Under the pieces are notes generated by a model. That model saw only the letters and a list, made by a program, of their open reading frames with translations, was not told where the DNA came from and ran no database searches. Source: Bacteroidales bacterium Bact_08 (GTDB lineage: Bacteria; Bacteroidota; Bacteroidia; Bacteroidales; UBA932). Taken from it: 64,000 nt of DNA. This document shows positions 1-64,000 of this stretch, one piece after another (the stretch's first letter is position 1; each line of letters begins with the position of its first letter). The position numbers and the translations under genes were made by a program. The DNA lies in the NCBI GenBank assembly GCA_001603425.1, contig LUYZ01000002.1, positions 1 through 64,000 of the forward strand. Reading direction: 5' to 3'.

Positions 1-103
1 GTTTGAACCATGCCAACTGAGAGAGGACTTCTTTTAGCTGCTTTTGTAATTCAGCCAATTGTTGATCCTTTTGCTTCTCTCTTTCAAGAGATGCTTCTAG
101 CAT
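1..103 (-). mobile_element. 5' end of a probable IS66-type transposase (partial, runs off the left edge)
   Basis: Minus-strand reading from ATG at 103: MLEASLEREKQKDQQLAELQKQLKEVLSQLAWFK, an N-terminal coiled coil resembling IS66 TnpC. Open to the window edge. Confidence 0.45.
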
Positions 104-298
104 ACTTATTAGTGATGAAATTGACTGGTCCACTTACTGCTTTTTGTATATACAAAAGTAATAAATATCAGCTTAATAAGCAAGTATGTCACTCCTGGGC
201 AAAGGTAGTAGCGCATTGAGTCATTTTTGTAACCAGCAATAAAATGTAGACTTGGTGTATCCATAGACAAGGTAAATCCACTTAAAATCCAATACAAG

Positions 299-460
299 AT
301 GTATTTGGCCGAATACATACGTTACATTCCCGGAGTTGGATTTATTGCAATTATCAATTCACAAAAAGGAGATTACAGCAATTTAACCATTGCTTATATG
401 CTAGCTCGTGATATAGCTCTAAACGCTAAAGAGGTTGAAATAAACAAGGATATCTTATAA
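299..460 (+). pseudogene. C-terminal fragment of a possible serine hydrolase / beta-lactamase-like protein
   Basis: Frame reads MYLAEYIRYIPGVGFIAIINSQKGDYSNLTIAYMLARDIALNAKEVEINKDIL*, which looks like the tail of a larger enzyme; the upstream frame is closed by a stop near 230. Confidence 0.35.
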
Positions 461-788
461 TAGTAAATCGAATTATCTAAGATATTAACGAAGTTTTGTC
501 AATAAATCTTTGGTTCAAAAAAATATTGATAGTAATAATGATATTTTGAAACAATTAGAAAAATCAGTTCTTTTAATGGAGTTCAATCAAGAGTATTTGA
601 AACGCTTTTAAGTCAAGGAACATTAACAAAAAAGGACTTATTAGATTTTTATTCTGGAGAAGATATAAAAGACAAATATCGTTTAATAGAAAAGGAAATA
701 AATAGTTTGTTGGAATTCTAAAAGCTGTTGTTCTTGGGTGTAAAAAAGAGCGTAAATCTTGCAACTGCTTGATTTACACCCTTGTTTG

Positions 789-862
789 CGGTCTGGACGG
801 GACTCGAACCCGCGACCCCCTGCGTGACAGGCAGGTATTCTAACCAACTGAACTACCAAACC
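789..862 (-). tRNA. tRNA-Asp (anticodon GTC)
   Basis: Reverse complement GGTTTGGTAGTTCAGTTGGTTAGAATACCTGCCTGTCACGCAGGGGGTCGCGGGTTCGAGTCCCGTCCAGACCG folds as a cloverleaf: 7-bp acceptor GGTTTGG/CCAGACC, anticodon loop CTGTCAC, T arm GGTTCGAGTCC. CCA is not encoded. Confidence 0.95.
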
Positions 863-941
863 ATTGTTCCCGTGTTGGGAGTGCAAATATAGTCACTTTT
901 TTCCTTTCTGCAAATTTATTATTTAATTAGCACAAATCAAT

Positions 942-949
942 TATCTTTG
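942..949 (+). promoter_or_regulatory. Bacteroidetes-type -7 element (TATCTTTG) upstream of the DUF5672 gene
   Basis: Exact TAnnTTTG match 48 nt before the start codon; no clear -33 TTTG. Confidence 0.4.
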
Positions 950-996
950 CAAACTAGTTTTTTGGGCTCTTTTTATTTGATAATAAGAATAGTAAA

Positions 997-1794
997 TTGA
1001 ATAATAATAAATCAGTTAATATTATTATACCGTTGTATTGTAATATTTTGAATGGGAATCAGAGATTATCTTTAGATAGATGCTTTAGTGTTTTATCGGC
1101 ATATCAAATAACAGCGGTAGTTCCAGAAGATTTGGATATAGTTCCAATTGCTCAGAGCTATCCCTTATTAAAATTTGAGAAGTTTGAGACAGTTTTTTTT
1201 AAGGGTAGAGACGGATATAACAAATTGATGATGAGCGCATCATTCTATAAGAGATTTGTTGATTGGGATTATATTCTTATATATCAGTCAGACGCATATG
1301 TCTTTTTTGATAATTTACAATCTTGGGCAAATAGAGGGTATGATTATGTTGGAGCACCTTGGTTAGAAAAGCCTATATATAAATCTATGTTGTATAGGGT
1401 TGTAAGGTATATAGATTACAAGCTGCATTTTTATGTAGATGGATATAGTGAGAGGCATTTAGTCAAAGGTAAGGTAGGAAATGGAGGACTATCCTTAAGA
1501 AAAGTAAGTTCATTTTTATCATTTATTGAGAGTAATAGAGAGAGGGTAGAACTCTATTGTCAAAGATGTAGTTTTCATAGATATCATGAAGATGTTTTTT
1601 GGGCCTTGGAGCCAAAGGAGGTCTTTTTATATCCAAATGAAACAGAGGCTTTGGGCTTCTCATTTGATAAATACCCAAGCCTCTGTTATAGATTAAACAA
1701 CAGTACTCTTCCTTTTGGATGTCATGCATTTTATCACAGAAAAAACATCGTTTTTTGGAGGAGGTTCATTCCAAAAATTAATTTGCAGAGTTAA
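997..1794 (+). CDS. DUF5672 family (glycosyltransferase-like) protein
   Basis: 265-aa ORF with DYILIYQSDAYVF, GAPWLEK and GNGGLSLRK motifs typical of DUF5672 proteins. Confidence 0.75.
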   Translation: MNNNKSVNIIIPLYCNILNGNQRLSLDRCFSVLSAYQITAVVPEDLDIVPIAQSYPLLKFEKFETVFFKGRDGYNKLMMSASFYKRFVDWDYILIYQSDAYVFFDNLQSWANRGYDYVGAPWLEKPIYKSMLYRVVRYIDYKLHFYVDGYSERHLVKGKVGNGGLSLRKVSSFLSFIESNRERVELYCQRCSFHRYHEDVFWALEPKEVFLYPNETEALGFSFDKYPSLCYRLNNSTLPFGCHAFYHRKNIVFWRRFIPKINLQS

Positions 1795-1796
1795 TA

Positions 1797-2885
1797 TTAA
1801 GTCCTCTTTGTTATCTCTTTTACAATTTCATTACCAACATCTTCTGTGGTGAAGCTATTATTTTTACTATGTTTATCAATTTTTAGATCTGGTGTAACAA
1901 CTCCATTTTGAATTGTGTTATAGCATGCAAGTTCTAGATGATTAGCAGCATCATTATATTTTAGCTCTCTTAACATCATTGCTGCCGATAGTATTGTTGC
2001 TACAGGGTTTGCAATATTTTTGCCAGCTGCCTCTGGGTATGACCCATGAATTGGTTCGAATAGTTTGTGTTTCTCTCCAAGAGAGGCAGAGGGTAGCGTT
2101 CCAATTGAGCCACTGAGCACTCCAGATATATCACTTAGTATATCACCAAACATATTTTCTGTTAGTATAATATCAAATTTAGATGGGTTTGATACTAGTT
2201 GCATAGCTGCATTGTCTACAAACATATACTCTAAATCTATTTGAGAGTAACTCTCTTCTTTAATTTTAGTAACGACCGATCTCCATAATCTAGATGTCTC
2301 TAAAACATTAGCTTTATCTACAAGAGTTACCTTTTTTCTTCTTTTCATTGCAAGATCCAAAGCTATTTTGGCAACTCTCTCTATCTCAGTTGAGGTATAT
2401 CGGCAAGTGTCATAGGCCTCCATGCCATTTTCCTCTGTTGCGCTTGGTTTTCCAAAATATATTCCACTAGTTAGCTCTCTGACAATAATTAAATCGACAT
2501 TATTTATAATCTCTCTTTTTAATGGTGAGCTATCATAAAGAGAGGGGTGTATTTTAAGTGGGCGAATATTTGCAAATAGTCCAAGATCTTTTCTCATTTT
2601 TAAAAGCCCTTGCTCTGGTCTAATTTTGGATTTGGGGTTGTTATCATATTTAGGATCACCAATTGCTCCAAAAAGGATAGCATCACTATCTCTGCATAGT
2701 TGATCGGTTTCTGAAGGGTAGGGGTTTCCATATTTATTTATAGCAGTAGCTCCAATATAACCATAGCTAAATTCAAATTCTATTTCATATATTTTTCCGA
2801 TTGCATTTAGGCATTTAACTGCTTGTTCAATAATTTCTGGTCCTATGCCATCTCCAGGTAAAAGTGCTATTTTATTTTTTTTCAT
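1797..2885 (-). CDS. leuB: 3-isopropylmalate dehydrogenase
   Basis: LLPGDGIGPEII N-terminus, VRELTSGIYFG, ENMFGDILSDISGVLSGSIGTLPSASLG; third gene of the leu operon. Confidence 0.95.
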   Translation of the reverse strand: MKKNKIALLPGDGIGPEIIEQAVKCLNAIGKIYEIEFEFSYGYIGATAINKYGNPYPSETDQLCRDSDAILFGAIGDPKYDNNPKSKIRPEQGLLKMRKDLGLFANIRPLKIHPSLYDSSPLKREIINNVDLIIVRELTSGIYFGKPSATEENGMEAYDTCRYTSTEIERVAKIALDLAMKRRKKVTLVDKANVLETSRLWRSVVTKIKEESYSQIDLEYMFVDNAAMQLVSNPSKFDIILTENMFGDILSDISGVLSGSIGTLPSASLGEKHKLFEPIHGSYPEAAGKNIANPVATILSAAMMLRELKYNDAANHLELACYNTIQNGVVTPDLKIDKHSKNNSFTTEDVGNEIVKEITKRT

Positions 2886-4803
2886 AACTCTCTATCTCTT
2901 TTATATTTGCTAATAGGTAATCAATTGTATCGTAATTCTTAATAAAGCACTCCTGTCTAAAAAGATCTAGTTCAAAACTCTCTTTAGTATTGTTCTCTTT
3001 AATAACTATCTCTTTTTTAGAGATATCTATAATAAGTGTTATATTTTTATTATCTCTATTTAGTTTAAATATCTCTTCTATAAATTCGCTGCTGACTTGA
3101 ACAGGTAGTAGCTTATTATTAAGAGCATTAGTTTTAAATATGTCGGCAAAAAAGCTAGATACCACAGCTTTAAATCCATAGTCGGTAATGGCCCAAGCTG
3201 CATGCTCTCTGCTGGAGCCACATCCAAAATTTTTGCCAGCTACCAAAATTTTACCATCACCTTTCAAAAGTTGAGGTCTATCAAAGAATAGTTTTTCGCC
3301 AAATCCCTCTCTAGATGTAGTTTTGAGAAATCTTGCTGGGATAATCTGATCTGTATCAATATTCTCTAACTCTATAACAACACATTGAGATTCAATTATC
3401 GTGTTTACTTGTATTGGGTTTGAACTTAGAAAATCTTGTGGGTTTGCAATCTTACCAGTTAGAGCCGATGCTGCAGCTACTCCAACACCACATAGTATTG
3501 TTCTTGCTCCTGGACCCTGTCTGCCTTCAAAATTTCTATTTGAAGTTGATAGACAGATTTTACCAGGTGGAATTTTATCTTCATTCATTGCTAGACAAGC
3601 CGAGCATCCTGGCTCTCTAATTTCAAATCCAGCATCTCTTATTATATCTCCAAGTCCCTCCTTCTCTATCTGTTCTTGAACCTCTTTTGAACCGGGAACC
3701 AACCAAACAGTTGTATCTATTGCCTTTGTTCTCCCTTTTACAATCGTGGCAAAGCGTCTAAAATCTTCTATTCGTCCATTGGTGCAGCTTCCAACAAAAA
3801 TATAATCGATCGCTTTACCCTCCATTCTCTCTCCCATTTTAAAACCCATATACTCCAAGCCTTTTATATTATCGTCCAAAAGGTTGTATGGTATTTTGTT
3901 GTTTATCTCAATAGCGGCGGCTGGATTGGTCCCAAAGGTTACCATTGGTTTAAGATTAGAGACGTTAAACTTCAATTTTTTGTGATAATACGCATCTTTA
4001 TCGCTTTTTAGATTTAGCCATCTCTCTTTTGCTAGACTCCATTGTTCTTCTTTTGGAGAGTACTCCCTATTATTCAAGTACTCTAATGTTTTATCATCTG
4101 GTGCAACAATACCCCCTCTTGCTCCCATCTCTATTGACATATTACAAATTGTCATTCTCTCTTCAATCGAGAGATTAGATATTGTCTCTCCTGTGAATTC
4201 TACAAAATAGCCAGTTCCTCCAGATGTTCCTATTTGTGAAATAATATACAAAATAATATCTTTTGCCTCTACTCCCTCTGATAGATTACCAGTTATCTCT
4301 ATCAGCATCTGTTTTGGTTTATTTTGTATTATAGATTGTGTGGCAAGAACCATCTCCACTTCGCTTGTACCAATGCCAAATGCAATATTTCCTAAAGCAC
4401 CATGTGTAGATGTGTGACTATCTCCACATACTATGGTCATTCCACATTGTGTAATGCCTAGCTGAGGACCAATAATATGTACTATCCCGTTGTTTTTATG
4501 ATTCAATGGGAAATATGAGATATTATGTTTAGTTGTATTTTGTTGCAATCTTTCTAAAGCCTCTTTTGCATCTGACTCCAATGCGGGGTTTGCTTGATTG
4601 ACAGTGGGAATATTGTGATCACATGTTGCAAATGTTTTATCGGGCCTAAATACCTTTACTCCTCTTTTATCTAAAGCACTAAAAGCTTGAGGGCTTGTTA
4701 CTTCGTGGATATAATGCCTATCTATATACAGAACAACACTTTGGTTGTCAATCTCTTTTATTGTATGAGATTCCCAGATTTTATCGATTATTGTTTTTGA
4801 CAT
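2872..4803 (-). CDS. leuCD: 3-isopropylmalate dehydratase, fused large and small subunits (LeuC-LeuD)
   Basis: One continuous ORF: LeuC part (VCGDSHTSTHGALG, VGSCTNGRIEDFR, EPGCSACLAMN) followed by LeuD part (ENIDTDQIIPARFLK, GKNFGCGSSREHAAWAI). The track starts at 4827, but MSKTIIDKIWESH (ATG at 4803) is the more likely start. Confidence 0.93.
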   Translation of the reverse strand: MSKTIIDKIWESHTIKEIDNQSVVLYIDRHYIHEVTSPQAFSALDKRGVKVFRPDKTFATCDHNIPTVNQANPALESDAKEALERLQQNTTKHNISYFPLNHKNNGIVHIIGPQLGITQCGMTIVCGDSHTSTHGALGNIAFGIGTSEVEMVLATQSIIQNKPKQMLIEITGNLSEGVEAKDIILYIISQIGTSGGTGYFVEFTGETISNLSIEERMTICNMSIEMGARGGIVAPDDKTLEYLNNREYSPKEEQWSLAKERWLNLKSDKDAYYHKKLKFNVSNLKPMVTFGTNPAAAIEINNKIPYNLLDDNIKGLEYMGFKMGERMEGKAIDYIFVGSCTNGRIEDFRRFATIVKGRTKAIDTTVWLVPGSKEVQEQIEKEGLGDIIRDAGFEIREPGCSACLAMNEDKIPPGKICLSTSNRNFEGRQGPGARTILCGVGVAAASALTGKIANPQDFLSSNPIQVNTIIESQCVVIELENIDTDQIIPARFLKTTSREGFGEKLFFDRPQLLKGDGKILVAGKNFGCGSSREHAAWAITDYGFKAVVSSFFADIFKTNALNNKLLPVQVSSEFIEEIFKLNRDNKNITLIIDISKKEIVIKENNTKESFELDLFRQECFIKNYDTIDYLLANIKEIESYEKK

Positions 4804-4804
4804 T

Positions 4805-6298
4805 TTAAATAATTTTTGAGATTGCATTTACTAGAGCCTCTGCCGATGCGGTTATAATGTCTGTATTGGCAGAGTAACCATAAAAGACATCTCCTTTGTT
4901 CTCTATTTGAACATGAACTTTCCCTACATCATCACTCCCTCTTGTTATGGCCTGAACAAGAAATTCTTGAAGAATAACCTTCCTATGAACAAGAGCTTTA
5001 ATTGCATTAAATGTTGCATCCACAGGTCCATTCCCGCTACTTGTTGCACAGCATATTTCTCCGTCTATAATTAGTTTTACAGTTGCCATAGGAACAGAGG
5101 ATTTACCACATACAACTTGTAAGAATTTTAACCTAATTCTTTGGTTCATCTTTGTTTTTGTAACACCTGCTATCTCTAACAAATCGTTGTCATTAATCTC
5201 CTTTTTACAATCGGCAAGCTTTAAGAATTTATCGTATGCGCTATCTAGCTCCTCGTGATTAAGCTCAATTGATAATCTTTTAAAATGGTGGTTTAGTGCA
5301 GCCCTTCCACTTCTGGCAGTTAGTGTTATTAATGATTCATTTACACCAACATCAGAGGGGTCTATAATTTCATAGCTCTCTCTGTTTTTAAGTACTCCAT
5401 CTTGATGAATTCCAGAGGAGTGAGCAAATGCATTTCTACCAACTATTGCTTTGTTTGGTTGTACTGGCATTCTCATTAGAGTAGAGACTAATCTGGAAGT
5501 TTTTAAAATTTGTTTTGTGTCAATATCAGTGTAAACTCCTATGTCTTTTCTGCTTTTTATGGCCATTACCACCTCTTCTAAAGCACTATTTCCAGCTCTC
5601 TCTCCAATTCCATTTATTGTTACCTCTGCCTGTCTTGCTCCGTTGATTATCCCAGCAATAGTATTGGCTGTTGCCATTCCAAGATCGTTATGACAATGTG
5701 TAGAAATTATAGCTTTATCTATATTTGCTACGTTATTTATTAAATATTTAATTTTTTCTCCATATTCATATGGTGTGCAATAGCCTGTTGTGTCTGGAAT
5801 ATTTACAACAGTTGCTCCTGCTTTTATTACCGCGTCAATAACTTTGCTTAGATATTCATTATCTGTCCTCCCGGCATCCTCTGCATAGAATTCTATGTCA
5901 TCGGTATATTTTTTTGCATACTTAACGCATGCTATTGCTCTTTGTAGAATATCCTCTTTATTGGAGCGGAATTTATGTGCAATATGCATATCAGAAGTTC
6001 CAATTCCGGTATGTATTCTTTTTCTCTTTGCATAATGAAGTGCATCAGCTGCAACATCGATGTCTTTCTCTACGGCTCGTGTTAGGGCGCATATTACTGA
6101 CTCTTTGATTACTTTTGAGATCTCTACAATTGAGTTAAAGTCTCCAGGGCTAGAGATTGGAAAGCCACACTCAATTATATCTACCTTCATTGCCTCTAGG
6201 GCTTTTGCTAATTCAATTTTTTCAATTGTGTTTAGCTGGCACCCCGGGACCTGTTCTCCGTCTCTTAGAGTGGTGTCGAATAGATAAAGTTTTTGCAT
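4805..6298 (-). CDS. leuA: 2-isopropylmalate synthase
   Basis: [17 protein letters not shown] start, [34 protein letters not shown]; first structural gene of the leu operon. Confidence 0.94.
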
Positions 6299-6321
6299 TT
6301 TTAAATTGGGTTAGTTATTAA

Positions 6322-6350
6322 TAAAAAAACCGCCCTTTTTGGGGCGGTTT
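6322..6350 (-). terminator. Intrinsic terminator (attenuator) between the leucine-rich leader and leuA
   Basis: On the minus strand AAACCGCCC-CAAAAA-GGGCGGTTT followed by a T tract, located 24 nt upstream of the leuA ATG. Confidence 0.88.
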
Positions 6351-6382
6351 AGTCCTTATTTCTTCACAAAACATATATATAC

Positions 6383-6448
6383 CTAACTCCCCTTTTTACA
6401 AAGACCAGGTAGCAGCAGAGAAAGTAGATATAAATATTGTCTAATCAT
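6383..6448 (-). CDS. leuL: leu operon leader peptide (attenuation peptide)
   Basis: 21-codon ORF ATG ATT AGA CAA TAT TTA TAT CTA CTT TCT CTG CTG CTA CCT GGT CTT TGT AAA AAG GGG AGT TAG = MIRQYLYLLSLLLPGLCKKGS. Seven Leu codons of 21, including runs of two and three, just upstream of the intrinsic terminator and leuA. Not in the supplied ORF track. Confidence 0.85.
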   Translation of the reverse strand: MIRQYLYLLSLLLPGLCKKGS

Positions 6449-6481
6449 AACAGCGCTAAGTTATGAATTTTTTTAAAACTG

Positions 6482-6510
6482 CAAATTATTTTTAATAAAA
6501 AATTAACAAG
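6482..6510 (-). promoter_or_regulatory. Candidate promoter of the leu operon
   Basis: Minus strand CTTG ... TAATTTG with about 18 nt spacing, about 35 nt upstream of the leader ATG; imperfect match to the Bacteroidetes consensus. Confidence 0.4.
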
Positions 6511-6635
6511 ACTATATATTACTGATGTTTAGCTTATGTTTTAAATTGTAATCTCTAGGAGAAAATATGCTAACTATTTTAGCTGATTAATGCTATTTTG
6601 CTATTTATCTTTGAGTCAAAAGTGTATTGTTGTTA

Positions 6636-7043
6636 CTATTTTTTAGCAATAAAATTGTCAATGGAAATTTTGCCTGGTCCAATAATAAATAGTATCAAAA
6701 ATACTGTTAAATATAGTAGAGCTAGCTCTCCATTTCCTTCTCCTACTAAAATAGAGTTGTGAATTACAAAGAATGCCATTGCCATTGTTGTTATCATAGG
6801 GATTAGAGCTAAACGGTAAAGAAGCCCCACAATAACTCCTGCAGAGCAGATAAGTTCTGCGAAAATTGCAAGTGATAGTCCAATCTCACCCCACATAAAA
6901 TTGGGGGCTATAGCGCTAAAATTCATAAGTTTTGCCCATCCATGAGTCATTAGCATACCGCCAAAAACTACTCTTAGAATAAATAGTGAAATAGATACAC
7001 TTTTGGGAAAATCATTTTTTGGAAATAGTAATTGTTTAATCAT
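6636..7043 (-). CDS. DoxX family membrane protein
   Basis: 135 aa, four hydrophobic helices, LRVVFGGMLMTHGWAKL motif. Confidence 0.85.
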   Translation of the reverse strand: MIKQLLFPKNDFPKSVSISLFILRVVFGGMLMTHGWAKLMNFSAIAPNFMWGEIGLSLAIFAELICSAGVIVGLLYRLALIPMITTMAMAFFVIHNSILVGEGNGELALLYLTVFLILFIIGPGKISIDNFIAKK

Positions 7044-7434
7044 AATTTATGTTTTTATTTTTAAACAAAATAAATAGGTAATTGTTGACACAATCACCTA
7101 AAAATTAAACAATAATATATGGTTTTGGTGAGTTTTTTTAGTTAATTGCAATAACTATTTTTTCTACAATCTCTAAAGCCGATGTTATTTTTGTTAAGTC
7201 GGGGTATATATTTCCATCGCTCCCATCTGGACTGCTGTGTCCTACTATAGATGCGTTGAATTTCTTTTTTGCTATAAGATTTATCATAATAATATACTTT
7301 GTCAAATATTTTAACCGTTAAAAAATACACTTTGACTATTATTTTATCTTCTTTATAGTTATTGAGTCACTCTCTCTTGTTTTACAAAAATATCTTTGTC
7401 TCAAATTTTTGTAATATTTATTAATAATTAGAAT

Positions 7435-8457
7435 ATGTTTAAGAGAACATTACTATTTTTTGGATTTCTGTTTTTCTCTATTCCATTTATTACATCGTGT
7501 AAGAATGAAATAAAGGAGAGTATTGTAAGAGAGGTTGTGACATCTGAGGTTATAGGTGCGTCAGATTCTCTATCAATTAAGTTTAATGGATATGTGGTTG
7601 AGAGTAAGATAACCAATCTTTCATTTAGAGTCGGAGGGCCTCTTATGGGGGTTTATGCGCAAGTTGGAGATTTTGTGAAAAAGGGATCGCTATTAGCTGT
7701 AATAGATAATAGAGATTATGAAATTGTATTAGAAAAGGCTAAAGCTCAATTTGAGCAATCTCAAGCTGAGTATGATAGATTTTTAGAACTATTTAACAAT
7801 AATAAGGTTGCAGCTAATAATTTTGAAAAAATTAGATTGGCTTATATAGCTGCCAAAAAGCAGTACGAGAGTGCCAAAAATGCATATGAAGATACTAGAT
7901 TAGTAGCTCCTTTTGATGGTTATATTCACAAAAGAAATATTAATAACTACGAAACTGTTTCAAATGGAGCAGTAGCATACACAATAATTGCTTCTGGAGA
8001 GATGGAGGTTGTTTTTGGAGTTCCTGAGAGAATTGTCTCAACTATTGGTCAATACAATCTATGTCTGGTATCTGCATCAGATACTACCTTTAAAGCTAAG
8101 CATAAATCCACTGCTAATAAGTCTGAGAATGGTCTATATGAAGTTAGATATTCATTTAATAATAGCGATATATCTACTATTAAGCCAGGAATGACAGTGA
8201 AAATAACCTTATCCAAAACCGCAGATCAAAAATCATCTGTGGTGGTTCCAATCGAAGCAGTATTTTATAAATCTGGCCAAGCATATGTTTGGTATGCCGA
8301 TAAGGCAAATCAATCAGTAAGGTCTCAGAAGATAGATGTTATATCACTTAATGATGGAGATAAAGTGGAGGTAGGTAGTGGTCTATCTGTAGGTGATCTA
8401 GTGGTTATAGCTGGTGTCAATTCGCTATACGAAAATCAGAGAGTAATTATCAAATAG
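7435..8457 (+). CDS. RND efflux periplasmic adaptor subunit (MFP), lipoprotein
   Basis: Lipobox FITSCKN, biotinyl-lipoyl-like GDFVKKGSLLAVIDNRDYE, DTRLVAPFDGYIHKR; adjacent to an RND permease. Confidence 0.9.
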   Translation: MFKRTLLFFGFLFFSIPFITSCKNEIKESIVREVVTSEVIGASDSLSIKFNGYVVESKITNLSFRVGGPLMGVYAQVGDFVKKGSLLAVIDNRDYEIVLEKAKAQFEQSQAEYDRFLELFNNNKVAANNFEKIRLAYIAAKKQYESAKNAYEDTRLVAPFDGYIHKRNINNYETVSNGAVAYTIIASGEMEVVFGVPERIVSTIGQYNLCLVSASDTTFKAKHKSTANKSENGLYEVRYSFNNSDISTIKPGMTVKITLSKTADQKSSVVVPIEAVFYKSGQAYVWYADKANQSVRSQKIDVISLNDGDKVEVGSGLSVGDLVVIAGVNSLYENQRVIIK

Positions 8458-8473
8458 TAGATTCATAAAGATA

Positions 8474-11400
8474 ATGATAGAGAAAATAGTAGAAAAAAGA
8501 GCATTGATTATTTCTGCTCTTATAATAACATTTTTGGGAGGAATTGTCTCTTTTGGATCATTAAGTAAATTAGAAGATCCAGAGATTCCAGTTAAGGCTG
8601 CAGTTGTAATGACTTCTTATCCAGGAGCTACAGCAGAGGAGGTGGATCTAGAAGTAACACAAGTTATAGAAAAGGCTCTTCAAAAGCTACAGCATATAGA
8701 TTATATTGAATCTAGATCAATTCCTGGAATGTCCATTGTAAACCTCCATCTAGAGGGGTATATGACTGTAGATCAGCTACCTCAAAAATGGGATCATCTT
8801 AGAAAAAAAATTGCAGATGCATCGTCATCTTTACCCAAGGGAGCTGCATATCCAATTATTAATGATGACTTTGGTGATGTATATGGTATTTTCATGGCAG
8901 TTAGTAGCGATGGTTACTCATATGATGAGCTAGAGCACTATACCGACTATATAAAAACCAGAATTCAGATGGTTGAGGGTGTAAAGAGGGTGGAGTTGGT
9001 TGGAAGAAAAACGGAGAGTGTTGAGATAATATTCTCTCCAGAGAAATTTGCATCATTAGGTATTAATCCTATGGCTATAGTTCAGTTAATAGGAGATCAA
9101 TCCTCAGTAGTTGATGCAGGCACTTCTGTTTATGGAACAGAGAGAGTTAGAGTAAATGTTGGAAATAAATTTCAGTCTTTAGATGAGATTGCCAATCTTA
9201 GCATTCCTGCTGGGAATGGTAAAAGTTTTAGATTGGCCGATATTGCAACTATAGAGAGAAGTTACCTCTCTCCTTCAAGGTCTGGTCTAAAATATAATGG
9301 AGCAGAGAGTATTGGACTGGCAGTCTCTATGGCTAAAGGAGATAACATAATTAAGTTAGGACAAAGAATAGAACAGGCTCTGGAAGAGATATATAAAGAA
9401 CTTCCAATTGGCATAGAGGTTAACACAATATATGATCAACCAAACTCAGTAAAGGATGCAATTACAGATTTTACCTGGAACTTGATAATGTCTGTAGGAA
9501 TAGTAATTTTAGTTGTCTTTATTGCTATTGGCTTAAAAGCTGGATTGTTGATATCTAGTAGCCTAGTATTTACTATTCTAGGTACATTTATCGTTATGAG
9601 TATGACCAATATGACATTAGATAAGGTGTCATTGGCTGCAATTGTGATTGCAATGGGTATGCTAGTAGATAACGCGATTGTAATAGCAGATGGTATTTTA
9701 TTTGATATTAAGAGAGGGGTTCAAAAGGACAAGGCTCTATTTGGAGCTGTCAAACAAAATTCATTACCTCTGATTGGTGCTACTCTAGTTGCAATATTAG
9801 CCTTTATGCCATTGGCATATAATACAACTGCTGCAGGAGAGTTCATGAAGCCACTATTTTTTGTACTATTTGTATCTCTTACCTTAAGTTGGTTCTATGC
9901 AGTTGTTCAGGTTCCATTTATGGCTAAATATATTTATAAGAGTAGCTTGAAGGAGGGTGATGAAGTTAAAGGAAGTAAGGCTATGTACAATAGCCCATTT
10001 TATAGATTCTACAGAGGCTTTATTAGTTATGCCCTGTTGCATAAGAAAATATTTACTATCTCTTCTGTATTAATATTGATTCTATCCTTCTTTGCATTCC
10101 CGTTAATTAATAAAGATTTTTTCCCTACTCAACAGTATGATCAATTTATGGTTGAGTATAAATTACCAGAGGGGAGTGATATAGATGCCGTATCAAGAGA
10201 TTTAGACTCATTAACAACCGAGTTACTCTCCTGGGGTGAGATTAAATCGATAACATCCTCTATTGCCGCATCTCCTGTAAGATATACTCTTTCTAGACCA
10301 ATGAATACTTATAATCCTTCATATGGTGAGTTAATTGTAGATCTACATAGTGCAGAGGATATGACAGATATTATGAATCGTATCTCTACAGAGATGACTC
10401 TTAAGTATCCAAATGCACAAATTAGATGTAGAGAGTACTCAGCTATTGGGGGTGATTATAAGGTTCAGGCGCTATTTAGTGGCCCAAATACAGATACTTT
10501 GGAGTCTTTGGCAAATAGAGCCTTGGATATATTAAAACAAGAGAGTGAGGCTCAGTTTGCAAATGTAGATTGGGGAAATCAGACAAAGGCATTAATTCCA
10601 GTCTACTCTCCATATAAAGCTCAAAGATTTAACTTATCACGAGCCTCAATGGCGCAAGCTGTAGCAATTTCTACTGACGGAATGATTGTTGGAGTTTATA
10701 ATCAAGAAGATAGAAAATTGCCGATTGTTCTCAAAACAGATGATGCCTCTTTCAAAGATTCAAAACAACTACTAATGATTCCTGTTTGGGGGCCTCAGTC
10801 ACAAAATTCCGTACCAATGGAGCAGATTGTGGATTCATTGAGAATAGATGGTGAGTATTATATAATTAAAAGATATAATGGACAGAGAGCAATAAAAGTT
10901 CAAGCTCAACCTATCCCTGGTGTTACTGCAGAGAAACTATTTTTGAAAGTAAGACCTCAAATAGAGTCAATCCCACTACCATTGGGTTACGCTTTGGAGT
11001 GGCATGGAGAGTATAAAGATAGCAATACTGCAAATAGCGCTCTTTTTGAAAATCTGCCATTGGCAATACTTCTTATGGTGCTAATTTTAGTTGGGCTGTT
11101 TAACAACTTTAGAATACCTATTATTATATTTTTAATTGTGCCGATGGCGTTTATAGGAATAATATTTGGCTTTTTGGTTACCAGAATGAATTTTGGATTT
11201 ATTGCAATTGTTGGAGGTTTGGGATTAATCGGTATGATGATTAAAAATGCAGTGGTACTGATTGAACAAATTAATATAGATATAAGAAGTGGTAAATTAC
11301 CTGTAATTGCAATAATACAAGCATCGGTTTCCAGAGTAAGACCAGTTGTTGTGGCATCTTTAACAACAATACTTGGGATGTTTCCATTAATAACAGATGA

Positions 11401-12838
11401 TATTTTTAAAGGTATGGCTATTGCTATTATGTTTGGACTATTAATTGGTACGGTGATAACATTGATTGTTATTCCTGTTTTATATGCTCTATTTTATGGA
11501 GTAGACACAAATAAATTAAAGTACGTTAGAGATGCTAGAAAGGGCAAGCCTTTAAATATAAAAGGAGTAGGAGTCCTTGTTGTCTTGTTTTCTCTATTCT
11601 CTAATAGTATATATGCTCAGGATACTCTTTCAATATCTTTAGATCAAAGTAAACGAGAGGCGTTGGAGTATAGTAAAATAATAAAAGAGTCAACATTGGA
11701 TTCAAAATATGCACAAGTTGCCGTAAAAGCAGCAAAAAGTGCCTATTATCCAAAAGTTGAGGGGTCAGGAACATTTTACTATTTGCCAGATTTTGATGGT
11801 ATAAGTTATGGTGGAAATCAGCTAATTGATGTAGATGGTCTACAGCTATATACAACTCAACTATCGGTTAGTCAAGCTATATACGCTGGAGGTCAAATTC
11901 GTAATAGTAATAAGATTGCGCAGCAAGCAAGTTTAATTGCACAAGAGGCGGTTAATTTAACCACAATAGAGGTTAAACATGCTGTAGAGAAAATATTTTG
12001 GAGTCTATATGCTCTTCAAGAACAAAAGAGTGTAATTGATAATTATATTGAGGCTCTTGATTCAATGGAGAGTTCTCTAAAGCTTCACTATGAATTGGGT
12101 CTTGTACCAAGAAGTGATTACTTGAAGGTCTCAGTAAAAAGAAATGAGGCGGTACTAAACAGAACAGAGATAAATAATATGATTGATATAGCATCTATGA
12201 ATTTGGCAATTATCACCGGGAGAGAGATAGATAGACCACTTAGGGCTGTTTGGAGGTCTAATCTTAATAGCGCACTCTCTTTCGGTGATATCTCTGCCGA
12301 TTTTACTAACCGTGGTGAACTTAAAATTTTGGATAAACAGTTAAATATTGCTGTTTTAAATAAAAAAGTTACTCAGGGTGAGTATTTACCTCAACTAGGT
12401 TTTAGTGCTGGATATAGTTATTATTACTCTCCAGATATTGTCACTGGAATGTGGTCTCCAACTATTGGATTTGCTCTTAAAATTCCAATATTTAATGGTT
12501 TTCAAAGACATCATAAATTAAATATGAGTAAAATAGAGATATCAAAGCAACAGTTGAAAATCGAACAGAAAAGAGACGAAATATCATTAGAGGTGGCAAA
12601 GGCTATTAGAGACCTAACTTTTGCACAAGAGAGAATAGAGGTTGCTAAAAATAGTTTAGAACAGGCAAGTGAGTCTTTATCAGAAGTGGTGATTAGTTAT
12701 GAGAATGGAATAAATACCATTACAGATCTTTTAAATGCTCAGGCCGATAATCGGCAAGCACAGGTGGCTCTATTAAAAGCTCAGACAGATCTTAAAGTTG
12801 CGTACTCTTTCTATTTAAAAGCAATAGGTAGTTTATAA
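8474..12838 (+). CDS. RND efflux permease fused to a TolC-like outer membrane efflux domain
   Basis: 1454-aa ORF. The N-terminal ~1020 aa are AcrB/HAE-like (SYPGATAEEVDLEV, two large TM blocks); after a second hydrophobic segment VGVLVVLFSLFSNSIYA|QDTLSISL comes a TolC-type region (LNAQADNRQAQVALLKAQTDLKVAYSFYLKAIG). Confidence 0.9.
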   Translation: MIEKIVEKRALIISALIITFLGGIVSFGSLSKLEDPEIPVKAAVVMTSYPGATAEEVDLEVTQVIEKALQKLQHIDYIESRSIPGMSIVNLHLEGYMTVDQLPQKWDHLRKKIADASSSLPKGAAYPIINDDFGDVYGIFMAVSSDGYSYDELEHYTDYIKTRIQMVEGVKRVELVGRKTESVEIIFSPEKFASLGINPMAIVQLIGDQSSVVDAGTSVYGTERVRVNVGNKFQSLDEIANLSIPAGNGKSFRLADIATIERSYLSPSRSGLKYNGAESIGLAVSMAKGDNIIKLGQRIEQALEEIYKELPIGIEVNTIYDQPNSVKDAITDFTWNLIMSVGIVILVVFIAIGLKAGLLISSSLVFTILGTFIVMSMTNMTLDKVSLAAIVIAMGMLVDNAIVIADGILFDIKRGVQKDKALFGAVKQNSLPLIGATLVAILAFMPLAYNTTAAGEFMKPLFFVLFVSLTLSWFYAVVQVPFMAKYIYKSSLKEGDEVKGSKAMYNSPFYRFYRGFISYALLHKKIFTISSVLILILSFFAFPLINKDFFPTQQYDQFMVEYKLPEGSDIDAVSRDLDSLTTELLSWGEIKSITSSIAASPVRYTLSRPMNTYNPSYGELIVDLHSAEDMTDIMNRISTEMTLKYPNAQIRCREYSAIGGDYKVQALFSGPNTDTLESLANRALDILKQESEAQFANVDWGNQTKALIPVYSPYKAQRFNLSRASMAQAVAISTDGMIVGVYNQEDRKLPIVLKTDDASFKDSKQLLMIPVWGPQSQNSVPMEQIVDSLRIDGEYYIIKRYNGQRAIKVQAQPIPGVTAEKLFLKVRPQIESIPLPLGYALEWHGEYKDSNTANSALFENLPLAILLMVLILVGLFNNFRIPIIIFLIVPMAFIGIIFGFLVTRMNFGFIAIVGGLGLIGMMIKNAVVLIEQINIDIRSGKLPVIAIIQASVSRVRPVVVASLTTILGMFPLITDDIFKGMAIAIMFGLLIGTVITLIVIPVLYALFYGVDTNKLKYVRDARKGKPLNIKGVGVLVVLFSLFSNSIYAQDTLSISLDQSKREALEYSKIIKESTLDSKYAQVAVKAAKSAYYPKVEGSGTFYYLPDFDGISYGGNQLIDVDGLQLYTTQLSVSQAIYAGGQIRNSNKIAQQASLIAQEAVNLTTIEVKHAVEKIFWSLYALQEQKSVIDNYIEALDSMESSLKLHYELGLVPRSDYLKVSVKRNEAVLNRTEINNMIDIASMNLAIITGREIDRPLRAVWRSNLNSALSFGDISADFTNRGELKILDKQLNIAVLNKKVTQGEYLPQLGFSAGYSYYYSPDIVTGMWSPTIGFALKIPIFNGFQRHHKLNMSKIEISKQQLKIEQKRDEISLEVAKAIRDLTFAQERIEVAKNSLEQASESLSEVVISYENGINTITDLLNAQADNRQAQVALLKAQTDLKVAYSFYLKAIGSL

Positions 12839-12863
12839 AAAAATATATAAATTCGCGACCTCT

Positions 12864-12967
12864 ATGGTTACGAATAACAGGCAGCATAAAAGAGTTACTT
12901 TTCGCTTCAGAAGGTGGAGCAGAAGGCCTTATGCTGCCTTTGTCTCTTTAAAGCATACTGTAACCAT
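12864..12967. repeat. Nested inverted repeats upstream of bioB
   Basis: Outer pair ATGGTTAC (12864-12871)/GTAACCAT (12960-12967) encloses inner pair AGGCAGCATAA (12879-12889)/TTATGCTGCCT (12929-12939). Confidence 0.8.
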
Positions 12968-13154
12968 CGGCACACTTCCAACAATTATTAGTGATAGAAT
13001 TGGAAGGAAGGCCAACAGAGATGCTATTATTATTGTAGTCCCATCTTTTATAAAATGTTGTACTGCACTTTTTGTTACATCGGACGATGATGACCCTAAT
13101 GGTATTTTACAGATTGTACTATTGGTGTTTTTATTATCGTTTTATGTAATTTAA
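12864..13154 (+). CDS. Small basic hypothetical protein at the head of the biotin operon
   Basis: 96-aa ORF MVTNNRQHKRVTFRFRRWSRRPYAAFVSLKHTVTIGTLP... ending 12 nt before bioB; N-terminal RFRRWSRRPYAAF pattern looks non-random, but it overlaps the inverted repeats. Confidence 0.5.
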   Translation: MVTNNRQHKRVTFRFRRWSRRPYAAFVSLKHTVTIGTLPTIISDRIGRKANRDAIIIVVPSFIKCCTALFVTSDDDDPNGILQIVLLVFLLSFYVI

Positions 13155-13165
13155 GTGTAATTTTA

Positions 13166-14125
13166 ATGTATAACAATATATTTAAAAAAGCTCTTGATGG
13201 GTTTGGAATATCTAATCAAGAGGCTTTATCTCTACTTATGTTAGAAGATAAAGAGTTGCTATATAGTGTAGCAGAACAGGTAACTCGTAAATTTTGCGGA
13301 AATAGGTTCGATTGCTGTTCAATAATTAATGCAAAGAGTGGAAATTGTAGCGAAGATTGTAAATGGTGTGCTCAATCTAGCTACTATTCTGTAGAAATTG
13401 AGAAATATGGACTTTTGCCCATAGACAAAATTTTAGAAGAGGCTCTATATAATCAAAATCAGGGTATAAAAAAGTTCTCTCTTGTATCTAGTGGCAGAAA
13501 ACCATCGTTAAGTCAGCTAAAAATAATATGTGATTATTTCAAAGAGTTAAAAAGCAAGACCGATTTAAAGCTATGTGCCTCTTTGGGTCTACTTAATAAA
13601 CAGGAGTTGCTAATGTTAAAAGATAGTGGAGTTGAGACCTATCATTGTAATTTGGAGACATCTCCTGGTTATTTTCAAATGCTATGTACAACACATACTA
13701 TTGAAGATAAAATAGAGACAATAAACTCAGCCGTTGAGATTGGAATGAGTGTTTGCTCTGGTGGAATTATTGGAATGGGTGAGAGCATGGAGCAGAGAAT
13801 TGAGTTGGCAGTAACTTTACGTGACTTAAATATCAAATCTATTCCAATTAACATTTTGGTACCTATTAAAGGTACTCCTCTTTATGATACTCAAAAGATA
13901 TCTGATGAAGACATCCTTACTACAATAGCCCTATTTAGACTAATTAACCCATATGCCTATTTAAGATTTAGTGGTGGTAGAGGGCGTTTACCTGCATCTG
14001 TGCAAGAGTTCGCTTTAAAGATTGGTATAAATGCCGCTATTGTTGGAGACCTTCTTACGACAATTGGTAGTAGTTTTGATCAAGATGTGGAGATGATAAA
14101 AATGGGAGGATATGTTATTAATTGA
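13166..14125 (+). CDS. bioB: Biotin synthase
   Basis: Radical-SAM motif [32 protein letters not shown]. Confidence 0.95.
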
Positions 14126-15359
14126 TAAAGAGCATATTTGGCACCCATATACATCAATAATAGACCCTCTTCCAGTTTATTTGGTGGAGTCTGCAAATGG
14201 GTGTAAAATTAGATTAGAGGATGGAAGGGAGCTTGTGGACGGAATGTCCTCTTGGTGGGCAGCTGTTCATGGATATAATCATCCAGTATTAAATGATGCA
14301 GCGCAGAGACAGTTGACAAAAATGAGCCATGTAATGTTTGGCGGTATAACTCATAATCCTGCTATATCTTTAACAGAGCAGCTATTGAAAATATTGCCAA
14401 AGAGTTTGGATAAGATATTCTATTGTGACTCAGGATCTGTATCTGTGGAGGTGGCAATGAAGATGGCTATTCAGTATTGCAAAGCAAAAGCCTTTCTAGG
14501 TTGTGAACAATTTAAGGATAAAAGTTTATTTGCTACAATAAGAGGTGGTTATCATGGAGATACATGGAATGCAATGTCGGTTTGTGACCCAGTTAATGGG
14601 ATGCACTCCCTTTTTGGTGAGTCATTAAAACCACAACTATTTTGCGATTTAAATAGAATTGAAGAGTTGTTTGTGAATATGTCTCACAAAATAGCAGCAT
14701 TTATTGTAGAGCCTGTCGTTCAGGGCGCTGGTGGGATGACTTTTTATGATCCATCTCATTTAGTTAAGTTGAGAGAGCTTTGTAATAGATATGATGTACT
14801 ACTTATTTTGGATGAGATTGCCACAGGTTTTGGGCGTACTGGTGAGATGTTTGCCAGTGAGCATGCAGGTGTTGTTTCCGATATTTTGTGTATTGGAAAG
14901 GCTCTTACAGGTGGATATATGTCATTGGCTGCTACAGTAACAAATAGCAATGTTGCTAATACTATTTGTAGTGGAGAGGCTCCTCTTTTTATGCATGGTC
15001 CAACTTTTATGGCCAATCCATTGGCGTGCGCTGTTGCATCGGCATCTGTAAAACTGCTATTGGAGAGCAATTGGAGGGAGAGGGTTGTATTTATTGAGCA
15101 ATTTTTAAAAAGAGAGTTGATGGTATGTGCCAGCTTAGATTGCGTAGAGGATGTTAGAGTTTTTGGGGCAATTGGAGTTGTTGAGCTTAAGAGGGCTGTG
15201 GATATGAAAAAAATACAGGCAGCTTTTGTAGAGCGAGGTGTGTGGCTTAGGCCATTTGGAAAGCTTGTATATCTTATGCCTCCATTTATTATAAGTGAGC
15301 AGGAGCTCTCTATGTTGACAGATTCTATATATGATGTTTTAAATAAATCCCTCTTTTAG
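14112..15359 (+). CDS. bioA: Adenosylmethionine-8-amino-7-oxononanoate aminotransferase
   Basis: HIWHPYTS N-terminus, [46 protein letters not shown]. Confidence 0.95.
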
Positions 15360-15364
15360 AATCT

Positions 15365-16498
15365 ATGAATAGTAATAATGAGAGTTATTATAGAGAGCTC
15401 ATAGATGGACTCTCTATAAGTGGTAATCGAAGATATCTTAAAGATAGTGAATGTCTTGAAGGTTTAATAAATTTATCTGGTAATGATTATCTTGGCATAG
15501 CATCTGAAAGTTCTATTCAAGTTAAGTTTATGGAGTGGTTAAAAGAGAGGGAGTTTCCATCTTTAATGGGCTCTTGCTCTTCTAGGTTATTGTGCGCGAA
15601 CTCCAATTATTATTCTCTTTTGGAGAAGAGATTGTCGGATTTATCTCAAAAAGAGGCAGCACTTTTGTTTAATAGTGGTTATCATGTCAATACAGGTGTT
15701 TTGCCAGCTCTGGTATGTAGAGAGTCAATAATCATTGCAGATAAGTTGGTACATGCGAGTTTAATTGACGGCATAAAATTGAGCGGAGCTGAGTTTGAAA
15801 GGTTTCGGCACAATGATATAGATCATCTTAAAAAGATTCTAAGTAGGAGAGCCAACTCTTTTAAAAAAGTCTTTGTGGTGGTTGAGTCTCTATATAGTAT
15901 GGATGGAGATTTTGCAGATATTGAAGCAATTATTCAGTTAAAAGAGCAGTACAATAATATTATTTTATATGTAGATGAGGCTCATAGTGTTGGTGTTTAT
16001 GGCCATACTTTAATGGGGTATTGTTCTTATAACAATCTATTGGATAGTGTAGATATACTAGTGGGTACTTTTGGTAAGGCCTTTGGTTCGTATGGTGCTT
16101 TTGTTTTGTGTAGTCAAACAATAAAGGATGTTTTGATAAATAGATGTCGCTCTTTAATATACTCAACTATTATTCCTCCAATTACAGCGATGTTTAACCT
16201 TTTTTTGTTAGATAATTTAGAGATAATGAGATCTCGGCAGACTCTTCTTCAAACTAAGGTAGGTTATTTTAAACATTTAGGAGCCTGTTCTCATATTGTT
16301 CCTATTGTGGTTGGTAGTAGCCAAAATGCAATAGTTGCATCTCAGACAATGATTAATCATGGGTTCTATCTGTTACCAATAAGACCCCCAACGGTTGCGG
16401 AGGGATCTTGCCGATTAAGGTTGTCATTGAGTTCATCTCTTTCAGATGAGAGTTTGTTTAAATTGGTAAAAATAATTGAAAGATTTTATGAAAATTAA
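15365..16498 (+). CDS. bioF: 8-amino-7-oxononanoate synthase
   Basis: NLSGNDYLGIA, LFNSGYHVNTGVLPAL, DEAHSVGVYG, GTFGKAFGSYGAFV. Confidence 0.92.
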   Translation: MNSNNESYYRELIDGLSISGNRRYLKDSECLEGLINLSGNDYLGIASESSIQVKFMEWLKEREFPSLMGSCSSRLLCANSNYYSLLEKRLSDLSQKEAALLFNSGYHVNTGVLPALVCRESIIIADKLVHASLIDGIKLSGAEFERFRHNDIDHLKKILSRRANSFKKVFVVVESLYSMDGDFADIEAIIQLKEQYNNIILYVDEAHSVGVYGHTLMGYCSYNNLLDSVDILVGTFGKAFGSYGAFVLCSQTIKDVLINRCRSLIYSTIIPPITAMFNLFLLDNLEIMRSRQTLLQTKVGYFKHLGACSHIVPIVVGSSQNAIVASQTMINHGFYLLPIRPPTVAEGSCRLRLSLSSSLSDESLFKLVKIIERFYEN

Positions 16499-17180
16499 TA
16501 TAATAGATCGGTCTGGCGATGGCGTCATTATCTTTTTTTTAGGTTGGGGATTTGATGATAAGATCTTCTATAATGCTACTATATTAGATAGATTTAATCT
16601 GTTTTGTAGTGGTGTTATTGAAGATTTTTGTGAAAGAGATTACGATATAGCAATTTTGTATGATTATAGAGATTTAGAGTGGCAAGATATTCAGAGAGAT
16701 CTGGATAGTAAATACTCAAAAAAGATTGTTTTTGCATGGTCTATGGGAGTGTGGGCCTGTGAAAATATAGAGATTAAAGGTGTTAAAGAGTTCTACGCAA
16801 TAAATGGAACAAGCTCTGTAGCCGACAATAGTTATGGAATCCCTATTTCTATATATGACTCCACTATGGAGAGTCTTTCCAGTGTAACATTGTCAAAATT
16901 TGTTAGAAGAGTATGTGATAATAACACACTATTCAATCTTGTGAAAAGCATTGGTTATAGACAGGATATAGAGGCTCTGAAAGAAGAGTTATTGTATATA
17001 AAGCAGAGATCAATAGAGGCTCCAAAACATCCAAAATTATGGAGAAGTGCATATGTTTCCGAAGATGATAAGATATTTCCATTTGCTAATATGGAAAAAT
17101 TTTGGAGTTCAAGAGGAGTAAAATTTGTTATTGTAGAATGGTCTCATTTTCCATTTTTTAATAAACAGGAGAGCTTATGA
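16488..17180 (+). CDS. bioG: Pimeloyl-ACP methyl ester esterase, BioG type (DUF452)
   Basis: FFLGWGFDDKIF and FAWSMGVWACEN (Ser nucleophile elbow), between bioF and bioC. Start MKINIIDRSG overlaps the end of bioF. Confidence 0.85.
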   Translation: MKINIIDRSGDGVIIFFLGWGFDDKIFYNATILDRFNLFCSGVIEDFCERDYDIAILYDYRDLEWQDIQRDLDSKYSKKIVFAWSMGVWACENIEIKGVKEFYAINGTSSVADNSYGIPISIYDSTMESLSSVTLSKFVRRVCDNNTLFNLVKSIGYRQDIEALKEELLYIKQRSIEAPKHPKLWRSAYVSEDDKIFPFANMEKFWSSRGVKFVIVEWSHFPFFNKQESL

Positions 17181-17941
17181 TTGATACTATAAGAGTTAAA
17201 GAGAGTTTCTCTAAATCGGCGGATAGTTACCATTGTAACTCATATGTTCAAAAGCAGATATGTTGTAAATTGATGGAAATGCTGTTGGTTAATGTAGATG
17301 AGGAGTTGAACAGAGTTTTGGAAATAGGGTGCGGATCTGGTAATTTAACAAAGCTTATATTACAGCGATATCCAAATTGTGGTGGAGTAATCAATGATTT
17401 GTGCGATAGGTGGAAGAGTAGAATAGCTCCTTTAGTATATGAAAGGAATTTTTCTTTGATATGGGGAGATGCTGAGGCTATCTCTTTTGATGGAGAATAC
17501 GACCTTATTGCCTCATCTTCTGCTATTCAGTGGTTTAATAAGCCAGATCTTTTTTTGGCAAATTGTTATAATAAATTAAGGAGTGAGGGATATATGCTCA
17601 TTAGTACTTTTGGCCCAGACAATTTAAAGGAGATAAGGGAGTTAACAGGTGTTGGTTTAGAATACTATTCATTAGATAAGTTGTGTTCATCTATTCCCAA
17701 AGATGCTATTTTATTAGAGTCCAATCAAACAGAAATTGTTCTTGAATTTGATTCTCCATTAGATGTTTTAAAGCATTTAAAACAGACTGGAGTCAATTGT
17801 GTAAGTAGTGAAATATGGACAAAGCAGAGGCTACAGAAATTTGTAGAGGGCTATAGATCTTTTTCTACAAAATGTGATAGAAATAAGGTCAAATATAATT
17901 TGACCTATAATCCAGTTTATTTTTTGATTAAAAAATCATAA
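17177..17941 (+). CDS. bioC: Malonyl-ACP O-methyltransferase
   Basis: FSKSADSYHCNSYVQKQ, VLEIGCGSGNLTKL, SSSAIQWFNKPD; overlaps bioG by 4 nt. Confidence 0.9.
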   Translation: MIDTIRVKESFSKSADSYHCNSYVQKQICCKLMEMLLVNVDEELNRVLEIGCGSGNLTKLILQRYPNCGGVINDLCDRWKSRIAPLVYERNFSLIWGDAEAISFDGEYDLIASSSAIQWFNKPDLFLANCYNKLRSEGYMLISTFGPDNLKEIRELTGVGLEYYSLDKLCSSIPKDAILLESNQTEIVLEFDSPLDVLKHLKQTGVNCVSSEIWTKQRLQKFVEGYRSFSTKCDRNKVKYNLTYNPVYFLIKKS

Positions 17942-17963
17942 TTAAAATTTTATAGAGTAATAT

Positions 17964-18629
17964 ATGAAAACAGATAGATTTATTAATGAAAATAGAAATA
18001 AAATCTATTTTATATCTGGAATAGATACAAATATTGGCAAGAGTTATGCTACTGGTTTTATTGCTAAAGATCTATTATCTAGAGGTTACAATGTAATTAC
18101 ACAAAAGTTAATACAAACAGGTTGTTGTGGGATTGCAGAGGATATAATTTTACATAGAGAGATTATGGGTTGTGATTTACACAATGTGGATAGAGAGTTA
18201 ATTACCTCTCCATTTGTTTTATCCCACCCAGCCTCTCCTCATTTATCGGCCAAACTAGATGGAGTGGAAGTTGATATATCCAAGATTGATGGGTGTACAG
18301 ATAGATTGAGCTCAATGTATGATATTGTACTTATTGAGGGTGCTGGTGGTATTATGGTACCTATTTTAGAAGATTATCTAATTATAGATTATATAAAAGA
18401 GAGGGGTTTGGATGTTATACTGGTAACATCTTCTAGATTGGGTAGTATTAATCATACTCTTTTAACAATAGAGGCTTGTATCAGCAGAGATATAAAAATA
18501 TCTGCTATTATCTACAATAGATTTGACTCTAAAGATGAGATAATAGCAGATGATACGTATAGTTATTTAGAGCGCTATCTAAAGAGAAAAAATATTGATT
18601 CTCCTCTAATAGATTGGCCTAAAAATTAA
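17964..18629 (+). CDS. bioD: Dethiobiotin synthetase
   Basis: FISGIDTNIGKSYATG P-loop, VLIEGAGGIMVPI; last bio gene. Confidence 0.92.
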   Translation: MKTDRFINENRNKIYFISGIDTNIGKSYATGFIAKDLLSRGYNVITQKLIQTGCCGIAEDIILHREIMGCDLHNVDRELITSPFVLSHPASPHLSAKLDGVEVDISKIDGCTDRLSSMYDIVLIEGAGGIMVPILEDYLIIDYIKERGLDVILVTSSRLGSINHTLLTIEACISRDIKISAIIYNRFDSKDEIIADDTYSYLERYLKRKNIDSPLIDWPKN

Positions 18630-19930
18630 CCAATAAAGTGAAAGTGCGGGCCAAATCTCTCAAATGCTGCTCTGTCTAGCTCCTCTCTGTGGTCTGGGTG
18701 AGCAATTGAGATGATTTGTCTTGCTCTCTCTTGAAGAGATTTTCCATAAAGATTTACCGCTCCATATTCAGTTACCAACCAGTGAATATGATTTCTTGTT
18801 GTAACAACACCTGCTCCAAGATTTAATACAGGTGCAATTTTGCTTACACCCTTTTTGGTTGCCGATGGAATTGCGATAATAGCTTTACCTCCTTGAGAAA
18901 GAGATGCTCCATAAATAAAGTCAACTTGACCTCCTACTCCTGAGTAGTGTTTAGTACCAATTGAGTCTGCACAAACCTGACCAGTAATGTCTACTTGTAA
19001 TGCAGAGTTAATAGCAGTAACTTTTGGATTTTTAGATATAATAAATGGATCATTTGTATATCCAACATCTTTCATTAAAACCATTGGGTTGTCGTCAATA
19101 AAGTCGTAAACTTTTTGAGAACCCATTAAGAATGTTGATACCATTTTGCCTCTATCGATGCCTTTATTGGCCCCGTTAATTACTCCACTCTCTACTAGTG
19201 GTAGAACACCATCTGCAAACATCTCTGTGTGGATACCAAGGTTTTTGTGGCCTCCTAATTGTGCAAGAACTGCATTTGGAATTGCTCCAATACCCATTTG
19301 AAGAGTAGCTCCATCTTCAATTAACCCGGCACAGTTTTTACCAATAGCACACTCTATCTCATCTGGTTCAGAGAAGTGAGCAGGCTCTAGTGGAGTGTTA
19401 TCTTCAACAAAAAAGTCTATCATGCTAACAGGTATCATAGCATCTCCCCAAGCTCTTGGTACATTTTTGTTAACAACTGCAATAACATAATCGGCTGTCT
19501 CTATTGCTGCTAAAGTAGCGTCTACAGATGTTCCCAAGGATACAAAACCATGTCTGTCTGGAGTTGAAACTTGCATCATTGCAACGTTACATGCTAGAAC
19601 TCCACTTCTGTATAGTTTTTGAGTTTCACTTAAAAAGATTGGAATATAATCGGCATATCCAGCTTGAACACTTTTTCTTACATTACCACCAACAAAAAAG
19701 GCTTGATGGAAAAATACTCCTTCAAATTTAGGGTCGGCATAAGGAGCCTCTCCCTCTGTGTGAAGATGGTGAATTCTTACATCGGAAAACTCTTTTTTCT
19801 CTCCTCTGCGTACTAATGCGTCAATAAGGATTTTAGGAGCGCTGGCAACACTGCTTAAATGGATGTGATCTCCAGATTTTACCACCTTTACTGCCTCGTC
19901 TGCGCTTACGAACTTAATGTCTTTGTGCAT
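18626..19930 (-). CDS. Acetyl-CoA hydrolase/transferase family (4-hydroxybutyrate CoA-transferase-like)
   Basis: SADEAVKVVKSGDHIHLSS, ALQVDITGQVCADSIG, GVGGQVDFIYGA. Start MHKDIKFVS at 19930 preferred over the 19990 ORF start. Confidence 0.85.
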   Translation of the reverse strand: MHKDIKFVSADEAVKVVKSGDHIHLSSVASAPKILIDALVRRGEKKEFSDVRIHHLHTEGEAPYADPKFEGVFFHQAFFVGGNVRKSVQAGYADYIPIFLSETQKLYRSGVLACNVAMMQVSTPDRHGFVSLGTSVDATLAAIETADYVIAVVNKNVPRAWGDAMIPVSMIDFFVEDNTPLEPAHFSEPDEIECAIGKNCAGLIEDGATLQMGIGAIPNAVLAQLGGHKNLGIHTEMFADGVLPLVESGVINGANKGIDRGKMVSTFLMGSQKVYDFIDDNPMVLMKDVGYTNDPFIISKNPKVTAINSALQVDITGQVCADSIGTKHYSGVGGQVDFIYGASLSQGGKAIIAIPSATKKGVSKIAPVLNLGAGVVTTRNHIHWLVTEYGAVNLYGKSLQERARQIISIAHPDHREELDRAAFERFGPHFHFIG

Positions 19931-20006
19931 GATAATTAATTGATAATTAGTTATTTTATTATATTTTGGCCTTTTCAAAAACTGGGGCAAATGTATTAAT
20001 TTTTTC

Positions 20007-20014
20007 TATCTTTG
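20007..20014 (+). promoter_or_regulatory. Bacteroidetes-type -7 element TATCTTTG
   Basis: Exact TAnnTTTG match 18 nt before the start codon of the DUF62 gene. Confidence 0.45.
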
Positions 20015-20031
20015 CATAATTTTACATATCA

Positions 20032-20838
20032 ATGACAAATATTGTAACTATCACAAGCGACTGGCATAAAGAGGACTATTATCTCTCGGCACTAAAGGGG
20101 TCTTTGATCTCTTTGCCTTTTTCACTGGAATTGGTAGTGCTAGCAAATTCTGTTCCTAAATTTGATGTTTTACAAGAAATTTTCATTTTAAAAAGCAGTT
20201 ATCAATTCTTCCCAGAGGGTACAATTCATCTATTGGGTGTTATGAGTGAGCCATCATCAACATCTCCAATGGTGATATTTAGTTATAATAACCACTACTT
20301 TATTGGTGTAAATGATGGTCGATTATCCCTTTTAATAAAAGATAGTGACCGGATTGATATTCAGAATAGGTTTTCTGTAAGTAGAATTTTTAGAAGATCT
20401 AATAGAGGCGCAAATACCTTTTGTGCTTTAGACTACTTTTTGGAGGGTGTCTCAGCTATATTGTCTAATACCATAGAATCCACAACAGAGATTGTTCCAA
20501 TAAAGAGTGAACCAGAGATATTACCTGTGACAAGTAACTCTACTATTGTTGGAAAGGTTATATATATAGACTCATTTGGTAATGCCATAACAAATATTTC
20601 TAGAGATACATTTTATGGAGGAGATAGGTCTTCTCAATTTGTTATATATGTTGGTGGTCCTTCAATCAAAATAAATAGAGTTGTTAAAAATTATGACTCT
20701 TGGTCTGAAAATAGATATATTGCTCTGTTTAACTCCTTAGATTTACTTGAGATTGCAATGTATAAAGGGGATTTTTGTATGTTTGAAAGTATAGAAGTAG
20801 GAACTGAGATTTTGATAAAATTTAAGAGCGAAAAATAG
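20032..20838 (+). CDS. SAM hydroxide adenosyltransferase family (DUF62)
   Basis: IVTITSDWHKEDYYLSALKGSL and IDSFGNAITNI motifs of the SAM-dependent chlorinase/hydrolase fold. Confidence 0.8.
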   Translation: MTNIVTITSDWHKEDYYLSALKGSLISLPFSLELVVLANSVPKFDVLQEIFILKSSYQFFPEGTIHLLGVMSEPSSTSPMVIFSYNNHYFIGVNDGRLSLLIKDSDRIDIQNRFSVSRIFRRSNRGANTFCALDYFLEGVSAILSNTIESTTEIVPIKSEPEILPVTSNSTIVGKVIYIDSFGNAITNISRDTFYGGDRSSQFVIYVGGPSIKINRVVKNYDSWSENRYIALFNSLDLLEIAMYKGDFCMFESIEVGTEILIKFKSEK

Positions 20839-20861
20839 TAAAAATAATATTTAGATTATAA

Positions 20862-21704
20862 ATGAAAGAGAGTGTAGAAAATTTAGGGTTCAGTGATAGA
20901 GACAGAGCTATTGAAAGTTTTAATAATTTATTAGACATAATGGAGTTGTTAAGACAAAAATGTCCATGGGATAGAGAGCAGACCATTGAGTCATTAAGGC
21001 CGTTAACAATAGAAGAGACTTATGAACTAAGTGATGCAATATTAAATAGAGATTATCAAGAGATTTGTAAGGAGTTGGGTGATATATTGTTACATATTGT
21101 GTTTTACTCAAAAATTGCCGATGAGCAGGGCGAGTTTACTATATCTAAAATGATAGATACTCTTTGTGGTAAGTTGATTTTTAGACACCCTCATGTTTTT
21201 CCTAAAAATGAAGATGGTAATCTAACTCAAGTAGATGGGACAAATCAAGTAATACAAAATTGGGAGAGACTAAAAGGTAAAGAGAAGAATGGAAATAAGA
21301 CAATTTTATCTGGAGTTCCCAAATCTTTACCCTCTTTAATTAAAGCATATAGAATGCAAGATAAGGCAAGAGCAGTAGGTTTTGATTGGAAAAACAGAGA
21401 GGATGTATGGTCAAAAGTTAAGGAGGAGCTTGTTGAATTTGAACAAGAGTTAGAAAATATGGATTCTGCCAAGGCTCAGAATGAATTTGGGGATCTTCTT
21501 TTTTCTTTAGTTAATGCAGCTCGTCTGTACGATATAAATCCAGATACAGCATTAGAGAGCACTAATCATAAGTTCAGAACAAGGTTTAATTATGTAGAGA
21601 AGAAGATTAAAGAGAGTGGCAAAGATTTTAAAGATCTCTCGTTAGAGCAGATGGATAGTTACTGGAATATGTCAAAGATTGAGGAGGTTGATGATAATGA
21701 GTAG
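20862..21704 (+). CDS. mazG: Nucleoside triphosphate pyrophosphohydrolase MazG
   Basis: LRQKCPWDREQTIESLRPLTIEETYEL, GDILLHIVFYSKIA, GDLLFSLVNAARL. Confidence 0.93.
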   Translation: MKESVENLGFSDRDRAIESFNNLLDIMELLRQKCPWDREQTIESLRPLTIEETYELSDAILNRDYQEICKELGDILLHIVFYSKIADEQGEFTISKMIDTLCGKLIFRHPHVFPKNEDGNLTQVDGTNQVIQNWERLKGKEKNGNKTILSGVPKSLPSLIKAYRMQDKARAVGFDWKNREDVWSKVKEELVEFEQELENMDSAKAQNEFGDLLFSLVNAARLYDINPDTALESTNHKFRTRFNYVEKKIKESGKDFKDLSLEQMDSYWNMSKIEEVDDNE

Positions 21705-22425
21705 TGAAATATATACATGGCAAGAGAGAAGCCTATTGCTTCTGGGAGAGGAGTCCTTATTAAAGTTAAGAGCAAACAGGGTTGCTGTTATCGGTCTTGG
21801 TGGTGTTGGAGCCTATGCTGCAGAGATGATTGCAAGAGCAGGTGTGGGAAAGATGTTAATTTTGGATTCTGATGTTGTTGTGAGCACAAATAAAAATCGG
21901 CAACTACTTGCTTTAGATAGTACTATTGGACAGTCAAAAGCAGAGTTAATGAAAGCAAGATTATTAGATATAAATCCCAATATAGAGTTGACAGTGGTGA
22001 GTGAGTATCTGACTGCCGAGAATGTAGAGAGAATACTAGCTCCTTTCTCTCCAGATTATGTTGTTGATGCAATTGATACACTCTCTCCAAAGTTATCTTT
22101 GATAGCATTTGCATATAATAGAGATTTGCCTTTGGTTAGTTCTATGGGTGCAGGGGCAAAATATGACGCCACAAAAATAAGGATTACTGATATCTCAAAA
22201 TCGTTTAATTGTCCATTGGCGTATGTGATTAGAAAAAAACTTAGGAGAGAGGGAATAAGTAAAGGATTTAAAGTTGTTTTTTCAGAGGAATTGCCAGATA
22301 AAGAAGCTGTTATAGCAGTTGAGGAGCAGAATAAAAAATCTCAGGTTGGAACAATATCTTACATTCCTGCAGTCTTTGGATGTGTTGTAGCTCAGTGTGT
22401 TATAACAGATTTGCTCAATATGTAA
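21679..22425 (+). CDS. tcdA: tRNA threonylcarbamoyladenosine dehydratase (ThiF/E1-like)
   Basis: VAVIGLGGVGAYAAEMIARAGVGKMLILDSDVV, SMGAGAKYDATKIRITDISKS. Confidence 0.85.
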   Translation: MRRLMIMSSEIYTWQERSLLLLGEESLLKLRANRVAVIGLGGVGAYAAEMIARAGVGKMLILDSDVVVSTNKNRQLLALDSTIGQSKAELMKARLLDINPNIELTVVSEYLTAENVERILAPFSPDYVVDAIDTLSPKLSLIAFAYNRDLPLVSSMGAGAKYDATKIRITDISKSFNCPLAYVIRKKLRREGISKGFKVVFSEELPDKEAVIAVEEQNKKSQVGTISYIPAVFGCVVAQCVITDLLNM

Positions 22426-22483
22426 TTGAGATGTATATATATTTTTTATATTTGTTAGTGAATAATAACCAAATAATCTACAG

Positions 22484-23611
22484 ATGAAGTTCTCAATAAA
22501 GGAGATCAATTCTCCTTACGATATAAAAAAGTTTATTAAGTTTCCACACAAGCTTTATAAAAAGTGTGATCAATATGTTCCTGTATTAGATTCAGATGAG
22601 TACAAAATATTAACTCAAAGCCCATCTTTGGAGTATTGTGAAATTAAGATGTGGTTGGCCATATCAGAAACCAATGATGTTGTGGGTAGGGTGGCAGCAA
22701 TCTATAATCCTAGGTCTAATGAGTATCATAATCAAAAGAGAGTAAGGTTTGGTTGGTTAGATTTCATAGATGATTATGATGTTCTTAAATCTTTGATAGA
22801 TAAGGTAGTGGATTGGACTAAAGAGCTGGGAATGAGTGAAATTCATGGGCCTCTTGGCTACAATACATGGAATAGACAGGGGATGTTGATAGAGGGTTTT
22901 GAAAATACACCTCCAATTAATTGTCTTTATAACTACTCATATTATCCTCAATTAATGGATAGAGTTGGTTTTGAGAAACAGGTAGACTGGGTGCAAGTTA
23001 AGATAAAGGCAAATGTTGGAGTTCCAGATAAAATTAAAAGAATAAATCAACTTCTTTTAGAAAAATATAAATTGAGAATTTTAGATTTAAAAGAGTTTAA
23101 AGATCCAAAAAAGAGAGAGGTTTTTATAGATAATTTTTTTAAAAATTACAATTTTGCATTTAAAGAGATAGATAATTTTGTGCCTCTAACCAAAAAGGAG
23201 ATAGATGCTATAGCTAATGAGTATTTCCCCAAATTAAAGGAGGAGCTAACTTGCATTATTGCAGATGAAAATGATAATATAGCTGCATTTGGTATATGCT
23301 TTCCAAATCTCTCGTCCTCATTTAAAAAGGCTAAAGGAAAGCTCTTCCCTTTTGGGTTATTTCATATTCTTAGAGAATACAAAAGGTATGATACAATAGA
23401 TTTGATGATTTTAGGCTCTTCTGAGGAGTGGCAAAACAAAGGAATATCCTCTATTTATCATACTCATTTGGCAACAAATCTTTCAAAATCTAATATTCAG
23501 TATGCAATTTCAAATCCTCAGGCCGAAAATAATTCTGCATATAAGGTTTGGAGTAGATATGGTTTTGAGCCATATATGAGACGTAGGTGCTATATTAAGT
23601 CAATTATCTAA
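22484..23611 (+). CDS. GNAT-like acyltransferase family protein
   Basis: 375 aa; VGRVAAIYNPRSNEYH, GPLGYNTWNRQGMLIEGFENTP typical of Bacteroidetes GNAT-like proteins. Confidence 0.65.
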   Translation: MKFSIKEINSPYDIKKFIKFPHKLYKKCDQYVPVLDSDEYKILTQSPSLEYCEIKMWLAISETNDVVGRVAAIYNPRSNEYHNQKRVRFGWLDFIDDYDVLKSLIDKVVDWTKELGMSEIHGPLGYNTWNRQGMLIEGFENTPPINCLYNYSYYPQLMDRVGFEKQVDWVQVKIKANVGVPDKIKRINQLLLEKYKLRILDLKEFKDPKKREVFIDNFFKNYNFAFKEIDNFVPLTKKEIDAIANEYFPKLKEELTCIIADENDNIAAFGICFPNLSSSFKKAKGKLFPFGLFHILREYKRYDTIDLMILGSSEEWQNKGISSIYHTHLATNLSKSNIQYAISNPQAENNSAYKVWSRYGFEPYMRRRCYIKSII

Positions 23612-23645
23612 TTTTTTTTGTATATTGCATTAAATAGAAATATGT

Positions 23646-23990
23646 ATGGTATTACAGGAGGTTTGTAATCTGGTTAATGGAGAGGTGCTATGTGGCCACT
23701 CTCGTCTGAAAGAGAGTGTAGAGTTTGCTTTCTCTTCTGATCTGATGAGTGATGTTCTTACTGTAAAAAAAGAGCATTTTTTGCTTATTACAGGTCTTGC
23801 AAATAGTCAATCTATCAGAACAGCTGAAATGTCTGATGCTCCGTATATATTAATCTGTAGAGGTAAAACAGTTACTCCAGATATGGTTGAATTGGCTAGT
23901 GAGAATGGAATATTAATAATTGTTTCTAAGTTCTCTATGTTCAAGTGTTCTGGAATATTATATAGTGCAGGACTAAAAGCAGTTTACTAA
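23646..23990 (+). CDS. DRTGG domain protein
   Basis: 114 aa, VLCGHSRLKESVEFAFSSDLMSDVL; paralogous to the 25791 ORF. Confidence 0.75.
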   Translation: MVLQEVCNLVNGEVLCGHSRLKESVEFAFSSDLMSDVLTVKKEHFLLITGLANSQSIRTAEMSDAPYILICRGKTVTPDMVELASENGILIIVSKFSMFKCSGILYSAGLKAVY

Positions 23991-23991
23991 T

Positions 23992-24405
23992 ATGAAGTTT
24001 CAATACTCTGTTGAGGGAGGAGACTTTACAATGGCAGGGCACGCCTCCTCTCAAGTTAAAAAGAGCCTAAAACAACTTGGAATAGATAGCTCTATTATTA
24101 AGAGAGTTGTGGTGGCGCTTTATGAGGCAGAGGTTAATATTGTAGCTCATGCATATAGAGGAGTTATTGATGTAGATATTGAGAGTGCTGGTATAAAGTT
24201 AAAGTTAACAGATGAGGGCCCTGGTATTCCAGATATCGAGAAGGCTATGACAAAAGGTTTTTCTACAGCCTCTGCAGCCGTAAGAGAGATGGGTTTTGGA
24301 GCAGGAATGGGGCTTCCTAACATTAGAGATAATTCAGACAGGTTTACAATAGATACTGTTGTAAATAAAGGGACAGTTTTAAGTATTGAGATAGATTTCA
24401 AATAA
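23992..24405 (+). CDS. RsbW-like anti-sigma factor ATP-binding protein
   Basis: HATPase motifs: ALYEAEVNIVAHAY, LTDEGPGIPDIEKAM, GFGAGMGLPNIRDNSD. Confidence 0.85.
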   Translation: MKFQYSVEGGDFTMAGHASSQVKKSLKQLGIDSSIIKRVVVALYEAEVNIVAHAYRGVIDVDIESAGIKLKLTDEGPGIPDIEKAMTKGFSTASAAVREMGFGAGMGLPNIRDNSDRFTIDTVVNKGTVLSIEIDFK

Positions 24406-24419
24406 CATATGTTTTCCTT

Positions 24420-25763
24420 ATGGGTGGATATCGTCATACAACGTATAATCGTGCTCTTGAGATTTCAACCGATATTTGTATTGGATGTTCTCATTGTATG
24501 AAGGTGTGTCCTACCGAGGCATTGCGCGTTTTTGGTGGTAAGGCTGGTATTCATGCCGATTGGTGTATAGATTGTGGAGAGTGTTATAGGGTGTGTCCAA
24601 CTCGCGCTATTGGGGTTATGGATGACGATTTTAAGGAGATATTTAATTATCGGCATAGAGTCCTTTTGGTTCCTTCTGTGTTTTTTGCTCAATTTGATCG
24701 GACTGTACCTAGGCAGAAGATTTTTGATATAATTGGAGAGCTTGGTTTTACAGAGGTTTGTACTGTAGAGCAGAGTGTAGATACGTTGGTGGATGAGATC
24801 AATTCCTATATTGAGGATGCAGATAAGCCTGTGATATCTTCGTTTTGCCCTGCTATCGTTAGGTTGATTCAGGTCAGATTTCCATCATTAGTGGATAACA
24901 TAATGAAGCTACTGCCTCCAATCGAAATTACTGCTCAATTCTATAAAAAGAGATACGAAAGGGAAGGCATGGACTGTTCTGAATTCGGAATTTTCTACCT
25001 AACTCCATGTATTGGTAAAATTGCGGCTGTAAAATCTCCGGTTGGTGGATATAAATCTCCCATAACTGGTGTGATTAATATGGATTTCTTCTTCAATAAA
25101 GTATATTTGGCATATCGTCAAAAAATAGAGATAACAAAATCTATTATTGTTAATGATCAACTCTCATCAAAAGGGGTTTTGTATCCAACTACAGGGGGAG
25201 AATCAATAAATATTAGCGGAAGATCTTTAGCTGTAGATGGGATGAAAAATTCTATTGATTTTTTAGAAGCATTAGAGAATGAGGAGATTAAAAATCTAGA
25301 TTTTTTAGAGATAAGAGCCTGTGATGAGTCTTGTGCTGGAGGTATTTTATCTCATAGAAACCGCTTCTTAACGGCAGAGAGTCTGAGAGAATTTGCATCT
25401 AAAGTTCCAAAAGAGCATAATTTAATCTTAGATTATAAAAAATATTGTTCAGCTGTAGTTCATATGGATAGGATAGAGCCAAGATCTATGGTTAAATATG
25501 ATAGAGATATTGAAGTGGCTTTAAAGAAGATGGAGAGTGCAAGAAGGTTAAGAGAGCTTTTTCCTGGGATAGATTGTGGAGCTTGTGGGGCACCTAGTTG
25601 TGAGGCGTTGGCCGAAGATGTAGTTAAAGGTCAGGCAGATATAAATTCATGTATATTTTTAAGAACAGTTTATGAAAAGAGAGGTGAAATCTCGTTGGAT
25701 GAGGCTGTAAAGATAATGGAGAGTATTTGGGGTAAAGATAGGTTCAGTAAAAATAGTGATTAA
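24420..25763 (+). CDS. [FeFe] hydrogenase-like iron-sulfur protein, group D / sensory-like
   Basis: Two 4Fe-4S motifs (CIGCSHCMKVCP, CIDCGECYRVCP), H-cluster-like segments SSFCPA, TPCIGK, ACDESCAGG, and C-terminal GIDCGACGAPSCEALAEDVV Fe-S domain. Confidence 0.85.
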   Translation: MGGYRHTTYNRALEISTDICIGCSHCMKVCPTEALRVFGGKAGIHADWCIDCGECYRVCPTRAIGVMDDDFKEIFNYRHRVLLVPSVFFAQFDRTVPRQKIFDIIGELGFTEVCTVEQSVDTLVDEINSYIEDADKPVISSFCPAIVRLIQVRFPSLVDNIMKLLPPIEITAQFYKKRYEREGMDCSEFGIFYLTPCIGKIAAVKSPVGGYKSPITGVINMDFFFNKVYLAYRQKIEITKSIIVNDQLSSKGVLYPTTGGESINISGRSLAVDGMKNSIDFLEALENEEIKNLDFLEIRACDESCAGGILSHRNRFLTAESLREFASKVPKEHNLILDYKKYCSAVVHMDRIEPRSMVKYDRDIEVALKKMESARRLRELFPGIDCGACGAPSCEALAEDVVKGQADINSCIFLRTVYEKRGEISLDEAVKIMESIWGKDRFSKNSD

Positions 25764-25790
25764 TTATAGTCGATTTTAATACTTAATATT

Positions 25791-26126
25791 ATGAAAATTC
25801 AAGATTTGGTAGACTCTCTTGGCCTTGTTGTGTTTACTGGCCAAACTCTCTTAGATAATGAGGTAACTGGTGGTTATACTAGCGATTTACTATCAGATGT
25901 TATGGGTTTTGCAAAAGAGGGGAATATTTGGATAACTCTTCAGACTCATAAAAACGTAATTGGAGTTGCCTCTTTAAAGGATCTCTCTGCAATATTGTTA
26001 ATAAAGGGGTTTGAGCCAGACCAAGATGCTCTTGCTTTAGCAGAAAAAGAGGATATTCCCATATTAGGTACCAAGATGGGTGCTTTTGAAATTTCTGCAA
26101 AAATTTATAATTTGATTAATAGTTAG
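25791..26126 (+). CDS. DRTGG domain protein (second copy)
   Basis: 111 aa; GGYTSDLLSDVMGFAKEGNIWIT. Confidence 0.8.
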   Translation: MKIQDLVDSLGLVVFTGQTLLDNEVTGGYTSDLLSDVMGFAKEGNIWITLQTHKNVIGVASLKDLSAILLIKGFEPDQDALALAEKEDIPILGTKMGAFEISAKIYNLINS

Positions 26127-26131
26127 TTTTA

Positions 26132-26845
26132 GTGAAGGCCGATCTTCATATTCATACGGTTTTATCACCTTGTGGGAGTCTGGATATGGCGCCATGTAAT
26201 ATAGTTAAACGTGCAAAGGAGGAGAATTTGTCTATTATCGGCATAACAGATCATAATAGCACAAAAAACGCTTTAGTTATTAAAGAGATTGCACAAAGAG
26301 AGGGTATTTATGTTTTAACTGGAGCGGAGATTACAACCAAAGAGGAGATTCATCTTTTGGCTTTTGTAGATGGTGATAAAAATCTTCAATTATTACAAGA
26401 TTTTTTAGATAGTAATATTGTTAAAATAGATAATAATGTAGATATCTTTGGATATCAGCTTGTTGTTGATGAGTTTGAGTCTATTGTGGAGCAGATAGAT
26501 CATCTGCTAATTAACTCTCTGAATTGTGATATTTATGAAATAGAGTCTTTTGTGAGATCTATTGGGGGCTTTGTTATACCAGCTCATATTGATAAAAAAC
26601 AAAACTCAATTTTAAGTCAATTAGGTTATTTGCCGTTAGATTTAAATTGTAATGTTTTAGAGGTATCGGCAAAATGTAATATTCATAAATTTATTGAGGA
26701 TAACTCTTATTTAAAAAAATACAATTTTATTAGGAGTTCAGATGCTCACTATCTAGAAGATATTGGATGTGGATATACTCAGATAGAGATTGAAGATAGC
26801 AATCTTAATTTTGAGGTGATAAAAAATAGTATAAACAGTTATTAA
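26132..26845 (+). CDS. PHP domain metal-dependent phosphoesterase
   Basis: KADLHIHTVLSPCGSLDM, IIGITDHNST, SSDAHYLEDIG; starts with GTG. Confidence 0.85.
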   Translation: MKADLHIHTVLSPCGSLDMAPCNIVKRAKEENLSIIGITDHNSTKNALVIKEIAQREGIYVLTGAEITTKEEIHLLAFVDGDKNLQLLQDFLDSNIVKIDNNVDIFGYQLVVDEFESIVEQIDHLLINSLNCDIYEIESFVRSIGGFVIPAHIDKKQNSILSQLGYLPLDLNCNVLEVSAKCNIHKFIEDNSYLKKYNFIRSSDAHYLEDIGCGYTQIEIEDSNLNFEVIKNSINSY

Positions 26846-26851
26846 AAATAT

Positions 26852-27388
26852 ATGAACGATCTCTCTCTTCACATAATTGATATTATTCAAAACTCGGTTT
26901 CTGCTGGAGCAACTCATATAAGTTTGTCTATAGAGGATAGTTTGAAAAATGATTATCTTAAAATTAGCATAAAAGATAATGGAAAGGGGATGGATCAGGA
27001 GCAGGTTAAGAGTTTGTCTGACCCTTTTTTTACATCTAGAACTACACGGAGAGTTGGGATGGGTATTCCTCTTTTTAAGCAGGCGGCTGAGCAAACAGGC
27101 GGAAGTTTAGAGGTTAATTCAGTGATTGGTATCGGCACTGAGGTGGTTGCTAGTTTTGTCAATAGTCATATAGATAGAGCGCCTTTAGGAGATGTAGCTA
27201 ACTCCTTTATCTTAATGGTTTCTGCTAATCCTAATATAGATTTTGAATTAAAGTATGATAAGGATGGGAATGTATATGAGTTTAATACTGTTGAGGTTAG
27301 GGGTGTTTTAGAAGATCTTCCATTAAATGATCCTTCAGTTATAAGAATGTTAACATCTATGATTGATGAAAATATAAAAGATTTATGA
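26852..27388 (+). CDS. HATPase-domain ATP-binding protein
   Basis: IIQNSVSAGATHISLSI, IKDNGKGMDQEQVK, TTRRVGMGIPLFKQAAEQTGG. Confidence 0.85.
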   Translation: MNDLSLHIIDIIQNSVSAGATHISLSIEDSLKNDYLKISIKDNGKGMDQEQVKSLSDPFFTSRTTRRVGMGIPLFKQAAEQTGGSLEVNSVIGIGTEVVASFVNSHIDRAPLGDVANSFILMVSANPNIDFELKYDKDGNVYEFNTVEVRGVLEDLPLNDPSVIRMLTSMIDENIKDL

Positions 27389-28074
27389 AAAAGAAACTGG
27401 TATTTTTAACGGGTGCTGGGGTTAGTGCTGAGAGTGGTTTAGAGACTTTTAGAGCCTCAGATGGATTGTGGTCAAAACATAGAATAGAGGATGTATGCAC
27501 TCCTGAGGCTTTGCAGAGAAATCCCAAATTGGTATTGGATTTTTATAATGCAAGGAGAGCTCAATTAAAAAGTGTAGAGCCAAATAGTGGTCATTATAGA
27601 GTTGCACAGTTAGAGAAGTTTTTTGATGTTAATGTGGTAACTCAAAATGTTGATGATCTTCATGAGCGTGCTGGTTCTTCTAAGGTCCTCCATTTGCATG
27701 GTGAGTTGCTAAAATGTACTAGTACTCTAGATTCTAGCTATGTTGAGGAGATAAAAGATGATTTAACTGTTGGAGATAAATGTCCTAAGGGAGGGCAATT
27801 AAGGCCTTATATCGTCTTTTTTGGAGAGGCTGTTCCTATGATGGATTTAGCTGTAGATATCGTTTCACTAGCCGATATTGTGGTTGTTGCAGGAACTTCT
27901 TTAAATGTCTATCCTGCTGCAGGACTTATTAACTGTTCAAAAACAGACTCATATAAGTTTTTAATAGATCCTGCAGACTTTAATATTAGATTGAAAAATC
28001 TTAAGCATATTAAGGATAAGTTTTCTAGCGGAATGGATTTACTGTATAATGAGTTAACTACTTATTATTTGTAA
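27385..28074 (+). CDS. cobB: Sir2-family NAD-dependent protein deacylase
   Basis: LTGAGVSAESGLETFRASDGLW, TQNVDDLHERAGSSKVLHLHGEL, LRPYIVFFGE; 4-nt overlap with the preceding ORF. Confidence 0.93.
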   Translation: MKKKLVFLTGAGVSAESGLETFRASDGLWSKHRIEDVCTPEALQRNPKLVLDFYNARRAQLKSVEPNSGHYRVAQLEKFFDVNVVTQNVDDLHERAGSSKVLHLHGELLKCTSTLDSSYVEEIKDDLTVGDKCPKGGQLRPYIVFFGEAVPMMDLAVDIVSLADIVVVAGTSLNVYPAAGLINCSKTDSYKFLIDPADFNIRLKNLKHIKDKFSSGMDLLYNELTTYYL

Positions 28075-28150
28075 TGCTAGTTTTGAATTTTAATTTTTTT
28101 TTAGCTATTTTTAACGATAATTTGTAATTAAACTTAACCAAATATAAACT

Positions 28151-28552
28151 ATGAAAAAGATCAAATCATTAGATGATTTGCGCCAAATGAAAAAGAATTT
28201 AGAGCAGGGTATGAATATTCGTGAAAAGAGCGATACTCCTGAATCTCTTATTCAAATTAGAGTGGCTATGGCCACGTGCGGAATAGCCGCAGGCGCAAGG
28301 GGAGTAATGAATACTCTTATAGAAAGAATAGAAAAAGATAAAATCCCGGCAATTGTAACTCAAGGAGGATGTATGGGATATTGTTATGCAGAGCCTACAA
28401 TTGAGGTTAAGATTCCTGGTAAAGATCCTGTTGTTTTTGGTAATGTTGATACTGCTGTTGCTAATCAAATTGTGGATAAATATATTCTCAATGGAGAGCT
28501 TATAGATGGTGTTATACCAACTAACTATCAAACTATTAATGAGAAAAAATAA
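28151..28552 (+). CDS. (2Fe-2S) ferredoxin-like NADH dehydrogenase/hydrogenase accessory subunit
   Basis: RVAMATCGIAAGARGVMNTL and TQGGCMGYCYAEPTIEV thioredoxin-like 2Fe-2S motif. Confidence 0.85.
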   Translation: MKKIKSLDDLRQMKKNLEQGMNIREKSDTPESLIQIRVAMATCGIAAGARGVMNTLIERIEKDKIPAIVTQGGCMGYCYAEPTIEVKIPGKDPVVFGNVDTAVANQIVDKYILNGELIDGVIPTNYQTINEKK

Positions 28553-28557
28553 TTTTT

Positions 28558-30351
28558 ATGGCACAATATAAAATGCATTTATTAGTTTGTGGTGGTACAG
28601 GATGTCGTGCTTCACAAAGTGATGTTATTGTCAAAAATTTAGAGAGTTCAATTAAAGAGCTTGGTCTTTCAGAAGAGGCTCAAGTGGTGACAACTGGTTG
28701 TTTTGGCTTTTGTGAAAAAGGTCCAATTGTTAAGGTCATTCCTGATAATACTTTTTACACTCAAGTTAAGCCAGAGGATTGCGAAGAGATTGTGAGAGAG
28801 CATGTTCTAAAGGGCAGAAGAGTTTATAGATTATTATATGAAGATCCTGAAACTCAAAAGCATATCGAGGACTCAAAGCACATGGGTTTTTATCAAAAAC
28901 AGCTTAGAATTGCTTTGAGAAATTGTGGATTTATTGATCCTGAAAATATTGATGAGTATATTGCTAGAGATGGATATGCTGCAATAGGTAATATTCTAGC
29001 TGAGATGTCTCCAGAGCAGGCGATAGATATAATGAAAAAATCTGGACTTAGAGGTAGAGGTGGTGGAGGATTCCCTACTGGTATCAAATGGGAGATTGCA
29101 AGTAAGAATAAAGCTGATCAAAAATATGTTGTTTGTAATGCCGATGAGGGTGACCCTGGTGCATTTATGGATAGGTCTATTTTGGAGGGAGATCCTCACT
29201 CTGTTTTAGAGGCTATGGCAATATGTGGCTATTGTATTGGAGCTAGTAAAGGTCTGATTTATATTAGAGCTGAATATCCATTAGCTATTAAAAGATTACA
29301 AGTTGCAATATCTCAAGCTAGAGAGTATGGTCTATTAGGTGATAATATTCTTGGTACTCCATTTAGTTTTGATGTTGAACTTAAATATGGAGCAGGGGCT
29401 TTTGTTTGTGGAGAGGAGACAGCTTTGATTCATTCAATGGAGGGGCATAGAGGTGAGCCTACTGTTAAACCACCATTCCCAGCCGAGAAGGGTTACTTAG
29501 GTAAACCAACAAATGTGAATAATGTAGAGACTCTTGCTAATATTCCGGTTATATATTTAAAAGGTGCTGAGTGGTTTGCTTCTATCGGCACAGAAAAATC
29601 AAAAGGTACTAAGGTTTTTGCCCTAGCTGGTAAAATTAATAATGTTGGTCTAATTGAGGTTCCAATGGGTATTACTTTAAGAGAGGTAATATATGAAATT
29701 GGTGGTGGTATTAAGGGAGGTAAAAAGTTTAAGGCTGTTCAGACAGGTGGACCTTCTGGAGGATGTCTTACAGAGAAGCACTTAGATACTCCTATTGATT
29801 TTGACAATCTGCTTGCAGCGGGTTCTATGATGGGTTCTGGTGGAATGATTGTTATGGACGAAGATGACTGTATGGTATCTGTTGCTAAATTCTATTTAGA
29901 ATTTACCGTAGAGGAGTCTTGTGGTAAATGTGCACCTTGTAGAGTTGGTAATAAGAGATTACATGAGATATTAGAGAAGATTTGTGCTGGAAAAGGTACA
30001 GAGGATGATCTTGAATATCTTAAAAACTTGAGTTATGTAATTAAAGATACTTCATTATGTGGTTTGGGACAGACCTCTCCAAATCCGGTTTTGAGTACTT
30101 TAGAGCATTTCTATGATGAGTATCTTGCACACGTTAGAGAGCGTATTTGTATTGCTGGTAGGTGTAAAGCTTTAAAATTGTACACCATATTGCCTGATAA
30201 ATGTACTGGATGTACCGCTTGTACAAGAGCTTGTCCAGTTGGTGCTATTACAGGGGAAAAACGTCAGCCACATGTAATTGATGTTGATAAATGTATCAGG
30301 TGTGGCGCTTGCTACGATAAATGTAAATTTACCGCTATTCACGTTCAATAA
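28558..30351 (+). CDS. hydB: NuoF-like flavin subunit of bifurcating [FeFe] hydrogenase (HydB)
   Basis: GLRGRGGGGFPTGIKWE, CNADEGDPGAFMDRS, GAGAFVCGEETALI, ESCGKCAPCRVG, plus C-terminal 2x4Fe-4S. Confidence 0.93.
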   Translation: MAQYKMHLLVCGGTGCRASQSDVIVKNLESSIKELGLSEEAQVVTTGCFGFCEKGPIVKVIPDNTFYTQVKPEDCEEIVREHVLKGRRVYRLLYEDPETQKHIEDSKHMGFYQKQLRIALRNCGFIDPENIDEYIARDGYAAIGNILAEMSPEQAIDIMKKSGLRGRGGGGFPTGIKWEIASKNKADQKYVVCNADEGDPGAFMDRSILEGDPHSVLEAMAICGYCIGASKGLIYIRAEYPLAIKRLQVAISQAREYGLLGDNILGTPFSFDVELKYGAGAFVCGEETALIHSMEGHRGEPTVKPPFPAEKGYLGKPTNVNNVETLANIPVIYLKGAEWFASIGTEKSKGTKVFALAGKINNVGLIEVPMGITLREVIYEIGGGIKGGKKFKAVQTGGPSGGCLTEKHLDTPIDFDNLLAAGSMMGSGGMIVMDEDDCMVSVAKFYLEFTVEESCGKCAPCRVGNKRLHEILEKICAGKGTEDDLEYLKNLSYVIKDTSLCGLGQTSPNPVLSTLEHFYDEYLAHVRERICIAGRCKALKLYTILPDKCTGCTACTRACPVGAITGEKRQPHVIDVDKCIRCGACYDKCKFTAIHVQ

Positions 30352-30359
30352 TCATTTCA

Positions 30360-32123
30360 ATGGAAAAAATAAAATTAACAATAGATAATATAGAGGTTGA
30401 GGTTCAAAATGGGACAACAATCTATCATGCCGCTAAAAAGATCGGGATAGACATCCCTGTTCTTTGTTATATGAATCTGGAACATCTTAATATAGAAAAT
30501 CGTCCAGGTGGTTGTAGAATATGTGTTGTTGAGGTTGAGGGTCGCAGAAATTTAGCACCTTCATGTTCTACAAATTGTACAGAGGGTATGGTTGTTAAAA
30601 CTCATAGTTTAAGAGTTTTAAATGCAAGAAAAACTGTGTTGGAATTGATTTTATCTGATCATCCAACAGAGTGTCTAGTGTGTTCATCTTCTGGGAAGTG
30701 TGATTTACAGTCACTAGCTCAGAAGTTGGGTATAAGAGAGATTCATGCTGTTGAAAATGCCGAAAGGTCTACTTATAGAAAAGATTGCTCTCCTGCTCTT
30801 AATAGAGACATGGATAAGTGTGTAATGTGTCGCAGATGTGAAACTATATGTAATGATGTTCAGACTGTTGGTGCATTAAGTGCTGTTAACAGAGGATTTA
30901 TGTCTGTTGTTGCACCAGCTTTTGAGCAGGATTTAATTGATTCTCCATGTACTTTCTGTGGTCAGTGTGTTGCTGTTTGTCCAACAGGTGCTTTAACTCC
31001 TTTTGACGATACTTCTAAAGTTTTAAAGGCTCTTACAGATCCTTCAAAAACTGTCATTGTTCAGACAGCTCCTGCAGTTAGAGCTGCACTTGGAGAGGAA
31101 TTTGGTCTTACTCCTGGAACACTTGTTACTGGTAAGATGGTTGCTGCATTGAGAACTTTAGGTTTTGATAAGGTATTTGATACTGATTTTGCTGCCGATC
31201 TTACAATTATGGAGGAGGGCACGGAGTTATTAGATAGAATTACTCGTTATCTTGGAGGTGATAAAGAGGTTAAGTTGCCAATTTTAACATCTTGTTGTCC
31301 TGCTTGGGTCAATTTCTTTGAGCATAACTACCCTTGTATGTTGGATGTTCCATCTACAGCAAGATCTCCACAACAGATGTTTGGTGCTATTGCTAAAACA
31401 TATTATGCCGATATGTTGAAGATAAAGAGAGAGGATTTGGTTGTGGTATCTGTAATGCCTTGTTTGGCTAAAAAATATGAGTGCCAAAGAGATGAATTTA
31501 AGGTAGATGGGAATCCAGATGTCGATTTTTCTATCTCTACTAGAGAGCTTGCTTCACTTATTAAAATGGCAAATATTAACTTCAATAACTTACCTGATGA
31601 GGAGTTTGATTCTCCTATGGGTGAGTCTACTGGTGCTGCTGTTATATTTGGAGCTACGGGTGGTGTTATTGAAGCTGCTGTAAGAACGGCATATGAACTT
31701 CAAACAGGTCTAAAATTAAATAAAATTGATTTTGAAGAGTTGCGTGGTTTGGAGGGAATAAGAACTGCAACTATTGACTTTAATGGAACTCCAATACACA
31801 TCGGCATAGCTCACCAATTAGGAAATGCAAGAAAATTACTTGATGGTATTCGTTCTGGATTATATAATTTCCATGCAATTGAGATAATGGCTTGTCCAGG
31901 AGGATGTATAGGTGGAGCTGGTCAACCACTTCATTTTGGTAATTCAGATGTAATTAAGGCCAGATTTGATGCTATATATAGAGAAGATGCTTCTAAAACT
32001 CTTAGAAAATCTCATGAGAATCCTTATATAATTAAATTGTATAAAGAGTTTTTAGGACATCCAATGAGCGAAAAGGCACATCATCTTTTGCATACTCACT
32101 ATTTTGAAAAAAATAAAATATAG
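30360..32123 (+). CDS. hydA: [FeFe] hydrogenase catalytic subunit (HydA, group A-like)
   Basis: N-terminal 2Fe-2S and 4Fe-4S domains; H-cluster motifs TSCCPAWVNF, MPCLAKKYE, EIMACPGGCIGGAGQP. Confidence 0.95.
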   Translation: MEKIKLTIDNIEVEVQNGTTIYHAAKKIGIDIPVLCYMNLEHLNIENRPGGCRICVVEVEGRRNLAPSCSTNCTEGMVVKTHSLRVLNARKTVLELILSDHPTECLVCSSSGKCDLQSLAQKLGIREIHAVENAERSTYRKDCSPALNRDMDKCVMCRRCETICNDVQTVGALSAVNRGFMSVVAPAFEQDLIDSPCTFCGQCVAVCPTGALTPFDDTSKVLKALTDPSKTVIVQTAPAVRAALGEEFGLTPGTLVTGKMVAALRTLGFDKVFDTDFAADLTIMEEGTELLDRITRYLGGDKEVKLPILTSCCPAWVNFFEHNYPCMLDVPSTARSPQQMFGAIAKTYYADMLKIKREDLVVVSVMPCLAKKYECQRDEFKVDGNPDVDFSISTRELASLIKMANINFNNLPDEEFDSPMGESTGAAVIFGATGGVIEAAVRTAYELQTGLKLNKIDFEELRGLEGIRTATIDFNGTPIHIGIAHQLGNARKLLDGIRSGLYNFHAIEIMACPGGCIGGAGQPLHFGNSDVIKARFDAIYREDASKTLRKSHENPYIIKLYKEFLGHPMSEKAHHLLHTHYFEKNKI

Positions 32124-32129
32124 ATTGTT

Positions 32130-32609
32130 ATGAGTTCATTTAAAATACAAGATTGTCATAAACAAACCATTAAACAGATTTGCGAATCTTTTAATAATAA
32201 TCCAGGAGAGCTAATTAGTATTCTTCATAAGACCCAAGGAGAGTTTGGATATCTTCCAGAGGATATTCAAAGAGAGATTGCTAAGAATCTTAATATATCT
32301 GTAGCTAAGGTATATGGAGTTGTCACTTTTTACTCTTTCTTTACTATGACACCCAAAGGGCGTCATGCTATATCTGTTTGTATGGGTACTGCTTGTTATG
32401 TTAGGGGTGCCGAGAAGATTGTTGATGAGTTAAAGGAGCAGTTAAAGATTAAAGTAGGGGGAGTTACTGATGATGGTAAATTTTCTCTAGATTGTCTTAG
32501 ATGTGTAGGTGCTTGTGGCTTAGCTCCTGTAGTATTAATAGGAGAGAAGGTTTATGGAAGAGTTGAAGCTAATCAAATTAAGGACATTTTAGCTTCTTAT
32601 GAAGATTAG
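32130..32609 (+). CDS. hydC: NuoE-like subunit of bifurcating hydrogenase (HydC)
   Basis: KTQGEFGYLPEDIQ, GVVTFYSFFTMTPKG, CMGTACYVRGAEKI, CLRCVGACGLAPV. Confidence 0.93.
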   Translation: MSSFKIQDCHKQTIKQICESFNNNPGELISILHKTQGEFGYLPEDIQREIAKNLNISVAKVYGVVTFYSFFTMTPKGRHAISVCMGTACYVRGAEKIVDELKEQLKIKVGGVTDDGKFSLDCLRCVGACGLAPVVLIGEKVYGRVEANQIKDILASYED

Positions 32610-32638
32610 TCTCTTGTTTGCTTATGCTTTTTAAAATG

Positions 32639-32668
32639 AGACCATCTATTTTTAGATGGTCTTTTTTT
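32639..32668 (+). terminator. Intrinsic terminator after hydC
   Basis: GACCATCTA-tttt-TAGATGGTC followed by a T tract. Confidence 0.9.
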
Positions 32669-32670
32669 GT

Positions 32671-33215
32671 CTCTGATGGAGTGTATGCAAAAGCTTGGCC
32701 GAGAGTAGGTTGGGGTGTGGCTCTGACGGAGTGCGTGCAAAGGTGTTGGTTGTAAGAGGTTTGTGAATTTGAAAAGGTTTTTATGGTGAAGCTGAAAGGC
32801 AGCTTTGCTTGCAAAGCTTGCACAATCTACCATATATTGAGTTGCTGGTCAAAGGTTTGGGGTGTGACTCTGACGGAGTGCGTGCAAAGGTGTTGTATAT
32901 GAGATGGTTGTGGATTTGAAATGGTTTGGCCTTGGAGCAGGAGGCTTGCTTACGCCCCCCATCAAAGTTTTCAACTTTAATGGGGTTAGACTAGGGGCGA
33001 CAACGGTACTTTTGGGCAGTTTTGGGTTGATTATTGGTTTTGATGGGTGTTTATTTACAATTTATGTTTGTAAATACAATTGGAGGCTGACTTGTTGGGA
33101 TGTAAGATGTTGTTTATGTGTGAGTTACCTCTTCGTTAGGTTAAGGTGTTGGTTTGGAGGTGGTTAGAGGAGGCTCTGACTGAGTGCGTGCAAAGGTATT
33201 GGCTGTGAAGGTTTT
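32671..33215 (+). repeat. Four dispersed direct copies of CTCTGACGGAGTGCGTGCAAAGGTGTTGG-like repeat
   Basis: Copies start at 32671 (diverged), 32721, 32868 and 33174; the second and third stay similar for about 70 nt (…gtgAATTTGAAAaGGTTT). Confidence 0.85.
32957..32985. repeat. Strong hairpin in the non-coding interval
   Basis: CCCCATCAAAGTT-ttc-AACTTTAATGGGG: 13-bp stem with one mismatch and a 3-nt loop. Confidence 0.75.
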
Positions 33216-33268
33216 ACGAAAACAAAAAGGACGGATAAAAGAGCAAAAGAAGCAAAAAAAGGCAAGAA

Positions 33269-33390
33269 TGAGAGCCGCTGAGACAAAAGGGAATGGCAAG
33301 GAGCTGGAAACCAGCGAAAAGGCACGGGCAGCGGCAGAGTGAGAGGCTATGGAGCAGAGAGACAGAGAGAAGCAACAAGGCAAAAGGAAC
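33269..33390 (+). repeat. Separate copy of the 113-bp purine-rich repeat
   Basis: Shares gagctggaaaccagcgaaaaggcacgggCAGCGGCAGAGTGAGaggcta…gacagagagaagcaacaaggcaaaagga with the tandem array; CAGCGGCAG anchor at 33329. Confidence 0.85.
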
Positions 33391-33422
33391 AGAAAGGGAT
33401 AAAGGATCCTGCTATAACAGAC

Positions 33423-33513
33423 TAGGTAAATAACTTTGCGAAAAAACTTCCACTTGCATGTTGCATATTACAGCTTCGGTAGCTCTCTGCACTGCAACAT
33501 AAGTTTTTACCTA
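33423..33513. repeat. 91-nt element bounded by inverted repeats with a second internal stem
   Basis: Outer TAGGTAAA(t)AACTT (33423-33436)/AAGTTTTTACCTA (33501-33513); inner ATGTTGCA (33458-33465)/TGCAACAT (33493-33500). Confidence 0.75.
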
Positions 33514-33650
33514 TTCTATTGATAGTTTTTGAGGAAAAGGACGAGGACTGTTTGACGAACGACAGTGAGGAGTTCCGCAGGCCCCGAAAAAACAGAAAAG
33601 AAAATAGGTGCCGCTGAAAAAACTTCGTTGCAGCAGGAGAGATTGAAACT

Positions 33651-33995
33651 GGACAAAAGGGAGCGGCAAAGAGCTGAAAACCAAAGAGAAGACACGGGCA
33701 GCGGCAGAGTGAGAGACTAGGGAGCAGATAGACAGAGAGAAGCAGCAAGGCAAAAGGAAACAGAGACAAAAAGAAAAGGCAAAGAGCTGGAAACCAGCGA
33801 GAAGGTACGGACAGCGGCAGAGTGAGAGGCTAGGGAACAGATAGACAGAGAGAAGCAGCAAGGCAAAACGAGACAGAGACAAAAGGAAAAGGCAAAGAGC
33901 TGAAAACCACGGAGAAGACGCGGGCAGCGGCAGAGTGAGGGGCTAAGAGCCAGATAGACAGGGCAAAGCAGTAGGGCAAAAAGCAGATTGAGAGG
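33651..33995 (+). repeat. Three-copy tandem array of a 113-bp purine-rich repeat
   Basis: CAGCGGCAG anchor at 33699, 33812 and 33925 (period 113, 113); shared ggcaaagagctg(g/a)aaacc…gcggcagagtgag…gacagagagaagcagcaaggcaaaa. Confidence 0.92.
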
Positions 33996-34053
33996 CTAAG
34001 TAGCCATGTGGGGTGTCTGGTAGGTGTATAGGTCATAAAGGCAGCTGGTCAGG

Positions 34054-34114
34054 GATATCTGTAGTAAAGGCTGAGCTGCTGGATATGGATATCTTTAGTA
34101 AAGGCTGAGCTGTT
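34054..34114 (+). repeat. Two-copy direct repeat, period 34
   Basis: GATATCTGTAGTAAAGGCTGAGCTGCT (34054) and GATATCTTTAGTAAAGGCTGAGCTGTT (34088). Confidence 0.85.
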
Positions 34115-34132
34115 AAGTAGTGGCTTAGATCT

Positions 34133-34978
34133 TTAAAGTACTTTTTGCATTTGTAAAACCTGCTCTTGAGCGTAGAGTCTAGAGTAAGTTGCAAAATTTA
34201 AGGATGAATCAGGGTCTTGTTTATGCTCTTTGTATGCATAGATTAAAGATCTTGATACATTAATCAACAACCCTATATTACTATTCATTCCATATTTAGC
34301 AACCTCCTCTATGGTACCACCTTGTGCCCCAACACCTGGAACTAAAAAGAAATGGTCTGGACAGAACTCTCTAATCTCCTTAAGTTTTTGAGCTCTAGTA
34401 GCGCCAACTACAAACATAATATTGTCTTTATCACCCCATAGATTAGATTGTAAAATAACCTTTTTATATAGTGGCATTGATGGCTCATTTGAAACGGTGA
34501 GTGTCTCAAACTCATCGGCAGAGCTATTTGATGTTAGTGCTAAAATAATGCTCCATTTATCTTTGTATTGTAAAAATGGATCTATAGAGTCTCTTCCCAT
34601 ATATGGGGCAAGTGTAACAGCATCGCAGTTTAATGATTCATAAAATGCCTTAGCGTATCTTTGGGCAGTGTTGCCGATATCTCCTCGTTTTGCATCGGCT
34701 ATTACTAAAATAGAGCTATCTATCTCTTTAATATAGTCGATAGTCATTTTGAGCTGGATCCAGCCATCGACCCCTTCTGCTTCGTAAAATGCTAAATTTG
34801 GCTTATATGCAACACAAAGGTCATGTGTGTTGTCTATGATCTCTTTATTGAATTGGAATAACGGCCATTTGCTCTCTTTTATATGTGATGGCAATTGTGA
34901 CAGATCTGTATCAAGGCCGATACATAGGAACGACCCTTTTTTTCTTATATTATCTACTAAATTCTTATAATTATTCAT
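34133..34978 (-). CDS. pyrF: Orotidine-5'-phosphate decarboxylase
   Basis: FLCIGLDTDLSQLP, VIADAKRGDIGNTAQRYA, LVPGVGAQGGT. Confidence 0.95.
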   Translation of the reverse strand: MNNYKNLVDNIRKKGSFLCIGLDTDLSQLPSHIKESKWPLFQFNKEIIDNTHDLCVAYKPNLAFYEAEGVDGWIQLKMTIDYIKEIDSSILVIADAKRGDIGNTAQRYAKAFYESLNCDAVTLAPYMGRDSIDPFLQYKDKWSIILALTSNSSADEFETLTVSNEPSMPLYKKVILQSNLWGDKDNIMFVVGATRAQKLKEIREFCPDHFFLVPGVGAQGGTIEEVAKYGMNSNIGLLINVSRSLIYAYKEHKQDPDSSLNFATYSRLYAQEQVLQMQKVL

Positions 34979-35031
34979 ATAGATATCGTTATTCCAATTT
35001 ATACTCCCAACTTATGATTACTTGATATTTG

Positions 35032-36117
35032 CTAGTTGCCGCTCTCTTTTAACCTCTCAGAGTTCTCGGCAATTTGTAATTTATCAATAAGATCTTGTAT
35101 CTCTCCATCCATAAATACAGGTAAATTATACATAGTATAGTTGATCCTATGATCTGTTAGTCTAGATTGAGGGTAGTTGTAAGTTCTAATCTTTGCCGAT
35201 CTATCTCCTGTGGATACCATAGTCTTTCTTTTGGCAGAGATCTCGTTAAGATACTTTTCGTACTCCAAATTGTATAGTCTGGTCCTAAGTTCGGCAAGGG
35301 CTTTATCGTAGTTCTTTATTTGTGACTTTTCATCTTGGCACTGAACTACAATACCAGATGGAATATGTGTTAATCTGATAGCTGAATATGTTGTATTAAC
35401 AGATTGGCCACCTGGACCAGATGAGCAGAATGTGTCTTTTCTAATATCACTGATGTTTAACTCAATGTCAAACTCTTCTGCCTCTGGAAGTACTGCTACA
35501 GAAGCTGCAGATGTATGAACTCTACCTTGTGTCTCTGTCTGAGGAACTCGTTGAACTCTATGAACTCCACTCTCATATTTAAGAACTCCATATACTCCGC
35601 TTCCACTGATTTTACAAATAACCTCTTTGAATCCGCCTGATGTTCCTTCACTTTGACTAGTAATCTCTAGTTTCCATCCCTTCTTCTCTGCAAATTTTGA
35701 ATATAGCCTTAGTAGATCACCAGCAAAAATAGAGGCTTCATCTCCACCAGCTCCAGCACGTATCTCTAATATTGCATTTTTAGAATCTTGTGGGTCAGCA
35801 GGTATTAAGAGAAGTTTGATCTGCTCTTCCATAATAGGAATCTGCTCTTCAATTTGAGCAACCTCCTCTTTGGCCATCTCTCTCATCTCTTCATCTTTCT
35901 CTGTCATAAGAATCTCTTTTGCAGAGTTAAGATTACCGATTAAATTTCTAAACTTTTCTCCAGCCTCAACAATAGGCTCTAATTCTTTATACTCTTTGTT
36001 GAGTTGAATATATTTTTTCATATCTGCCATCACGGCAGGGTCTGATATCTGTTGTGAGAGACCTTCAAACTTCTCTTTAATTCCTGATAATTTGGATAAT
36101 AAATTATTTTCGCTCAT
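35032..36117 (-). CDS. prfA: Peptide chain release factor 1
   Basis: [46 protein letters not shown]. Confidence 0.96.
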
Positions 36118-36172
36118 ATATATCTTTTATTCTGTGCAAAAGTAATCAAAAAAGAGATAATGAGCTCAATTC

Positions 36173-37828
36173 TTATGCCATAAAATATTCAATATCCTCT
36201 TTCACACTCTTTATTCCAGCTATGCCAAAATTGTTTACAAGAACATTTGCAACATTTGGAGACAAAAAGGCTGGTAAAGTAGGGCCCAAGTGAATATTTT
36301 TAACGCCTAGACTTAGAAGAGCAAGTAGAACTATAACTGCTTTTTGCTCATACCATGCAATGTTATATGCTATTGGCAATTCGTTAATGTCGTTCAATTC
36401 AAATATCTCCTTTAGTTTAAGAGCAATCACTGCTAATGAATAGGAGTCGTTACACTGTCCAGCATCCAATACTCTTGGTATTCCGCCGATGTCACCTAGA
36501 GGTAGTTTGTTATATCTATATTTAGCACAGCCAGCTGTTAAAATAACAGTCTCTTTAGGCAGTGCATTTGCAAACTCAGTATAGTACTCTCTTCCCTTCA
36601 TTCTTCCGTCGCAACCTGCCATCACAAAGAATTTTTTTATAGCTCCACTTTTTACTGCATCTATAATCTTATCGGCTAGAGCAAAAACTTGTGCATGAGC
36701 AAATCCACCAATAATTTCTCCAGTCTCTATCTCTGTTGGTGGCTGACACCTTTTGGCATGTTCTATTATTTGAGAAAAGTCTTTTGTTTTGCCATCTTCT
36801 CTCTCTTTAATATGAATAAATCCAGGGTATCCAGAAGAACCAGTTGTATATACTCTATCTGTATATGTAGAAGTAGATTTTGGAGGCACAATACAGTTTG
36901 TAGTAAAAAGAATTGGACCATTAAATGTTTCAAATTCTATGTTTTGTCTCCACCATGAGCTACCATAATTTCCTACAAAATGCTTATACTTTTTAAAAGC
37001 AGGGTAGTAGTTGGCAGGAAGCATCTCTGAGTGTGTATATACATCAACGCCAGTGCCCTCAGTCTGTTTTAGTAACTCTTCCATATCTTTTAGGTCATGT
37101 CCAGATATTAGAATTGCTGGGTTATTCTTAACGCCGATATTTACTTTTGTTATCTCTGGATTGCCATAAGAAGAGGTGTTGGCTTTATCTAAAAGAGCCA
37201 TAACCTTTACTCCATTAGAGCCAGTTTCCAAAACAAGGGATGTTAAATAGTTTGCATCAAGAGAGTCATCTGTTGTATCCACAAGTGCCCTGTGCATAAA
37301 CTCATAAATGGAGTTGTCGTGATGACCTAGATTGTGTGCATGTTCAGCATATGCAGCCATACCTTTTAATCCATAAATTGTAAGTTCTCTTAATGATCTG
37401 ATGTCTTCATTTTCTGTGGATAATACCCCAACTTCTTTAGACTTCTCTTCCATTTTTTCTAGATCATTTTCTCTGTAATGGATAGATTCATATGATAGTT
37501 GTTCTACATCTCCACCATTATTCGCATACTCCTTGATTAATGAATCTATGAGAGAGTATGAATCTTTAATTTTTTTGACAAATCTATCTTTGTCAAAATT
37601 TGCATTAGTTATTGTCATAAAAAGAGAGTCAACAACAAACTTATCTGCTAGATCTGTTTTAACGCTCATTTTATTTAATCTATAGGCTATATGAGAGATA
37701 CCTTTACACATATATATCAATAGATCTTGAAGATTTGCCACCTCTGGAGTTTTACCGCAAACTCCTGCAATAGTACAGCCTATGTTTTTGGCTGACTCTT
37801 GACACTGAAAACAAAACATTTTGTTCAT
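36173..37828 (-). CDS. hcp: Hydroxylamine reductase (hybrid cluster protein)
   Basis: [45 protein letters not shown]. Confidence 0.95.
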
Positions 37829-37890
37829 AATAAAAAATTTAATGTGAATATTATTGTTAATTCAAAAGTATTCGTTATTGACTTTAAAAA

Positions 37891-37908
37891 GTGTAATATT
37901 TGTTACAC
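37891..37908. promoter_or_regulatory. Palindromic Crp/Fnr-family operator between hcp and its divergent regulator
   Basis: GTGTAA-TATTTG-TTACAC, an exact 6+6 inverted repeat in the hcp/regulator intergenic region. Confidence 0.8.
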
Positions 37909-37952
37909 ATCTCTTTTTTTTATACTTTTATCATAAAATAATCCCTTTTTTT

Positions 37953-38645
37953 ATGGAATTTTCAACAAAATTAAAAAGCTGTCCAGTTTGTTCTTCTATT
38001 ACTGATTGCGAGATAAAAAGTTTAAAAGAGAGTATTGATTATAGAATTAAGAGATACTCTAAAGGAGACATAATTGCAAGTCAGGGAGATAGATGTGATA
38101 GCCTATATGTTCTTGTAAAAGGAAAGGTTAAAACAGAGATGATATCAGAAGGTGGGTCTTTGTTGACAATTGAGGAGATATCTGCTGTAAAACCTATGGC
38201 ATCGGCATTTCTTTTTGCACAAGAGAATAGATTTCCTGTATATGTGATTGCATTAGAAGAGTGTTATGTATTTACAATTTTTAAGCAATCTGTGATTAAA
38301 TTATTTCAAAATAATGAATCTTTTTTGGATAGTTACTTGAGATTTAACTCCAATAAAACACATTTTCTTACTAATAAAATTCAGATATTAACATGTAAAA
38401 CTATAAAGGGAAAGTTTGCATCTTATATTTTGGATCTATTAAAAAGAGGGAAAAAGGGATTTGAAAACAAACCTACAGTTTATATGGATATGAATCAAAC
38501 AGATTTAGCTAAATATTTTGGTGTAACAAGGCCAGCATTAGCAAGAATTATGTCAGATTTACAACAAGATAATATCATATCTTATGTCAGGAATAGTGTA
38601 ACTGTTTTAGATGTTGAGGCTTTAATTAGATTAAAAGGGTTTTAA
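37953..38645 (+). CDS. Crp/Fnr family transcriptional regulator (HcpR-like)
   Basis: cNMP-binding-like YSKGDIIASQGDRCDSLYVLVKGKVK and HTH MNQTDLAKYFGVTRPALARIMSDLQ. Start MEFSTKLKSCPVC at 37953 preferred; the longer ORF start would run through the palindrome. Confidence 0.88.
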   Translation: MEFSTKLKSCPVCSSITDCEIKSLKESIDYRIKRYSKGDIIASQGDRCDSLYVLVKGKVKTEMISEGGSLLTIEEISAVKPMASAFLFAQENRFPVYVIALEECYVFTIFKQSVIKLFQNNESFLDSYLRFNSNKTHFLTNKIQILTCKTIKGKFASYILDLLKRGKKGFENKPTVYMDMNQTDLAKYFGVTRPALARIMSDLQQDNIISYVRNSVTVLDVEALIRLKGF

Positions 38646-38679
38646 TTATATTGAATAATATATAGATTAATATTTTAGT

Positions 38680-39519
38680 ATGGAAGTAAGGGAGTTGTTC
38701 TTTAGTTATGTTTATAGAGGTTTAATTATAATTCTTCTGTTTTGTAGTACATTATCATGTGTGAAAAAACCAAATTATATTCCTCTTATTGTTGTAACCG
38801 ATTTTGGAGGTGTTACAGATGATCCCCTTGTTTTATCTATACTAGCTAGGAGTAAGGAGATTAATACAATAGGAATTATTCATTCAAATAAGAGTGATAC
38901 AATCAATAACTATAGATATACAAACTATGTAGATGCTCTTAATTTAAAATCTAAGTTGATTAATTGCTCTTCTGAATTAGACACTATCTTATCTAACTAT
39001 AGTAGAACCATTAGGATTGCGTTTTTAGGACCCTCTAAAGAGTTAATCAATTATTTCGAAAATAATAGAGATTTTGTAAATTGTATACACTCTATTTATG
39101 TTCAGATGCCTATTGATTATTTAGATGAGGATAGTTTGATCACATATATAGATAAATTTGAAATATTTACAAACTCATCGATCTATTTCATTGGAGATTA
39201 TGCAGCTAAAGAGGTAGCCTTAAATAGCGTAGATTATAATTTTATTATCAGAAATGGTGGTTTAAGAGAGCTTATTCAATCATTCGAAAATTATTGTGAT
39301 TCAACGGAGTTAGATATACAACATATGAGTAATTATTTGACTAGATTATATCCATATCCTAAAGATTTACTAGTAATAAATGCTATCAAGAATAATAGTT
39401 ATTTTAATTATATGAAAATTGCTCCCAAAAGATTTGTAACAGGTATATCACATGATTATGTGAGTTTAAAAAGAGTAGGGCCAATTAAAAGAGATATTGT
39501 CAACTCTTTGGTCAACTAA
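38680..39519 (+). CDS. Putative lipoprotein, nucleoside hydrolase-like
   Basis: Signal/lipobox FCSTLSCVKK; LIVVTDFGGVTDDPLVLSILAR resembles IU-nucleoside hydrolase / DUF1593 metal site. Confidence 0.5.
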   Translation: MEVRELFFSYVYRGLIIILLFCSTLSCVKKPNYIPLIVVTDFGGVTDDPLVLSILARSKEINTIGIIHSNKSDTINNYRYTNYVDALNLKSKLINCSSELDTILSNYSRTIRIAFLGPSKELINYFENNRDFVNCIHSIYVQMPIDYLDEDSLITYIDKFEIFTNSSIYFIGDYAAKEVALNSVDYNFIIRNGGLRELIQSFENYCDSTELDIQHMSNYLTRLYPYPKDLLVINAIKNNSYFNYMKIAPKRFVTGISHDYVSLKRVGPIKRDIVNSLVN

Positions 39520-39567
39520 ATGATTGTAGGTTATAGATGTTGTCTATTTCTTCATAGTTTAGCTCTA

Positions 39568-39599
39568 TTTGATTTAAGATTAATAGGTTACTATCTTTG
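39568..39599 (+). promoter_or_regulatory. Promoter of peroxiredoxin gene
   Basis: TTTG-N20-TATCTTTG, full Bacteroidetes consensus. Confidence 0.7.
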
Positions 39600-39638
39600 T
39601 AACATAATTATTAATATTAAAATTAAAGATTTAAGATT

Positions 39639-40343
39639 ATGGAAAATCAAACTACATCAATGCCTAGAATTGGAGATAGAGCTCCAGAATTTAAAGCAAT
39701 AACAACTCAGGGAGACATAAATTTCCCTTCTGATTATACAGGTAAGTGGGTTATTCTTTTCAGTCATCCTGCCGATTTTACTCCTGTTTGTACATCTGAA
39801 TTTATGACTTTTGCCTCAATGGCAGATGAATTTGAAAAGCTAAATACACAGCTAGTTGGTTTATCTGTTGATGGCCTTTATAGCCATATTGCATGGTTGA
39901 GAACAATCAAAGAGAAGATTGAGTATAAGGGAATGAAGAATATTGAGGTTAACTTCCCTTTAATAGAGGATATTACAATGAATGTTGCTAATAAGTATGG
40001 AATGATTCAACCTGGACAAAGTAGTACTAAAGCAGTTCGAGCAGTTTTCTTTATTGATCCTAAAGGGATAATAAGAACGATTGTATACTATCCATTGGAA
40101 ATAGGTCGTAATTTTGATGAGTTAAAAAGAGTATTGATTGCATTACAGACAGCAGATAATTTTAAAGTTGCACTTCCTGCTGATTGGAGACCAGGAGATG
40201 ATGTTATTGTTCCAACAGCTGGTTCATGTGGAGTTGCAAAAGATAGAGTTGAAGGTAAAGAAGAGGGAGTAACTTGTCATGATTGGTTCTTCTGTACAAA
40301 AAAATTGCCTAAAGATAAGGTAGAGGATGCTCTAGGAAAGTAA
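39639..40343 (+). CDS. Peroxiredoxin (1-Cys / AhpC-TSA family)
   Basis: WVILFSHPADFTPVCTSEFMTFA, C-terminal CHDWFFCTKK. Confidence 0.93.
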   Translation: MENQTTSMPRIGDRAPEFKAITTQGDINFPSDYTGKWVILFSHPADFTPVCTSEFMTFASMADEFEKLNTQLVGLSVDGLYSHIAWLRTIKEKIEYKGMKNIEVNFPLIEDITMNVANKYGMIQPGQSSTKAVRAVFFIDPKGIIRTIVYYPLEIGRNFDELKRVLIALQTADNFKVALPADWRPGDDVIVPTAGSCGVAKDRVEGKEEGVTCHDWFFCTKKLPKDKVEDALGK

Positions 40344-40362
40344 TAGAAAGACATTTAAAATT

Positions 40363-40395
40363 AAAAGAGCTTGACTTAACCTGTCAAGCTCTTTT
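40363..40395. terminator. Bidirectional intrinsic terminator
   Basis: AAAAGAGCTTGAC-ttaacct-GTCAAGCTCTTTT, 13-bp perfect stem between convergent genes. Confidence 0.9.
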
Positions 40396-40421
40396 AATAT
40401 GTTATGAAATTATGACATTTA

Positions 40422-41084
40422 TTATTCTGCAAGTCGTGCAATAGCAGTATGGCAACCAGTCACTTTTTCTCCTTTTTTAACAAGTACTTCTGTACCTAAT
40501 GGTAGAAATAGGTCTATTCTTGATCCAAACTTAATAAAACCTATTTGATCGGCTTGATTATACTCTTCTCCTACTTTTGCATAGCAAACAATTCTTCTAG
40601 CAATTAGACCTGCAATTTGTCTAAATAGAATTTCGGTTTCACTTCCATCTTTTTTTACAACAATGGTTGTTCGTTCATTCTTTTCAGACGATTTAGGATG
40701 CATAGCTACCAAATATTTACCAGGATGGTATTTATAATAACTTACAGCACCTTTAATTGGAGTCCAGTTTACATGAACATTAAATACTGACATGAAAATT
40801 GAAACCTGGATGCACTCTTTCTTAAGATATTCAGGCTCAAATACATTCTTGATAATTACAATAGTCCCATCTGCTGGAGCAGAGATTATTGAGTTATCAT
40901 TAATTGATTTTCGTTCTGGTTCTCTAAAAAAACGTACGATAAGAATTGCAATTAGAAATAGGAAAAATACTACAATATGACTAACTGTTGAAAAACCAAC
41001 GGTTGCGTATAAAATTACTGCCAATGTTAGTAAAATCAAGATTGAGTTGAGGATAATTCTGTGTCCCTCTTTATGAATACGCAT
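40422..41084 (-). CDS. psd: Phosphatidylserine decarboxylase (small, bacterial type)
   Basis: SAPADGTIVII, FMSVFNVHVNWTPIKG, processing motif IKFGSRIDLFLP. Confidence 0.92.
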   Translation of the reverse strand: MRIHKEGHRIILNSILILLTLAVILYATVGFSTVSHIVVFFLFLIAILIVRFFREPERKSINDNSIISAPADGTIVIIKNVFEPEYLKKECIQVSIFMSVFNVHVNWTPIKGAVSYYKYHPGKYLVAMHPKSSEKNERTTIVVKKDGSETEILFRQIAGLIARRIVCYAKVGEEYNQADQIGFIKFGSRIDLFLPLGTEVLVKKGEKVTGCHTAIARLAE

Positions 41085-41114
41085 TAAATTACTAGTTGAA
41101 ATTGTTAATAGTTA

Positions 41115-41963
41115 TTATAATAGTTCAAAAAATTTAATATATGCTATAGCAATTGGAAATGATATAAGTGCACCATCAAATCTATCTAATAATCCTCCAT
41201 GCCCCGGCATAAGTTTTCCTGAATCTTTAACCTCATAGTTCCTTTTAAGTAAAGACTCAAATAGATCTCCAATTACGCCAAAGATAGAAATAATTATAGA
41301 AATAATAGTTGTATGAATAAGTCCAATATTTATAATAGATAGACTATGAAGTAAAATAGCAACAATAATAGTGCAAAAAACTCCTCCCCAGAACCCCTCC
41401 CAAGACTTATTAGGAGATACGGAGCGATATAGTTTGTTATCTCTTTTTTGCCCAAAAGTCATCCCAAATATATATGCTCCCACATCAGATGACCATAGAA
41501 GAATAAATAGGGAAATAATTATTTTATAGTTATAATCTCCAGAACTATTAAACAGAATCAGGTTAATTAAAGAGAACGGAAGTGCAATATACACTAAAGA
41601 CATTATCATATTTGATGTTGCCTTGTAATCGGGACCACACATGCCTCCATCTTTCTGTTTAGTGAAAAGTATAAGAGAATAAATTAAAGTTATTGGGATA
41701 ACTATCAATAGAATAAAACGCACAGAAATACCATAGTAGATATACAAAAATAGCATTATGTAAAATAATGCACCTGTTAATATTGTTAAATATTTTGCAT
41801 TTTTATAAATCTTTGGGGTAGTTATTTCTAAAAATTCCATTATCATTATAGATAATGAGAATATCATTACAACAGAAAAAATGATAGGGCCAATTAAAAG
41901 TGACCCTGTCATTATTATCAAAAATATTAATCCACTTAGTGATCTTAATATTGTTTTATTCAT
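41115..41963 (-). CDS. cdsA: Phosphatidate cytidylyltransferase
   Basis: Multi-TM; SPNKSWEGFWGG and KDSGKLMPGHGGLLDRFDGAL signature. Confidence 0.93.
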   Translation of the reverse strand: MNKTILRSLSGLIFLIIMTGSLLIGPIIFSVVMIFSLSIMIMEFLEITTPKIYKNAKYLTILTGALFYIMLFLYIYYGISVRFILLIVIPITLIYSLILFTKQKDGGMCGPDYKATSNMIMSLVYIALPFSLINLILFNSSGDYNYKIIISLFILLWSSDVGAYIFGMTFGQKRDNKLYRSVSPNKSWEGFWGGVFCTIIVAILLHSLSIINIGLIHTTIISIIISIFGVIGDLFESLLKRNYEVKDSGKLMPGHGGLLDRFDGALISFPIAIAYIKFFELL

Positions 41964-41964
41964 C

Positions 41965-43902
41965 TTAGTTTGCCTTTTTTAATCTCTCTCCAAAAATAGC
42001 CTCTAAATCTTCAGAGAAGATAACCTCTTTTTCTAGAAGTAATTCGGCTAATTTATTAAACCCTTCGTAATTCTCTCTTAAAATATCTTTTGCCCTTTGA
42101 TATGCACCATCTATAATGGATTTAACCTCTGCATCTATCATCTCTGCAGTCTTCTCTGAGTATGGTTTACCTAGGTTATATCCAGAATTTTCGGACGAAT
42201 CATAGAATGAAACATTTCCTATATTATCACTCATACCAAAATATGAGACCATAGCGTATGCTTGTTTAGATACTTTTTCAAGATCATTTAATGCTCCAGT
42301 AGATACTTTATTATTTATTATCTCCTCAGCAGCTCTACCGCCAAGTGTTGCAGCCATCTCTTCTAGCATCTGCTCTTTGGTAGTAATCTGTCTCTCTTCT
42401 GGTAAGTACCATGCGGCACCCAAAGATCTTCCTCTTGGAATAATTGTAACTTTTAATAGAGGATTCGCATTTGGTAGTTTCCAGCTTACAGTGGCATGCC
42501 CAGCCTCATGAAACGCAATCGTTCTTTTTTCTGAAGCCGATATTATTTTACTCCTTTTTTCTAGACCACCAATAATTCTATCTACAGCATCTAAGAAGTC
42601 TTGTTTGTCGATACTCTCTTTATTTTTACGAGCTGCAATTAGAGCTGCCTCATTACAAACATTCGCGATATCTGCACCAGAAAAACCAGGCGTCTGTTTA
42701 GCTAAAAAGGCAATGTCAAATCCATCAATTAGCTTTAAAGCTCTAAGATGAACATTGAAAATCTCTTCACGCTCTTTGAGCTCAGGAAGATCCACGTGAA
42801 TTTGTCTATCGAATCTACCTGCTCGCATTAATGCTTTATCTAGTATATCTGCTCTATTTGTTGCTGCTAGGATAATAACACCAGAATTAGATCCAAATCC
42901 ATCCATCTCTGTAAGAAGTTGGTTTAGTGTGTTTTCTCTCTCGTCATTAGAGGAGAAACCTGCATTCTTACTTCTAGCTCTTCCTACAGCATCAATTTCG
43001 TCTATAAAAACAATACACGGGGCTTTTTCCTTTGCTTGTCTAAATAGATCTCTTACTCTAGACGCACCTACACCAACAAACATCTCTACAAAGTCCGACC
43101 CTGATATTGAGAAAAATGGCACATTTGCTTCACCAGCAACAGCTTTAGCTAATAGAGTTTTACCTGTACCTGGAGGGCCAACAAGTAAAGCTCCTTTAGG
43201 AATCTTGCCTCCAAGTTGAGTGTATTTTTTGGGATTTTTTAGAAAGTCTACAATCTCCATAACCTCCACTTTAGCTTCGGCTAGACCAGCAACATCTTTG
43301 AAAGTAACTTGTGTATTGTTTTCTTTATCAAATAATTTTGCTTGTGATTTACCCACAGAAAAAATTCCGCCACCCTGACCAGAACCTCCTCCCATACTTT
43401 TATTCATTCGTCTGAACATAAATATCCATAGACCAATGATTAATACAGGGAAGAATAACCACTCAATGGCTTTACCAAAATAGTTTGTTCTCTCTTCTGT
43501 CTCTAATGAAAATCTACTCTCTTCAGGAAGAGAGTTTCTAACTTGAACAAATTGTTCTTCTGGGTTAAAATTCTGAGAAACTATAAAATAAAATTGAGGG
43601 CCATATTTCGGCTGTCTTCCTTTGAATTGGTCGGCGTATTTATCTAGGCTATCTTTTTTTATAAATACCTCAGCTTTATTTTGATTATTTATAAATACTA
43701 TCTTCTCAACATCTCCATTTTCAATCATCTGCTCTTTAACTTTTAACCAGTCAGATTTAATAGGTTCAGATGTATTAGATGTTGTCCACATGTACGCTAT
43801 TCCACCAATTAGAATAACGTATATCCAAATTATATTAAATTTTGGAGGCCAAATATTATTAAATGGCTTCTTTTTTTGATTATTATTTTTTGGTATTTCC
43901 AT
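41965..43902 (-). CDS. ftsH: ATP-dependent zinc metalloprotease FtsH
   Basis: Walker A GPPGTGKTLLAKAVAGEA, SRH region, HEAGH zinc site. Confidence 0.97.
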   Translation of the reverse strand: MEIPKNNNQKKKPFNNIWPPKFNIIWIYVILIGGIAYMWTTSNTSEPIKSDWLKVKEQMIENGDVEKIVFINNQNKAEVFIKKDSLDKYADQFKGRQPKYGPQFYFIVSQNFNPEEQFVQVRNSLPEESRFSLETEERTNYFGKAIEWLFFPVLIIGLWIFMFRRMNKSMGGGSGQGGGIFSVGKSQAKLFDKENNTQVTFKDVAGLAEAKVEVMEIVDFLKNPKKYTQLGGKIPKGALLVGPPGTGKTLLAKAVAGEANVPFFSISGSDFVEMFVGVGASRVRDLFRQAKEKAPCIVFIDEIDAVGRARSKNAGFSSNDERENTLNQLLTEMDGFGSNSGVIILAATNRADILDKALMRAGRFDRQIHVDLPELKEREEIFNVHLRALKLIDGFDIAFLAKQTPGFSGADIANVCNEAALIAARKNKESIDKQDFLDAVDRIIGGLEKRSKIISASEKRTIAFHEAGHATVSWKLPNANPLLKVTIIPRGRSLGAAWYLPEERQITTKEQMLEEMAATLGGRAAEEIINNKVSTGALNDLEKVSKQAYAMVSYFGMSDNIGNVSFYDSSENSGYNLGKPYSEKTAEMIDAEVKSIIDGAYQRAKDILRENYEGFNKLAELLLEKEVIFSEDLEAIFGERLKKAN

Positions 43903-43904
43903 TA

Positions 43905-44276
43905 CTAGTCGTTGTAAGTTGTTTTAGGAGCGTCTGCCCATAGATCTTCTAATCTATAAAATTGTCTATATTCGGTTTGAAATATATGAACTACAATATT
44001 GGCATAATCTAATATTATCCAAAAAGCATTTTCTCTACCCTGTGAGCGCAATACACGTCTACTACACTCTTTGTGCATCATTTCGTCAACATTGTCGGCA
44101 ATTGCTTGTACTTGTGTTGTGGAGTCAGCATTACAAATTACAAAATGATCACATATAGCAGTTCCTATTTCCGATAGATCTAGTGAACACACAAATTGTG
44201 CTTTTTTATCTAGCATCGCATTAGCAATACATTTCAACTCTTTTTCAGTCTCCTCGTTAATTTTCTTTCCTTCCAT
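43905..44276 (-). CDS. rsfS: Ribosome silencing factor
   Basis: FVICNADSTTQVQAIADNV, ENAFWIILDYANIVVHIFQTEYRQFYRLEDLW. Confidence 0.92.
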   Translation of the reverse strand: MEGKKINEETEKELKCIANAMLDKKAQFVCSLDLSEIGTAICDHFVICNADSTTQVQAIADNVDEMMHKECSRRVLRSQGRENAFWIILDYANIVVHIFQTEYRQFYRLEDLWADAPKTTYND

Positions 44277-44367
44277 ATTATTTTTTTAATCTCTGAATAT
44301 ACATTTTAACTATTTCATTTCTCACAAATTTAATGCAATTTTGTGTCCAATAAAAACAATTGTTATT

Positions 44368-45114
44368 ATGATACATAATATTAAATGGTTTGATTCAATT
44401 GATTCCACTAATAGTGAGGCAATTAGATCTTTTCAGAATTCAGAAGATTTTAGTATTTTTGCTGCCAAATATCAAACGAGTGGCAGGGGACAAAAGGGAA
44501 CAGTATGGGAAAGTGACCAAGAAAAAAATCTCACTTTTTCTATTATTTTAAAGTCTAATAATATTAAAGCTGAGAATCAATTCTATGTAGCACAGATTGT
44601 TACTATAGGAATAAAGCGTTATTTAAAAAGTTTGGGAATAGATGCCAAAATTAAATGGCCTAATGATATATACGTTGAAGATAAAAAGATATGTGGAATA
44701 TTAATTGAACATTTTTTATCTGGTGACATACTGTCAGGCACAGTTGTAGGTATAGGTCTTAATCTTAATCAGACAAAATTTAATAGTAATGCACCAAATC
44801 CAATATCTGTTGCTTCTATACTTGGAAAAGAGTTGGATCTAGATGCTGAACTAAATAATCTGTTAGGTTATATTCACGAAATCTACTACCTATTTTTGAA
44901 CTATAGATCTAGCTCTATGTTTAGCAGGTTAGATGCTGAGTATCATGACTCTCTATATAGATTAGAGGAGTATCACCAATATCAGGAGACCCCTTCTGGA
45001 GAGATAATAACAGCTAGAATTATGGGTGTTGATTCAAAAGCATGTCTCTTATTGGAGCAAGAGAATGGTCAGACAAAAAGATATCATTTTAAAGAGATTA
45101 AATATATCCTTTAA
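44368..45114 (+). CDS. birA: Biotin--[acetyl-CoA-carboxylase] ligase, catalytic domain only
   Basis: STNSEA, TSGRGQKGTVWESDQEKNLTFSI, KWPNDIYVEDKKICGILIE; no N-terminal HTH. Start MIHNIKWFDS at 44368 preferred. Confidence 0.93.
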   Translation: MIHNIKWFDSIDSTNSEAIRSFQNSEDFSIFAAKYQTSGRGQKGTVWESDQEKNLTFSIILKSNNIKAENQFYVAQIVTIGIKRYLKSLGIDAKIKWPNDIYVEDKKICGILIEHFLSGDILSGTVVGIGLNLNQTKFNSNAPNPISVASILGKELDLDAELNNLLGYIHEIYYLFLNYRSSSMFSRLDAEYHDSLYRLEEYHQYQETPSGEIITARIMGVDSKACLLLEQENGQTKRYHFKEIKYIL

Positions 45115-45754
45115 GTTGATTAATAGCTACTAAAGGGTCATTGGAGCCAAATACAGAATTTCCTGCAACAAGAATATCTGCACCACTATCTATAAGTAGT
45201 GGTGCATTTTCTTTATTTACGCCTCCATCAACTTCAATCAAAACGCTCAATCCTCTTTTAGTTATTAACTCCTTAATTTGATCTATTTTTCTATAAGAGG
45301 TTTCAATGAATGACTGCCCACCAAAACCAGGGTTAACAGACATGACTAATATAAAATGTGCAAAGTCAATTATCTCTTCTAGCGATGATACTGAAGTATG
45401 TGGATTTATGGCTACACCTGCTTTGACTCCAAAAGAGCTAATGTTTTGAAGAGTTCTATGAAGATGGGTACATGCTTCTATATGAACACTTAGATACTCT
45501 ACTCCTATTTTGCAAAACTCCTCTATATATCTATCGGGATTAACTATCATTAGATGTGCATCCAAAGGTTTTTGTGCATATTTTGCAATAGATTTAATTA
45601 CAGGAAACCCATATGAAATATTTGGTACAAAAACTCCATCCATAATATCTAAGTGGAATAGATCTGCATTGCTACTGTTTATCATCTCAATATCTCTTTT
45701 GAGATTTGAAAAATCAGCAGATAACATAGATGGTGCAATAAGAGTATTTTTCAT
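45098..45754 (-). CDS. rpe: Ribulose-phosphate 3-epimerase
   Basis: APSMLSADFSNL, LDIMDGVFVPN, MSVNPGFGGQSFI, EVDGGVN. Confidence 0.96.
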   Translation of the reverse strand: MKNTLIAPSMLSADFSNLKRDIEMINSSNADLFHLDIMDGVFVPNISYGFPVIKSIAKYAQKPLDAHLMIVNPDRYIEEFCKIGVEYLSVHIEACTHLHRTLQNISSFGVKAGVAINPHTSVSSLEEIIDFAHFILVMSVNPGFGGQSFIETSYRKIDQIKELITKRGLSVLIEVDGGVNKENAPLLIDSGADILVAGNSVFGSNDPLVAINQLKGYI

Positions 45755-45771
45755 TTCTAAATAAAATTTAT

Positions 45772-47208
45772 CTATTCAATTTTTTTCAATACATCTAATA
45801 GTAAAATCCAGAATTTTTCTAGTGAGGCAAGCTCTAATCTTTCACCTGGAGCATGAGCTCCTTTTATAGTAGGACCAAAAGAGATCATATCTAAATTTGG
45901 GTAGATATTCAAAAACATACCGCACTCTAAACCAGCATGAATTGCTCTTACTATTGGAGTTTTATCAAACATGTCTTTGTATGACTGCTCTGTTATTTTA
46001 AGTAGATATGAGTCAAGCTTTGGTTTCCATCCAGGATATTCACTTTCATGAGTAACAACGGCACCAGCAAGTCTAAAAATAGACTCTACTCTTCTAGCAG
46101 CATTAAATCTGGCCGAATTAACGGAGCTTCTTTGGCTTGTGCCAATTCTAATAATACCAATTTCCTCTATTTTAATTGATGCAAGATTTGTCGATGTTTC
46201 AACTAAACCTTTCATATCTAAGCTCATTGCTAATACACCATGAGGGACTCCATTCATAGACATGATAATCTTCTCTGCTGTGATGTCATCTATTTTTGTC
46301 TCTAATACAGGACTATCCTCCCATGCTCCATTTAAATCTGGATCTGAGATAGAGTGTTCTGCTTTTACCTCATCTAAGGTAGAGTTAAAGAGTTTTTCTG
46401 CAGTTTTAACATCACTCTCTTGTAAAGATATAATTGCATATGCTTCTCTAGCTATTGCATTTCTCTTATTTCCGCCATCTACACTACATAGTGAAAATTT
46501 TACAGATAAAGATAAGTTATATAGATATCTAAATAGTAGTTGATTAGCATTTGCTCTCTCTTTTTCTATATCATCTCCACTATGACCACCAGTAGCACCA
46601 TAGAATTTGATTTTATAGAATTTAAGAGATGTATCTGTTGATGTTGGAGTGTAGTTGAATCTAGCTGTTGTGTCTACACCTCCAGCACATCCAATAAATA
46701 GCTCTCCCTCATCTTCTGAGTCTAAATTAATTAATAGATTACCTGAAATAAAACCTGGTTTAAGTGATTTTGCTCCGGTTAGCCCAGTCTCCTCTTCTGT
46801 GGTAAATAGTGCTTCAATAGGCCCATGTTCAATTTCATTTGATTCTAAAATAGCTAATTGAGCGGCTATTCCAATTCCACAGTCTGCTCCTAAAGTTGTC
46901 TCCTTTGCAATAATCCATCCATTTTCTTCTACATATTTAATAGGATCTGTGTCAAAATTAAAGTCACTATCAGAGTTTTTTTCACAAACCATATCGGAAT
47001 GACTTTGCAGTACTGTTATAGGATAGTTCTCTCTACCTAAAGTCCCTTTTTTTAATATAACAACATTGCCTGCATCATCTTTTTTATACTCTAATTTATG
47101 TTGTTTGGCAAAATCTATTAGATATTGAATGATTTGCTCCTCTTTGCCGCTCTCTCTTGGTATTTTGGTAATTTGATCAAAATAGTATAATACTCTTGAA
47201 CTTTTCAT
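45772..47208 (-). CDS. pepD: Aminoacyl-histidine dipeptidase (PepD, M20 family)
   Basis: LQSHSDMVCEKN, LFTTEEETGLTGA, GATGGHSGDDIEKERANANQLL. Confidence 0.93.
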   Translation of the reverse strand: MKSSRVLYYFDQITKIPRESGKEEQIIQYLIDFAKQHKLEYKKDDAGNVVILKKGTLGRENYPITVLQSHSDMVCEKNSDSDFNFDTDPIKYVEENGWIIAKETTLGADCGIGIAAQLAILESNEIEHGPIEALFTTEEETGLTGAKSLKPGFISGNLLINLDSEDEGELFIGCAGGVDTTARFNYTPTSTDTSLKFYKIKFYGATGGHSGDDIEKERANANQLLFRYLYNLSLSVKFSLCSVDGGNKRNAIAREAYAIISLQESDVKTAEKLFNSTLDEVKAEHSISDPDLNGAWEDSPVLETKIDDITAEKIIMSMNGVPHGVLAMSLDMKGLVETSTNLASIKIEEIGIIRIGTSQRSSVNSARFNAARRVESIFRLAGAVVTHESEYPGWKPKLDSYLLKITEQSYKDMFDKTPIVRAIHAGLECGMFLNIYPNLDMISFGPTIKGAHAPGERLELASLEKFWILLLDVLKKIE

Positions 47209-47241
47209 AATGGTATAATTTAGGACTACAATCTGTAATTA

Positions 47242-48657
47242 TTATACAGATTGTAGTTGTTTTTCAATTTCCAGAACTTGAGATCTGAAAGGTTTGTTTG
47301 TGTCAAGAAGATTACAGACGGTGTTGCATGCGTGAAGCACAGTAGCGTGATCTCTTCCTCCAGTTTTGCTTCCAATAGAAGATAGAGAGTTTTTAGTAAG
47401 ATTTCTACTTAAGTACATAGAGATCTGTCTGGCCTGAACCAACTCCCTCTTTCTAGAGGCGCTGAGAAATTTGTCTGATTCAATTTTGAAATAGTCACAA
47501 ACAACTTTTTGTATCTTTTCGATTGTAACTTCTGGCTTGTTTTTGGTAACGATTTTTTCAATAAGACTCTCAGCCAGATTTAAGTCTATTTTTTTGTTAG
47601 TTAATGTTGATTGAGCCAATAATGAAATTAATGTGCCCTCAATCTCTCTAACATTGGTAGTAACTCTTTTTGCAATATAGGAAAGCACCTCTTCTGGTAA
47701 AGCGATACCATCTTTGTAGCTTTTTGCCTTTAAAATTGACATTCTTGTTTCATAATCTGGAACTTGTAATTCTGCTAATAGACCCCATTTAAAACGAGAT
47801 AATAATCTGTTTTCTAGGTCTTGTAGATCTACAGGAGCCTTATCGGATGTTAAAATTAGTTGCTTGCCTGAGTTATGAAGATGACTAAAAATATGAAAAA
47901 ATGCATTCTGAGTACCAGTTTTTCCTGCAAATTCTTGAACATCATCAATAATCAACACATCTATCATCTGGTAGAAATGAAGAAAATCGGTCAATTTGTT
48001 GCGTACAGTAGTAGCATCTATGTACTGTGTCATAAATCTATTTGCACTTACATACAAAACGATTTTGTCTGGATACTGTTTTTTTATAGCTATACCAATA
48101 GCGTTGGCCAAATGGGTTTTTCCCATACCAGATGGGCCATAGAGAAATAGGGGATTAAATGCTCCTTTACCTGGGTTTTGAGCAATGTTCAAACCTGCCG
48201 ATATTCCCAATCTATTACAGTCACCTTCAATAAACGCATCAAATGTATAATTTGGGTTTAATTGTGAGTCTATTTCGTTTTGTCTTAGACCCGGAATGAC
48301 AAATGGATTATCGATGGAAACAGGTTTACCCGATAGTGGGATTTTTTGAGTTGGAATACTCTGGGTAATTTGTCCTGGGATTGTTACCGGATCTTCAGTT
48401 GAAATTACCTTTACATTATATTCGAGCTGTGCTTCTCTGCCCAACTCTCTTCTTAAAGCTTTGCTAATCAGGTCTATATAGTGCTCTTCTAAATATTCTC
48501 TAAAGAAATTAGAAGGTACTTCTATCGTTAGTACAGATCCCGTAAGTTTTATTGCTTTTATTGGCTCAAACCATGTCCTATAACTCTGAGGAGTGATAAT
48601 ATCCCGTACTATACGCAGACAATTATCCCACACAAGAGTATGTTTTGATTCGGTCAT
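47242..48657 (-). CDS. dnaA: Chromosomal replication initiator protein DnaA
   Basis: YGPSGMGKTHLANAIG, LIIDDVQEFAGK, GGRDHATVLHAC. Confidence 0.96.
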   Translation of the reverse strand: MTESKHTLVWDNCLRIVRDIITPQSYRTWFEPIKAIKLTGSVLTIEVPSNFFREYLEEHYIDLISKALRRELGREAQLEYNVKVISTEDPVTIPGQITQSIPTQKIPLSGKPVSIDNPFVIPGLRQNEIDSQLNPNYTFDAFIEGDCNRLGISAGLNIAQNPGKGAFNPLFLYGPSGMGKTHLANAIGIAIKKQYPDKIVLYVSANRFMTQYIDATTVRNKLTDFLHFYQMIDVLIIDDVQEFAGKTGTQNAFFHIFSHLHNSGKQLILTSDKAPVDLQDLENRLLSRFKWGLLAELQVPDYETRMSILKAKSYKDGIALPEEVLSYIAKRVTTNVREIEGTLISLLAQSTLTNKKIDLNLAESLIEKIVTKNKPEVTIEKIQKVVCDYFKIESDKFLSASRKRELVQARQISMYLSRNLTKNSLSSIGSKTGGRDHATVLHACNTVCNLLDTNKPFRSQVLEIEKQLQSV

Positions 48658-48776
48658 AATTTGAGTGATTGTTAAGATTACATCACAAATTTGGGTATAA
48701 ATGTTTGAAAAAAAAACTAAAAAGTATTGTTTTTTTTAAAAAACAGGCAAATGGTTGTAAGTCAATCTAAAAAAAA

Positions 48777-48807
48777 ATGCTGTTTTTAAAAACTTTAAAA
48801 ACAGCAT
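48777..48807 (-). terminator. Intrinsic terminator downstream of mlaD-like gene
   Basis: ATGCTGTTTTT…AAAAACAGCAT long stem followed on the minus strand by a T tract. Confidence 0.85.
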
Positions 48808-48827
48808 AATATAACAAAATATTCTTA

Positions 48828-49745
48828 CTAAAAAACACTAATTCTTATATATTTTCTAGGATTTTTATTTATATTGCTCACTAGGGTGTCTATATCGGAA
48901 ATTAACTTTTCAATTGAGTTATGCAATTGATCTGTCTCAAGAAGTTTTCCAATTGAGCCTTCTGGGTTTCTAACTTGAATTAATAGGTCCTTTAGAGCAC
49001 CAATAGTTCCGTTTATATCTGCTACTTTAAGAGAGTCGCTTAAATCTGCAAAATTACTTATTCCTCTATTTATATTGTGTATATTACTATCTAGTTGAAG
49101 AGTAATAGAGTTTATGTTGGAGATTATGGATGCAATTTCTGGGGCACTACTATTTAGAGTAGATGAGGTTTTGTCAAGATTTTGTAATGTTTTACTCAAA
49201 TGCAATAGAGATTTGTTTATATTCTCTTTGTTATTGTCATCTAGAAGTGTATTAACGTTGTTTAAAGTTATTTCTAGAGAATTAAGTAGATCATAAATTT
49301 TATCTTTGAATGGCATGAGTTCTCCAGTAACCATTTGAACTAATGTGATTTCAGTAGCTGTTTTAATTGTATCGTTGCTAGAGAGGTGTATGTACCCATC
49401 ACCTATGTTTATTCTAATTGACTTAGTTCCAAGAAGATCTGAGTTGTATATTTGAGCAACAGAATTATTTGGAAGTACATAATCTCTCTTTACTTTTAAC
49501 TTAACAGTAAAATTATCTTTGTGTTGATTATATGAGATTGTCTCTACTGTGCCAACCTTTAGTCCTCTAATATATACAGGTCCTGTAACGGTTAGACCCT
49601 CCACATCGTGGTATATTGCATAGTAAGTATTTCTTCCAGTGAATATATCTTTTCCCTTAAGATAGTTGATAAGAATATAGACAGAAAATAGTGTAATTAC
49701 TGCAAAAGCACCAATTTTTTGCTCTTTTGATAATTTTAATTTCAT
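48828..49745 (-). CDS. MlaD/MCE family lipid transport protein
   Basis: N-terminal TM, VEGLTVTGPVYIRGLKVGTVETI MCE motif. Confidence 0.9.
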   Translation of the reverse strand: MKLKLSKEQKIGAFAVITLFSVYILINYLKGKDIFTGRNTYYAIYHDVEGLTVTGPVYIRGLKVGTVETISYNQHKDNFTVKLKVKRDYVLPNNSVAQIYNSDLLGTKSIRINIGDGYIHLSSNDTIKTATEITLVQMVTGELMPFKDKIYDLLNSLEITLNNVNTLLDDNNKENINKSLLHLSKTLQNLDKTSSTLNSSAPEIASIISNINSITLQLDSNIHNINRGISNFADLSDSLKVADINGTIGALKDLLIQVRNPEGSIGKLLETDQLHNSIEKLISDIDTLVSNINKNPRKYIRISVF

Positions 49746-49782
49746 TTTAGAATGATATATTATTTATTAAATAGTTAATTTA

Positions 49783-50913
49783 TTAAAGTGGTACAATTTT
49801 ATTGTTTTCTACTTTTATTATAAATGCTTGAGGAAATGTTTTTCTAATCTCTCTTAAATTGACTCTGGCCTCTTCAATTGAGTTGTATTGTCCAAGTGTA
49901 TATTTATAGGTATTACCTTGTTTAATGTGATTAATGTCTCTATGTCCTTTAAATTCTCTAGATTTAGTAGAGATCTCCTTGTTTACAGAGAGTATCTGTA
50001 TTCTATAGTGTGTTGTTTGTGATTTGTTATGTTGTGGGTTTGATACAATATTATTACTGCTATCTACTATACTAGATTTTATTGTTTCATTATTATTTCT
50101 TAGATTATTATCTATTGCATTAGAGTAATTTTTATCATATTTATTTTTATACTGGACAAAAGCATTGAAAATCAAATTGGCAAATTTCTCTTGATTTCTT
50201 TTTTCACTCATTATTTTGAGGTCATTTATATTTGAGATAAAACCTAATTCTACCAAAACAGATGGCATACTAGTTCTCCATAAAACTACTAGTGGAGCTT
50301 GTTTGATTCCTCTATTTATTCTTATTGGTCCTTGACCTAATTGCTGTTGAATAAGTGATGCCAGTGTAAGACTCTGCTCTATATGAGCATTTTGAAGAAG
50401 TGAAAATATAATGTATGATTCTGGGTCATTTGGATTAAATCCTTCATATCTGCTTTTGTAGTCTTCACCCTCTAACAAGATTACGCTATTTTCTAGCATT
50501 GTAACTTCTAGATTAGAGTTTGTCTTGTCGGCACCCATAACAAATGTTTCTGATCCACTTGCTACTCTCGATTTTGCCGCATTAACATGAATTGAAATAA
50601 AAAGATCGGCTTTGCTTTTATTTGCTATTTCACTCCTTTTATCGAGCCTAACAAAAACATCGGAGTCACGAGTATATATAACATCTACATATGGATAATT
50701 TAATTTTATCATATTCCCAAGGAGTAGAGCAACAGATAGAGTAATGTCTTTTTCAAATACTTTTCCATTTGCGCTCACTGCTCCAGGATCTCTTCCTCCA
50801 TGCCCTGCATCAATTACAACTTTTCTTATTTCTATTGATGTTTCATTTTGAGCATTAACAGATAAGACCAAAAAAAAGAGAGAAAAAAGGATTAAAAATA
50901 ATTTTGAGAGCAT
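49783..50913 (-). CDS. N-acetylmuramoyl-L-alanine amidase
   Basis: VVIDAGHGGRDPGAVSANGKVFEKDITL, SIHVNAAKS, VLVELGFISN; C-terminal SPOR-like region. Confidence 0.92.
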   Translation of the reverse strand: MLSKLFLILFSLFFLVLSVNAQNETSIEIRKVVIDAGHGGRDPGAVSANGKVFEKDITLSVALLLGNMIKLNYPYVDVIYTRDSDVFVRLDKRSEIANKSKADLFISIHVNAAKSRVASGSETFVMGADKTNSNLEVTMLENSVILLEGEDYKSRYEGFNPNDPESYIIFSLLQNAHIEQSLTLASLIQQQLGQGPIRINRGIKQAPLVVLWRTSMPSVLVELGFISNINDLKIMSEKRNQEKFANLIFNAFVQYKNKYDKNYSNAIDNNLRNNNETIKSSIVDSSNNIVSNPQHNKSQTTHYRIQILSVNKEISTKSREFKGHRDINHIKQGNTYKYTLGQYNSIEEARVNLREIRKTFPQAFIIKVENNKIVPL

Positions 50914-50980
50914 AAATATTGTTAAATTTATTAACTTTGTGAGCTACAAATTTAACATATTTTTGTAAACCTTATACAAT

Positions 50981-53734
50981 TTGGTTTTGAGAAAGTATCT
51001 AGTTTTTATCACTTGGATCTTCCTTGTTTTACTTGTCGTCGGGGAGGTATATGCCGTAAATGTAAGAGCAAACAGGAGAAAACTGTTTGCTGGTTTGTCA
51101 AACCCCCAGGATACTGTTAATACAGTTAGAGATACATTTTTAGTGCTTAAAGACTCTTTAGTTTTGCCAGATACACTAGCAAAGGATAGTGTTATAATAG
51201 ATTCGGCAAAATTGAGAGGGTCTTTGGCTTTTCCTGCATTTTCTGGTGCTAAAGATTCCATAATTGAGGATTTTAGCGGTGGAAAAAGAATGATATATTA
51301 TTATGGTGATGTAAAAGTGACTTATGGTAATATGGAGTTAAAAGCAGATTATATGGCATATAATATGGATACAAAAACTGTTTTTGCTACTGGGACAAAA
51401 GATACAACAGGAACAGTTACTGGAATGCCAGAGATGACAGAGGGGAGTGATAAATATACTATGGAGTCTGTTTACTATAACTTTGAATCAAAGAAGGCTA
51501 GAATTACCAATATGGTTACTCAAGAGTCAGAAGGTTTTTTACACGGTACTTTATTGAAGAAAATGCCAGATAACTCTATTAATATATCTGGAGGTAAATA
51601 TACAACTTGCGATCATGATCATCCTCATTTTTATTTAAAATTGACTAAGGCCAAGGTTGTAAATAATCCTAATAAAACAACTGTTTTTGGTCCAGCTTTT
51701 TTAATAGTAGAAGATGTGCCATTACCCTTAGCTCTTCCTTTTGGATTTGTTCCAAACCAAGTTAGCAGATCTAGCGGTCTTTTAATTCCTACTTTTAGTG
51801 ACGAAGCTGCAAGAGGTTTTTCTTTAAGAGGATTAGGTTATTATTTTGTATTTGGAGACCATTTTGATGCCTCATTAACAACAGATATATACACACTTGG
51901 GTCTTGGAATATGATGTTAACATCTAGATACAAAAAGAGATATAAGCATGATGGAAATCTAAGTGTAAATTACTCTGTTAATCAAGTTGGTGAACGAGGA
52001 GCTCCCGATTTTTATCAGTCGAAGGATTTCTCTTTTAAATGGAGCCATGCTCAAGATCCAAAAGCTAGGCCAGGTACTACATTTAGGGCATCGGTAAATT
52101 TTTCATCTCCATTAAATAATAGATTTAATGATTATGATATTCAGCAAAGTTTGCAAAATCAGATATCTTCTAGCATCTCTTATGGTAAAGTTTTTCCTGA
52201 TTCTCCCTTCTCTCTATCTACCAATATTTTACATAGCCAAAACTCTTTAGATAGTTCATATGCTGTTACTTTTCCTAACGTAACACTTACTATGAATAGA
52301 ATTTATCCATTTAGATCTAAGGAGATGATAGGTAAGAAGAGATTTTATGATGATATTTCATTAAGTTATAATACTACTTTGGATAACAAGGTTAATTTCA
52401 AGGCTCATGAGTTTGGTAAAGATGAGTTCTGGTCCAAGTTTAGAAGTGGTATGCAGCACAGTTTTTCTCTTGGATTACCTCAATTTTCTGTTTTAAATTA
52501 TTTTCAGTTTTCTCCTGGAATTACTTATGGTATGAATTGGTTTTTTCAAGAGAATATAAAATCATATAATCAAGATACTGGTCAGGTGGAGAGTGATGTA
52601 ACAGATATTTTCAGCCATTTTGGAATGACTCAGGAGTACTCTGCATCTATGGCAGTGTCTACTAGATTATATGGAATGTTTAATTTTGGTAATAGAGGAA
52701 AAGTTCAGGCAATTAGACATATGGTCACTCCTTCGGTATCATTTAGTGTAAGACCAGAACAGGGAACTGCTGCAAATGGGTATAGAACACTTACTTATAC
52801 AGATAATAAAGGAGAAGTCCAAAATTTAGAGTATAATAGATATGAGGGTTTGCTTTTTGGATATCCCTCTAGAGGTAGTTCTGCCGCAATGTCTTTTTCT
52901 GTTGGTAATAACATAGAAGCTAAAATTAGAAGTTCTAAGGATACGACAAATGGGGGTATAAAAAAAATTAAATTGATTGATAATCTATCTCTAAATGGTT
53001 CTTATAATTTTTTAGCTGACTCAATGAAATTATCTAATATCTCAGTATCTATGAATACAACAATTTTTGGGTCTTTTGCGATAAATGCAAATGCCAATTT
53101 TGATCCATATGCTGTAGATATAAATGGCAAAAGATATAATGAGTTTCATTTCAAGAATGCTGGTGGGCTAAATCTTGCTAGAATGACAAATGCCAGCCTC
53201 TCTTTTTCTTATCAATTTTCTGGGAAAGGAGAGAGAGCCGGAGCGGGTATGGGGCTTCCAGATGCAAAAGATGGTGAAAAGAGCCAGCATTCAGACTATA
53301 TTAGAGTTTATAACCATCCTATTACTGGTGAGTATATTCCTGGAGGGTGGATGTACTATTTAGATCCATCCAATCCATGGTCTCTCAATTTTAACTATAA
53401 CTACTCTTTATCCAGATCATATAAAAATGTTGCTGGTAGATTAACTACCATTGATAGCTTTACACAAACATTAGGTATAGCAGGTCAATTAAAACTAGGT
53501 CCTTCTCTTAATTTTAATTTAAATACTAATTTAGATTTAATGAAAATGGCTATTTCTACAACTCAGTTAACTGCAACATACGATCTGCACTGTTTCTTAA
53601 TTAGCGTTAGTTGGGTTCCTTCTGGAATATGGCAGAGTTGGAGTTTTAGAATTAGTGCAAAGGCATCGGCTTTAGCAGATCTTTTAAAGTTCAAAAAAAC
53701 GGCAAGTTTTTGGGATAGAGGCCCTGGTTTCTAA
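50981..53734 (+). CDS. LptD-like LPS-assembly outer membrane protein
   Basis: 917 aa; OstA-like YYYGDVKVTYGNMELKADYMAYNMDTKTVFATG followed by a large beta-barrel; ends at aromatic Phe. Confidence 0.85.
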   Translation: MVLRKYLVFITWIFLVLLVVGEVYAVNVRANRRKLFAGLSNPQDTVNTVRDTFLVLKDSLVLPDTLAKDSVIIDSAKLRGSLAFPAFSGAKDSIIEDFSGGKRMIYYYGDVKVTYGNMELKADYMAYNMDTKTVFATGTKDTTGTVTGMPEMTEGSDKYTMESVYYNFESKKARITNMVTQESEGFLHGTLLKKMPDNSINISGGKYTTCDHDHPHFYLKLTKAKVVNNPNKTTVFGPAFLIVEDVPLPLALPFGFVPNQVSRSSGLLIPTFSDEAARGFSLRGLGYYFVFGDHFDASLTTDIYTLGSWNMMLTSRYKKRYKHDGNLSVNYSVNQVGERGAPDFYQSKDFSFKWSHAQDPKARPGTTFRASVNFSSPLNNRFNDYDIQQSLQNQISSSISYGKVFPDSPFSLSTNILHSQNSLDSSYAVTFPNVTLTMNRIYPFRSKEMIGKKRFYDDISLSYNTTLDNKVNFKAHEFGKDEFWSKFRSGMQHSFSLGLPQFSVLNYFQFSPGITYGMNWFFQENIKSYNQDTGQVESDVTDIFSHFGMTQEYSASMAVSTRLYGMFNFGNRGKVQAIRHMVTPSVSFSVRPEQGTAANGYRTLTYTDNKGEVQNLEYNRYEGLLFGYPSRGSSAAMSFSVGNNIEAKIRSSKDTTNGGIKKIKLIDNLSLNGSYNFLADSMKLSNISVSMNTTIFGSFAINANANFDPYAVDINGKRYNEFHFKNAGGLNLARMTNASLSFSYQFSGKGERAGAGMGLPDAKDGEKSQHSDYIRVYNHPITGEYIPGGWMYYLDPSNPWSLNFNYNYSLSRSYKNVAGRLTTIDSFTQTLGIAGQLKLGPSLNFNLNTNLDLMKMAISTTQLTATYDLHCFLISVSWVPSGIWQSWSFRISAKASALADLLKFKKTASFWDRGPGF

Positions 53735-53761
53735 CCTGTAATTATATAAATAATAAATATT

Positions 53762-54142
53762 ATGTCAAAAAGAGTTATTTCATCACCTAAGGCTCCAAAA
53801 GCAGTGGGTCCTTATAGTCAAGCCGTAGAGGCTAACGGAATCTTATTTGTTTCTGGACAACTTCCTATAGATGTTAATACGGGAGAGTTTGTTTCCGGAG
53901 GAGTTGAAGAACAAGCTCATCAAGTACTTAAAAATATTGAGTATATCTTAAACGAGGCGGGATATACTTTTGATAACGTGATTAAGTCTACGGTATATCT
54001 TACCGATATGGCTAATTTTTTAGACATGAATGAAGTTTATGCTCAATATTTTAAGGAGCCGTTTCCTGCTAGAGTAGCATTTGCTGTAGTTGGATTACCT
54101 AAAGGTGCTCTGGTAGAAATAGATGTAGTAGCCTCTAAGTAG
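53762..54142 (+). CDS. ridA: RidA family enamine/imine deaminase
   Basis: APKAVGPYSQAVEANGILFVSGQLPID, FPARVAFAVVGLPKGALVEIDVVA. Confidence 0.96.
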   Translation: MSKRVISSPKAPKAVGPYSQAVEANGILFVSGQLPIDVNTGEFVSGGVEEQAHQVLKNIEYILNEAGYTFDNVIKSTVYLTDMANFLDMNEVYAQYFKEPFPARVAFAVVGLPKGALVEIDVVASK

Positions 54143-54154
54143 GGTATTTGTTTT

Positions 54155-54186
54155 AAAAAAAGTGGATTATTTCCACTTTTTTTTAT
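54155..54186 (+). terminator. Intrinsic terminator after ridA
   Basis: AAAAAGTGGA-ttat-TTCCACTTTTTTTT. Confidence 0.8.
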
Positions 54187-54264
54187 TTGTTTAGTAAAAA
54201 ATAAACTATATTTGCAAATAATATCACGTTCTACTAGGATAAATCACATCCACAACATAAATCA

Positions 54265-56232
54265 ATGTACGATATACAAGAATTAAAAAAGAAGAGTCAG
54301 GAGGAGTTACTCTCTATTGCTAAAGAGTTAAATATATCAAAGGCTAAAAATCTAACAATGGATGATCTTATCTACGAAATATTAGATGAGCAGGCAACTA
54401 TTGGCAGTAAATCTTCTGAACCCATAAAGAGACCATCTGTAAAAAGAGTTACAAAAAAGAGAAAACCTCAAGCTAAGAAAAGTGAAGAGTTGACTGTAAC
54501 AGAAGAGGTCTCTTCTGAAAAGCCGAGTTTAGCTGCGCAGGTAATTGAAGTTGATTCAGTTGTTGAGACCAATAGCGATGATGTTAATAAATCTGTCGCT
54601 CCAAAAAAAGAATCTGACAATCAACACTCAAAAAACGAGAGTCATAATTTAAGAGCAAGAAAATCAAAGAAGGAGCAATCATTTAAGAGAAAAGAGGAGA
54701 GTATTCCTAAGGATATTTTTGCAGATAATAATATTATTGTTGAGCAGTCTCCAACTATTGAGTCTAAAGAGGCAGAGAGTGAGGGTGCTAAGTCTGGTCA
54801 AAAAAGTACAGTTGCAGATAGGCAGCAATCTAAGCCAGAATTCTCTCAACAAGAGAAAAAGATAGAAACTGAAAGACCTATTTCAACTCAAGATAAAGGC
54901 AAACAAGATAAAGGCTCCCAGAATAAAAATCAGCAAGATGGCGGTTTACAAAATAGGGGGCAACAGGATAAAGTTCAGCAAGATAAAGCAACACAGAATA
55001 AGGGTCAGCAAGATAAAACTCAAAATCAGCAAGACAGATCTAGACAAGAGAAAGCCCCACAAGCAAAAAATCAAGAGAAACAACCAGTTGAAAATAAACC
55101 TAAAATTGAGTTTGAAGGCGTTGTTGATGCAACAGGTGTTTTGGAAATTATGCAGGATGGATATGGCTTTTTAAGATCATCTGATTACAATTATCTAAAC
55201 TCTCCAGACGATATTTATGTATCTCAATCTCAAATTAAGCTATATGGTTTAAAGACAGGTGATACTTTAGTAGGGGAGATTAAACCTCCCAAAGAGGGAG
55301 ATAAATATTTTCCGCTAGTTAAAGTTAAACTAATTAATGGTAGGAGTCCTGAATATATTAGAGATAGAGTTCCATTTGACTTTTTGACGCCACTATTCCC
55401 GAATGAAAAGTTTAATATAACTTCTAATGGGCATAATAATTTATCTACAAGAGTTGTAGATATGTTTGCTCCAATAGGAAAAGGGCAAAGAGGACTTATT
55501 GTGGCTCAACCTAAAACAGGTAAAACTGTACTTCTTAAGGATATTGCAAATGCAATTGCAGACAATCATCCAGAGGTATATATGATTGTATTATTAATTG
55601 ACGAGAGGCCAGAAGAGGTAACAGATATGGCAAGAAGTGTAAAGGCAGAAGTTATAGCCTCTACTTTTGATGAGCCTGCAGATAGACATGTTAAAGTTGC
55701 CAATATAGTTTTAGAAAAGGCTAAGCGTCTGGTTGAGTGTGGTCATGATGTTGTTATTTTATTAGACTCTATAACCCGTCTAGCTAGAGCGTTCAATACG
55801 GTTCAGCCGGCTTCTGGAAAGGTTCTAAGTGGTGGAGTAGACGCAAATGCACTTCATAAACCAAAGCGTTTCTTTGGTGCTGCTAGAAATATAGAAAATG
55901 GAGGATCTTTAACAATTTTAGCTACGGCGTTAACAGATACTGGTTCAAAAATGGATGAGGTTATTTTTGAAGAGTTTAAAGGAACTGGTAATATGGAACT
56001 TCAGTTAGATAGGAAATTGTCTAATAAACGTATCTTCCCAGCTGTTGATGTTACTCTAAGTAGCACTAGAAGAGAGGATCTTCTTTTTGATAAAGAGGCC
56101 TTAAATAGAATTTGGATTTTGAGAAACTATCTTGCCGATATGAATTCTGTAGAGGCAATGGAGTTTATGAAAACAAGACTTTTGAGAACTACAAATAATA
56201 CTGAGTTCCTTCTATCTATGAATGGAGAGTAG
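54265..56232 (+). CDS. rho: Transcription termination factor Rho with large Q/K/D-rich N-terminal insertion
   Basis: [63 protein letters not shown]; low-complexity QQDK-type segment near 54888-55090. Confidence 0.96.
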
Positions 56233-56257
56233 TAATATTGTATGTTTTTTAATAATA

Positions 56258-56290
56258 GTAAAAAAGGCTTCAATTTGAAGCCTTTTTTTT
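56258..56290. terminator. Bidirectional intrinsic terminator between rho and meaB
   Basis: AAAAAAGGCTTCAA-tt-TGAAGCCTTTTTTT. Confidence 0.88.
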
Positions 56291-57395
56291 AGATATTATT
56301 CTTTTTGTAAATAGACAATAATTCACTTGCAGCTTTAAATGAACTCAAATTACCATTTAGAACAGCATTCTCATATTGGGATATAGAATCACTTACATTT
56401 TGGTTTTCGAAAAAACTAATTTTTAAATTCTCCATAATAGACTCATACATCCAATATCTTGCTTGCTCTCGTCTTTTGTGAAGGTAATATCCATTATTAT
56501 TAGTAAGTTCAAAATATTCATTTATCTTATTTAAGACATCTTCAAGCCCATCTTTAGTTACTGCAGATGTTGTTAATGCTGTAGGAACCCATCCTGATTC
56601 TGTTGGTGGAAAAAGATGGAGCGCATTTTTGTAGAGAGATCTTGCTAGGGTTGCTTTGTCTATATTGCTTCCATCACTTTTGGTAATTGCAATTAAGTCA
56701 GACATCTCCATTATCCCTCTTTTAATTCCTTGAAGTTCATCACCAGCTCCTGCTAACATAAGCAGTAAAAAGAAGTCACTCATTGAATGAACAGCTGTTT
56801 CGGATTGTCCTACCCCAACAGTCTCAATAAAGATCATATCAAAACCTGCAGCCTCACATAGAATAATACTTTCCCTTGTTTTACGGGCTACTCCACCAAG
56901 AGAACCTCCACTGGGGCTGGGTCTAATAAAAGCATTTGGATCGTTACATAAAGTCTCCATTCTAGTTTTATCTCCCAGAATACTACCCTTGCTTTTTTCA
57001 CTACTTGGGTCTATAGCTAAAACTGCTAATTTATGACCTTTTGCGGTTAATAATCCACCAAATGCCTCTATAAACGTACTTTTTCCTGCTCCAGGTACTC
57101 CTGTAATGCCAATTCTTTTAGATTTAACACAATGTGGAAGAGCTCTGTCTATAATCTTTTGAGCTAACTCTCTATGAGCTGGATTAGAGCTCTCGACTAA
57201 AGTAATAGCTTGACTTAAAATAGTTGTATTACCCTCTAAAATCCCTTGTATATAATCATCCTCAGATAGAGTTTTCGTTTTATTTTTTTTAAAAAAATTA
57301 TTGATATAAGGATTTGTAATAGGAGGTTGTTCAATTCCTTCGTTTACAATTAATGCTGAATCTTTACATGCTTGTTCATCTATTTTGCTCATCAT
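56289..57395 (-). CDS. meaB: Methylmalonyl Co-A mutase-associated GTPase MeaB/ArgK
   Basis: IGITGVPGAGKSTFIEAFG, VLAIDPSSEKSKGSILGDKTRM, FIETVGVGQSETAV. Confidence 0.94.
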   Translation of the reverse strand: MMSKIDEQACKDSALIVNEGIEQPPITNPYINNFFKKNKTKTLSEDDYIQGILEGNTTILSQAITLVESSNPAHRELAQKIIDRALPHCVKSKRIGITGVPGAGKSTFIEAFGGLLTAKGHKLAVLAIDPSSEKSKGSILGDKTRMETLCNDPNAFIRPSPSGGSLGGVARKTRESIILCEAAGFDMIFIETVGVGQSETAVHSMSDFFLLLMLAGAGDELQGIKRGIMEMSDLIAITKSDGSNIDKATLARSLYKNALHLFPPTESGWVPTALTTSAVTKDGLEDVLNKINEYFELTNNNGYYLHKRREQARYWMYESIMENLKISFFENQNVSDSISQYENAVLNGNLSSFKAASELLSIYKKNNI

Positions 57396-57401
57396 TATAA
57401 A

Positions 57402-58547
57402 TTATTTAATAATGTTACCGGTAATTATATAATTGATAATAGGCCTAGTTGGAGAGTTGGTAATTAAGGTTAAAATAAAGCTAACTTCTCCACTTAGATC
57501 AATATTTTTTGTATCAATAGTCACATTAATATCTGTTGACTTGCCAACAGCTACGTTTTTGTTATAAATAATAGAAATATTGGGGATACTTGAATCTATC
57601 TTATGAATAACAAGATCTCGTTTACCAATATTTCTTACCCTAAATTGAGATGTTATTTTGTCTCCTTTATTTATTTTCCCAAAATCATAAGAGCTAGAGC
57701 TAGCCATTGGAATAGGACCATTTTGGATCTCTTGAGGGGAGAGGTTAAAGAAATTGTCTCTAACATTATAATTTATTGTAAAATCTTTATTAACTTTTGT
57801 ATTGTTGATTGAAAAGTTGATAATTGCATTATTATTGCCCCAATTTGAACTATTTGTTGTATTTAGCTCAATTTCCAAAAAGTCTTTATCTCCTGGTTTT
57901 AGTGAAAGTATTTTGGGTGAGATTGATATATCTTTGGAATTGTGAGATGTTGCAATAGTTATTGATCTTCTGGAAGTATTTGCAACTTCAAGCTTTTCTA
58001 CTCTCTTTTCTCCTTTTGGAACGATTCCAAAATCTATATAAGACCTCCTAAGTGAAAGATCAGAAAACTTCTCGGGAAAAAGCTCGCTAAGAGATTTCTT
58101 ATTTTGATGAACAACACCTTTAATCCTTAAAAGATGGGGTCTACTCTCTCCAGTAATATATACAGTAAGTACTTTGTCAAATGGATATGGCCCTTGATCA
58201 TTTAAAAAAGTTACAACAATCTCTCCATTTTTATTAGGCATTATCGGACTTCTACTCCATTCAGGAGTGGTGCAGCCACATGATGCAATAATAGTTTGAA
58301 TAACAATAGGTTGATCGGATGTATTTGTTACGGTAAATTTGCATGTATGATGGCCAGATGTTATAAGAATATCACCAAAGTCATGGACTTTTTTATCGAA
58401 TTTTACTCTATTTGATTGGCCTATAATATGTGAAGAAAAAGCCAATATAAGAAAGGATAAAACAGTAAAAAATTGGAGGATTCGGTTAACATTTTTCATT
58501 TTCAAGCAATTTAACAAATTTGTTTTTTTATGTTGATGTTTGTACAA
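57402..58547 (-). CDS. DUF1573 domain protein (two repeats)
   Basis: FDKKVHDFGDILITSGHHTCKFTVTNTSDQPIVIQTIIASCGCTTPEWS. Confidence 0.88.
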   Translation of the reverse strand: MYKHQHKKTNLLNCLKMKNVNRILQFFTVLSFLILAFSSHIIGQSNRVKFDKKVHDFGDILITSGHHTCKFTVTNTSDQPIVIQTIIASCGCTTPEWSRSPIMPNKNGEIVVTFLNDQGPYPFDKVLTVYITGESRPHLLRIKGVVHQNKKSLSELFPEKFSDLSLRRSYIDFGIVPKGEKRVEKLEVANTSRRSITIATSHNSKDISISPKILSLKPGDKDFLEIELNTTNSSNWGNNNAIINFSINNTKVNKDFTINYNVRDNFFNLSPQEIQNGPIPMASSSSYDFGKINKGDKITSQFRVRNIGKRDLVIHKIDSSIPNISIIYNKNVAVGKSTDINVTIDTKNIDLSGEVSFILTLITNSPTRPIINYIITGNIIK

Positions 58548-58561
58548 AGATACAATTAGTA

Positions 58562-58592
58562 TTTGTTCTATTAAACCAATTTTTTATCTTTG
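58562..58592 (+). promoter_or_regulatory. Promoter of the small ferredoxin gene
   Basis: TTTG-N19-TATCTTTG, full Bacteroidetes consensus, 32 nt upstream of the ATG. Confidence 0.75.
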
Positions 58593-58624
58593 CAACAATC
58601 AAACCAATTTAAAACTATAAAGTA

Positions 58625-58792
58625 ATGGCTTACAAAATTTCTGAAGACTGCACTGCATGTGGTTCTTGTATTGATGAATGTCCAGTTGAAGCAATATCTC
58701 CTGGCGATATCTATGTAATTGATCCTAATATCTGTTCAGATTGTGGTACATGTGCAGATGTGTGCCCTGTTGGTGCAATAAGTCAAGAATAG
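58625..58792 (+). CDS. 2x[4Fe-4S] ferredoxin (55 aa), absent from the supplied ORF track
   Basis: [55 protein letters not shown]; two CxxCxxCxxxCP motifs. Confidence 0.96.
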
Positions 58793-58820
58793 TTATCTCT
58801 TTATTGAAGATATCTAAAAA

Positions 58821-58851
58821 GGGCTGTCCATTTAGTTGGACAGCCTCTTTT
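58821..58851 (+). terminator. Intrinsic terminator after ferredoxin
   Basis: GGCTGTCCA-tttagt-TGGACAGCC-TCTTTT. Confidence 0.9.
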
Positions 58852-58852
58852 A

Positions 58853-59326
58853 TTATATTAGCTGTAAGGTATTTGATGAGTCATATAGAATGTTTTTATA
58901 TAGAGTTTGATTACTACTTGTTAGTAATATCTCAATTGTATACCTACCTTTTTGTTTGGGAAAATTAAATGAGAATGTAGCAATGTCAGTATCTTTTCTG
59001 TTTTGAGGATACTCTGGTTTAAGTTTGGTACGTGAGACCTCTTTGTTATCTGAATAAAGAATAATCTCAATCTCTTGTTCCCCCCAATTATGAGCCATAA
59101 ATATGTAATCGGCTTTATCTATTTTCATAATTCCTTTATAATAACCAATTTCATATATTTGAGATAATATATTGGGGAAGGTTAGAGAGATATATGGTTT
59201 GTCCATATACTGGTTGTAATTTGTGTAATTTTCTATTGTATAGTCTATTGCATTCCAAGAAATCTGTGTTGGATTGCTTTTTGAACAACTTACAATAATA
59301 GCTAGAGAAATTAGTAATCTTTTCAT
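58853..59326 (-). CDS. Hypothetical lipoprotein
   Basis: MKRLLISLAIIVSCSKSNP lipobox; end of the fimbrial-type cluster. Confidence 0.6.
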   Translation of the reverse strand: MKRLLISLAIIVSCSKSNPTQISWNAIDYTIENYTNYNQYMDKPYISLTFPNILSQIYEIGYYKGIMKIDKADYIFMAHNWGEQEIEIILYSDNKEVSRTKLKPEYPQNRKDTDIATFSFNFPKQKGRYTIEILLTSSNQTLYKNILYDSSNTLQLI

Positions 59327-59349
59327 AATTAATGTTTAATGATAAAAGT

Positions 59350-60963
59350 TTAATTAGTAACATGTATTAAGTTTGTGTATAGGTCAATTTTATCTAATGT
59401 GATGTTTAGTGATGACATAATATTTGAATACTCTTCTTGGTTTGAGATATTTGTAGAAAAGAACAGCTTTTGCTCTCCTTTTAGACCAAAAGAAGGATTG
59501 TCGTTATTATCAATATCATTTAGTCTCAATATAAACTCTCCTGTTATAGTGCTATTATTTTGTATATATGAGTATCTGGCTTTAGCATATAGTTCTGGGT
59601 ATATTTGATGAACAATATTCATATTAGAGGGTCTTGGTAAATCTATTTTGCAGTATACAGAGAGATATGCATTGATAATCTCATGCGTAGTGCTGTTATA
59701 CTCGAGATGTTCAATATAATTTACTAGAACCTTGTAATGGTTATATACAGATACATAGCAATTTGTGTTAATTGAGTTTAGGTTGTTATAAAATGCATTT
59801 ATTAGAACAGTACCACTTGCAACTCCAGTTATCTCACCAGAGAATAGATCTATCTCTGCAATGCTATTATTACTAGATGTATAACTAATATCCCCATATG
59901 TAAGTAGATAATTGAGAGGGTCAGTTTCAACTGTCAGAGAGCTACTCTCGCCAACATCAATTTTATATGAACTATTTTTAAAATAAATTCTTTGTAAAAT
60001 ATCGTTTTCATAATTAATCTCTTTTAAAGAGTCTTTTACAACTCTCCATGAGTTTTCGTCAATTCCACTTCCTTTAAAATGAATAATATCTACATAGTGT
60101 TGATTTCTGAAAATATTGAAATTATTAGTGTTATTTTCTCCTAAATAGTGTCGATACTCTACCAAGCCCTCTTTGGATGAGCTTTTGTATTGTGCGGTCA
60201 ATTTTAAAAACGTACAGCAATCCTCTTTGTCATATGGATCTTTATATTTAGGGTTAGTTGCATTGCCAATAACTCCTTGTGCATTTTCTGGAATGAGTAA
60301 TGAGTAGTTCCAGTTTATGACATCTTTTTTGTAAATCGGATTATATGCCGATATTTCTGTATGTTCTGGGATATTGTTTTTGAAAAAAGTAATAGAATTT
60401 GGAGTGTTACATATTTGAACTTCCATAATATCTAATGTAACATCTGTATTTAATAGTGTTTTATCTATTATCAAACTATATTTTGCTGCAACTGGAGTCA
60501 AAAGAATCTCAATAATTCCATTATAATCGCTCATTATAGTACTTTTGAATCCACTATAAACTAGAGCTCCATTTGGAGAGTAGATTGATGGATAGCTTAA
60601 ATTGATTATGTTTTCTCTATAGATATATTGAGAGGGTGTTATATTATTAGTATTAGCAATAACATAAATATGTATAGAATCTTGACTATTTAATGAAAGA
60701 TCAGATATATCAATTTGTTGTGATAATGTGTTAGCATAGTATCTGTCCAGAATAAGTTCGCCACTGTTATTATAGATAAATAAGTAGTAATTTGCTATAA
60801 CTTCTGTGGTATTCTTGGTGTTACCTTCTTCATTAAATGTATTAACATTCAATTTTATTTTGTGATTAATATCAAATTTATTATTCACATCTTTCTTAAG
60901 GTTTGCATCACATGCAATAACCATTAATATTGTGATTATTGATGTTTTAATTGAATTACTCAT
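59350..60963 (-). CDS. FimB/Mfa2-like surface lipoprotein with BIG2-type Ig domain
   Basis: Lipobox MVIACDAN; YKIDVGESSSLTVETDP…YTSSNNSIAEIDLFSGEITGVASGTVLINAFY matches the BIG2 pattern. Confidence 0.65.
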   Translation of the reverse strand: MSNSIKTSIITILMVIACDANLKKDVNNKFDINHKIKLNVNTFNEEGNTKNTTEVIANYYLFIYNNSGELILDRYYANTLSQQIDISDLSLNSQDSIHIYVIANTNNITPSQYIYRENIINLSYPSIYSPNGALVYSGFKSTIMSDYNGIIEILLTPVAAKYSLIIDKTLLNTDVTLDIMEVQICNTPNSITFFKNNIPEHTEISAYNPIYKKDVINWNYSLLIPENAQGVIGNATNPKYKDPYDKEDCCTFLKLTAQYKSSSKEGLVEYRHYLGENNTNNFNIFRNQHYVDIIHFKGSGIDENSWRVVKDSLKEINYENDILQRIYFKNSSYKIDVGESSSLTVETDPLNYLLTYGDISYTSSNNSIAEIDLFSGEITGVASGTVLINAFYNNLNSINTNCYVSVYNHYKVLVNYIEHLEYNSTTHEIINAYLSVYCKIDLPRPSNMNIVHQIYPELYAKARYSYIQNNSTITGEFILRLNDIDNNDNPSFGLKGEQKLFFSTNISNQEEYSNIMSSLNITLDKIDLYTNLIHVTN

Positions 60964-62803
60964 TTGGGTGAATATTATATTTTTGTATTATAAAAGAGAT
61001 TTCTGGATCTAGAATTGCTCTATAAAAAAGTGACGGGTTTTGATCTGTGGCAATTATAAAATTCTCTACTGCTAGTTTCTCGTTATTTAGTCTTGCATAA
61101 ATTATAGCTTTAAGGTAATGGCTTGTAGGTGTGTCTTTTATTGAGTTTAATATATCTAATGCAGAGTGATCTCTAGCAAGAGACATATACGCGATTGCGC
61201 AGTTGAGATCTCGATAATCTTTAAGAAGTTCTAATGCTTTATTATAATCTCTCTTTTTTAAGAGATCTATAGCTTGAATATAGATAGTATCCAGTTGATT
61301 AGAGTATATAGTATCGGCATAGTTGTCAATTTTAGAAAGATTAAAATCTATTTTAACCGATCTCATTTTAGGGTAATATCGCTCTTGGATTAGTCTCTTT
61401 TGGTCAATCTCTCCGTAAAGGAGCAACTCTCTATCTTCATTATTTTCTAAAATGGATATAAGATCATTTTGAGTTCCAATTTTGCTATGACATCTTATGG
61501 TTATGTTATTAGAAATTCGATCTTTTAGTTTGTTAGATAATATAGAGTCAATAAGCGTTTTTACTGTATATGCTCTATTTTGAGAAAGATCTTTGTTAAT
61601 TTTGTATGAGCCTTCTGGAGACGTGTTTGCGGTAATAATAATAGAGTCTATTTTGTATTTCTCTAATTGGCTAATTGCTAGTATCTTATTTTGAATATTA
61701 TTGATTTCTATATTATTTTTATCTGAAGACTCAATTATCGCGCTATTTTGTGCAAATGATATATCACTTGTATAGCTTTCATCTATTTTTATGGGTACTA
61801 TTGTCTTATAGTATACAGGTGTAGTATCGATAAAATTTATCATAGATGAAACATAATATGTTAAAGAGTCAGAGCATTTAATAGATCTGGTAAGGCCCCT
61901 GGAATTTTTCAATACTCCAGTTAGAAACAAGTCTATTTTACCAGTTTTTTCACTGCTATTAAGTTGTTGAGTGTAGTGGTAAAGAATTGAACCATTGGCT
62001 TTTCTTACTATTGAGTCCAATTTTAAATCTTTGATATATGGAGTTTTAATATATTTATTATATGCTTGAGGAATCTGTTCTATCTTTTTTCTATTTCTTT
62101 TTATTAGCCACCATTTTTTGTAGTAATTGATAACCTCCTCCTCAGTTAAACCATATTCATTTTTTAATTCGGGATCCTTTTTACCTTCCAAAATTTTTGA
62201 TTGTGGTAGGTATCTATCTAGAAAAATTATTAAATCATTTATATAAGTGAAGTTTTCTATCTCATTTTCGTGTTCTGGTATAATGCTGTTTAAGTACTGT
62301 TCATACTTTGCATATCCTCTTTTTTGTGCTTTATAAAAATTCTGACCACTTAAAGCTATACTTCTTAAACGTATCGTATCTTTTCCTCTAACAAGTAGAG
62401 GTTTAAAAATTGTTTGACAATCACTTTTTATTAGTGATTGTGGGATTGATATCATAAAATCTAGATTAATTATCCCTTCTCTTTCGCTAACAGTGTGCGA
62501 TTTTGCACTTATAACTATTCCATTTAACTCTCTGTGCGCAATCATCTGACCAGTAGTACTATCTTTTATAGCTCTGTTTATTAAAACATCTTCTCCTTTG
62601 CTATTCTTTATAATAAATGATTTAATATCATTATCAGATTCATTTTTGGAATAGTCTAAACTATAGCTACTCATGGACCTGTCTAGATGACTTATTGTTG
62701 GAAGCTCTTTTTTTGTGATATCACTGTATATTAAAATGTCGCATCCAATAATTGATATGGAAATAATTATTATAAAAGCTAAAATAGTACTCTTGTATTT
62801 CAT
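60956..62803 (-). CDS. DUF3868-like / OmpA-like outer-membrane-associated protein
   Basis: Lipobox SIIGCDI; IITANTSPEGSYKINKDLSQNRAYTVKTLI OmpA-like segment; neighbours DUF3575. Confidence 0.65.
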   Translation of the reverse strand: MKYKSTILAFIIIISISIIGCDILIYSDITKKELPTISHLDRSMSSYSLDYSKNESDNDIKSFIIKNSKGEDVLINRAIKDSTTGQMIAHRELNGIVISAKSHTVSEREGIINLDFMISIPQSLIKSDCQTIFKPLLVRGKDTIRLRSIALSGQNFYKAQKRGYAKYEQYLNSIIPEHENEIENFTYINDLIIFLDRYLPQSKILEGKKDPELKNEYGLTEEEVINYYKKWWLIKRNRKKIEQIPQAYNKYIKTPYIKDLKLDSIVRKANGSILYHYTQQLNSSEKTGKIDLFLTGVLKNSRGLTRSIKCSDSLTYYVSSMINFIDTTPVYYKTIVPIKIDESYTSDISFAQNSAIIESSDKNNIEINNIQNKILAISQLEKYKIDSIIITANTSPEGSYKINKDLSQNRAYTVKTLIDSILSNKLKDRISNNITIRCHSKIGTQNDLISILENNEDRELLLYGEIDQKRLIQERYYPKMRSVKIDFNLSKIDNYADTIYSNQLDTIYIQAIDLLKKRDYNKALELLKDYRDLNCAIAYMSLARDHSALDILNSIKDTPTSHYLKAIIYARLNNEKLAVENFIIATDQNPSLFYRAILDPEISFIIQKYNIHPNE

Positions 62804-62805
62804 AT

Positions 62806-63339
62806 TTATCTTATATTTATTATCCTAACTATAGAGATAGATAGTTGGTATGGAGCAATGCAAAGCTTAGAATTACTTCTTTCAAAATCACCACATAACC
62901 CTTTTAAAAACTGATCATTGTTTATATAGTAAATACCTAATCCAGCTGATATCTCAACGTTAGTTTTATAATTGATAATTTTTGAGTACCCTGCTAAACA
63001 ACCCATGCCAACAGAATAACCTTGGTATCTCCATCTTTTTAACTCAATATTATATTTTGAGTAATTACCACCAAATCCATAGAAGAATCCTGCATTTTGA
63101 TGCCACAACCAATATTTTACCCCTTGAGATAGTATAATATATTTTCTATTATTAAAAGAGATGGGGTTATATTTAACATTGGCGTATACTGATATTTTAT
63201 TTGAGGCAATGTAATTGTATTCAATATTTATGGGCGAAAAAGTAGAGGCTAAAAGGTTATATGCTATAGTGCTATTTTGGGCTATACTATATGCCGATAT
63301 GCATATTAAGCAGACAAATAATAATGCAAGTCTTTTCAT
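62806..63339 (-). CDS. DUF3575 family protein
   Basis: Signal peptide, NLLASTFSPINIEYNYIASNKISVYANVKYNP, GVKYWLWHQNAGFFYGFGG. Confidence 0.75.
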   Translation of the reverse strand: MKRLALLFVCLICISAYSIAQNSTIAYNLLASTFSPINIEYNYIASNKISVYANVKYNPISFNNRKYIILSQGVKYWLWHQNAGFFYGFGGNYSKYNIELKRWRYQGYSVGMGCLAGYSKIINYKTNVEISAGLGIYYINNDQFLKGLCGDFERSNSKLCIAPYQLSISIVRIINIR

Positions 63340-64000
63340 AACTCTAACTCTATACTATTATCTAAAATCCAGTCTTCTACTCCGCTACATATAAATTGTA
63401 TTTTATCTTGTGTTATTAAAGCCTTATATAGATAGTTTTTCCCAGCCTCAAAGCCTTTTTTATCAGGTTGTTCAATAATGCCAGAGACTTTTTTAATTAT
63501 CTCATTATCTTCCTTTATAAGATACTCTATGTACAAATCTATCCCACTAACTCTACATTGTGGAGCAATAGTTATATATGCAAACATCTGTTCTACTATC
63601 ATGTCCAGATAGTCGTTATTATTACTGTTATTGTCTATAATTGTACCTGTTTGTACATCTATAGATCCAATTATCTTATTGTCCAAGATTTTAGCAGACA
63701 TTATCTCAATTTGATTATTGGAATTATTTTGTATTTCTATTGATAATTTTGACATTAATCTTTTATATGTAAGACTTATCTCTACATTCTCTCTAATTTT
63801 TAGATTTTTAATAGAACTCCATATATAGTCTATATTATTATGAGCATTTTTAAGAACTCCTTTATTTATACTATCTGATAAATCTATGTTTGAATTTGAG
63901 GAGATTGAGTAAATGTCATATACATTCGGGATCAATAATATCTCTTTATTGTTTGTTGAGACAAGAGATCCAAAGCAATTAGCAACATATTTAGTGTTGT
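63336..64000 (-). CDS. Fimbrillin-like protein, partial (N-terminus beyond the right edge)
   Basis: Frame stays open past the ORF-track start to the window end (NTKYVANCFGSLVSTNNKEILLIPNVYDIYSISSN…); SLTYKRLMSKLSIEIQNN resembles fimbrillin beta-strand segments. Confidence 0.55.
   Translation of the reverse strand, partial: NTKYVANCFGSLVSTNNKEILLIPNVYDIYSISSNSNIDLSDSINKGVLKNAHNNIDYIWSSIKNLKIRENVEISLTYKRLMSKLSIEIQNNSNNQIEIMSAKILDNKIIGSIDVQTGTIIDNNSNNNDYLDMIVEQMFAYITIAPQCRVSGIDLYIEYLIKEDNEIIKKVSGIIEQPDKKGFEAGKNYLYKALITQDKIQFICSGVEDWILDNSIELEL

Follow-up and report, generated by a model that had tools for sequence, protein, structure and literature searches.

Ribosome-mediated attenuation requires a ribosome that follows closely behind RNA polymerase, and translation initiation in Bacteroidales proceeds largely without Shine-Dalgarno pairing. 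The idea of attenuation in Bacteroidota is not new; among other work, a comparative study by Vitreschak et al. (2004, FEMS Microbiol Lett) reportedly listed Bacteroidetes candidates. In Escherichia coli and Salmonella, leuL combines a leader peptide rich in Leu with a protector helix and with antiterminator and terminator hairpins that exclude each other, all directly before leuA. The Salmonella leu attenuator prefers rare CUA control codons; these codons and the theory of sensitive isoacceptors are both treated in PMC1183508. The codons of multivalent ilv leaders match their set of end products (Ile, Val and Leu), and in Sinorhizobium meliloti translation of the trpL leader ORF begins right at the 5′ end of its transcript (PMC7298713). 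Within the same phylum as the genome studied here, and with the same proposed mechanism, "strong clues" for attenuation at amino-acid operons were briefly reported for Flavobacterium psychrophilum (PMC9723704) and leader-peptide-like sORFs for Bacteroides thetaiotaomicron (PMC7366714). The accessible parts of the main text of these reports contain neither a leu leader nor a comparative codon or pairing analysis. As they were the only two found in the literature searched, the remark in an earlier sequence-only reading of this DNA that attenuation is less documented in Bacteroidetes-like genomes is fair; a leu case with the comparative signature described below was not found in that literature.

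The window (the whole analysed stretch of 64,000 nt) stems from an 80%-complete Bacteroidales metagenome-assembled genome (MAG) and was compared with other Bacteroidales MAGs. Its minus strand carries leuA, a fused leuCD and leuB, in that order, with identities confirmed by NCBIfam models: 2-isopropylmalate synthase (leuA, 4805..6298; NF002086 and TIGR00973, above cutoff), isopropylmalate dehydratase as a single leuC-leuD fusion ORF of 651 aa (2872..4827; TIGR00170 at residues 9-462 and TIGR00171 at residues 480-640) and 3-isopropylmalate dehydrogenase (leuB, 1797..2885; TIGR00169). One relative carries a fusion of leuD with cimA, unlike the leuC-leuD fusion of the window. Upstream of leuA, re-reading of the sequence agreed with the previously noted 21-codon leader ORF (6383..6448, minus strand; MIRQYLYLLSLLLPGLCKKGS*), in which 7 codons specify Leu (TTA CTA CTT ... 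CTG CTG CTA ... CTT). The predicted control codons CTG CTG CTA (6410..6418, minus strand) match the SLLLLG core of the genus. An intrinsic terminator (6323..6350, minus strand) sits between this leader and leuA, and consists of the hairpin AAACCGCCCC-AAAAA-GGGCGGTTT (6350-6327; –15.0 kcal/mol) and a tract of 7 T (6329-6323). Terminator and T tract are thus as originally proposed, but the hairpin begins 32 nt rather than 33 nt after the stop codon. The folding z-score was –2.84.

We read this arrangement as a classical ribosome-mediated transcription attenuator of leuA-leuCD-leuB that would sense leucine shortage, and put the probability of this reading at roughly 0.88. Its basis lies in the anatomy of the locus, its conservation, the correspondence of leader codons to operon content, and the co-variation of both switch helices; the start of transcription, translation of the leader and the response to leucine are inferred. 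The transcript would begin only a few nt ahead of the leader start codon and be loaded with a ribosome at once. With charged Leu-tRNA plentiful, this ribosome would pass CTG CTG CTA, reach the stop codon and cover region 2 (GGGGAGTTAGGTAT; 6379..6392, minus strand), which overlaps that stop codon, so that the 3:4 hairpin and the T tract could terminate transcription. With Leu-tRNA in short supply, the ribosome would instead stall on the Leu run and region 2 would pair with region 3 (GACTAAACCGCCCC; 6341..6354, minus strand), the segment common to antiterminator and terminator according to the pairing tests, delaying or blocking the terminator and allowing leuA to be transcribed. If the leader were left untranslated, region 1 (the Leu codons) would pair with region 2, and the terminator would form.

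Equilibrium folding proved uninformative on switching, as the terminator still dominated in the presence of a stalled ribosome, both in the window (0.94) and in most relatives; only a kinetic switch would therefore work, and we relied on shuffles and partner swaps. Against dinucleotide shuffles, region 2:3 pairing came out stronger (n=104, mean z –2.48, with 71% at p < 0.05), a test that ignores relatedness, which exchanging partners between species addresses only in part. In all three groups examined by such swaps, native 2:3 and 1:2 pairs beat swapped ones (permutation p = 0.012 to 5e-5). Swapping weakened the 2:3 helix from –19.4 to –15.3 kcal/mol and the 1:2 helix from –19.2 to –15.7 kcal/mol in the window's genus, and from –17.8 to –14.7 and from –22.1 to –16.2 kcal/mol, respectively, in operons with cimA. 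The antiterminator (2:3) and protector (1:2) pairings hence co-vary between species. Three leaders (L010, L045 and L254), for which the automatic caller had picked the wrong ORF or hairpin, were dropped from these pairing statistics, except that L010 was set by hand.

The alternative antiterminator helix with the 5′ arm of the terminator was thereby upheld for the leader family overall, whereas the window copy did not rise above chance. Its GGGG...CCGCCCC helix, which the sequence-only reading had called plausible but weak, is present at –11.1 kcal/mol, yet is among the weakest of the set and no better than with a shuffled region 2 (z = +0.55). It is also an outlier in the swaps, where partners taken from relatives gave –13.2 kcal/mol. 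Together with the single mismatch in the –7 promoter box discussed below, this might indicate that the attenuator family is real but that the window copy is decaying, its antiterminator being too weak and its terminator acting as a near-constant brake. We consider such decay unlikely, as the leader frame, the Leu run, the 1:2 protector helix (z –1.82, p 0.045; contained in the MFE structure), the terminator, the T tract and leuA are all intact, and as the MFE structure of the nascent RNA remains the predicted antiterminator until the 3′ arm of the terminator has been made. Under the preferred reading of a working attenuator, induction in the window genome may be shallower than in relatives because of this weak antiterminator. 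In the window, the sequence CTAACCC between the terminator and leuA (6304-6310) shows complementarity to a portion of region 2 (GUUAG plus GG).

The order leader-terminator-leuA was kept in about 15 genomes of the same genus, with leaders including MNTRINFLLSLLLLGLFNRREGILYKKA, MQRQISIIQSLLLLGLYKSGGASVVH and MNTKSTSISVSLYLLGLLLQRKYRGGDYL, all of which have a terminator behind them. It also occurred upstream of leuA in Cryptobacteroides-like relatives, which have a second leader type (ILRLSLLRNFG, SLSLRLLQDFS) with the antiterminator GAAACTC/GAGTTTC, and in more than 20 further Bacteroidales families, with leaders such as MNQSFLHILLSILIILLGKPMGSEQCA. This conservation across the order ran counter to the outcome that the sequence-only reading had named as speaking against it, namely relatives without a conserved Leu-rich leader or terminator. 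No leader was present at leuA in the four g15-type genomes of the same family or in most genomes in which leuA directly follows ilvC. Likewise, in 20 genomes of other Bacteroidia or Bacteroidota orders, in which leuA often closely follows another gene, no convincing Leu or Ile leader was found directly at leuA.

Leader codons followed operon content. A paralog of LeuA begins 3.5-4.7 kb after the start of leuA in many families; for one representative, the citramalate synthase model NF042433 was by far the best match, at 654 bits against a strict cutoff of 950, and we therefore refer to this gene, which belongs to the isoleucine route, as cimA-like. At least 2 Ile codons in the 10-codon core were present in 47/47 leaders with an adjacent cimA-like gene (L254, with its miscalled leader, included) versus 6/19 without (Fisher p = 1.3e-9). 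When collapsed by family, the counts became 24/24 versus 1/3 (p = 0.0085), with only 3 families in the group without cimA. No cimA was found in the window's genus by whole-genome search. An exception is family f5, in which four members have a short leader of the Ile plus Leu type but no cimA within 6 kb; leuA lacks a following leuC in two members of this family. The Ile plus Leu leaders of leuA-leuC-leuD-cimA-leuB operons resemble those of multivalent ilv attenuators in matching the end-product set, but here the Ile signal accompanies a cimA-like gene (the citramalate route) rather than ilv genes.

Codon choice within the leaders was biased as well. In the two main groups, CTA made up 2-4% of the Leu codons in leuA genes versus 37-40% in leaders, a preference for rare CUA like that of Salmonella leuL, and in cimA operons the ATT share of Ile codons rose from a background of 0.40 to 0.81 in leaders. 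The window genome itself uses CTA freely (20% of Leu codons) and CTG sparingly (3.2%), and 2/3 of its core codons are CTG. Codons that track operon content and switch helices that co-vary both support the attenuation of the leu operon proposed in the sequence-only reading. Leader codons may in turn serve as a sequence-based readout of the amino acids sensed by an uncultured bacterium, and Leu-only versus Ile plus Leu leaders as a natural series on the evolution of control codons with operon content. A set of attenuators that spans the order, with switches that co-vary and codons that match the operon products, also constitutes comparative evidence for transcription-translation coupling in Bacteroidales.

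A riboswitch, T-box or RNA-binding protein might sense leucine instead, with the leader ORF being incidental; some leucine leaders elsewhere (the actinobacterial LEU element) indeed do not act like classical attenuators (PMC1262725). At gathering score, however, an Rfam scan matched only a tRNA in the window and nothing in the leaders of 18 relatives, the best sub-threshold match being Phe_leader (RF01859; 31.3 bits versus a 55-bit cutoff). Moreover, conservation lies in amino acid content, codon content and alternative pairing rather than in an RNA sequence motif, making a direct RNA or protein sensor very improbable. Since the Rfam scan likewise detected no sequence homology to leuL, the likeness of the Bacteroidales attenuator to leuL is either convergent or too diverged to tell.

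In contrast to leuL, the Bacteroidales leaders lack a Shine-Dalgarno context and follow a TAnnTTTG promoter. In the window, a –33 element TTTG of the Bacteroidota sigma-A type (6482..6485, minus strand) lies 18 nt from the –7 box TAACTTAG (6456..6463, minus strand; TAACTTCG in relatives), which has one mismatch to the consensus TAnnTTTG. Similar –7 boxes precede nearly every leader, and TTTG or TTG occurs at a position similar to that of the –33 element in most relatives. Scanning both strands of the window for mini-ORFs that have at least 5 Leu in 7 codons and a terminator behind them yielded the leu leader as the single instance, versus 0.1 expected per 64 kb from composition-matched shuffles, so that the combination exceeds chance. 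That the hairpin merely terminates an upstream same-strand gene, which ends at 6636, about 190 nt from the leader, and appears from its sequence to be of the DoxX type although the family scan assigned it no family, with the Leu-rich ORF arising by chance, is hardly credible given this low random expectation, the promoter in between, and the conservation and co-variation of leader, codon choice and switch helices.

In the window's genus and in a few close relatives, 8 nt separate the –7 box from the leader AUG (7 nt in the window itself), against mostly 15-50 nt elsewhere. With the consensus box positioned at –12 to –5 (PMC9723704), transcription of the window leader is predicted to start at about 6451, leaving a 5′UTR of 3 nt (3-4 nt in the genus). 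The leu leader of this genus is accordingly predicted to be nearly leaderless. It would resemble S. meliloti trpL, the translation of which begins at the extreme 5′ end of the transcript, although the start site is known for trpL (PMC7298713) and predicted here from promoter spacing. For comparison, the two Bacteroidota reports give about 3.7% of UTRs as shorter than 10 nt in B. thetaiotaomicron (PMC7366714) and 5.5% of mRNAs as leaderless in F. psychrophilum (PMC9723704). In this genus, his leaders showed longer box-to-AUG spacings. We tentatively propose, at a little under even odds, that the leu leader of the genus is translated from a near-leaderless transcript while its his leaders are ordinarily spaced. 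This would mean that immediate, Shine-Dalgarno-independent 5′-end loading is selected for the leu switch, and that coupling in Bacteroidota is close enough for classical attenuation. In the leuA leaders of five Cryptobacteroides-like relatives, a mini-ORF of 4-6 codons opens 5 nt past the –7 box, and the ATGA at its end overlaps the start of the true leader. This overlap suggests a coupled start, the five being related rather than independent cases.

Other amino-acid operons carried comparable leaders. In the window's own genome, as in nine further loci of its genus, hisG is preceded by a His-run leader (MNRFLNIHTLHHHHL... in the own genome) and then a terminator, likely representing a his attenuator. 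The window's own incomplete genome yielded no ilvD, but ilvD of the genus (L131-L141) is preceded by Val/Ile/Leu-rich codons (..VIILVISTV* in L132, for example) and a conserved GGATCC...ACAGGATCCTGT hairpin. The His-run leaders at hisG and the Val/Ile-rich leaders at ilvD were counted as support for attenuation at leu.
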